A DNA stretch of 25,877 nt. Source: a virus. A program made the position numbers and the translations under genes. Position 1 is the stretch's first letter, and every line of letters begins with the position of its first letter. Below the pieces are notes generated by a model. That model saw only the letters and a list, made by a program, of their open reading frames with translations. It did not search any database and was not told the DNA's origin. Below, piece by piece: positions 1 to 25,877 of the stretch. Location: IMG/VR virus record IMGVR_UViG_3300043399_000434, positions 1 to 25,877 of that record; one strand, written 5' to 3'.

Positions 1-108
1 GTATTTTGTCAATGTCCATTTCTCCATTCCAGATAATGAACGAAATACTTTGATACCAAAAAAGAATAACGCGAATACTGCTAAAAACGCTAAAATAATT
101 TTAGCCAT
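1..108 (-). CDS. Small membrane protein, 3' part beyond window
   Basis: Partial gene: 36 codons are visible and the frame is still open at base 1. The N-terminus (MAKIILAFLAVFALFFFGIK) is one hydrophobic membrane segment, followed by a basic, polar stretch (VFRSLSGMEKWTLTKY), which suggests a single-pass inner-membrane protein. The start is ATGATG overlapping the stop of the upstream MNERI gene. I chose the second ATG because GGAG lies 7 nt before it; the first ATG (111) is also possible. It is the last visible gene of the operon that contains DNA ligase. I cannot assign a function. Confidence 0.7.
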   Translation of the reverse strand, partial: MAKIILAFLAVFALFFFGIKVFRSLSGMEKWTLTKY

Positions 109-335
109 CATTTAACTCCGAAACGTTCCACAATCATGTCAACGGCTTCGGCGATGCCGTTGTTCCAGTGTACCCGCCTATCAACACCGAAAGTTTGACC
201 ATGCTGGGCGGATACGGCTGCACTAATACATTCCCTGACAATCAACTCGGCGAATTGCTGGACACAAATTTCTTCACCTCCATGCCCATAATTATGGACA
301 GTCTGCGTCCAAAGTTCCTTAATTCGTTCGTTCAT
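108..335 (-). CDS. MNERI-family small protein (75 aa)
   Basis: Unknown function. It starts MNERIKELW, has a central FAELIVREC block and ends FGVK. The same three landmarks occur in the proteins at 11241-11441 and 11438-11686, so these are paralogues. I start at the MNERI methionine, not the in-frame one seven codons upstream, because all copies begin there. Its start overlaps the 3' end of the preceding 48-codon gene by 17 nt, and its own stop (TGA) overlaps the ATGATG of the next gene, so translation is probably coupled. It is small, mostly helical in appearance and without cysteine clusters or membrane segments. Such proteins are common in large phage early regions, but I know of no established role. 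Confidence 0.75.
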   Translation of the reverse strand: MNERIKELWTQTVHNYGHGGEEICVQQFAELIVRECISAAVSAQHGQTFGVDRRVHWNNGIAEAVDMIVERFGVK

Positions 336-465
336 ACAATGCCTTTCTACATTCAATTAGCAAATCTCGCACTTTCTCATGTTCCATGAGTTCAGGATTA
401 AACAATCCGCCCGCTGACAAGTATTCGGTAATTCTGTCTACAAGTTCTTTGATTCTTTCGTTCAT
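319..465 (-). CDS. Short MNERI-type protein (48 aa)
   Basis: A 48-codon ORF starting MNERIKELVDRITEYL. Its ATG overlaps the TGA of the DNA ligase gene (ATGA), and its 3' end overlaps the next MNERI gene by 17 nt. It shares only the N-terminal MNERIxEL block with the other family members and lacks the FAELIV block and the FGV ending. It could be a truncated or diverged family member, or a translational bridge between ligase and the next gene. Support is the exact overlap arrangement and the conserved start; the short length keeps confidence moderate. Confidence 0.6.
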   Translation of the reverse strand: MNERIKELVDRITEYLSAGGLFNPELMEHEKVRDLLIECRKALYERTN

Positions 466-1817
466 TTGTCATCCCTAAAACGTACAAAGCGGGGGAACCG
501 TAGGGAGTATGTCCCATCCTGACTTTGAGTAATTACATCACACAGGATTTCAACTGTGCGACCAATAACCAAATTACGGTCACGATAAAGGCTATCTCGC
601 TCATCATCGCTAAAACCAGAACCAACGTTGACGGTAATAAACTTTCCGTCGTCTTGTCCCTCACAAACAAGCGCCCCCAGTTTACCCACATTTTTTCCAG
701 TGCCTTCGTCAACACCTACTACCTCCAGATCAACAGTAATCGTAGGCTTGTATTTCAGCCAAAACGTATTACGCTTACACTCATATGGAGCGTTTACATC
801 CTTAATCATCACACCTTCGAATCCATCATTGACCATATCCTTACAATAGCGATGAAACTGGTCAACACCTGCCCCAGTATCCAGATCAACCATAATATGG
901 GGCAGTAGCTCCACATTAGGCATTTGTTCGATAACGGGGCGCATACTCTCTAGGGTTTCAATACGCTGAGATAGTTGAGCATTCCAAAATCCTCGACGGA
1001 AATCCTCAATCGGGATAATGTCGAATACATTGAATACGCTATCTTCCGCCTGCACATTTTCCTTGCGACGGGCTTGACGCATCAGTTCCTGAAAGCTATT
1101 GCCAATAACTTCGCCATCAAGTACGAAACCATTCAGTAGGCTGCGGGCGAACACTTTGTTGACACCAGTAGAAGCCCTAACTAGTTCGCCAAATTTAGCC
1201 CTAACTTGCTCTTCAATGTGCGTAAAGTTTTCAAAGACTTTACCATTGCGGCTATAGCAGACGGTAGTAATTTCACCCGAATCATTGGGGATTACCATAA
1301 GAAGAACGCGCACGCCATCAAGCTTGGGTTCAAGCCGCTTGACACCTTTCATTTCGGGACGACCTTCGTTATTAGTCGCAAGCTGGCACCCAAACGTGGG
1401 GATTTCGTATTTGGATTTTTTACAGATTTTGTTGATAGTGATAGAAGAAATGCCTGCGCGAAGATCCCTACGAATAACAGGGGCACAGAACAGATTCCAT
1501 TCTTCACTGTCGAACCGCTCGGACATTTCCGCAACCGCATCACGGGCGGCGTTGCCAGTTAGCTTGCGCTCATATAGTTGGAGCAGCAGGTCATTGAATT
1601 CTTCCCAGGGATTCTCAGCGTCAACGATCCCCACAGTAGTCGGCACTTGCCTGACATTGAAGGTGATGAAAGGATTGTAGCAGGCATGTGCTAGCGACAG
1701 AAACACCTGTGAGTTAACGCTACCCAGCGTTGCAGCCTCAAGGGCTTGACGGATAACATCCTCTTTATGGAGGCGGCTGTCACTTTCGTTTAGTTTTTTG
1801 ATCCAAGATGCGGACAT
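462..1817 (-). CDS. lig: ATP-dependent DNA ligase (T4 gp30-like)
   Basis: Seals nicks in duplex DNA through a ligase-AMP intermediate, in phage replication, recombination and repair. The 451 aa are close to T4 ligase (487 aa). Visible nucleotidyltransferase motifs are motif I EPKLDGVR with lysine 165 as the predicted adenylated residue, motif III DGEVIG (234-239), motif IV EGVMIK (334-339) and motif V WLKYKP (353-358). An OB-fold domain follows and ends with LRFPRFVRFRDDK. The first ~130 residues match the helical DNA-binding domain position in T4-type ligases. It sits 11 nt after the 129-aa gene and is probably transcribed from the promoter at 2252-2280; a MNERI gene overlaps its stop. All catalytic motifs are intact. 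Confidence 0.95.
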   Translation of the reverse strand: MSASWIKKLNESDSRLHKEDVIRQALEAATLGSVNSQVFLSLAHACYNPFITFNVRQVPTTVGIVDAENPWEEFNDLLLQLYERKLTGNAARDAVAEMSERFDSEEWNLFCAPVIRRDLRAGISSITINKICKKSKYEIPTFGCQLATNNEGRPEMKGVKRLEPKLDGVRVLLMVIPNDSGEITTVCYSRNGKVFENFTHIEEQVRAKFGELVRASTGVNKVFARSLLNGFVLDGEVIGNSFQELMRQARRKENVQAEDSVFNVFDIIPIEDFRRGFWNAQLSQRIETLESMRPVIEQMPNVELLPHIMVDLDTGAGVDQFHRYCKDMVNDGFEGVMIKDVNAPYECKRNTFWLKYKPTITVDLEVVGVDEGTGKNVGKLGALVCEGQDDGKFITVNVGSGFSDDERDSLYRDRNLVIGRTVEILCDVITQSQDGTYSLRFPRFVRFRDDK

Positions 1818-1828
1818 TTTTTAGTCTC

Positions 1829-2218
1829 TCAATATGCGTGATAGATAACCAGATAATCGACTTTGGGAACGTCACCCATCGGTCGATAGTATTTTACTTC
1901 GCCATCGTAGCCATCTTCATCGTACAGAACATCATGGGGACCAACTTGAACGAAACGAACGACCTTACCAGTGTGATGGCTGACTACGAGGAATTGCTCG
2001 GGCATACCCATGTATTCTGACACGAGGCGAAGCGATTTAGTACCTTTGTGGTAATCACACTTGCTCAGGTCGATGCTGGGAAGTTCCTTCTCCCGTTTAG
2101 CTTGCGCTCGCACGATGCTGGGGATGTTAGTACGAAGGGCAGCAGCCATTTCTTCAGTCATTTGACGGGCGCGAGCAGCTTCATACTTGCGATCAGTAGC
2201 ACTACGACGGGACCACAT
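1829..2218 (-). CDS. Hypothetical protein (129 aa)
   Basis: Not recognised. The first ~45 residues are rich in Arg, Lys and Ala and should be helical (RKYEAARARQMTEEMAAALR). The rest is a mixed, probably beta-rich domain with aromatic residues (VRFVQVGPHDVLYDEDGY, YYRPMGDVPKVDYLVIYHAY). No membrane segment or metal site is seen. It is first in the DNA ligase operon: the promoter at 2252-2280 should give a leader of about 27 nt carrying AGGGG before the ATG. A link to ligase function is only suggested by co-transcription. Confidence 0.75.
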   Translation of the reverse strand: MWSRRSATDRKYEAARARQMTEEMAAALRTNIPSIVRAQAKREKELPSIDLSKCDYHKGTKSLRLVSEYMGMPEQFLVVSHHTGKVVRFVQVGPHDVLYDEDGYDGEVKYYRPMGDVPKVDYLVIYHAY

Positions 2219-2251
2219 ACTTAAAACCCCTAAAATTTCAGCGTATAGCGT

Positions 2252-2280
2252 ATTATAGCACAGTGGGGAATTATTGTCAA
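2252..2280 (-). promoter_or_regulatory. Early sigma70-type promoter (ligase operon)
   Basis: TTGACA (2275-2280), 17-nt spacer, TATAAT (2252-2257), with TGC before the -10 (extended -10). Reads into the 129-aa gene and DNA ligase. The TGA stop of the upstream gene (2277-2279) lies inside the -35 box. Confidence 0.9.
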
Positions 2281-2603
2281 GCCGGCAGCCGATAAGTGAA
2301 ACCTTGGCTAGTCATGACCTTAACGATGTTTTCCTTGGACCAGTCATTCTCAATCAGGGCAAGTTCCTTGCGATTGACAAGCCTGGGCTTGTGGACCTTG
2401 ACGCTAATGAAAGTTTTGCGATATTCGATAAAAATTTCTTCGGCGCGCACAAAGAGTCCCAGAGCCATTTTCAGCCGCTCGGCGCGGACTTTTTGCTTTT
2501 CCGTGTACAGTGAACTATTGACGGCACTACGTATACGGGCGTCACGCTGGGCGAACCAAGCATACTGACCTGCCGATTTATGTTCCGTTTCCAGTTGCCG
2601 CAT
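2277..2603 (-). CDS. Hypothetical protein (108 aa)
   Basis: Not recognised. It is basic, with a helical N-terminal half (residues ~1-65, many Arg/Lys/Glu, e.g. EKQKVRAERLKMALGLFVRAEE) and a shorter C-terminal part (SVKVHKPRLVNRKELALI... GFTYRLPA). The charge suggests nucleic acid or protein contact, but this is inference. It is a single-gene unit: the promoter at 2636-2664 lies upstream (leader ~26 nt), and its stop codon is embedded in the -35 of the next promoter. Confidence 0.7.
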   Translation of the reverse strand: MRQLETEHKSAGQYAWFAQRDARIRSAVNSSLYTEKQKVRAERLKMALGLFVRAEEIFIEYRKTFISVKVHKPRLVNRKELALIENDWSKENIVKVMTSQGFTYRLPA

Positions 2604-2635
2604 TTCGCTTTCCCGTTTATCGACTGTATATTCCT

Positions 2636-2664
2636 ATTATACAGGAAATGGGATTTATTGTCAA
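2636..2664 (-). promoter_or_regulatory. Early sigma70-type promoter
   Basis: TTGACA (2659-2664), 17-nt spacer beginning ATAAAT, TATAAT (2636-2641) preceded by TG at the extended -10 position. Drives the 108-aa gene at 2277-2603. Confidence 0.9.
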
Positions 2665-2668
2665 ATTT

Positions 2669-2917
2669 TTAACCTTTATGTTTATAAACTGAAACTATCC
2701 ATCCTTTATCAATCCAGGTTTTTAATTTTCGACCTGTTTCAATGTTTAACCAAACTTTATTAGGCTCGCGCAAACTTATGGCAAAATTAACTATGCTTTT
2801 AGTTGAATAATAATCCATAGGGCCCCTATTTTTTAATTCATTCAATATAGTTCTTGTTTCATATGTTTTTTTAAGAGTTTTATCAAAAACTTCGTCTATG
2901 ACGAAGGGATTTACCAT
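2669..2917 (-). CDS. Hypothetical protein (82 aa)
   Basis: Not recognised. The sequence MVNPFVIDEVFDKTLKKTYETRTILNEL... looks like a small, mostly helical domain with a C-terminal strand (KTWIDKGWIVSVYKHKG), perhaps a winged-helix-like fold, but no family is clear. It lies just after the HNH gene and before the promoter of the next unit. It is more A+T-rich than its neighbours. The start has GGGTA a few bases upstream. Confidence 0.6.
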   Translation of the reverse strand: MVNPFVIDEVFDKTLKKTYETRTILNELKNRGPMDYYSTKSIVNFAISLREPNKVWLNIETGRKLKTWIDKGWIVSVYKHKG

Positions 2918-2980
2918 ATATATTACCCTTTGTGATTTGTCCTAGTAAGTTCCATATTATTTCCTTTTAAATAAATATCA

Positions 2981-3361
2981 CTAAAATTCAAACAACCCTG
3001 TATCAGCAGGAACCAACCTACGACTAGGGCTTACTTTTTTATGGTGCCCGTGTTTAAAAGTAACCAAAGTATGACACATTTTACACAAAATTTCAATATT
3101 ATTTTCCTGCCTATTATTATTATCTCCATCTATATGGTTTATATCCAATGTTACTGGATCTAAAATAAGCCTAGATACACAAACAAACCCATAATGTCCA
3201 TCTTTGTTTGAGCATCCCTGCTCCATTTTCCAAGCATCAACTTCACTTTTTCTATGCGTTCTATGCGCCGAGCAAACCTGTTTATTTTGTTTACCCCTAT
3301 GTAAACCCACTGTATTAAAACAATTTGGCATGGAGCATTTCAAGTGTATAAGAGTAGCCAT
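2981..3361 (-). CDS. HNH homing-type endonuclease (126 aa)
   Basis: A small HNH nuclease. The core is LDINHIDGDNNNRQENNIEILCKMCHTLVT (about residues 72-101), with the conserved DINHIDGD and NIEILCxxCH pattern of mobile phage HNH enzymes. N-terminal cysteines and histidines (CSMPNC...GLHRGK..VCSAH) probably bind zinc. The real start is the ATG at 3361; an upstream TTG is less likely. It is A+T-rich compared with the early genes around it and lies between two unrelated hypothetical genes, as expected of a free-standing mobile element. A weak terminator-like hairpin (3381-3402) precedes it. Confidence 0.88.
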   Translation of the reverse strand: MATLIHLKCSMPNCFNTVGLHRGKQNKQVCSAHRTHRKSEVDAWKMEQGCSNKDGHYGFVCVSRLILDPVTLDINHIDGDNNNRQENNIEILCKMCHTLVTFKHGHHKKVSPSRRLVPADTGLFEF

Positions 3362-3380
3362 ACTCAATCTTTCAACTTAT

Positions 3381-3402
3381 AAAAAAATTTAGTTTCTAAA
3401 CT
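3381..3402 (-). terminator. Weak intrinsic terminator candidate
   Basis: On the minus strand a 5-7 bp A/T-rich stem (TTTAG, loop AAA, CTAAA) is followed by seven T. It lies downstream of the 105-aa gene and just upstream of the HNH gene, which it could isolate from readthrough. The stem is short, so this is tentative. Confidence 0.35.
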
Positions 3403-3444
3403 GACTCACCTGCCAGTCTAACCTTTTAAGAGGTCACTCAAGTT

Positions 3445-3762
3445 TTATTCTCCAATCTGCTTTTCCTCAGATAAGATGTTGAACACTTCCATTTCGGCAA
3501 TAATTGACTCTGCTTCTTCAATGTTTGAAATTAGTTTCTGTAGTTTTTCTTTTGTTTCTTTGAGGGCTGCGGGCCTAATACTGCGAACAAATTGACTAGT
3601 GACAACCATTTTCTTCAGATTACATTCGGCACCGACTGCTGACATTTTGTTTATGTCGCACCCATCAGTATAGGTGGTTTTATATCCATTCAAGAAGGCA
3701 AGCTCCTCAATAGATACTTCACACAATACCCGCTGACTATCCACTTTAGCAATAACCTTCAT
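3445..3762 (-). CDS. Hypothetical protein (105 aa)
   Basis: Not recognised. N-terminal half is beta-rich (MKVIAKVDSQRVLCEVSIEELAFLNGY), the middle holds DGCDINKMSAVGAECNLKKMV, and the last 40 residues form a likely coiled helix (ALKETKEKLQKLISNIEEAESIIAEMEVF). The ATG overlaps the TGA of the upstream 125-aa gene by 4 nt, so the two are probably translationally coupled. Confidence 0.72.
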   Translation of the reverse strand: MKVIAKVDSQRVLCEVSIEELAFLNGYKTTYTDGCDINKMSAVGAECNLKKMVVTSQFVRSIRPAALKETKEKLQKLISNIEEAESIIAEMEVFNILSEEKQIGE

Positions 3763-4136
3763 TTGGTTTCCTCTTTATTTTGTTCATGTTTTAGGATTTC
3801 AACTAACCTACGATTACGCGCATCCTGCTCCTTACGCTCGCGCTTTTTAGAATCAGACACTTTGAGCATTGTATCATAATCTCGGGCCCATTGTAGACCA
3901 CGGAGCCAAGCATCTACGTCGCCTAATGTACCCGTAAATAATTGGGCGTCGCGGCTATAGATTGGTAACGCATCATTATCAATAGGAACTAAACTGAAAT
4001 AATCAGCATCAGCCCCATGATGTTTTGGGTATGTAAATTTGAAACCCAATTTATTGGCTAGTTCTTCTACCTTTTGAATTTCACGGTAGGTATTGAAACC
4101 AACATTTTTATTAAATCCTGGATCATATCTATACAT
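3759..4136 (-). CDS. Hypothetical protein (125 aa)
   Basis: Not recognised. It includes aromatic and His/Asp-rich stretches (FTYPKHHGADADYFSLVPIDNDALPIY, DVDAWLRGLQWARDYDTML) and a very basic C-terminal helix (KKRERKEQDARNRRLVEILKHEQNKEETK). GGTGAAG, 2 nt before the ATG, overlaps the stop of the upstream MGLD gene; the downstream 105-aa gene overlaps by ATGA. It is part of a run of four or more coupled genes from 4995 downwards. Confidence 0.72.
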   Translation of the reverse strand: MYRYDPGFNKNVGFNTYREIQKVEELANKLGFKFTYPKHHGADADYFSLVPIDNDALPIYSRDAQLFTGTLGDVDAWLRGLQWARDYDTMLKVSDSKKRERKEQDARNRRLVEILKHEQNKEETK

Positions 4137-4140
4137 TTCT

Positions 4141-4551
4141 TCACCAACTTGAATTGTAAAATACTCGTTTACGGAATAGAAAAATTTGTTCTTTAGCGTC
4201 TAGGCAAAATTGGATATCTTCTTGATTATAATAATAGCAGTGCCATTTATTTTTAGGATCATTGATATGGTCTTGTAAGCGTTGAATGTCATTCCAAGTC
4301 AGTTCAAGTTCTACTCCATTGAAAATTTCGCCCCAATGAGGATCTTTTACGGCTCCAGGTCTGCCCTTTTCATCCCAAAGGTTATGCATCCACTCCTGTA
4401 GTTTATGGTGTTTTCGCCAATATTGAATTTCATGGTGTTTAGGAAAGGTGGATACATACTCACCTGTCTTTTTATCCCACTTAGCATTTTCCCACCATTT
4501 AGCACGAACACCTGGCTCACTAGCCGAATACCCGTATGCGTCAAGACCCAT
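4141..4551 (-). CDS. MGLD/MGLE paralogue 1 (136 aa)
   Basis: Function unknown. The protein begins MGLDAYGY, has a tryptophan/histidine-rich core (EIQYWRKHHKLQEWMHNLW), an acidic VELELTWNDIQRLQDHI segment and ends IFLFRKRVFYNSSW. It is clearly paralogous to the next upstream gene (4558-4995), which shares MGL, HWxKHxxLxxWM, ELELxWxDIxRL and the FYNSSW ending. This layout is familiar from conserved hypothetical proteins of large T4-like and aquatic phages. No Shine-Dalgarno is visible; it starts 6 nt after its paralogue's stop, so coupling is likely. Confidence 0.78.
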   Translation of the reverse strand: MGLDAYGYSASEPGVRAKWWENAKWDKKTGEYVSTFPKHHEIQYWRKHHKLQEWMHNLWDEKGRPGAVKDPHWGEIFNGVELELTWNDIQRLQDHINDPKNKWHCYYYNQEDIQFCLDAKEQIFLFRKRVFYNSSW

Positions 4552-4557
4552 TTTGAT

Positions 4558-4995
4558 TTACCAGCTTGAATTGTAAAAAATTCTAAGACCTAAAAATAGT
4601 TCAGTTTTAGCGTTGATACAGAATTCTACATCATAATCGGAATAAAAGTCATCTTGAGGTGAACCAAAAGCTCCAAAGTTTAAACCAAAAGCTAGACCTG
4701 ATCTCCAGTTATTTCTGAGCCTACCTTCTTTGATGTCCAATTCTAGTCGTTTGATATCGTCCCAAAGCAATTCTAATTCATCACCATTGAAGTCACCTGT
4801 ACCACCTTTTTCAAAGTACAGCTTCATCATCCATTGATGTAAATTAGAGTGTTTGTTCCAATGTGCGATTATTCGGGGTGGGTCCATGTTTGGGTTTACG
4901 AAGCGGCTCAGGTCATTGTCCCAAGTACCCGTAGCCTCATACTCTCTACGATAATGAGGTCTTGGTGCGACATAAACCCATGATTCTAGTCCCAT
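4558..4995 (-). CDS. MGLD/MGLE paralogue 2 (145 aa)
   Basis: Function unknown; tandem paralogue of 4141-4551. Landmarks: MGLESWVYVAPRPHYR, IIAHWNKHSNLHQWMMKLYFEKGG, DELELLWDDIKRLELDI, then a glycine/phenylalanine-rich insertion (LAFGLNFGAFGSPQDDF) absent from the other copy, and the shared ending RIFYNSSW. Seven nt separate its stop from the next start. No strong ribosome-binding site precedes the ATG, which lies 7 nt after the stop of the zinc-ribbon gene. Confidence 0.78.
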   Translation of the reverse strand: MGLESWVYVAPRPHYRREYEATGTWDNDLSRFVNPNMDPPRIIAHWNKHSNLHQWMMKLYFEKGGTGDFNGDELELLWDDIKRLELDIKEGRLRNNWRSGLAFGLNFGAFGSPQDDFYSDYDVEFCINAKTELFLGLRIFYNSSW

Positions 4996-5002
4996 CCATT
5001 AT

Positions 5003-5251
5003 TTATTGTTTCAGCAGTTCCATGATATATTCTGGGGCGGGAAATGCTTCCTTCTTAGTACCAAACCTTGCCGCTTGAGAATTCATCTTTTGGGCACAAC
5101 CCAGACAGATCCAAGACTTGGTAGGAAAGTGGTAGAAGGTTGCTTTAGGCTGAACTTTACTCCTGATCGCTACGCAGCGTAGGTTGACGCAGGTACCGTT
5201 CTCTTCTCCTGTGATTACTGAAAGCACACGGTCAGCAAAAATCCTGCTCAT
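5003..5251 (-). CDS. Small zinc-ribbon-like protein (82 aa)
   Basis: Four cysteines in two pairs (CVNLRC near residue 21 and CLGC near residue 50) flank a basic segment with aromatic residues, a pattern that suggests one structural zinc site. The C-terminus is helical (EYIMELLKQ). Start chosen at MSRIFADRV because its A is shared with the TAA of the upstream 215-aa gene; the longer ORF reading into that gene is spurious. Probably transcribed from the promoter at 5932-5960. Role unknown. Confidence 0.75.
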   Translation of the reverse strand: MSRIFADRVLSVITGEENGTCVNLRCVAIRSKVQPKATFYHFPTKSWICLGCAQKMNSQAARFGTKKEAFPAPEYIMELLKQ

Positions 5252-5898
5252 TAGATGACCTTGACTCGGTTGAGTTGCGTGGTGTTGTCGCGGTGAGCTT
5301 TCACCGTGCCTTGAATCTTGAGCGTAGTGCCCGCAGCCACTTGCTTTTTGTAAGCGAAGAACACGGGCTGATCCTGATCGGTGATTGCCGTCAGAAAGAA
5401 CACACCCCATTGCTGGCTGAACACAGCCTTAGTGACTTCGACGCTAGCAGTAACCTTGTCACCCACCTTGCCGATGAGTCCGCCCCTGGCGAAGTTGACT
5501 TTAGCGTCAGCCTGATCGCGGGCGACTGCCCTACGATGGCAGCTGGGCAGAGCCGCAGCAACCGCAACATCGTAGTTGCCAGTAACTTCCTCTTTGTTGG
5601 CGATGAGCATAGCCGTGTTGTCGAACTCCGACAGCCTGACACCCTTGAGGATCTTGAAGGTAAAAGAGTGATAATATTTGCGGACTGCTTCACCCGCATC
5701 GCGATCGGCCTGCGTGATGACCGTATTATCTTCCAGAGCCTTGAACATCAGTTCACGGTTCGTGGCGACAATGTTGCCGAGACTGTCAGTAGAAAATTTG
5801 ACATAGTTTCCACCGTTGATGCGGTCCGCGTAGCACGCAGCAGCGAAAACAACATCAGTGGAGTAAGTGACTTGCGGTTGACGATTACGCTTTGCCAT
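5251..5898 (-). CDS. Conserved phage protein, C-terminal OB-like domain (215 aa)
   Basis: I recognise the C-terminal signature GTVKAHRDNTTQLNRVKVI, which recurs in hypothetical proteins of many phages and jumbo phages. The preceding ~80 residues (VGDKVTASVEVTKAVFSQQWGVFFLTAITDQDQPVFFAYKKQVAAGTTLKI, split here for reading) look beta-rich and OB-fold-like, which would suit nucleic acid binding; that is inference. The N-terminal ~110 residues are mixed, without a clear family. First gene after the promoter at 5932-5960, with AGGAAATAG before its ATG. Base composition is richer in G+C than the A+T-rich mobile genes nearby. Confidence 0.82.
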   Translation of the reverse strand: MAKRNRQPQVTYSTDVVFAAACYADRINGGNYVKFSTDSLGNIVATNRELMFKALEDNTVITQADRDAGEAVRKYYHSFTFKILKGVRLSEFDNTAMLIANKEEVTGNYDVAVAAALPSCHRRAVARDQADAKVNFARGGLIGKVGDKVTASVEVTKAVFSQQWGVFFLTAITDQDQPVFFAYKKQVAAGTTLKIQGTVKAHRDNTTQLNRVKVI

Positions 5899-5931
5899 TG
5901 CTATTTCCTAGTGATTTCAGACTATACCCAT

Positions 5932-5960
5932 ATTATAACAGAATGGGCATTTAATGTCAA
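5932..5960 (-). promoter_or_regulatory. Early sigma70-type promoter
   Basis: TTGACA (5955-5960), 17-nt spacer, TATAAT (5932-5937), TGT before the -10. Leader to the 215-aa gene is about 27 nt. The TGA stop of the upstream gene (5957-5959) is inside the -35. Confidence 0.9.
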
Positions 5961-6181
5961 TACCAGGGTTTCCTAGAAAGGAGCACACTAGCTAGTTTTC
6001 TAGCTATGACATTATGAAATTCTTCCTTAGGAATTCCTGTAATAGTGAAATATTCTTCGATCAACTTGTCTCTAAGCACGGCATATTTACTAAAACTTAC
6101 GCTTAATGCTCTTTCTGGACCTGATTTCATTTCTGACAAAAAATGAGAAAATATTTCATCCTTAATGTCGGAGGTAAGCAT
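5957..6181 (-). CDS. Hypothetical protein (74 aa)
   Basis: Not recognised. Almost entirely helical by composition (IKDEIFSHFLSEMKSGPERALSVSFSKYAVLRDKLIEEYF...), ending RKPWY. AAAGGA lies about 10 nt before the ATG, after the stop of the 102-aa gene. Its TGA stop forms part of the -35 of the next promoter. Confidence 0.7.
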   Translation of the reverse strand: MLTSDIKDEIFSHFLSEMKSGPERALSVSFSKYAVLRDKLIEEYFTITGIPKEEFHNVIARKLASVLLSRKPWY

Positions 6182-6197
6182 TTGTTTTTCCTTTGGC

Positions 6198-6506
6198 TCA
6201 ACCTTTCAGGAGAGCTTCGCACTGATCGTCGGTTAGACTGGACATGAATTGGCGGTAAGGCCTAGTAGCTAGGGGGTAAGGTAAATCAGTTGCGATGAAA
6301 GTATAGCGTTTTGTTTTGTTGTCTTTCATCCTAGTGAGGTCTACATACAGAACTTTTCCCTCAACCGAAATCTTATATTTAAATTTAGTCATTAGAGGTT
6401 CAAAAGACCAAAGAAATTCATTATTACAGAACTCTTCATAGGTTGGCATACAATCCAATTTTAGGACATTTTTTTCACAAAATGCCCACCACTGCTCTCT
6501 AGTCAT
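6198..6506 (-). CDS. Hypothetical protein (102 aa)
   Basis: Not recognised. Tryptophan/phenylalanine-rich start (MTREQWWAFCEKNV), a central beta-hairpin-like region (YKISVEGKVLYVDLTRMKDNKTKRYTFIATD) and a C-terminal helix containing SSLTDDQCEALLK. A similar ending (TLTDDQWCLFWKNVKL) is seen in the GIY-YIG protein at 12518, probably by chance. It begins 2 nt after the stop of the 49-aa gene with no clear ribosome-binding site, so coupling is likely. Confidence 0.7.
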   Translation of the reverse strand: MTREQWWAFCEKNVLKLDCMPTYEEFCNNEFLWSFEPLMTKFKYKISVEGKVLYVDLTRMKDNKTKRYTFIATDLPYPLATRPYRQFMSSLTDDQCEALLKG

Positions 6507-6508
6507 GA

Positions 6509-6658
6509 TTACGAATTGATAGTTTCAAAGGGTGAATAGACTTCTTTCATTTTTAGCTTTTCATAGGACATGATTTTAGCCAAACAATCAGGAAGACCTT
6601 GCTTTTTAAATTCTTCAACAAGACGATGATATTCATTCCAATCAATTTGATTCATCAT
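6509..6658 (-). CDS. Small hypothetical protein (49 aa)
   Basis: Short ORF (MMNQIDWNEYHRLVEEFKKQ...SPFETINS). Supported by AAGGAG 4-7 nt before an ATGATG start and by close packing: it overlaps the 3' end of the membrane-protein gene by 17 nt and ends 2 nt before the next gene. Either ATG (6658 or 6655) could be used. Helical and soluble by composition; function unknown. Confidence 0.62.
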   Translation of the reverse strand: MMNQIDWNEYHRLVEEFKKQGLPDCLAKIMSYEKLKMKEVYSPFETINS

Positions 6659-6779
6659 TTTGCTCCTTATCATGTATATATTTAGGTCTTGGCATAAAAG
6701 CCGTCATAACACTAAAGTATGCTACACACAAAAAGATTACTGTTTCGTATAGAAAGTCAAACCATTCCCAAAACATCAT
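6642..6779 (-). CDS. Small membrane protein (45 aa)
   Basis: MMFWEWFDFLYETVIFLCVAYFSVMTAF forms one hydrophobic segment followed by a polar tail (MPRPKYIHDKEQNDESN), so a single-pass inner-membrane protein is likely. Its ATGATG start overlaps the stop of the 118-aa gene. Phages often carry such proteins; no role can be assigned. Confidence 0.65.
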   Translation of the reverse strand: MMFWEWFDFLYETVIFLCVAYFSVMTAFMPRPKYIHDKEQNDESN

Positions 6780-7132
6780 GCTACTTCCTTTTTGGGTTCT
6801 TTGCTGACACGATAGCCGTGTTGTTTGAGGACCCACTTCATGTCCTCGATCACATGATCGGGTAGCGTTTCCTTGTATTTGGCGGCATAACCCGTGTTGT
6901 ATTTCACTACCACGACCTGTGGATCATCGGCATGAGCGCAACTTACCACCGTAGCAGCATTACAGTAAACACCCCTAACTTCACCGTCACGGTAAGTATG
7001 CGCGGGAATGTCGACCGGTTTGCCTCGTTGCGATTCGAGGACAGCGTAGTACAGATTTTCGCCAAACTTGGGGTCATCCTTGATGGCGCTGAGAGCGTCA
7101 TTCATGACCACGATAGCAGTATTGTAACCCAT
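6776..7132 (-). CDS. Hypothetical protein (118 aa)
   Basis: Not recognised. N-terminal helix (YNTAIVVMNDALSAIKDDPKFGENLYYAVLES), then a beta-rich region with AHTYRDGEVRGVYCNAATVVSCAHADDPQVVVVKYNTGY, and a helix near the C-terminus. The Cys/His residues (C, CAH) could bind a metal but do not form a standard motif. I start at MGYNTA (7132), the only ATG near the N-terminus; a TTG four codons upstream is unlikely. Second gene of the operon from the promoter at 7326-7354. Confidence 0.72.
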   Translation of the reverse strand: MGYNTAIVVMNDALSAIKDDPKFGENLYYAVLESQRGKPVDIPAHTYRDGEVRGVYCNAATVVSCAHADDPQVVVVKYNTGYAAKYKETLPDHVIEDMKWVLKQHGYRVSKEPKKEVA

Positions 7133-7134
7133 GA

Positions 7135-7290
7135 TTATTCCCAACCCTTGTTGGCGTGCTTCGGCTTGCGCTGATAAGCCATCTTCGACTTCTCCGTACG
7201 GGGCTTGAAGGGCAGTTCCCGATCGAACAGGACTTGATGGTTACGCGACTTGCTGCGCTTGACTTCAAACTGGAGGAATTCACGCTTCAT
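7135..7290 (-). CDS. Tiny basic protein (51 aa), RKPK type
   Basis: A strongly basic 51-aa protein (MKREFLQFEVKRSK...KMAYQRKPKHANKGWE). It resembles the 48-aa product at 8312-8458: both start MKR, have a run of Lys/Arg and end with YxRKPK...KxW plus an acidic residue. Basic character suggests RNA, DNA or ribosome binding, as inference. First gene after the promoter at 7326-7354, leader ~29 nt; the ATG of the next gene follows its stop after 2 nt. Confidence 0.68.
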   Translation of the reverse strand: MKREFLQFEVKRSKSRNHQVLFDRELPFKPRTEKSKMAYQRKPKHANKGWE

Positions 7291-7325
7291 TTCAAAAACT
7301 CGCTATTAGTGATTACGATAAAAAG

Positions 7326-7354
7326 ATTATAACAGAAAGGGTATTTATTGTCAA
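7326..7354 (-). promoter_or_regulatory. Early sigma70-type promoter
   Basis: TTGACA (7349-7354), 17-nt spacer beginning ATAAAT, TATAAT (7326-7331), extended -10 TGT. Drives the 51-aa, 118-aa and following small genes. Confidence 0.9.
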
Positions 7355-7368
7355 ACTTTGGGAAAATA

Positions 7369-7569
7369 TTAGACCAGTTCCCCAGTTTCATCGTTGACAC
7401 ATCCATGGTAGACTGCCTTCTCGGCGCCGGCTGCAAATTCATTGAATGATGTAATCCAATTATCTGCGGCCCACTTATTATCAAACTCTCGTTCCATCAG
7501 GACCTTCGCCAGGTTAGGCTCGCCGAGTTCTACGGGATGGACATAGACAATGTGAAAGAATTTGGTCAT
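7369..7569 (-). CDS. Hypothetical protein (66 aa)
   Basis: Not recognised. Starts with a strand (MTKFFHIVYVHPVEL), then a helix around FDNKWAADNWITSFNEFAAGAEKAVY, and ends HGCVNDETGELV. Single-gene unit behind the promoter at 7602-7630 with a ~26-nt leader. The bases before the ATG (TTTTTGAAATG) match those before the 51-aa gene. Confidence 0.68.
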   Translation of the reverse strand: MTKFFHIVYVHPVELGEPNLAKVLMEREFDNKWAADNWITSFNEFAAGAEKAVYHGCVNDETGELV

Positions 7570-7601
7570 TTCAAAAATCCGTTTCTTCAGTGTATAAGTG
7601 T

Positions 7602-7630
7602 ATTATAGCACCAAACCTATTTATTGTCAA
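7602..7630 (-). promoter_or_regulatory. Early sigma70-type promoter
   Basis: TTGACA (7625-7630), 17-nt spacer beginning ATAAAT, TATAAT (7602-7607), extended -10 TGC. The stop of the upstream gene (7627-7629) lies inside the -35. Spacer nearly identical to that of the promoter at 7984-8012. Confidence 0.9.
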
Positions 7631-7953
7631 GCCAAAGTCAATTTGACTTCAACGACTTCCATAATGCAAGTTTTTTCGGTGTATGTGTCACGAATGTAGG
7701 CAGCTATATCGGGCTTGGTTGAGTTAACGCATTGGTCAATATATGCTTGAATATTAGGATGATAATACTTGTTGTCAATAGCCCAAATATTATATTGCTG
7801 ACCGCTTTTCGCATCCTTGAACATAGCCTTCATAGCTTTTTCAGCATTGGCTCGGGATACGAACAGTGCCGCAGTTTGCATGTCCATGCTGAATGAACGG
7901 ACTTTGTGGCCAGTACAAAATGCACCTGTTTCTGTCTCACGAATCACGAACAT
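7627..7953 (-). CDS. Hypothetical protein (108 aa)
   Basis: Not recognised. The N-terminal half (MFVIRETETGAFCTGHKVRSFSMDMQTAALFVSRANAEKAMKAM) resembles small phage proteins with a strand-turn-helix fold; the C-terminal half is mixed (YIRDTYTEKTCIMEVVEVKLTLA). AGAGGAG precedes the ATG by about 7 nt. One-gene unit between two near-identical promoters. Confidence 0.72.
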   Translation of the reverse strand: MFVIRETETGAFCTGHKVRSFSMDMQTAALFVSRANAEKAMKAMFKDAKSGQQYNIWAIDNKYYHPNIQAYIDQCVNSTKPDIAAYIRDTYTEKTCIMEVVEVKLTLA

Positions 7954-7983
7954 TCAGGGCTCCTCTAATCAATCAATACAAGT

Positions 7984-8012
7984 ATTATAGCACCAAACCG
8001 ATTTATTGTCAA
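7984..8012 (-). promoter_or_regulatory. Early sigma70-type promoter
   Basis: TTGACA (8007-8012), 17-nt spacer, TATAAT (7984-7989), extended -10 TGC. Upstream gene's TGA (8009-8011) overlaps the -35. Leader to the 108-aa gene ~24 nt. Confidence 0.9.
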
Positions 8013-8242
8013 TAGTCTTTGAAGTTACCCATTTCCTCGTTATACTCCCAACCCGCCTTGTAGGCGTCATACTCAGGGGTACCTGGTACAGGGATAATCT
8101 CTTCGCTTTGGTAAGTCTTGCCTACGAAGTAGTGGGGGCGGAAATCACGACGGTAGTACGAATCCGCAGAACCACGGTCGAAGGGACCACCGTGACGGGT
8201 ATCATACTGAACACCATTGCGGGTAACAAAAACAGCAGCCAT
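8009..8242 (-). CDS. Hypothetical protein (77 aa)
   Basis: Not recognised. Rich in Tyr, Gly, Arg and Asp (VQYDTRHGGPFDRGSADSYYRRDFRPHYF), followed by VPGTPEYDAYKAGWEYNEEMGNFKDY, so perhaps largely extended. Start at the ATG at 8242, with AGGTGA 5 nt upstream; the ORF could formally open three codons earlier. One-gene unit behind the promoter at 8273-8301. Confidence 0.7.
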   Translation of the reverse strand: MAAVFVTRNGVQYDTRHGGPFDRGSADSYYRRDFRPHYFVGKTYQSEEIIPVPGTPEYDAYKAGWEYNEEMGNFKDY

Positions 8243-8272
8243 GTTTATCACCTAATGATTTACTATAACCGT

Positions 8273-8301
8273 ATTATAGCAGAATAGGGATTTGTTGTCA
8301 A
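8273..8301 (-). promoter_or_regulatory. Early sigma70-type promoter
   Basis: TTGACA (8296-8301), 17-nt spacer, TATAAT (8273-8278), extended -10 TGC. Leader to the 77-aa gene ~24 nt. Confidence 0.9.
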
Positions 8302-8311
8302 ATAAAGGTAG

Positions 8312-8458
8312 TTAGTCACCTATATCCCAGGCTTTTGAGGAATACTTGGGCTTTCTTTTATACTGATCCTTGGTTTTAACCAACTTCATCTTGGGAAAGT
8401 CGTCGTCTTTATAGTTTTGGTTATTTTTCTTTTTTGTAGGAATAAAATTGCGCTTCAT
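8312..8458 (-). CDS. Tiny basic protein (48 aa), RKPK type
   Basis: 48 aa, very basic with one acidic patch (KKKNNQNYKDDDFPKMKLVK...YKRKPKYSSKAWDIGD). It resembles the 51-aa protein at 7135-7290 in its MKR start, Y-x-RKPK block and K-x-W ending. It starts 4 nt after the TPR-glycosyltransferase stop with no ribosome-binding site, so translation is probably coupled to that gene. Confidence 0.62.
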   Translation of the reverse strand: MKRNFIPTKKKNNQNYKDDDFPKMKLVKTKDQYKRKPKYSSKAWDIGD

Positions 8459-8462
8459 AATT

Positions 8463-9803
8463 TCAAGAAAGTTTTACTAAAAGTTGTTTCATTTCCTCTA
8501 ATAGAGGATCCCACCTACCATCACCCCTTTGTCTAAACAGTTTCATGCATGAATAAAAGGGACTGTCGGTTCTATTTAGGAACCATCTCCAATCGCAGCC
8601 ATAATCAGCAAGCATAACCCAAGTTGGGATTCCTAGAGAACCTGCTAAATGCGCTGTTACAGTATCAACGGTTACTACTAAATCTAAATTAGCAATCAAT
8701 GCTGCGTTATCTTCAAAATCTGTAAGTTCCGCAGAAAAATCCCTAATACCGTTTTCTGACATAATTATTTTTTCTTCAGGTGTAACATCATAGGCTACAT
8801 TTACCAACTCAACATTAGGTAAATTTAGTATCAGCATGTCTTGTAAAGGCACTCTGCGAAATTTAGTAATGAATGCTACCTTGGTGCCACTCCATGTAAT
8901 ACCCACCCTTAATTTAGATTTTGGCCCTAATTTTTTGTACCATTTTTCAATAGCAGATTGACTTACATCCAAATACTTTTGTGGATAAGGAATAGCATTA
9001 ATAGTAGTATTGAAAATTTCAGGTAACGACATTAGTGGCACATGATAGTCAAAATAGGGCAAGTTATTTTGTGCTACCACATTTACATTAGGAAAATTAT
9101 AAGCAAAGAATTTTACAAGTTGAGGTCTTACTGCAAATACTACCTTTGCCCCCAACTCTTCTACTAATTTTATATACCTACAAAATTGTATGTGATCTCC
9201 AAATCCCTGCTCACCATATACCAGTATAGTTTTATCTTTGATGTCCTGACTACCATCGTATTCAATGCCAGGTAATTGTGGTTTGAAAGATGAAGTAGCG
9301 TTGAAATACCAACGTGAATCATAATGTTCCCAAGCCTTATCAAACTCGCCCATTGTCAAATAGCATACTGATAGATTCAGTTTAATTTGTTCGTCTGTAT
9401 CATTCAACCTAATAGCGGTTTGTAAAAATGGCACAGCCAAATCAGGCCTTCCAAATTCTCTTAAAGAATTGGCATAGTTGGAATATGCTACACCGTGTGT
9501 AGGGTCGATAACGAATGCCATAGCAAAATCTCGCATGGCTTCTTTGTACTTGCCAATAGTGCGATATACAGCACCCCTACCTATATAACTTTCTGCGTAT
9601 TCCTGTGAAATAGGATATTCAAAACTTTTGATAGCACTTTCGTAATCACCTAATTGATTGCAGGCTAACCCATGATTATGCCAAACAGTAGTATTATCTT
9701 TAATATAAGTCAGAATTTTTTCGTAACAAGCTTTTGCTTCAGCAAACCTACCGCTCAGGTAATGAGTATTACCTTCTTCATAAATGGGAGTAAAATCAAT
9801 CAT
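8463..9803 (-). CDS. TPR protein with C-terminal glycosyltransferase domain (446 aa)
   Basis: Residues ~1-170 are about five tetratricopeptide repeats with typical GxxYxxA and A..Y.ra signatures (e.g. LGDYESAIKSFE, IGKYKEAMRDFAMAFVIDP, MGEFDKAWEHYD). Residues ~185-446 form a GT-B fold domain like the heptosyltransferase (GT9) and O-GlcNAc-transferase-like relatives: GEQGFGDHIQFCRY, a central GITWSGTK strand and the donor-site region VTVDTVTAHLAGSLGIPTWVML. It may glycosylate virion proteins or cell-surface polymers; the acceptor is unknown. TPR-GT fusions are common in aquatic phages and bacteria. Longer and more A+T-rich than neighbouring early genes. A GATAAATA motif lies only 6 nt before the ATG. 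Confidence 0.88.
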   Translation of the reverse strand: MIDFTPIYEEGNTHYLSGRFAEAKACYEKILTYIKDNTTVWHNHGLACNQLGDYESAIKSFEYPISQEYAESYIGRGAVYRTIGKYKEAMRDFAMAFVIDPTHGVAYSNYANSLREFGRPDLAVPFLQTAIRLNDTDEQIKLNLSVCYLTMGEFDKAWEHYDSRWYFNATSSFKPQLPGIEYDGSQDIKDKTILVYGEQGFGDHIQFCRYIKLVEELGAKVVFAVRPQLVKFFAYNFPNVNVVAQNNLPYFDYHVPLMSLPEIFNTTINAIPYPQKYLDVSQSAIEKWYKKLGPKSKLRVGITWSGTKVAFITKFRRVPLQDMLILNLPNVELVNVAYDVTPEEKIIMSENGIRDFSAELTDFEDNAALIANLDLVVTVDTVTAHLAGSLGIPTWVMLADYGCDWRWFLNRTDSPFYSCMKLFRQRGDGRWDPLLEEMKQLLVKLS

Positions 9804-9853
9804 ACTGATATTTATCGGGTGCTACTCATCCTAAATGAATTTTCACACCTTCT

Positions 9854-10153
9854 TTATAGCTCAAACGCTACACTCTTGATTGATTTTACCGTAAAACTAC
9901 GCCAGCCTTTTTTCTCTAAATCATAGACGGCTAGAGTATCTAGGTTTTCTTTTTTCTGTCGTTTAGGCTCACTACTTTCTTCTACGATTTGTGGGATCAT
10001 TTCATAGTTGGTAGTGCATAGCATTGTACGTTCAGTACCATCCTTTTTAGTAAAGACTACTGTGATTTTATTTTTAGCCAATAGTCCCCTAAGCCAATCA
10101 CGCATTTCAACCCAATCGCTATCTGTCCATGTACTTGTATCTGCGGGTAGCAT
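9854..10153 (-). CDS. SH3-barrel (DUF2693-like) protein (99 aa)
   Basis: The pattern MRDWLRGLLAKNKITVVFTKKDGTERTMLCTTNYEMIP ... LAVYDLEKKGWRSFTVKSIKSVAFEL matches the phage family annotated as SH3 beta-barrel fold-containing protein (DUF2693). Such proteins often carry WRSF/RSFR near the C-terminal strand. Role unknown; possibly nucleic acid or protein binding. Start at MLPADTSTW (10153), preceded by GAGGAA and 1 nt after the TAA of the AbrB-like gene; the longer ORF into that gene is spurious. Confidence 0.8.
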   Translation of the reverse strand: MLPADTSTWTDSDWVEMRDWLRGLLAKNKITVVFTKKDGTERTMLCTTNYEMIPQIVEESSEPKRQKKENLDTLAVYDLEKKGWRSFTVKSIKSVAFEL

Positions 10154-10154
10154 T

Positions 10155-10616
10155 TTATTCCTCGTCAGGATTGTTGCGTTTAGCTTCTGCATCTTCACGG
10201 GTTGTGAAAGCATTTTTCATTTTTACTTCTTTTGTCCAAGATTTTAGATAATCATTATCTTGGTCAAAGATGTTTAGTGCTTCATCTTCACTAACTACAC
10301 GATGAGAAACAATAGTTTCGCCCAAATGCTTCTGGCTAAATTCTTTTGCTTCTTCGCAAGTAACAGTATCCAATGCCCAGTCTTTTTTACCTAAAGGTAC
10401 TTCAACCATATAGCGCATACGAAACTGACTAACAGTTTCAACCAGTACCCATTCTGTTTCTTCGGCTTTTTTCAAAGTAAAACTCCCATTTTCATTGTCA
10501 ATCCATTTTAGTGTATCACCTTCTTTCCAGCCAACTTCTTGTAGAACTTCTTCAGGAAATTCGATGAATGCGTCACCCTCAGGCGTTTCTTGAACTTCAA
10601 TAGTATGCTTTTTCAT
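10155..10616 (-). CDS. Protein with N-terminal AbrB/MazE-like domain (153 aa)
   Basis: Residues 12-50 (AFIEFPEEVLQEVGWKEGDTLKWIDNENGSFTLKK) match the swapped-hairpin AbrB/SpoVT/MazE DNA-binding fold: FPEEVL..lGwkeGD.l. The following ~100 residues are phage-specific (VETVSQFRMRYMVEVPLGKKDWALDTV...), with a basic C-terminal tail. It may be a DNA-binding regulator, but no toxin gene is adjacent, so it is not evidently an antitoxin. The promoter candidate at 10624-10652 lies immediately upstream; its -10 (TAGGAT) may also serve as ribosome-binding site in readthrough transcripts. Confidence 0.78.
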   Translation of the reverse strand: MKKHTIEVQETPEGDAFIEFPEEVLQEVGWKEGDTLKWIDNENGSFTLKKAEETEWVLVETVSQFRMRYMVEVPLGKKDWALDTVTCEEAKEFSQKHLGETIVSHRVVSEDEALNIFDQDNDYLKSWTKEVKMKNAFTTREDAEAKRNNPDEE

Positions 10617-10623
10617 GTTGATT

Positions 10624-10652
10624 ATCCTATCAATAATAAATTATGTTGTCAA
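10624..10652 (-). promoter_or_regulatory. Weaker sigma70-type promoter candidate
   Basis: TTGACA (10647-10652), 17-nt spacer, TAGGAT (10624-10629). No extended -10. Predicted start is within 1-2 nt of the ATG at 10616, so a transcript from here would be near-leaderless. The -35 follows the stop of the 195-aa gene. Confidence 0.6.
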
Positions 10653-10653
10653 A

Positions 10654-11241
10654 TTATTCGGCATCCTCTTCATCATCTAAATCATTTACGCTGGTATGCT
10701 CATCGCAAGCTACGTAAATCCATCCCCCACCTCTAACTTTGCCTGGCTTACCGCATTCTTGACAAGTAACGGCTGTCATGCTTTCGGCCATTGCGATAAG
10801 CCCATCGATGTAATCATCACTGTAATTGGTATAAAATCTCAATGTGCCAAATTTTTCTTTAACCTGAACAGCTTGAATTTTAGCCATTCGGGGCTGAATC
10901 ATGGGCAGCTTACCTTGCTCTGCTTGTACGATATCATCGTCAACGTATTTGTATGTGTGTTCTGTAACATTTCCATTAAACGCATGAAACCTAAGCAATG
11001 CTAATTTATCACCTTTTAAGGCGCGCCTAATTGCGCGTTGGTGACGAAGATTTCTAGCACGTTGCTTTCGTTTCCAATCTACATGATGCTGAATTTGGTG
11101 GCATAGTTTATCCAAAATAGTATACCAACCATCTCCAGTTTCAATGCCCCAGCACATTGCCGTTTGGGTCATTGGCAATTTTCGTTGGGCAAAGATTTTA
11201 GGATACTTTTCAAAAAGTTTTCGTTCTAATTCAGGGCTCAT
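10654..11241 (-). CDS. Conserved phage protein with zinc ribbon (195 aa)
   Basis: Function unknown but a familiar conserved phage protein. It has a basic helical middle (DWKRKQRARNLRHQRAIRRALKGDK), the characteristic VQVKEKFGTLRFYTNYSDDYIDGLIAMAESM block (residues ~132-162), then a zinc site CQECGKPG...ACDEH near residues 166-187, and an acidic tail. The start ATG shares its A with the TAA stop of the MNERI gene. Last gene of the RNA-ligase operon. Confidence 0.82.
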   Translation of the reverse strand: MSPELERKLFEKYPKIFAQRKLPMTQTAMCWGIETGDGWYTILDKLCHQIQHHVDWKRKQRARNLRHQRAIRRALKGDKLALLRFHAFNGNVTEHTYKYVDDDIVQAEQGKLPMIQPRMAKIQAVQVKEKFGTLRFYTNYSDDYIDGLIAMAESMTAVTCQECGKPGKVRGGGWIYVACDEHTSVNDLDDEEDAE

Positions 11242-11441
11242 TATTCAACTCCAAAATCTTTCTTGGTTTTGTAAATGGCAAAATCAAGGTCACCCTCACA
11301 ATTTTCCATAATAGCCAAGCACTCTTTTACAATCAACTCGGCGAATCTTTCCAAAGTCTTTTCTTTAGCACCGTTGTCATCATCGTCAGGACCAACTTCC
11401 TTGATAGCCTGCTCAGAGAGTTCTTGAATTCTTTCGTTCAT
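11241..11441 (-). CDS. MNERI-family small protein (66 aa)
   Basis: Starts MNERIQELSEQA, has an acidic insert (GPDDDDNGAKEK), the family block FAELIVKEC and ends DFGVE. I chose the MNERI methionine because it overlaps the TGA of the preceding MNERI gene by 4 nt (ATGA); the longer ORF has an unrelated extension. The pair follows RNA ligase in the same way that another pair follows DNA ligase. Unknown function. Confidence 0.76.
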   Translation of the reverse strand: MNERIQELSEQAIKEVGPDDDDNGAKEKTLERFAELIVKECLAIMENCEGDLDFAIYKTKKDFGVE

Positions 11442-11686
11442 TCTTCGACTCCAAAAAAATGGTCTTCGATGTGCCGAGCAATCTGCTCCTGTGTTATCTT
11501 CTGTCCAAATTCTGTCATTCGCACAGTCCAAGCACATTCCTTGACGATCAACTCGGCGAACTTTTCCAAATCTACCGTAGCAGGATCGATATAGTTCGGG
11601 GGCGGCGGAAGGAAATATCCGCGGAAAGCCTTATAGTTAGGATGGCCGCCAGCCTGTTCGGCAAGTTCTCGAATTCGTTCGTTCAT
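11438..11686 (-). CDS. MNERI-family small protein (82 aa)
   Basis: Starts MNERIRELAEQAGGHPNYKAFRGYFLPPPPNYIDP, contains EKFAELIVKEC and ends DHFFGVEE. An ATGATG start follows the RNA-ligase stop; the second ATG has GGAGGT 5 nt upstream and matches the family start, so I chose it. The longest and most complete of the four family members here. Function unknown. Confidence 0.78.
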   Translation of the reverse strand: MNERIRELAEQAGGHPNYKAFRGYFLPPPPNYIDPATVDLEKFAELIVKECAWTVRMTEFGQKITQEQIARHIEDHFFGVEE

Positions 11687-12423
11687 CATTCACCTCCCTT
11701 TAGCAGGAACTTGTTGCTGATAGCCTTGAACGACACTTCGCGCTCGTTACACTTGAACACGATACCTTCGCGCTCCATGCCACCCCAAGTAGCCACACCT
11801 TCAGCCCACTTTAGAATATGATCCACATTACAGACTTCCAGCACTTCATCCGACTTTAGCACAGGGACGTGCTTGATGTCAAGCGATTTGGCAAGATCCC
11901 GCCGCTCTGTGGGGTTCAGGTACCTACCCATATCAAGGTCGTAAATATCGAAGAGGTAGAAGTCCTGACCCTTGATCTTGTACCGATTCTTCTGAATACC
12001 CTCACCTACAATCTCGCCTTGTAGAGCCAGATTGCGACCAGTGCTGCGAATCTTTTCAATCAGACGATTTTGGATCGCGACCCGCCACAGGCTGTTGTCG
12101 GCATTCTCTTTCAGGTTCAGGTTACGGCTGCACACTCCCGAATCATCGCCCATGACGTAAACCGTCATTGACGACCCATCAAGTTTCTCAGTGACTTCCC
12201 ACGAAAGTTTTTCAGCCTTCCATTCCTCAAGCTCGGCAGTCAGGTTCTGAATACGCTCCTGATCGGTCTTGGGGATGAAGCCAGGGAACACTCCGCGAAC
12301 CTCACCCGCAAGCTGGGCAGGAACAGGCGGCTCGTACTTGACGATGCCGAGGAGATCGGATACGTCGTCACCTTCTTCTACGTTAACTTCGGAGCCGTTT
12401 GCTAATACTAATACATATTTCAT
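11686..12423 (-). CDS. RNA ligase, Rnl5 (DraRnl) type, nucleotidyltransferase piece (245 aa)
   Basis: Catalytic part of an ATP-dependent RNA ligase. Visible motifs: I KLDGSS with lysine 80 as the predicted AMP acceptor, III LQGEIVG (134-140), IIIa FYLFDIYD, IV REGIVFK (218-224) and V SFKAISNKFLLK (231-242). The stretch LLGIVKYEPPVPAQLAGEVRGVFPGFIPKTDQERIQN is typical of the Rnl5/DRB0094 family, whose proteins are normally a single chain with an N-terminal OB domain. Here that OB domain is a separate gene at 13469-13771, with a GIY-YIG gene between. The start is the second of two ATGs with AAGGA 6 nt upstream, behind its own promoter (12446-12474). The MNERI gene overlaps its stop. The ligase may repair RNA cut by host defences. 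Confidence 0.9.
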   Translation of the reverse strand: MKYVLVLANGSEVNVEEGDDVSDLLGIVKYEPPVPAQLAGEVRGVFPGFIPKTDQERIQNLTAELEEWKAEKLSWEVTEKLDGSSMTVYVMGDDSGVCSRNLNLKENADNSLWRVAIQNRLIEKIRSTGRNLALQGEIVGEGIQKNRYKIKGQDFYLFDIYDLDMGRYLNPTERRDLAKSLDIKHVPVLKSDEVLEVCNVDHILKWAEGVATWGGMEREGIVFKCNEREVSFKAISNKFLLKGGE

Positions 12424-12445
12424 CATATGTCCTTGTTTAGTTTGT

Positions 12446-12474
12446 AGTATAACACTAACCCGATTTATTGTCAA
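12446..12474 (-). promoter_or_regulatory. Early sigma70-type promoter (RNA-ligase catalytic piece)
   Basis: TTGACA (12469-12474), 17-nt spacer beginning ATAAAT, TATACT (12446-12451), extended -10 TGT. Predicted start ~16 nt before the ligase ATG. It gives the catalytic half expression independent of the OB-domain half. Confidence 0.88.
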
Positions 12475-12517
12475 CCACGATAGTTGCAGTAGATTTCGAC
12501 AATAATTTACGTTTTAA

Positions 12518-13411
12518 TTATAACTTTACATTCTTCCAAAATAGACACCACTGGTCATCGGTCAGTGTATTATACATTACTTGATAGTTGGTTACATTTA
12601 TTTCCCGTAACCATTCTCTAAATTTTCTTAACTTTAACAAATCAACAATTTCATACATCTTCATTTTTTTAGTCTGCAAAATGTCAATTACTTGTTGTTT
12701 TTGTTCTAGAGAGAATTCAACATACCTAGGATTCTTATTGCCTTTCCAGTTGTTACTTCGTTTTGCCTTTTCTACTTTAGCAATTTCTTCTCCATACAAT
12801 TCCTCATATGTTTTACCTTGCCTTGCTACACTAATTTTTCTACTAGTCTCGGCTGTGTGCTTTTTTCCAGTGAAGGCTCCGACTTGACCTTTCTTCCATT
12901 TGGTATACTCTGGAGGACTAATGCCTTTTTCTTTATTAGTGTTGCTAATTTTCTCGGCTATGATTCTTTTTTCATCAGTAGTCTTATTTGCTTCTCTAAT
13001 ACTAGCAGCAATTGACATTTTTCTTTTTGCTGACTCAGTTTTTTTAACTCCGGTACGAGACTTCGCCTGTTGCTCCCATAACTTCTGTTTATCAACATCT
13101 CTCCAAAATTCAAGGGTATTTCCCCCATCGCCACCGGGGGTCATATTATATCCATCAGGAACCAATGTGTTTAACTTTGACACCCAAAACGTTTCTTTAT
13201 CGTTCGCTTCCTGCCTAGTCACATTGCCCAAATCTTCTAATAGAATTAATTCAAAATTTTCAATTCCGTGATAATTCATAGAATCATATAGACGGCGATT
13301 ACATTTATTTTGTGCCGCCTTCTTGTGATTTAAAAATCTGTTTTGATAATTTTTCGATTTTCCGACATAAGATTTTCCAGTAATCTTGTTTAGGATTTGA
13401 TATATCTGCAT
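12518..13411 (-). CDS. GIY-YIG homing endonuclease with NUMOD-type region (297 aa)
   Basis: N-terminal GIY-YIG nuclease domain (residues 1-~95): IYQILNKITGKSYVGKS gives the two-strand motif, arginine 26 (NRFLNHKK) is the likely catalytic Arg, and E73 in the KETFWVSKL region the metal-binding Glu; GYNMTPGGDGGN follows. The remainder has NUMOD3-like repeats (RKMSIAASIR, KISNTNKEKG, GKKHTAETSRKISVARQGK) and a C-terminal DNA-binding region. It lies exactly between the two pieces of the RNA ligase and is much more A+T-rich than them, a clear sign of insertion. A T4-type late promoter (TATAAATA) is 38 nt upstream. Free-standing, not obviously in an intron. Confidence 0.92.
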   Translation of the reverse strand: MQIYQILNKITGKSYVGKSKNYQNRFLNHKKAAQNKCNRRLYDSMNYHGIENFELILLEDLGNVTRQEANDKETFWVSKLNTLVPDGYNMTPGGDGGNTLEFWRDVDKQKLWEQQAKSRTGVKKTESAKRKMSIAASIREANKTTDEKRIIAEKISNTNKEKGISPPEYTKWKKGQVGAFTGKKHTAETSRKISVARQGKTYEELYGEEIAKVEKAKRSNNWKGNKNPRYVEFSLEQKQQVIDILQTKKMKMYEIVDLLKLRKFREWLREINVTNYQVMYNTLTDDQWCLFWKNVKL

Positions 13412-13449
13412 AATAGTGTCCCTGTAGTTTAACTGTAAATAGTCACTAT

Positions 13450-13457
13450 TATTTATA
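13450..13457 (-). promoter_or_regulatory. T4-like late promoter (TATAAATA) for GIY-YIG gene
   Basis: Exact T4 late-promoter octamer TATAAATA on the minus strand, 38 nt upstream of the GIY-YIG ATG and 11 nt after the stop of the RNA-ligase OB-domain gene. Leader carries AGGGA before the ATG. Confidence 0.65.
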
Positions 13458-13468
13458 CCACTATTCGG

Positions 13469-13771
13469 TCATTCAACTCTTTTAAGTGGGAGGAGTAATC
13501 CTTGTGAGGTGACTCCACGAAGCTTGACCGTGCGAAGTCGCTCGCCTTTGACACCATTGAACTCACGGGGCTCTTGTCCTTTACTCAGGAACGGAGCCAG
13601 TTCATGCGGCACAAAACTATCAATTTCCAAGTACACCGCAAGGTCGCCTACATTGTACTCGCCTTTTTTGACGACTACTTGCCACCCACCAACCACCGCA
13701 CATTCGATGGCATCCGCACCTTCGATAGGACGAATGTCGTCAATTTTTCTGATCGTTGCCATTTTACGCAT
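13469..13771 (-). CDS. RNA ligase, Rnl5 type, N-terminal OB-domain piece (100 aa)
   Basis: MRKMATIRKIDDIRPIEGADAIECAVVGGWQVVVKKGEYNVGDLAVYLEIDSFVP ... GERLRTVKLRGVTSQGLLLPL is the N-terminal OB-fold domain of DraRnl/DRB0094-type RNA ligases. In that family it is continuous with the nucleotidyltransferase domain; here it ends after LLLPLKRVE with a stop. The catalytic domain resumes 1,045 bp downstream at 12423. I chose the ATG at 13771 because family members begin MRKxATI; GAGG lies ~8 nt upstream. It could act in trans with the catalytic piece; whether the two still assemble is unknown. Confidence 0.88.
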   Translation of the reverse strand: MRKMATIRKIDDIRPIEGADAIECAVVGGWQVVVKKGEYNVGDLAVYLEIDSFVPHELAPFLSKGQEPREFNGVKGERLRTVKLRGVTSQGLLLPLKRVE

Positions 13772-13781
13772 TTCTATTTCC

Positions 13782-13979
13782 TCAATCAATCACGCACATA
13801 ACGCGGAGCCACTTTTTGAAGTCTTTTTGCTTCCAGACTCCAGTCTTGACCCACTCGTAAATCTTTTCTACCTCAATACTGGCGATTTGGTCATTAGTCA
13901 GCAAAGTAGGATGCTTGATATCGTCGGCTTTAATGCCCTTGTTTTGAATCCGTTTCTCAATAAGTTCTTGGTGCGTCAT
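13782..13979 (-). CDS. Hypothetical protein (65 aa)
   Basis: Not recognised. Helical, basic/acidic mix (MTHQELIEKRIQNKGIKADDIKHPTLLTNDQIASIEVEKIYEWVKTGVWKQKDFKKWLRVMCVID). Start at MTHQEL (13979), about 19 nt from the predicted transcript start; the longer ORF would run through the promoter. It precedes the OB-domain ligase gene by 10 nt and is co-transcribed with it. Confidence 0.68.
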   Translation of the reverse strand: MTHQELIEKRIQNKGIKADDIKHPTLLTNDQIASIEVEKIYEWVKTGVWKQKDFKKWLRVMCVID

Positions 13980-14004
13980 AGCCGATATCTCAGTGTATGT
14001 GTGT

Positions 14005-14033
14005 ATTTTACACCCAAATCCATTTATTGTCAA
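14005..14033 (-). promoter_or_regulatory. Early sigma70-type promoter
   Basis: TTGACA (14028-14033), 17-nt spacer beginning ATAAAT, TAAAAT (14005-14010). Drives the 65-aa gene and the OB-domain piece of RNA ligase. Confidence 0.82.
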
Positions 14034-14034
14034 A

Positions 14035-14436
14035 TCAGTGGGCACGGATGTAAACACCAGCCAAGGTCCTAATAGCGTCAGCGCGGCGAACAGGATCGAT
14101 GGTAATCTTCTCTACTTTACCCAAAGCCATGCTATCGTGAAGATCCTTTGCTTCTTTTAGACCCATACCCGTTACAGTACGGATAGCCTTGATGCCCTCG
14201 ACACGGGGCACATGGGTTCGGTACATAGTCATGTCTAACTGAATAGTAAGACGGTCATTGTACTCGCCTGTCAGCATAGCAAAAAAAATCTTGCCCTTGA
14301 TGTCAGGGTCGAGTGTGCTAGCAATCGTGTCCCAAAGTTTCATACCTTCTTCACTACCATATGCCTCGGTAATGGCACGCATAAAATGCATGCCAGACCT
14401 AAGGATTTCCTGTTCATAGTCTGGTGGGATTGGCAT
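14035..14436 (-). CDS. Ribosomal L7/L12 C-terminal-domain-like protein (133 aa)
   Basis: Residues ~75-125 (VPRVEGIKAIRTVTGMGLKEAKDLHDSMALGKVEKITIDPVRRADAIRTL) follow the bL12 C-terminal pattern: K/IxxIKxVRxxTGxGLKEAKDLVxxxP..v......eea. In L12 this domain recruits translation factors. The N-terminal ~70 residues are unrelated to L12. It might bind translation GTPases, or the fold may serve another purpose; only the motif is seen. It starts 1 nt after the stop of the 135-aa gene. Similar proteins occur in other large phages. Confidence 0.75.
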   Translation of the reverse strand: MPIPPDYEQEILRSGMHFMRAITEAYGSEEGMKLWDTIASTLDPDIKGKIFFAMLTGEYNDRLTIQLDMTMYRTHVPRVEGIKAIRTVTGMGLKEAKDLHDSMALGKVEKITIDPVRRADAIRTLAGVYIRAH

Positions 14437-14437
14437 A

Positions 14438-14845
14438 TTACAGTCCCAGAAGTTTCAGTTCTTCAGCAGTCAGAGTATTACGCACCTTTTCCATAGCTTG
14501 GCGCCTGACTTGATATTGGCGTTCGGCTTCAGCCTTTTTGGCGTAATACTCTGCCACTACACCTTCGATAGTTTCAAACTGCCAAACATAATCAGGTTGA
14601 TATTCTTCGGGAAGCGTGACATAAAGTTTTGCTTCCACTGGGTAGTGGACTTCACCCTTGAACAGATATGTGAGGTGCCCAAGCCGTTCGACACTAAAAT
14701 TCTCAGGCTCAACAACATCCAGCTTACCAAATTCATACAACAGGGCGGCGAAGCGTTCAGGGTAGCTGGCCCGAAACTCATTCCAAGCGCCTTGCTTAGC
14801 CATCACTTCCAGTGCCTGCTTTTCCGCTTTAGTCATCTTTGCCAT
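14438..14845 (-). CDS. Hypothetical protein (135 aa)
   Basis: Not recognised. Basic helical N-terminus (MAKMTKAEKQALEVMAKQ), a beta-rich middle (LGHLTYLFKGEVHYPVEAKLYVTLPEEYQPDYVW) and a long C-terminal helix (AEYYAKKAEAERQYQVRRQAMEKVRNTLTAEELKLLGL). GAGGTAATGAA precedes the ATG. Second gene of the operon whose first gene encodes the small GIY-YIG protein. Confidence 0.72.
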   Translation of the reverse strand: MAKMTKAEKQALEVMAKQGAWNEFRASYPERFAALLYEFGKLDVVEPENFSVERLGHLTYLFKGEVHYPVEAKLYVTLPEEYQPDYVWQFETIEGVVAEYYAKKAEAERQYQVRRQAMEKVRNTLTAEELKLLGL

Positions 14846-14854
14846 TTCATTACC

Positions 14855-15187
14855 TCACTTAAACGTGTTCAGAGCCGGGCTGTACGCCTTGATTAGCGCA
14901 GTCTCGCGAACATGCGCTTCTTTCTTACCACGCACAACCTCAACCAGACCATACTCAAACGCCTCAGCACCATACTCGCGAAGCGACTGCGACAGAGCCC
15001 AAACCTTGTTCTCAGCCAGAGCCCGTTGATAGTGCTTCTGCATCCTACGGTGAAGAGTGCGCTTGACCGAACCACGATAGCCCAGCACAGTCAGACCGAT
15101 GTACTGCTCGCCAGTGACCCGATTCGTAATCACGTAGATAACGTGATTCCTGTCAGTCCTGCGCTTGCGTGCTTTCTCATTCATCAT
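14855..15187 (-). CDS. Small GIY-YIG nuclease domain protein (~110 aa)
   Basis: After a basic N-terminus (MMNEKARKRRTDR) comes HVIYVITNRVTGEQYIGLT, the GIY-YIG core; HRRMQKHYQRAL provides the conserved Arg region and VRETALIKAYSPALNT the Glu helix and PxxN ending. Unlike the 297-aa protein at 12518 it has no DNA-binding extension. It has the G+C content and codon style of the early genes, so it may be a resident phage protein and not a mobile one. The start is peculiar: the promoter at 15194-15222 puts the predicted transcript start on the ATG itself (15187), and no Shine-Dalgarno is present. The second ATG (15184) is an alternative. Confidence 0.82.
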   Translation of the reverse strand: MMNEKARKRRTDRNHVIYVITNRVTGEQYIGLTVLGYRGSVKRTLHRRMQKHYQRALAENKVWALSQSLREYGAEAFEYGLVEVVRGKKEAHVRETALIKAYSPALNTFK

Positions 15188-15193
15188 ACCCAT

Positions 15194-15222
15194 ATTATAG
15201 CAGAATGGGCATTTATTGTCAA
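15194..15222 (-). promoter_or_regulatory. Early sigma70-type promoter, leaderless transcript predicted
   Basis: TTGACA (15217-15222), 17-nt spacer beginning ATAAAT, TATAAT (15194-15199), extended -10 TGC. Seven nt after the -10 is the A of the ATG at 15187. Confidence 0.9.
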
Positions 15223-15223
15223 A

Positions 15224-15445
15224 TTATCGGGGCCGACTCCGGGGGACAATGGTCCCTTCGGATTCCACGACGGTAACTGCACCTGTGGGGATATATTCCA
15301 CAGCGTCGATACAGCCAGCCCACATACTGCGGCACTCGCGACCATCGAAGTCCTCACGGCCTCCGTGGACGCCATAAGCCTGAATCGGAAGTTCGCCAGT
15401 GACAAAAGTACGCGATTCCACGTAGTAGCCGTTGATTTCTTTCAT
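15224..15445 (-). CDS. Hypothetical protein (73 aa)
   Basis: Not recognised. Beta-rich by composition (INGYYVESRTFVTGELPIQAYGVHGGREDFDG..CRSMWAGCIDAVEYIPTGAVTVVESEG) with a basic tail PRSRPR. Two cysteines 7 residues apart. AGAGGC lies 4 nt before the ATG; promoter at 15473-15501, leader ~21 nt. One-gene unit. Confidence 0.7.
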   Translation of the reverse strand: MKEINGYYVESRTFVTGELPIQAYGVHGGREDFDGRECRSMWAGCIDAVEYIPTGAVTVVESEGTIVPRSRPR

Positions 15446-15472
15446 GCTTGCCTCTTGATCTACAATACCCGT

Positions 15473-15501
15473 ATTATAGCAGGATTGGTATTATTTGTCA
15501 A
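15473..15501 (-). promoter_or_regulatory. Early sigma70-type promoter
   Basis: TTGACA (15496-15501), 17-nt spacer, TATAAT (15473-15478), extended -10 TGC. The deaminase stop TGA (15498-15500) lies inside the -35. Confidence 0.9.
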
Positions 15502-15806
15502 GTATGCTCAACCCGCTTAATCCCAGCCATTTTTATCGCATGTTGACAAATTTTACAGGGTTTAGCCAGAGCAGGCTTACCATCTTTAGTAAAGCGAGTA
15601 ATCACTAACTTGTACGCCCGCTCCCAATTCTTAGCCTTGACCAGTGCGTCAATCTCGGCGTGCAGAAAAATCTTATAGTCCTCACCCACCGCCTGAGCCG
15701 ATTTAGCTTGAAGCGGATGAGTTTTGACGTAGGAATTCTTGCCGATAGAAAGGATCTTGCCTTTTTTATCGTAAAGAATAGCCGTAATGTTCTGCTTTTG
15801 ATTCAT
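15498..15806 (-). CDS. Cytidine/dCMP deaminase-fold protein (102 aa)
   Basis: Zinc deaminase motifs are visible: HAE at residues ~51-53 (FLHAEIDALVKA) and PCKIC at ~83-87 (AKPCKICQHAIKMAGIKRVEHT), giving His and two Cys zinc ligands and the catalytic Glu. At 102 aa it is at the short end of the family; the N-terminal strand (ITAILYDKKGKILSIGKN) is present. The substrate could be a free nucleotide, nucleoside or modified base; it cannot be told from sequence. Start at 15806, where the promoter 15814-15842 predicts a transcript beginning at or 1 nt before the ATG, without a ribosome-binding site. Confidence 0.82.
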   Translation of the reverse strand: MNQKQNITAILYDKKGKILSIGKNSYVKTHPLQAKSAQAVGEDYKIFLHAEIDALVKAKNWERAYKLVITRFTKDGKPALAKPCKICQHAIKMAGIKRVEHT

Positions 15807-15813
15807 AGCCCAT

Positions 15814-15842
15814 AGTATAACAAATGGGCTATTTATTGTCAA
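15814..15842 (-). promoter_or_regulatory. Early sigma70-type promoter, leaderless transcript predicted
   Basis: TTGACA (15837-15842), 17-nt spacer beginning ATAAAT, TATACT (15814-15819), extended -10 TGT. Predicted start 15806-15807 coincides with the deaminase ATG. The stop of the metalloprotein gene (15839-15841) lies inside the -35. Confidence 0.87.
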
Positions 15843-16273
15843 GTTTTGGCAATAGCTGACTTTAGGATGAAGTCTAATTGGTCACTAACATCCTGCTCCC
15901 AGGGTAAATTGTTGTAGGCAGCGTTCTCTAATAATTTGGGATCCACATTTCTATATTGCTTACCCATCCATATGTGGGTGCCGTCCCTCATGACACTAAG
16001 CTTACCTGTATGCACCTGATGGACATGTATCAATTCATGTACTACAGGCTTGATAATTTCTTTGGGAGAAAGAACGGTACTTATCCTAAATCTGTTCTTG
16101 AATCTGCCCGATAACAATGTTTCACCATATACATTGGGAGCCAAGTTAGCAAATTCGATTTCAATTTCATTAGGTAAAACAATGACTTGTGCTACATTCT
16201 CACACAATTTTGTGGCTACCTTTTCTTGGTCAGGTAGCCATGTATTACCTTGATAAATGAATCTTACTTTCAA
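15839..16273 (-). CDS. HExxH zinc metalloprotein, SprT-like (144 aa)
   Basis: HELIH at residues 79-83 (IIKPVVHELIHVHQVHTGK) is a zincin active site; E126 in NNLPWEQDVSDQ is a good candidate for the third ligand, as in SprT-like and related small peptidases (..PWExxA). N-terminal region is beta-rich. No signal peptide, so it acts in the cytoplasm or in the virion. Substrate unknown. The ATG overlaps the upstream TGA by 4 nt. Confidence 0.8.
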   Translation of the reverse strand: MKVRFIYQGNTWLPDQEKVATKLCENVAQVIVLPNEIEIEFANLAPNVYGETLLSGRFKNRFRISTVLSPKEIIKPVVHELIHVHQVHTGKLSVMRDGTHIWMGKQYRNVDPKLLENAAYNNLPWEQDVSDQLDFILKSAIAKT

Positions 16274-16554
16274 TGTATAGTTTCACCCAAAGAAGAATTT
16301 AGATAAGTTTCTACCTCATCCTTCAAATCTTCTTCAGTAAAGCCCATTTCACCTAAGATTTGGATTAGTGTAATGAATAATGCGTGAGTGGCAGAACCAT
16401 CAATATAATTATCATCTGTGTTATTTTCTTCAAAATCTTCTAAAAGAGGAATCATTTTATTTTTTATAAAATTACAAGCAATCATTATGCTGTAGTCATA
16501 TTCCCAAGCTTCGCGATCTTCGTCGGCGATTAATTCATCTACTATTTTTGACAT
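16270..16554 (-). CDS. Acidic hypothetical protein (94 aa)
   Basis: Not recognised. Strongly acidic and helical (MSKIVDELIADEDREAWEYDYSIMIACNFIKNKMIPLLEDFEENNTDDN... GFTEEDLKDEVETYLNSSLGETIH). GGGAGGGGAT precedes the ATG. A GATAAATA late-promoter motif lies 35 nt upstream, divergent from that of the glycine-rich protein, so this gene and the metalloprotein may be late-expressed. Confidence 0.75.
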   Translation of the reverse strand: MSKIVDELIADEDREAWEYDYSIMIACNFIKNKMIPLLEDFEENNTDDNYIDGSATHALFITLIQILGEMGFTEEDLKDEVETYLNSSLGETIH

Positions 16555-16588
16555 ATCCCCTCCCTTAGGTTTGAAAAGATATTACATT

Positions 16589-16596
16589 TATTTATC
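16589..16596 (-). promoter_or_regulatory. Late promoter candidate (GATAAATA), minus strand
   Basis: GATAAATA on the minus strand, 35 nt before the ATG of the acidic 94-aa gene. Faces away from the plus-strand copy at 16625-16632, making a divergent late-promoter pair. Confidence 0.5.
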
Positions 16597-16624
16597 TACT
16601 AAAGAATGAAAAAAAATACTAAAT

Positions 16625-16632
16625 GATAAATA
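16625..16632 (+). promoter_or_regulatory. Late promoter (GATAAATA), glycine-rich protein
   Basis: ATGATAAATA, followed 28 nt later by the ATG, with leader TTTTAGGAGAACAA. The copy at 17663-17670 has the same spacing and leader. Confidence 0.65.
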
Positions 16633-16660
16633 CAGATAACAATCTTTTAGGAGAACAATA

Positions 16661-17542
16661 ATGAATTTACAAGGAATGACTTTTACAGGTGGATTTACTT
16701 TACAACAACCGCCTCCTCCTCCAACAGGTCAACAAGCTTATACAACAGCAGGTACATATAGTTGGACTGCACCTGAGGGTGTTACTAGCGTTTGTGTTGT
16801 ATGTGTAGGTGGGGGTGGCCGGGGGCGCCGTGCCGGCGGTGGTGGTGGTGGCCTAGGTTGGAAAAATAATATATCGGTTACCCCGGGGCAAAGCTATACT
16901 GTGGTTGTAGGTGCAGCAGGAACTGCACCTGTAAATAGCAGCCCGACCACGCCTGTAGCTAACGGTGGTAATAGTTATTTTATAAGTACCGCTGTTGTCC
17001 TTGGCGCGGGCGGGGGTACTCCTCCAGGCGCGCTCGGCTCGTCCACCAATGTTGGACAGTCCGGAGGAGTTTTTGTGGGTGATGGAGGCGGTAACGGAGG
17101 GTCTAGTACCGCGAGCCAGGGATGGGGTGGCGGTGGCGGTGGTGCTGGCGGCTACTCAGGAAATGGTGGCAATGCAAATACTCTTTTTGGAGCTAATGGC
17201 TCAGGTGGTGGTGGCGGTGGTGGTGCTGGCCACTCCAACGAGGACAGTAACGATAACAAGCGTAAAGGTGGTGCTGGAGGCGGTGTTGGAATTCTAGGTG
17301 AGGGTACAAGCGGTGCTGGTGCACCAAGCACTACTTTCGGTGGAGACGGTGGTTCGGGTGGTTCTGGTGGAACTAATGGTACTCCAGCTGACGTTACCTT
17401 TGGTGGCACTGGTGGAACATATGGTGGCGGTGGCGGTGGTGCTAACGATGACTCAGCCGGTGGCGCGGCTGGTAGTGGCGCGGTTCGCATCATTTGGGGT
17501 GACAATCGTGCATTCCCAAGCACTAATACTGCTGGCGTATAA
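16661..17542 (+). CDS. Glycine-rich virion/tail-fibre-type protein (293 aa)
   Basis: Probably a structural protein or adhesin. Residues 1-14 (MNLQGMTFTGGFTL) match the tag of the next gene. A proline run (PPPPPTG) leads to QAYTTAGTYSWTAPEGVTSVCVVCVGGGG, the start of the glycine-rich domain found in many phage fibres and bacterial surface proteins. From residue ~45 on there are poly-Gly clusters alternating with short Asn/Ser/Thr blocks, like the glycine-rich tips that determine receptor specificity in some T4-like adhesins. It ends RIIWGDNRAFPSTNTAGV. Good ribosome-binding site AGGAG; strong terminator 17561-17588. Confidence 0.85.
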   Translation: MNLQGMTFTGGFTLQQPPPPPTGQQAYTTAGTYSWTAPEGVTSVCVVCVGGGGRGRRAGGGGGGLGWKNNISVTPGQSYTVVVGAAGTAPVNSSPTTPVANGGNSYFISTAVVLGAGGGTPPGALGSSTNVGQSGGVFVGDGGGNGGSSTASQGWGGGGGGAGGYSGNGGNANTLFGANGSGGGGGGGAGHSNEDSNDNKRKGGAGGGVGILGEGTSGAGAPSTTFGGDGGSGGSGGTNGTPADVTFGGTGGTYGGGGGGANDDSAGGAAGSGAVRIIWGDNRAFPSTNTAGV

Positions 17543-17560
17543 TCAGGCTTTATAGCCAAA

Positions 17561-17588
17561 AAATGGGGCCAATTAAGGCCCCATTTTC
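17561..17588 (+). terminator. Rho-independent terminator
   Basis: Stem of 10 bp (AAATGGGGCC / GGCCCCATTT) with loop AATTAA, then TTC. The same stem and loop recur at 18476-18505. Confidence 0.9.
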
Positions 17589-17662
17589 ATTTCACCCTTT
17601 ATCAGATATAGTAACCCCGATACTACATTTATCGCCAAATAATACTAAAATACAGTTATAAT

Positions 17663-17670
17663 GATAAATA
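17663..17670 (+). promoter_or_regulatory. Late promoter (GATAAATA), DUF285-type protein
   Basis: ATGATAAATA, 28 nt before the ATG, followed by TTTTAGGAGAACAA. Same arrangement as at 16625-16632. Confidence 0.65.
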
Positions 17671-17698
17671 GTTGTAGCATTATTTTAGGAGAACAAAC

Positions 17699-18454
17699 AT
17701 GAACTTGCAAGGAATAACTATTTCAGGTGGGATTGCATTATCTCCACCTCCCACACCCCCTAACCCTTCTATGGTTTTAACTGTAGATGTACCTTCTAGT
17801 ACACCTTACGGCACCAGAGTAATTCGGCTACCTGCTAATGGCACATGTAATTGTGTTATAAATTGGGGGGACGGCACAACTACATCAAGGGTAGGAACTT
17901 TCTCACCACTTGGTGATAGCGTTTCTAAAACATACGCAAGTACAGGAACTTACACCATAACTATAACAGGCACCATGACTAATTATGGGGATCCTTTTAT
18001 GGTTCAAACATGGCTTAAAAGTGTAACATCTTGGGGAACTACCGGATTAACAGGACTATTTGGTGGATTTTATGGTGCTAATCAGTTGACCTCTCTACCC
18101 AGCAACTCGCCCCCATCTACTATAACAAACATGAGTGATACGTTCGCTGCTTGTACGGTGTTTAACCAAGATATCAGTAATTGGAATGTAGGCAATGTTA
18201 CTACCATGAACGCAATGTTCCGCGACGCTAGTAGTTTTAACCAAAATATTAGTACGTGGAGTGTCGGTAATGTTACCAACATGAACAGCATGTTCCAAAG
18301 TGCTACTGCATTCAATCAAAACTTGTCATCGTGGATTACAGGTTTAACATCACAACCCTCAAGCTTTTCAAGCAGTGCTAACGCAACTTTTGCTAACAAT
18401 GCAAACCTAAGAAAACCATTCTTGTCAAATGGAACAACTCGTATTACTACATAA
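17699..18454 (+). CDS. PKD-like plus BspA/DUF285-repeat surface protein (251 aa)
   Basis: Starts MNLQGITISGGIAL, the same tag as the preceding protein, then a proline linker. Residues ~25-95 look like a PKD/Ig-like domain (CVINWGDGTTTSRVG...KTYASTGTYTITITG). Residues ~115-225 hold BspA-like (DUF285) repeats of ~25 aa: MSDTFAACTVFNQDISNWNVGNVTTM, then NAMFRDASSFNQNISTWSVGNVTNM, then NSMFQSATAFNQNLSSW. These repeats occur in bacterial and protist surface proteins and in phage fibres and bind other proteins or surfaces. Likely a virion adhesin or decoration protein. A bidirectional terminator follows. Confidence 0.85.
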   Translation: MNLQGITISGGIALSPPPTPPNPSMVLTVDVPSSTPYGTRVIRLPANGTCNCVINWGDGTTTSRVGTFSPLGDSVSKTYASTGTYTITITGTMTNYGDPFMVQTWLKSVTSWGTTGLTGLFGGFYGANQLTSLPSNSPPSTITNMSDTFAACTVFNQDISNWNVGNVTTMNAMFRDASSFNQNISTWSVGNVTNMNSMFQSATAFNQNLSSWITGLTSQPSSFSSSANATFANNANLRKPFLSNGTTRITT

Positions 18455-18475
18455 GGATTAAGGTTTTATATGCAA

Positions 18476-18505
18476 AAAAATGGGGCCAATTAAGGCCCCA
18501 TTTTT
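18476..18505. terminator. Bidirectional terminator between convergent genes
   Basis: 12-bp stem (AAAAATGGGGCC / GGCCCCATTTTT) with a 6-nt loop, T-rich on both strands. It serves the DUF285 gene on plus and the vWA gene on minus. Core stem identical to that at 17561-17586. Confidence 0.9.
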
Positions 18506-18518
18506 ATTTCATCACTTG

Positions 18519-19934
18519 TTAAATATCGTACCTTGGATGCATAACCGTTTTCAGCATGATCCCTTCAGGTGTAAACGCAGCAGGGTCAGCACTTAGCAAG
18601 CTGGCCATGATGCTTGGACTAAACCCACTAACAAGTGCCGCACCACTCTTATCGGCAGCTACTGGCACATTGTCGCTAGAGTTTAGATTCCAAAATACGA
18701 CCTGTGGTGCATCGTATCCTGCAGCCTCATACTTGCGTTCGATCATCTGCATAGCACTATCATCGTGACGAACACACTGGTCGAACTGCATATCACTTAG
18801 GATTAGAACCATTTGCGGCATGTCGCTCTTTGGCACGTTATGCTGAACTGCCACACTAAGAATTTTTTCAAATGCCTTATTTAGGTTAGTGTTCATTTCC
18901 CACTTGCTTTTTTGCATTTGCTGGGCTTTTTGAACTACGTTACCTTTTAGTGTAACTAGTGATGGGCTACCACTGAAAGTCAAGAATGTATCCTTGAATA
19001 CACCTAGATTTTTGTCAGCTAGGTACAGACCCAAACCAACTGCAACATCCAAGCAGGTCACACTTGTGTTTTTACCTGCAGGGCAAGTCATAGAACCCGA
19101 TACATCAACTAGGGGCAGAATACTAGCATTTCCTACGTAGTTTGGTAGCGCGTCCCACTGTGCCACGATATGGTCTAGCTCAGTTTTAGTGAACTGCGTC
19201 ATAGTCCAACCATTCAACACTCCCTTGATAACATCATGTGGGAAGATTGCACCAGCATTGACCTTAACTGACTTGTCACCGCTAACTAGCTTTGCTACGT
19301 ACTCCGCAAACTTTGTAGTATTGCGTTGAAAAGCTTTCTTGTAGATACGGCTAGCCTGTGAAGGTACATGGCTGAACTCAATGTTGTCCCAGTCACGGGC
19401 ACACATTTGCTGTTCAACAACCTTGGTCATGCTGACAAGTTGCTTACGGTACTGCTTTGGTGTCATACCGAAAAACTGACGGATTTCAGCCGCAACTTTA
19501 CCCTTGCGTGGGGTCCACTTTGCAGCTAGACCATTCTTGTTGCGTAGATGGTCGCCTAGTAGGCTGTATGCCTTAGCTTTCAATTCTGGTGAATTGAAAA
19601 CAAACAAATCATCAAAGCGACCTAGTTCAGGTACTTTGTTGATTAGCTTTGCGGCGCTTTCTGGATCCATTTTTTCTAGATGGACTAGAATGTCACGGAA
19701 CAGTTGGCGTTCGCCAGCGCCATTGCGTACATCGCGCGCCCATAGTGCCACCCGCATTGCCAGTTCTTTGTTTTCTACAAAGGCACTAGTGAATTGTGGG
19801 ATGATGTCTTTCCCACGTGAGGCACCGATGTTGTAGAACAAATCTACAACAGCGTTAGCCGTTGACTTACGAGCTACCATACCATTTTGGGTACGTTGTT
19901 CTTGGTTTTGTACTGCTTTTAAAAATGCGTTCAT
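18519..19934 (-). CDS. Ro60-like DUF2828/vWA protein (471 aa)
   Basis: N-terminal ~265 residues follow the DUF2828 pattern: STANAVVDLFYNIGASR, ALWARDVRNGAGERQLFRDIL, VPELGRFDDL, GLAAKWTPRKGK, MTPKQYRKQL, MCARDWDNIEFSHVPSQASRIYKKAF and VNAGAIFPHDVI. This helical-repeat plus vWA layout is shared with TROVE (Ro60) proteins. The C-terminal vWA domain carries an intact MIDAS start DVSGS (277-281) and LILSDMQFDQ. Ro proteins bind Y RNAs and misfolded RNA; whether this one does is inference. AAGGAG precedes the ATG. Behind a ~520-nt leader with a structured RNA unit (20333-20458). Confidence 0.88.
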   Translation of the reverse strand: MNAFLKAVQNQEQRTQNGMVARKSTANAVVDLFYNIGASRGKDIIPQFTSAFVENKELAMRVALWARDVRNGAGERQLFRDILVHLEKMDPESAAKLINKVPELGRFDDLFVFNSPELKAKAYSLLGDHLRNKNGLAAKWTPRKGKVAAEIRQFFGMTPKQYRKQLVSMTKVVEQQMCARDWDNIEFSHVPSQASRIYKKAFQRNTTKFAEYVAKLVSGDKSVKVNAGAIFPHDVIKGVLNGWTMTQFTKTELDHIVAQWDALPNYVGNASILPLVDVSGSMTCPAGKNTSVTCLDVAVGLGLYLADKNLGVFKDTFLTFSGSPSLVTLKGNVVQKAQQMQKSKWEMNTNLNKAFEKILSVAVQHNVPKSDMPQMVLILSDMQFDQCVRHDDSAMQMIERKYEAAGYDAPQVVFWNLNSSDNVPVAADKSGAALVSGFSPSIMASLLSADPAAFTPEGIMLKTVMHPRYDI

Positions 19935-20013
19935 TTTTTTCTCCTTACAGAATGCGTTTATTTCAATTTACAAGTTTGAATATAGAATTTGCTGTTAGCA
20001 TTCTAAAATCTAA

Positions 20014-20047
20014 GTTTACTACAAGTTTTTGTTTACTACAAGTTTTT
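20014..20047. repeat. Perfect 17-bp tandem repeat, two copies
   Basis: The unit GTTTACTACAAGTTTTT (plus strand) occurs at 20014-20030 and 20031-20047 without mismatch, in the leader of the vWA gene about 80 nt before its ATG. Confidence 0.95.
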
Positions 20048-20063
20048 TGGTATAACAGGATGG

Positions 20064-20130
20064 ATGGGACAAGTAAAGTTTAGTATTCTGGTCTACCCAC
20101 ATCCCCAATTAAGGTTCAGTCCCATAGACC
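20064..20130 (-). other. Possible pseudoknot in vWA-gene leader
   Basis: On the minus strand GGTCTA (20130-20125) can pair with TAGACC (20095-20090), and ATGGGAC (20125-20119) with GTCCCAT (20070-20064). The pairings interleave, so they form either a pseudoknot or two exclusive folds. A small 6-bp hairpin lies just upstream (20134-20150). Confidence 0.4.
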
Positions 20131-20153
20131 CTAACAACAATTCATGTTGTCTA

Positions 20154-20243
20154 TCAGTAATTCTCTGCTACTGAAAACATAGTTGTCTTTCCAACGTCAT
20201 CAGTTCCATCAGCGTCTATATTTCTATAGATAGTTGTAATCAT
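20154..20243 (-). CDS. Candidate 29-aa leader peptide
   Basis: A 29-codon ORF (MITTIYRNIDADGTDDVGKTTMFSVAENY) in the leader of the vWA gene. GGAGGA lies 10 nt before the ATG. It contains GTDDVGKT, which fits the Walker A pattern GxxxxGKT, but is far too short for an NTPase domain. It could be an upstream regulatory peptide, a gene remnant or chance. Confidence 0.35.
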   Translation of the reverse strand: MITTIYRNIDADGTDDVGKTTMFSVAENY

Positions 20244-20332
20244 AAGATTTTCGTCCTCCTACAACTAGCTTTTCAGGCCACCTTCTGCTGCATTTGCTGA
20301 AAGTCGTTAGTTTAGTTTGCTGTTGCCATCCT

Positions 20333-20377
20333 AAAAAAAACAAAATAAAACGGAATAGTTTCCTACTTTTTTATTTT
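20333..20377 (-). terminator. Terminator/attenuator-like hairpin
   Basis: Nine-bp A/T stem (20369-20377 with 20342-20350) containing an inner 4-bp stem, followed on the minus strand by G and eight T. It is between the promoter and the vWA gene, so readthrough would be needed to express that gene. Confidence 0.55.
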
Positions 20378-20458
20378 AGTGAGAAATCGAAACTCACCTC
20401 GACCGGCGAACCAGTCCATCCGTATTTAAATTTTTGCTGTACCTATTCCTAATTCGAT
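20333..20458 (-). ncRNA. Candidate structured ncRNA upstream of Ro-like gene (~125 nt)
   Basis: Bounded by a sigma70 promoter (20465-20493, predicted start ~20458) and an intrinsic-terminator-like hairpin ending in eight T (20333-20340). Elements on the minus strand in order: A/T-rich 5' part; GACTGG-TTCG-CCGGTC hairpin (20416-20401); GTGAG-TTTCGATTT-CTCAC hairpin (20397-20379), whose TTCGATT resembles a tRNA T-loop; then a stem AAAATAAAA/TTTTATTTT enclosing GGAA-ACTA-TTCC (20377-20342). No ORF of note. Placement next to a Ro60-like gene recalls bacterial Ro/Y-RNA loci; alternatively it is an attenuator leader. Confidence 0.55.
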
Positions 20459-20464
20459 GATGCT

Positions 20465-20493
20465 ATTATAGTTGAATTGATGATAAAAATCAA
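20465..20493 (-). promoter_or_regulatory. Sigma70-type promoter for ncRNA and vWA gene
   Basis: TTGATT (20488-20493), 17-nt spacer, TATAAT (20465-20470). The -35 forms part of the 3' arm of the terminator hairpin at 20485-20516. It lacks the ATAAAT spacer start and TGn of the early family. Confidence 0.72.
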
Positions 20494-20516
20494 ATGTTTT
20501 GGTAACCTTGATTTTT
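20485..20516 (-). terminator. Terminator of parvulin/tRNA-Gly unit
   Basis: Perfect 9-bp inverted repeat AAAAATCAA / TTGATTTTT with a 14-nt loop that contains GGTTACC. It ends in five T on the minus strand, just after tRNA-Gly(GCC). Its 3' arm overlaps the next promoter's -35. Confidence 0.65.
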
Positions 20517-20523
20517 ATTTATT

Positions 20524-20597
20524 TGGAGCGGGTAGCGAGAATCGAACTCGCGAATAAACCTTGGCAAGGTTTCAGGTTACCATTACATCATACCCGC
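20524..20597 (-). tRNA. tRNA-Gly(GCC), CCA encoded
   Basis: Acceptor GCGGGTA/TACCCGC is perfect, the anticodon arm is AAACC-TTGCCAA-GGTTT and the T-arm GCGAG-TTCGATT-CTCGC; discriminator U, then CCA. The D-stem is weak. It lies 10 nt after the parvulin stop. It reads GGC/GGU glycine codons. Confidence 0.92.
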
Positions 20598-20607
20598 GTA
20601 TACTTAT

Positions 20608-20877
20608 TTATGCTGTTCTTTTGATGATGTGAAATCCAAATTGTGTTTGGACCACATCACTAACTGTACCTACTTCCATATTATGGGCAACTTCATCAAA
20701 TTCAGCAACCATTTGACCTTTATCAAACTCGCCCAAATCTCCGCCAGCCTGTACACCACTGGGGCAACGGCTGCAAACAAAAGCTAATGTAGCAAAATCA
20801 CTGCCATTATCTAAAATTTGCTTGATAACTTCAGCTTGTTGTTTGTGTTCTACTAAAATATGACTTGCTCTAATCAT
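20608..20877 (-). CDS. Parvulin-type peptidyl-prolyl isomerase (89 aa)
   Basis: Catalyses cis-trans isomerisation of prolyl bonds. The whole protein is one parvulin domain, like E. coli PpiC (93 aa): ASHILVEHKQQAEVI (first strand with the active-site His), then CPSGVQAGGDLGEF, GQMVAEFDEV and VQTQFGFHIIK (C-terminal His). All family landmarks are present and there is no signal peptide, so it works in the cytoplasm. AAGGAAAATAAA precedes the ATG. A tRNA-Gly gene follows 10 nt after its stop. Phage parvulins may assist folding of virion proteins; that is inference. Confidence 0.93.
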   Translation of the reverse strand: MIRASHILVEHKQQAEVIKQILDNGSDFATLAFVCSRCPSGVQAGGDLGEFDKGQMVAEFDEVAHNMEVGTVSDVVQTQFGFHIIKRTA

Positions 20878-20945
20878 TTTATTTTCCTTTTTTATTACTT
20901 ATCACTTCACCTATGATAGTAAAAATTATTTTGCTAAAAATATTT

Positions 20946-20953
20946 CATAAATA
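20946..20953 (+). promoter_or_regulatory. Late-promoter-like CATAAATA before nuclease gene
   Basis: CATAAATA on the plus strand about 100 nt before the ATG of the nuclease at 21052, followed by a 9-bp hairpin. One base differs from the T4 consensus. Confidence 0.35.
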
Positions 20954-20967
20954 TTTGTGAACCATAA

Positions 20968-20993
20968 GATTGTTTGATTCCCGCCAAACAATC
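20968..20993 (+). repeat. Perfect 9-bp inverted repeat in 5' leader of nuclease gene
   Basis: GATTGTTTG (20968-20976) and CAAACAATC (20985-20993) around an 8-nt loop. It would form near the 5' end of an mRNA started from 20946-20953. No U-tract follows, so it is not an obvious terminator. Confidence 0.7.
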
Positions 20994-21051
20994 AACCATA
21001 CGAGGATCGATGGCTGTCTGGTTCAAAATTATTTATAACGAGGAATATCAA

Positions 21052-21819
21052 ATGAATTATAAATCAAATATTTGCTCCTGTATTATTTGCCACGATATCA
21101 AATCAGTCAAAGGCATTTTTAGTCATTATATTATTGCTCATACAACAGAGGGTAAAAAAAGAATTCTTGACTCCGCAGAAAAAAGTGTGTCACGTACAAA
21201 AGAATTTCATATTAAAAATGCTAACAACAAAATAAATTCCTACAATAAAAATCCCAAAAAATGTTTCAAATGTTCCGCAGCTTTGTCCTATAAATATCGC
21301 AGAAATAAGTTCTGTGATCGTTCCTGCGCCGCAGCATTTAATAATACGCAAAGAGACGAACTAACTCGTCAAAAACAAAAAGATACACTAAAAGAAACAC
21401 TAAAGGATTTTTATAATCCAAAATCTAAAATAGAAATACTATCATGTGGATATTGTACTAAATCCTATACTTGGCATCACGGAAAATCCAAAAACTATTG
21501 TTCTATTGAATGTAAGAAACAAGGCAAATACATCAAACAATCATTACAAGCCAAAGAACGAGGATTTGGTGGTGTTCGGCAATCCAAAAAAATAAATTAT
21601 AAAGGAATATTGTTAGGTTCTACATATGAATTGAAGTTAGCCAAATCATTAGATGAAAATAATATTATTTGGACCAAACCCAAAAGAATATCATATATAG
21701 ATCCCTTTGGTAAAGAAAGAACATACGAAGCTGATTTTTACCTGCCAAGCTATGATGTATACCTTGATCCAAAAAATGATTTTCTAATTAAAAAATATAA
21801 ACCCAAGATTAGGATTTAA
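21052..21819 (+). CDS. PD-(D/E)XK-type homing endonuclease, frameshifted near 3' end
   Basis: N-terminal zinc-finger-like regions (CIICHDIKS, CFKCSAAL...FCDRSCAAAFNN, CGYCTKSY...YCSIECKK) precede a nuclease core: GSTYELKLAKSLDENNIIWTKP, then YEADFYLPSYDVYLDPKN, the E, D and DxK set of PD-(D/E)XK/Vsr-like homing enzymes. The same core occurs in the protein at 23278-24078. The reading frame stops at 21819 after DPKNDFLIKKYKPKIRI, but the +1 frame continues with NPRLGFKDTEKIKLVSIQNN and IKIFILNKTQLNWDSVYNII, clearly the rest of the family domain. One extra base near the A6 run (about 21790-21797) explains it. It could be a mutation, a sequencing error or programmed frameshifting. Start at MNYKSN with GAGGA upstream. 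The only plus-strand gene in this region. Confidence 0.8.
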   Translation: MNYKSNICSCIICHDIKSVKGIFSHYIIAHTTEGKKRILDSAEKSVSRTKEFHIKNANNKINSYNKNPKKCFKCSAALSYKYRRNKFCDRSCAAAFNNTQRDELTRQKQKDTLKETLKDFYNPKSKIEILSCGYCTKSYTWHHGKSKNYCSIECKKQGKYIKQSLQAKERGFGGVRQSKKINYKGILLGSTYELKLAKSLDENNIIWTKPKRISYIDPFGKERTYEADFYLPSYDVYLDPKNDFLIKKYKPKIRI

Positions 21820-21876
21820 AGATACAGAAAAAATTAAATTAGTTTCTATTCAAAACAATATTAAAATTTTTATATT

Positions 21877-21899
21877 AAACAAAACCCAATTAAATTGGG
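21877..21899 (-). terminator. Intrinsic terminator after tRNA-Val
   Basis: Minus strand: CCCAAT-TTA-ATTGGG then TTTTGTTT. It ends the tRNA/metabolic operon that runs from the right. Confidence 0.65.
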
Positions 21900-21920
21900 A
21901 TAGTGTTTATAACATAATTA

Positions 21921-21995
21921 TGGTGGAACGTGAGAGGGTTGAACTCCCGACCTTGGCTTTGTAGGAGCCCTGCTCTACCACTGAGCTAACGTTCC
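21921..21995 (-). tRNA. tRNA-Val(TAC), CCA encoded, C33
   Basis: Acceptor GGAACGT/ACGTTCC, D-arm GCTC-AGTGGTA-GAGC and T-arm GGGAG-TTCAACC-CTCTC are sound; discriminator A, then CCA. The anticodon loop is CCTACAA: position 33 is C, not the near-universal U, and base pair 27-43 is G-A. It reads GTA valine codons. Confidence 0.85.
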
Positions 21996-22010
21996 TAAGT
22001 ATTTTTTGAG

Positions 22011-22181
22011 TTAAGGATGCTTTTTATTTGCTTCTCTATACTTCTCTACTTCATTGAATGCTTCATCTTCGGCAACAGCGTCATCACGCTCTACAGGTGT
22101 TTTGAAGATAGCATCCCAATTTTTATCAAAAGTTTCTTGATCCACACTATATGGCCTTGGTGAACTTCCTTTTCCTGACAT
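22011..22181 (-). CDS. Conserved small phage protein MSGKGSSPRP (56 aa)
   Basis: MSGKGSSPRPYSVDQETFDKNWDAIF is a recognisable N-terminus found in small proteins of many phages; the function is unknown to me. The remainder is acidic and helical. I chose the ATG at 22181 on that conservation; TGAGGCAAATT lies before it and overlaps the stop of the dehydrogenase gene. tRNA-Val follows 15 nt after its stop. Confidence 0.82.
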   Translation of the reverse strand: MSGKGSSPRPYSVDQETFDKNWDAIFKTPVERDDAVAEDEAFNEVEKYREANKKHP

Positions 22182-22189
22182 AATTTGCC

Positions 22190-23197
22190 TCAACGATATG
22201 CTTCACTATACTTGCTTTGCCAAACACTTTCAAAATCTAATTCTTCTTGTTTGACCCAGCCTTTTTTATTTATCTTACCTATCACCCAACTATCTAAAAC
22301 TGACATTACACCTCCCGCAGTGGTCCTCTGAATAGCGGTAATACCCCGAGCGGCTTCAATAATTTTACCATATTGGCGAATCTGATATTTGTTGTCTCTA
22401 TATCCTTTTACATTGATAAGGATAAAAACAAAATCGTTATTTGTTTGGGGAACATGATTATTAAAAAGTTTTACAAAGGTATCAAAATTTTCTTTCATAC
22501 CCAAATCATCTTTTAAAAAGCGCATCATAGACCAATGACCCGGATAGCGCAATGTTTTATAGTTTACATTCTCTGCCCTACCTAACCAACTATCAGGTAA
22601 CGATCCTATTCCACCACTGGTGTTTGCAGCCTCTAATCTAGCACCATTAAGCATTACTTCTTCTATATCCGCTAGTGGATCTAAATATACTAATTTACCC
22701 TCCTTGATAGCTGGGCATGGATGAATGTATTCATTAATCAATCCTTCAGTATTCCATGTCCTATAATAACCCATGTGATTATTAGCGTTTTCTGGTAACG
22801 CACCCACACGAATTTCAATATCTTTTACTTTTTCGAACTGAATTGCCATTTTATTAGCAATAATACTTACCATACCTGGAGCTAAACCACATTGTGTGAC
22901 AAAAGCCGCGTTGTTTAGTGTTTTGACAAAATTTGTAACATCGACACTTTCAGTTAAATCGAAATAATCTACACCTTCTTGGTTACAAATTTCAGCGATT
23001 TTAATATTTAAGAAGAAGGGAGTACTGGCTAGTACACCATCTACTGATTTTATGATCGTTGTTAGTAACTCTGTATTACTTAGATCATGGCCGTTAGACA
23101 AGTCATAACCTGTAACAGCAAATCTATCATCCTGTTTAAGCGTATTAAACACACTCATGCCAATATGGCCTAATCCTAAAATTGCTAATTTCTTCAT
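22190..23197 (-). CDS. Saccharopine-dehydrogenase-family enzyme (335 aa)
   Basis: NAD(P)-dependent oxidoreductase of the saccharopine dehydrogenase family. Residues 1-~120 form the Rossmann domain: KKLAILGLGHIGMSVFNTL (GxGxxG), then VDGVLASTPFFLN and VDYFDLTES. The catalytic domain has QCGLAPGMVSIIANKMA, EIRVGALPENANNHMGYYRTWNTEGLINEY, and EAANTSGGIGSLPDSW, all typical of the LYS9-like group. The natural substrate could be a lysine/polyamine-type amino acid; it is not fixed by sequence. Full-looking catalytic domain, no truncation. It lies in a tRNA cluster between tRNA-Pro and the MSGKGSS gene, an auxiliary metabolic gene. Confidence 0.86.
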   Translation of the reverse strand: MKKLAILGLGHIGMSVFNTLKQDDRFAVTGYDLSNGHDLSNTELLTTIIKSVDGVLASTPFFLNIKIAEICNQEGVDYFDLTESVDVTNFVKTLNNAAFVTQCGLAPGMVSIIANKMAIQFEKVKDIEIRVGALPENANNHMGYYRTWNTEGLINEYIHPCPAIKEGKLVYLDPLADIEEVMLNGARLEAANTSGGIGSLPDSWLGRAENVNYKTLRYPGHWSMMRFLKDDLGMKENFDTFVKLFNNHVPQTNNDFVFILINVKGYRDNKYQIRQYGKIIEAARGITAIQRTTAGGVMSVLDSWVIGKINKKGWVKQEELDFESVWQSKYSEAYR

Positions 23198-23216
23198 TTA
23201 TGCCTCATAAAATTTA

Positions 23217-23292
23217 TGGTCTCTCTGCCTGGATTTGAACCAGGACCGATGCGCCCCAAACGCATCACGCTGCCAGATTACGCCACAGAGAG
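23217..23292 (-). tRNA. tRNA-Pro(TGG), CCA encoded
   Basis: Acceptor CTCTCTG/CAGAGAG, anticodon arm ATGCG-TTTGGGG-CGCAT, T-arm CCTGG-TTCAAAT-CCAGG; discriminator A, then CCA. Its first 15 nt lie within the 3' end of the nuclease gene 23278-24078 on the same strand. It reads CCA proline codons. Confidence 0.92.
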
Positions 23293-24078
23293 TTTTTGAT
23301 TGACGAATTCCTTAATAATACTTATTTCACCTACAATCAACGTGATAATTTTTGATACCTGCTCTATTTTAAATCTGTCTCTATGCATACCATATGGATT
23401 TTTGGGATCTAAATAAACATTAAAATCAGGTAGGTAAAAATCAGGATAATAAAATCTAATTTTTTTATTTCCGTCAATCCATTTAATGGGGTCTGGTCTT
23501 ATCCAGTTAACCTTATGTTCAATTAGAAACTCTGCTATTTCTACTTCCCATGACGATTCTAATAAAACTTCTTTATTTTGATTTGGGTTAAAAACCCAAA
23601 AGAGTTTACGCCTACCATTTGGATATTTTCTTTCGCCTACTTTGGCTTGGATCAGACAAAATTCTGAACCGCATGTACTTCTTTTTCTCAGCACATAATC
23701 CACAGTTGTGATAATACCACAAATCCTACAAGTATGTGTCACGGGACTATGTTTTGGTCTTATAGGAGGAACAGCATATGGATTTTTTCTTCCCTTTAAT
23801 GCTACACTAACTTTTTTCTTAGAAGATTCAGTTTGTTTCCTACCAGTATTGTTAAAACTGGCAGCACATGATTTAGAACAAAATAAATTTTTTCTTTTTT
23901 CAAATTTTAAAAGATCATTACAACCTTTACAAATTGATGGAGCCAATAAATATTGTTCTTTACGCGCAAATAATTTTTGTGTCTGAACTTCATTAGCTTT
24001 GCTTATGGCTTTCAAACAATTTTCTTTATGTTTTCCCGATTTGTAGTAATCGGTATTTTTCATATTTACTGAAGCCAT
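23278..24078 (-). CDS. PD-(D/E)XK-type homing endonuclease (266 aa)
   Basis: Same family as 21052-21819. A zinc-finger-like CKGCNDLL...LFCSKSCAASFNN (residues ~50-77), a NUMOD-like helix (KKKVSVALKGRKNP), a second Cys cluster (CRICG...CGSEFC), then the nuclease core ESSWEVEIAEFLIEHKVNWIRP, YYPDFYLPDFNVYLDPKNPYG and FKIEQVSKIITLIV. The frame is intact. Its stop lies 15 nt inside tRNA-Pro, so its last codons are tRNA sequence. It sits between omega and tRNA-Pro, more A+T-rich than phage genes elsewhere. The start has no clear ribosome-binding site. Confidence 0.86.
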   Translation of the reverse strand: MASVNMKNTDYYKSGKHKENCLKAISKANEVQTQKLFARKEQYLLAPSICKGCNDLLKFEKRKNLFCSKSCAASFNNTGRKQTESSKKKVSVALKGRKNPYAVPPIRPKHSPVTHTCRICGIITTVDYVLRKRSTCGSEFCLIQAKVGERKYPNGRRKLFWVFNPNQNKEVLLESSWEVEIAEFLIEHKVNWIRPDPIKWIDGNKKIRFYYPDFYLPDFNVYLDPKNPYGMHRDRFKIEQVSKIITLIVGEISIIKEFVNQKLSVA

Positions 24079-24097
24079 AAGCTACACCGAGTTTATA

Positions 24098-24298
24098 TTA
24101 CATATCTAATTTGTTTTCTTGAATTTCCAGTAAAGCTGTAACAGCCGCATGTGTATGCTCATGCTCCAAGCTACCTGGATTTTTCTTACGAATTTGTTTT
24201 GCGCGTGCGGCAGCTAGTAAGATCATTTCAAACTTGTTTGTGCCTGAATTATCAATACACTTTTGAATATCGATTTGAGGAGTACGACTATGGTTCAT
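24098..24298 (-). CDS. rpoZ: RNA polymerase omega-subunit-like protein (66 aa)
   Basis: IDIQKCIDNSGTNKFEMILLAAARAKQIRKKN ... HTHAAVTALLEIQENKLD matches RpoZ: the NRFDLVLVAARRARQ core is replaced by NKFEMILLAAARAKQ, followed by the conserved TxxAL.EI.....L segment. At 66 aa it has the core fold and lacks the C-terminal tail of E. coli omega (91 aa). It would bind beta-prime near its C-terminus. A phage copy may replace or compete with host omega, which in Proteobacteria forms part of a ppGpp site. AGGTGAT precedes the ATG. Co-transcribed with tRNA-Met, 16 nt upstream. Confidence 0.85.
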   Translation of the reverse strand: MNHSRTPQIDIQKCIDNSGTNKFEMILLAAARAKQIRKKNPGSLEHEHTHAAVTALLEIQENKLDM

Positions 24299-24314
24299 TT
24301 ATCACCTATAAAGT

Positions 24315-24390
24315 TGGATGCGGAGTGATGGAATCGAACCAACGACCTGCAGCTTATGAAACTGCCGAGCTACCACTGCTCTAACCCGCA
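24315..24390 (-). tRNA. tRNA-Met(CAT), one extra base near T-arm/acceptor junction
   Basis: D-arm GAGC-AGTGGTA-GCTC and anticodon arm GCAGT-TTCATAA-GCTGC are clear, T-arm GTTGG-TTCGATT-CCATC has a T-T mismatch. Acceptor TGCGGG pairs with T/CCGCA, but the 3' strand has one extra nucleotide. Discriminator U, then CCA. Predicted transcript start only ~5 nt upstream. Elongator rather than initiator type by the T1-A72 pair, though this is uncertain. Confidence 0.8.
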
Positions 24391-24401
24391 TTTGAAATGA
24401 A

Positions 24402-24429
24402 ATTATAGCACATTATAGTTACCTGTCAA
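24402..24429 (-). promoter_or_regulatory. Sigma70-type promoter for tRNA-Met/omega
   Basis: TTGACA (24424-24429), 16-nt spacer, TATAAT (24402-24407), extended -10 TGC. Predicted start ~24395. A perfect 10-bp inverted repeat covers the -35. Confidence 0.85.
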
Positions 24430-24442
24430 TAAGACAGGTAAC
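24418..24442. repeat. Perfect 10-bp inverted repeat over the -35
   Basis: GTTACCTGTC (24418-24427), 5-nt loop, GACAGGTAAC (24433-24442). It overlaps the -35 of the tRNA-Met promoter, so it is placed as an operator; no T-run follows on the minus strand, which argues against a terminator for the gene at 24464. Confidence 0.85.
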
Positions 24443-24463
24443 CATTTTAAGAGTTTAATGTTA

Positions 24464-24640
24464 TTAGTGTAATGGTACTAATTTTATTGAAGTTATTGGC
24501 TCAAATCCTGCTAATAGCCCTAATTGACGATCTTGCATGATTGCCATATTGATAGGTTTAGGATTCCAATAACCTTGTGCGTCTGTGGCTACTTCGTATG
24601 TTTTGTATAGAATGCCATTGATAAGTGCTTGTACTTGCAT
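24464..24640 (-). CDS. Hypothetical protein (58 aa)
   Basis: Not recognised. MQVQALINGILYKTYEVATDAQGYWNPKPINMAIMQDRQLGLLAGFEPITSIKLVPLH looks like a compact alpha/beta domain. Start at MQVQAL (24640) with AAGGAA upstream; the longer ORF would run into tRNA-Ala. A GATAAATA late-promoter motif lies 26 nt upstream, between tRNA-Ala and this gene. Confidence 0.75.
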   Translation of the reverse strand: MQVQALINGILYKTYEVATDAQGYWNPKPINMAIMQDRQLGLLAGFEPITSIKLVPLH

Positions 24641-24666
24641 GATAAAGTTCCTTATAAGTGATACTG

Positions 24667-24674
24667 TATTTATC
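24667..24674 (-). promoter_or_regulatory. Late promoter candidate (GATAAATA)
   Basis: GATAAATA, 26 nt before the ATG of the 58-aa gene; nearly the same spacing as in the two plus-strand cassettes (28 nt). Confidence 0.5.
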
Positions 24675-24691
24675 ACGCAAATAATAAAATA

Positions 24692-24766
24692 TGGTGGAGG
24701 CCCAGAGAATCGAACTCTTGTAGACATCTTCCGTGCAAGGGAAGACCGTAGCCCACTACTGCCCCC
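24692..24766 (-). tRNA. tRNA-Ala(TGC), shortened D-arm, CCA encoded
   Basis: Anticodon arm CTTCC-CTTGCAC-GGAAG and T-loop TTCGATT are clear; acceptor GGGGGCA pairs with GGCCTCC at six of seven positions; discriminator A, then CCA. The D-arm is reduced to GTAG-TGGG-CTAC with a 4-nt loop, and the variable region is about 3 nt longer than usual. It may be functional or decaying. Confidence 0.7.
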
Positions 24767-24805
24767 GATAAAACTATTTATGCTTAAAATTTTCTATTAA
24801 AATTT

Positions 24806-25096
24806 TTATCCTAAAATATATATTGGTAAAATAGCAAGAATTCCACCAAAAATTGTAGCTGCGGCATCAAGCCAATCTACAGTATGATTAGGGAATCTAC
24901 CATTACCGATATCTATCTTATTACGAATATAATCTACTAACTCTTTGCCAAAAGCAAAGGCAATAACTGCAATAGATGCAATTAGCAATTCACTACCAAT
25001 ACCAAACAGTATAGCTAGACATAACGCCGCATTAAAGATGATAGTACCATAAACGATATGGTTAGCTTTGTCTTGTGATAATACAAAAAGTTTCAT
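24806..25096 (-). CDS. Integral membrane protein (96 aa)
   Basis: Two to three hydrophobic segments: IVYGTIIFNAALCLAILFGIGS, LLIASIAVIAFAFGKELV and AATIFGGILAILPIYILG. Charged landmarks are DKANH near the N-terminus, GKELVDYIRNK in the middle and HTVDWLDAAATIFGG near the C-terminus, a layout seen in small phage/bacterial membrane proteins of unknown function. Holin activity is possible but not shown. The ATG follows tRNA-Gly(TCC) by 12 nt, with no ribosome-binding site and TATAAAT just before it. Confidence 0.78.
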   Translation of the reverse strand: MKLFVLSQDKANHIVYGTIIFNAALCLAILFGIGSELLIASIAVIAFAFGKELVDYIRNKIDIGNGRFPNHTVDWLDAAATIFGGILAILPIYILG

Positions 25097-25108
25097 AATT
25101 TATAATAT

Positions 25109-25181
25109 TGGAGCGGGTAGTCGGATTCGAACCGGCTTCTTTAGCTTGGAAGGCTAAGTCCTCTCCCAGGAGAATACCCGC
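25109..25181 (-). tRNA. tRNA-Gly(TCC), CCA encoded
   Basis: Acceptor GCGGGTA/TACCCGC perfect, identical to that of tRNA-Gly(GCC); anticodon arm TTAGC-CTTCCAA-GCTAA; T-arm GCCGG-TTCGAAT-CCGAC with one mismatch; discriminator U, then CCA. The D-arm is compact and can be paired in more than one way, best as TCTC-CTGG-GAGA. It reads GGA glycine codons. Confidence 0.87.
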
Positions 25182-25188
25182 ATATAAT

Positions 25189-25647
25189 CTATTTAATACT
25201 TTCTTTTTCATTAAAATATTTTATGAATTGAGGATCCATTGAAATACTATTCCATCTTTTATTCATAAAATATCTTATATTCTTGATCTTACCCTCTTGT
25301 ACTGCTTGTATGGCCCAATCTAAAACTTCTAACGTTACAGAGTTACCTGAGTCTATTATGTTGTAATACTCAAATCCATTTTCATATCTACTAACCATTA
25401 TAAGTCCTATTTTATCTGGCTTCATCCATGATGGGATATTTGTGTTATATTTCCATCCGCACTTAAAAGTCTTGCAAGGATTATATGGTCTTACTTCATA
25501 AATACCACAACCATTTTCCCTAATAAAATTGCATTTTTTACCAGGATAAAATTGGTACCCATAAGCTACTCCAACCAAATGGCCTTCGCAGCATTTTTTA
25601 CAACCATCACATGATCTGTCTTGGGATAAAATAGGTATTGTTTTCAT
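25189..25647 (-). CDS. YkgJ-type cysteine-cluster protein (152 aa)
   Basis: Cysteine pattern DRSCDGCKKCCEG (residues ~10-22), then GKKCNF, NGCGIYEVRPYNPCKTFKCGW, the signature of the YkgJ/UPF0153-type zinc- or iron-chelating family (CxxCxxCC... C..Y..RP..C). In some members the cluster binds Zn or Fe-S; enzyme activity is not established. The remaining ~80 residues are mixed. It lies 10 nt downstream of tRNA-Leu and 7 nt before tRNA-Gly. I start at MKTIPIL (25647); an upstream TTG is unlikely, and no clear ribosome-binding site is present. Confidence 0.84.
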   Translation of the reverse strand: MKTIPILSQDRSCDGCKKCCEGHLVGVAYGYQFYPGKKCNFIRENGCGIYEVRPYNPCKTFKCGWKYNTNIPSWMKPDKIGLIMVSRYENGFEYYNIIDSGNSVTLEVLDWAIQAVQEGKIKNIRYFMNKRWNSISMDPQFIKYFNEKESIK

Positions 25648-25657
25648 GTGCAATTAT

Positions 25658-25742
25658 TGGTGCCCCAGGTCGGACTCGAACCGACACGCCTTTCGGCAAT
25701 GGCTTCTAAGACCATCGTGGCTACCAGTTACACCACCGGGGC
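25658..25742 (-). tRNA. tRNA-Leu(TAG), class II, CCA encoded
   Basis: Acceptor GCCCCGG/CTGGGGC, D-arm with GG in the loop, anticodon arm ATGGT-CTTAGAA-GCCAT, a long variable arm (GCCGAAAGGC), T-arm GTCGG-TTCGAGT-CCGAC; discriminator A, then CCA. It reads CTA leucine codons. Well-preserved. Confidence 0.93.
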
Positions 25743-25783
25743 ATGAATATACTTATCTTAATTTTTACATTCTATAAAATTTA

Positions 25784-25857
25784 TGGTAGCCCTGAAAGGT
25801 AACGCTCCTTTGTCTTCCGATTATCAGTCGGGTGCTCTACTTTTGAGCTACAGGGCT
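25784..25857 (-). tRNA. tRNA-Ile(GAT) with non-canonical elbow, CCA encoded
   Basis: Acceptor AGCCCTG/CAGGGCT, D-stem GCTC/GAGC and anticodon stem CCGA/TCGG with loop CTGATAA are sound; discriminator A, then CCA. The D-loop is AAAAGTA (no GG) and the T-loop is AGCGTTA (no TTC) within a perfect AAAGG/CCTTT stem. The usual D-loop/T-loop contacts are therefore missing on both sides. Confidence 0.82.
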
Positions 25858-25877
25858 ATGTGTTTATATTACACCTG

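Follow-up and report, generated by a model that had tools for sequence, protein, structure and literature searches.

Rnl5-Type RNA Ligase Genes Split at the Linker Between Their Domains, with a GIY-YIG Endonuclease Gene Between the Halves, in Nine Groups of Phage Contigs

Organization of the Split Ligase Locus

The window (the entire 25,877-nt stretch of viral DNA analyzed here) encodes an Rnl5-type RNA ligase as two separate genes, one for an OB-fold piece and one for a catalytic nucleotidyltransferase piece, with the gene of a GIY-YIG homing endonuclease lying between them (Table 1). These three minus-strand genes had been recognized in a first-pass annotation made from the sequence alone, with which the Pfam matches (PF21189, PF01541, and PF09414) agree, as does the measured distance of 1,045 bp from the OB stop codon to the catalytic ATG. 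Apart from the endonuclease frame, just 57 and 94 nt separate the two ligase pieces. The OB piece has its own SD sequence (GAGGAAAT) and its own start codon, and its stop codon falls directly after an LLLPLKRVE tail. The endonuclease combines a GIY-YIG catalytic domain with a separate DNA-binding C-terminal part; its N- and C-terminal parts are conserved and its middle is variable.

Table 1. Features of the split ligase locus in the window
Feature	Positions	Strand	Details
OB-fold piece, Rnl5-type RNA ligase	13469..13771	-	100 aa; Pfam PF21189 "PHA02142 OB-fold," E = 5e-31
Last six OB codons and stop, apparently cassette-borne	13469..13489	-	Nucleotide identity with L101 and L102
TATAAATA late-promoter-like box, then 9-bp perfect inverted repeat around endonuclease SD	13403..13457	-	
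GIY-YIG homing endonuclease	12518..13411	-	297 aa; PF01541, E = 4e-8; PHROG homing endonuclease, E = 2e-30
Sigma-70-type promoter of catalytic piece	12446..12474	-	TTGACA-17-TATACT, extended TG
First 13 catalytic-piece codons (MKYVLVLANGSEV), probably cassette-borne	12385..12423	-	Nucleotide identity with L101 and L102
Catalytic nucleotidyltransferase piece	11686..12423	-	245 aa; PF09414 RNA_ligase, E = 2e-33; SD AAGGA

Both ligase pieces match, consecutively, the protein family phrog_968 (398 positions, of which the OB piece covers 7 to 110 and the catalytic piece covers 120 to 392) and the Naegleria ligase NgrRnl (PDB 5cot; residues 4 to 101 and 109 to 336, respectively). By these alignments, the two pieces are successive, nonoverlapping parts of a protein from a single family, which bears out the earlier proposal that they derive from a single-chain enzyme; they do not map to different proteins. 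An OB module of the PHA02142/NgrRnl type is present, on a polypeptide of its own, and the nucleotidyltransferase domain has its KxDG motif along with those downstream (TEKLDGSS, SRN, QGE, EGIVFK, and SFKAISNKFLLK are all found in the window piece); no single chain in the window contains both modules. The full set of motifs likewise occurs in the catalytic pieces of L101 and L102, the nearest split relatives of the window. Another ligase of the same phage, a DNA ligase, is encoded at window positions 462 to 1817.

A single Rnl5-type ligase frame with a short variable linker occurs in 165 of the 183 loci (duplicates counted) that queries for the ligase or the endonuclease had by then retrieved. 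The closest intact relative, L026, has an unbroken ligase frame of 342 aa, whose OB and catalytic segments are 80% and 76% identical to those of the window and lie a single residue apart. It belongs to a collinear sister phage (upstream genes and one downstream gene are 63 to 86% identical, in the same order) and its ligase lacks the GIY-YIG gene, so that it represents the empty site and supplies the comparison that the first-pass annotation had called for. The predicted structure of the L026 ligase (pLDDT 91, pTM 0.88) superimposes on that of NgrRnl (6vte; TM 0.89, 49% identity) and is of low confidence (pLDDT ~54) only at residues 101 to 110 and at the C-terminal end. On this alignment and model, the window break is located in the disordered linker between the domains, where it had originally been placed.

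Within the nine codons before the break, the motif LRGQxSQGL is near-universal in the intact ligases close to that of the window. LRGQxSQG is missing from all eight split OB pieces that could be read but is kept in 107 of 127 intact ligases, and its loss may either mark the target of the endonuclease or represent a change that the split permitted; as a sign of target-site immunity, we treat it as a lead only, since the motif is also missing from most of the distant intact phages. Three other candidates were set aside: the DNA pattern CATAAATAATAGTGACTA gave one additional match, in an unrelated tail-protein-like gene (L181); an HNH gene of phage phiPMW, annotated under a ligase match, is positioned after an intact ligase and not within it; and phage phiM12, which was among the catalytic matches and missing from the listed OB matches, has an intact ligase.

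Both inserted and severed genes had been credited with promoters of their own. For the catalytic piece this holds as a sequence match: its promoter matches the sigma-70 type at 11 of 12 positions, with the extended TG, a homologous promoter (TTGACA-17-TATAAT) occurs in L101 and L102, and the ribosome-binding site is present as well. For the late promoter of the endonuclease gene, the box itself stands, but TATAAATA is no commoner than chance in the window (3 occurrences versus 2.5 expected) and is therefore not relied on as a late promoter; both L101 and L102 have CATAAATA.

Better supported, in these comparisons of sequence and folding, is a hairpin at the endonuclease start, formed by the inverted repeat, whose 3′ arm contains the AUG and whose loop contains the SD sequence. 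Repeats of equal length arise in only 6 to 8 of 2,000 shuffles of each of the window, L101, and L102 sequences (8 for the window), and the arms are unchanged in L101 and L102, with variation confined to the loop. The folding energy of the region is unusual in L101 and L102 (z of about −2.5) and not unusual in the window (z of −0.6); among more diverged relatives, the endonuclease start lies at or in a hairpin in L186 (z of −1.9) and L193 (z of −5.1), and the same comparison yielded no hairpin at the start in L191. A modeled transcript beginning just downstream of the TATAAATA box lacks the 5′ arm and is unstructured. Control by a hairpin that hides the start has been described for I-TevI, segB, and the mobE gene of phage Aeh1 (PMC2988022).

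Recurrence of the Split and Movement of the Cassette

Endonucleases of the same GIY-YIG family lie between OB and catalytic pieces in nine groups of contigs (the window plus eight). The nearest split relatives, L101 (a 117-kb contig) and L102, were found with an endonuclease query, and further splits occur in L186-L188/L190 (the L190 contig piece stops inside the endonuclease), L191, L192, L193-L195, and, found later, L200 and L201. An endonuclease is present in every split found, most of which were retrieved with the endonuclease query. The layout recurs in contigs of several metagenomes and hence is not an accident of assembly. Among the GIY-YIG relatives fetched, we recognized no split ligase in contigs of bacterial or archaeal genomes.

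The split loci vary in detail. In both L186 and L191, the catalytic gene begins before the endonuclease gene has ended; in L192, one of the nine split loci, the OB piece is frameshifted; and L101 and L102 contain, between endonuclease and catalytic gene, an additional unrelated small frame that has no counterpart at this place in the window. These frames differ from each other (L101:3861-4148 and L102:2264-2521) and are equivalently positioned, between the endonuclease and the promoter; that of L102 belongs to a small-frame family (MNERI-ELAEQA...FAELIV) with several copies beside ligase genes, including window positions 11438-11689, 11241-11537, and 108-356, as well as L026:6029-8276. At another locus (L175:2773-4702), an intact RNA ligase and a 34-residue OB-like remnant are separated by another, different GIY-YIG gene (2914-3630), which perhaps marks an independent endonuclease event at the beginning of the same ligase gene.

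The ligase pieces and the endonucleases differ in their degrees of relatedness. The window endonuclease is 84% and 79% identical to its L101 and L102 copies, versus ~60% for the catalytic pieces of the same loci, and at fourfold-degenerate sites identity between the window and L101 is 51% in the GIY-YIG gene and 35% in the OB and catalytic pieces; GC content is 35% in the GIY-YIG gene and 49 to 51% in the ligase pieces. A tree built from 119 catalytic domains places the window piece as sister to the intact L026 (SH-aLRT 97), and L101 and L102 among other intact ligases. A single clade is rejected for the three nearest split catalytic pieces (AU test, p = 0.0049) and, after more intact phages were added, for all nine (p = 7.1e-5). 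The OB tree (96 columns) does not reject a single clade of three splits (p = 0.34), and in it L101 and L102 have a common OB lineage; L186, L191, and L192 form a clade in which all sampled members are split. Since the split catalytic pieces do not form one clade and the nearest cassettes are 79 to 84% identical, the cassette has evidently moved between diverged ligase genes: members of one cassette family occupy this linker in ligase lineages that have diverged from each other, and evolutionary evidence argues for its spread into unoccupied copies of the site.

How far the cassette extends is suggested by nucleotide identity at its two boundaries. Upstream, the final six codons of the window OB piece, together with the stop, match L101 at 18 of 21 nucleotides and L102 at 19 of 21, versus 43/90 and 48/90 in the stretch directly before them (Fisher p = 0.0015 and 0.0013, respectively). 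Downstream, the first 13 catalytic codons match at 34/39 nucleotides in L101 and 33/39 in L102, versus 62% and 60% beyond (p = 0.0014 and 0.0028), and over these codons the intact sister L026 differs from the window. Conservation of the cassette is uneven, as the stretch from the endonuclease stop to the promoter differs among the three loci. As judged from these identities, the apparent cargo of the cassette comprises the stop codon of the OB piece, the hairpin at the endonuclease start, the sigma-70-type promoter, and, for the downstream half, the start with the ~13 codons that open it. The original interpretation, a ligase divided by an endonuclease gene, is supported and is extended by the recurrence of the split, the movement of the cassette, and a junction, promoter, and start that travel with it.

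Fate of the Two Halves and a Proposed Mechanism

At the linker, one gene has become two with nearly all conserved residues kept: among columns shared by 95% or more of the intact ligases, the window retains 38 of 39 for the OB piece and, for the catalytic piece, 66 of 68 (39 and 66 in L026). The terminal branches of split catalytic pieces are no longer than those of their intact sisters (0.15 versus 0.23), and dN/dS is ~0.08 to 0.11 in the all-split clade, a value to be read with its saturated dS and possible sampling bias (members of this clade came from the endonuclease query, and intact members are perhaps unsampled). A dN/dS comparison of the window, L101, and L102 as a test of selection after the split was discarded, since the three catalytic pieces involved are not sisters. 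Given the conserved columns, branch lengths, and dN/dS, both pieces look to be under selection.

We consider it probable that these loci arose by homing-driven fission of the RNA ligase gene, whose products would work together in trans, the reassembly being inferred from sequence and from analogy to other split phage enzymes. The endonuclease would recognize the conserved end of the OB-coding region in intact genes of coinfecting phages and cut there, upon which the cassette would be copied into the cut gene along with short flanking tracts; in being copied with its flanks, it would bring the OB stop and the promoter, ribosome-binding site, start, and first codons of the catalytic piece. Because the hairpin would hide the endonuclease start on read-through transcripts, the endonuclease would be made mainly from a transcript that begins within the hairpin. 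Made separately, the two ligase polypeptides would then associate noncovalently into a working nick-sealing ligase, much as in the ribonucleotide reductase of phage Aeh1; the split nrdA and gene 43 enzymes both stay functional (PMC2988022). A bolder version, which we offer tentatively though as a serious possibility, is that the cassette is a dedicated, self-sufficient gene-fission element, specialized for the linker of one enzyme family, with parts of its own (a stop codon ending the upstream half, an endonuclease gated by a hairpin, and, for the downstream half, a promoter together with a ribosome-binding site, a start, and the first codons), such that each invasion would yield a working two-subunit RNA ligase.

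Some observations could be accommodated by other histories. A single ancestral split, with the intervening intact genes restored by recombination, would fit the exclusively split clade of L186, L191, and L192 and the common OB lineage of L101 and L102; this is quite unlikely in view of the rejection of one clade of split catalytic pieces and of nearest cassettes that are more alike than their host ligases. Least credible of the alternatives is that a single-chain ligase is still produced, through a self-splicing intron or split inteins. GIY-YIG endonucleases like I-TevI are often encoded within introns, and the matches include I-TevI in td, but an Rfam scan, both at the gathering score and up to E = 10, matched no intron family, and too few nucleotides lie outside the endonuclease frame to hold a group I core that does not overlap it. 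Moreover, the catalytic piece has its own promoter, SD sequence, and start (which in L186 and L191 overlaps the endonuclease end), and the piece opens with a short replaced linker, the OB piece ending four residues past LLLPL, with no extension resembling an intein half. Intron, intein, and assembly artifact are all unsupported by the sequences, in which two frames appear to replace one without splicing.

As to the activity of the products, the frameshifted OB piece of L192 and the presence of a second ligase (the DNA ligase noted above) would fit inactivation by the split and decay of both pieces; we regard this as very unlikely, given that frames are open and motifs intact in the other cases examined, that branches are not lengthened, and that dN/dS is ~0.1 in the all-split clade. 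Somewhat less remote, though still unlikely, is that the catalytic piece, with its own promoter and start codon and every active-site motif, acts alone, leaving the OB piece free for another role or as a tolerated leftover. Against this, the OB piece is conserved almost as in intact relatives and has its own ribosome-binding site, and in the Deinococcus enzyme the N-terminal module is required for adenylylation and for sealing of 5′-phosphate nicks, though not for the last step. Human C12orf29, a family relative without an OB domain, does ligate RNA ends, such that the OB piece need not be a partner, but nick sealing by this protein was not seen (PMC9931718). Joint action of the two halves in trans remains our preferred reading.

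Comparable Systems and Neighboring Genes

Genes broken into pieces by homing endonucleases are a known phenomenon; new here are the enzyme targeted, the repeated splitting at a single domain boundary, and a cassette that apparently carries the expression parts of the severed half. The nearest parallel is nrdA/mobE of Aeromonas phage Aeh1, in which, according to a review (PMC2988022; Friedrich et al. 2007, cited therein), an endonuclease gene splits a phage enzyme gene without an intron or intein, the endonuclease start is hidden by a hairpin, and the products stay functional. As described there, the Aeh1 case differs in that the endonuclease is of the HNH type, the enzyme is a ribonucleotide reductase, and the break falls in a functionally critical region, whereas here a GIY-YIG endonuclease interrupts an RNA ligase at a domain linker in many lineages. 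In gene 43/seg43(25) of Aeromonas phage 25, a GIY-YIG (Seg-type) gene likewise lies between enzyme halves, which copurify with polymerase activity (PMC2988022); that split is possibly older than its endonuclease, since phage 44RR has the split without one (PMC2988022), whereas every split found here, mostly by way of the endonuclease query, contains the endonuclease. The T4 topoisomerase genes 39/60 also have an endonuclease gene, mobA, between parts of an enzyme that is elsewhere single chain; it is of the HNH type, the enzyme is another one, and recurrence is not reported in the review (PMC2988022). I-TevI of the T4 td intron shares the GIY-YIG N-terminal domain, a late-promoter-like box, and a start-sequestering hairpin (PMC2988022) but resides within a self-splicing intron, none of which was found here.

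On the ligase side, NgrRnl, DraRnl of Deinococcus, and phrog_968 resemble the window proteins in sequence, fold, domain order, and catalytic motifs; known Rnl5-type members are one polypeptide, whereas here there are two. A literature search, with most subscription journals outside its scope, found no paper on a split RNA ligase of this sort. Previously known gene-splitting homing endonucleases amount to a handful of isolated cases, which raise the question of how an enzyme can be broken by a selfish gene with no harm to its host; here, splits at the same boundary in the window and in at least eight other groups of contigs have apparently not destroyed the enzyme. With one target split repeatedly, collinear unsplit relatives, and a cassette that seemingly brings downstream regulatory parts, gene fission becomes testable as a repeated natural experiment. 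Furthermore, naturally split RNA ligases open the OB and catalytic domains to study, and possibly to use, as separate proteins.

Several other genes of the window merit mention. A second, short GIY-YIG gene lies near the ligase (14855-15193); it is 86% identical in the collinear L026 and thus is probably older than the ligase split. A NUMOD3/endonuclease-like gene (23278-24078) is situated in the tRNA-rich end of the window, and a saccharopine-dehydrogenase-like protein (22190-23197; PF16653, E = 4e-19) is unusual in a phage. In addition, the window encodes a protein (14035-14436) with a segment resembling the C terminus of ribosomal protein L7/L12 (PF00542, E = 3e-6) and a DUF2828/DUF7788 protein (18519-19934), an RNA-binding protein according to PHROGs, which is 85% identical in L026.
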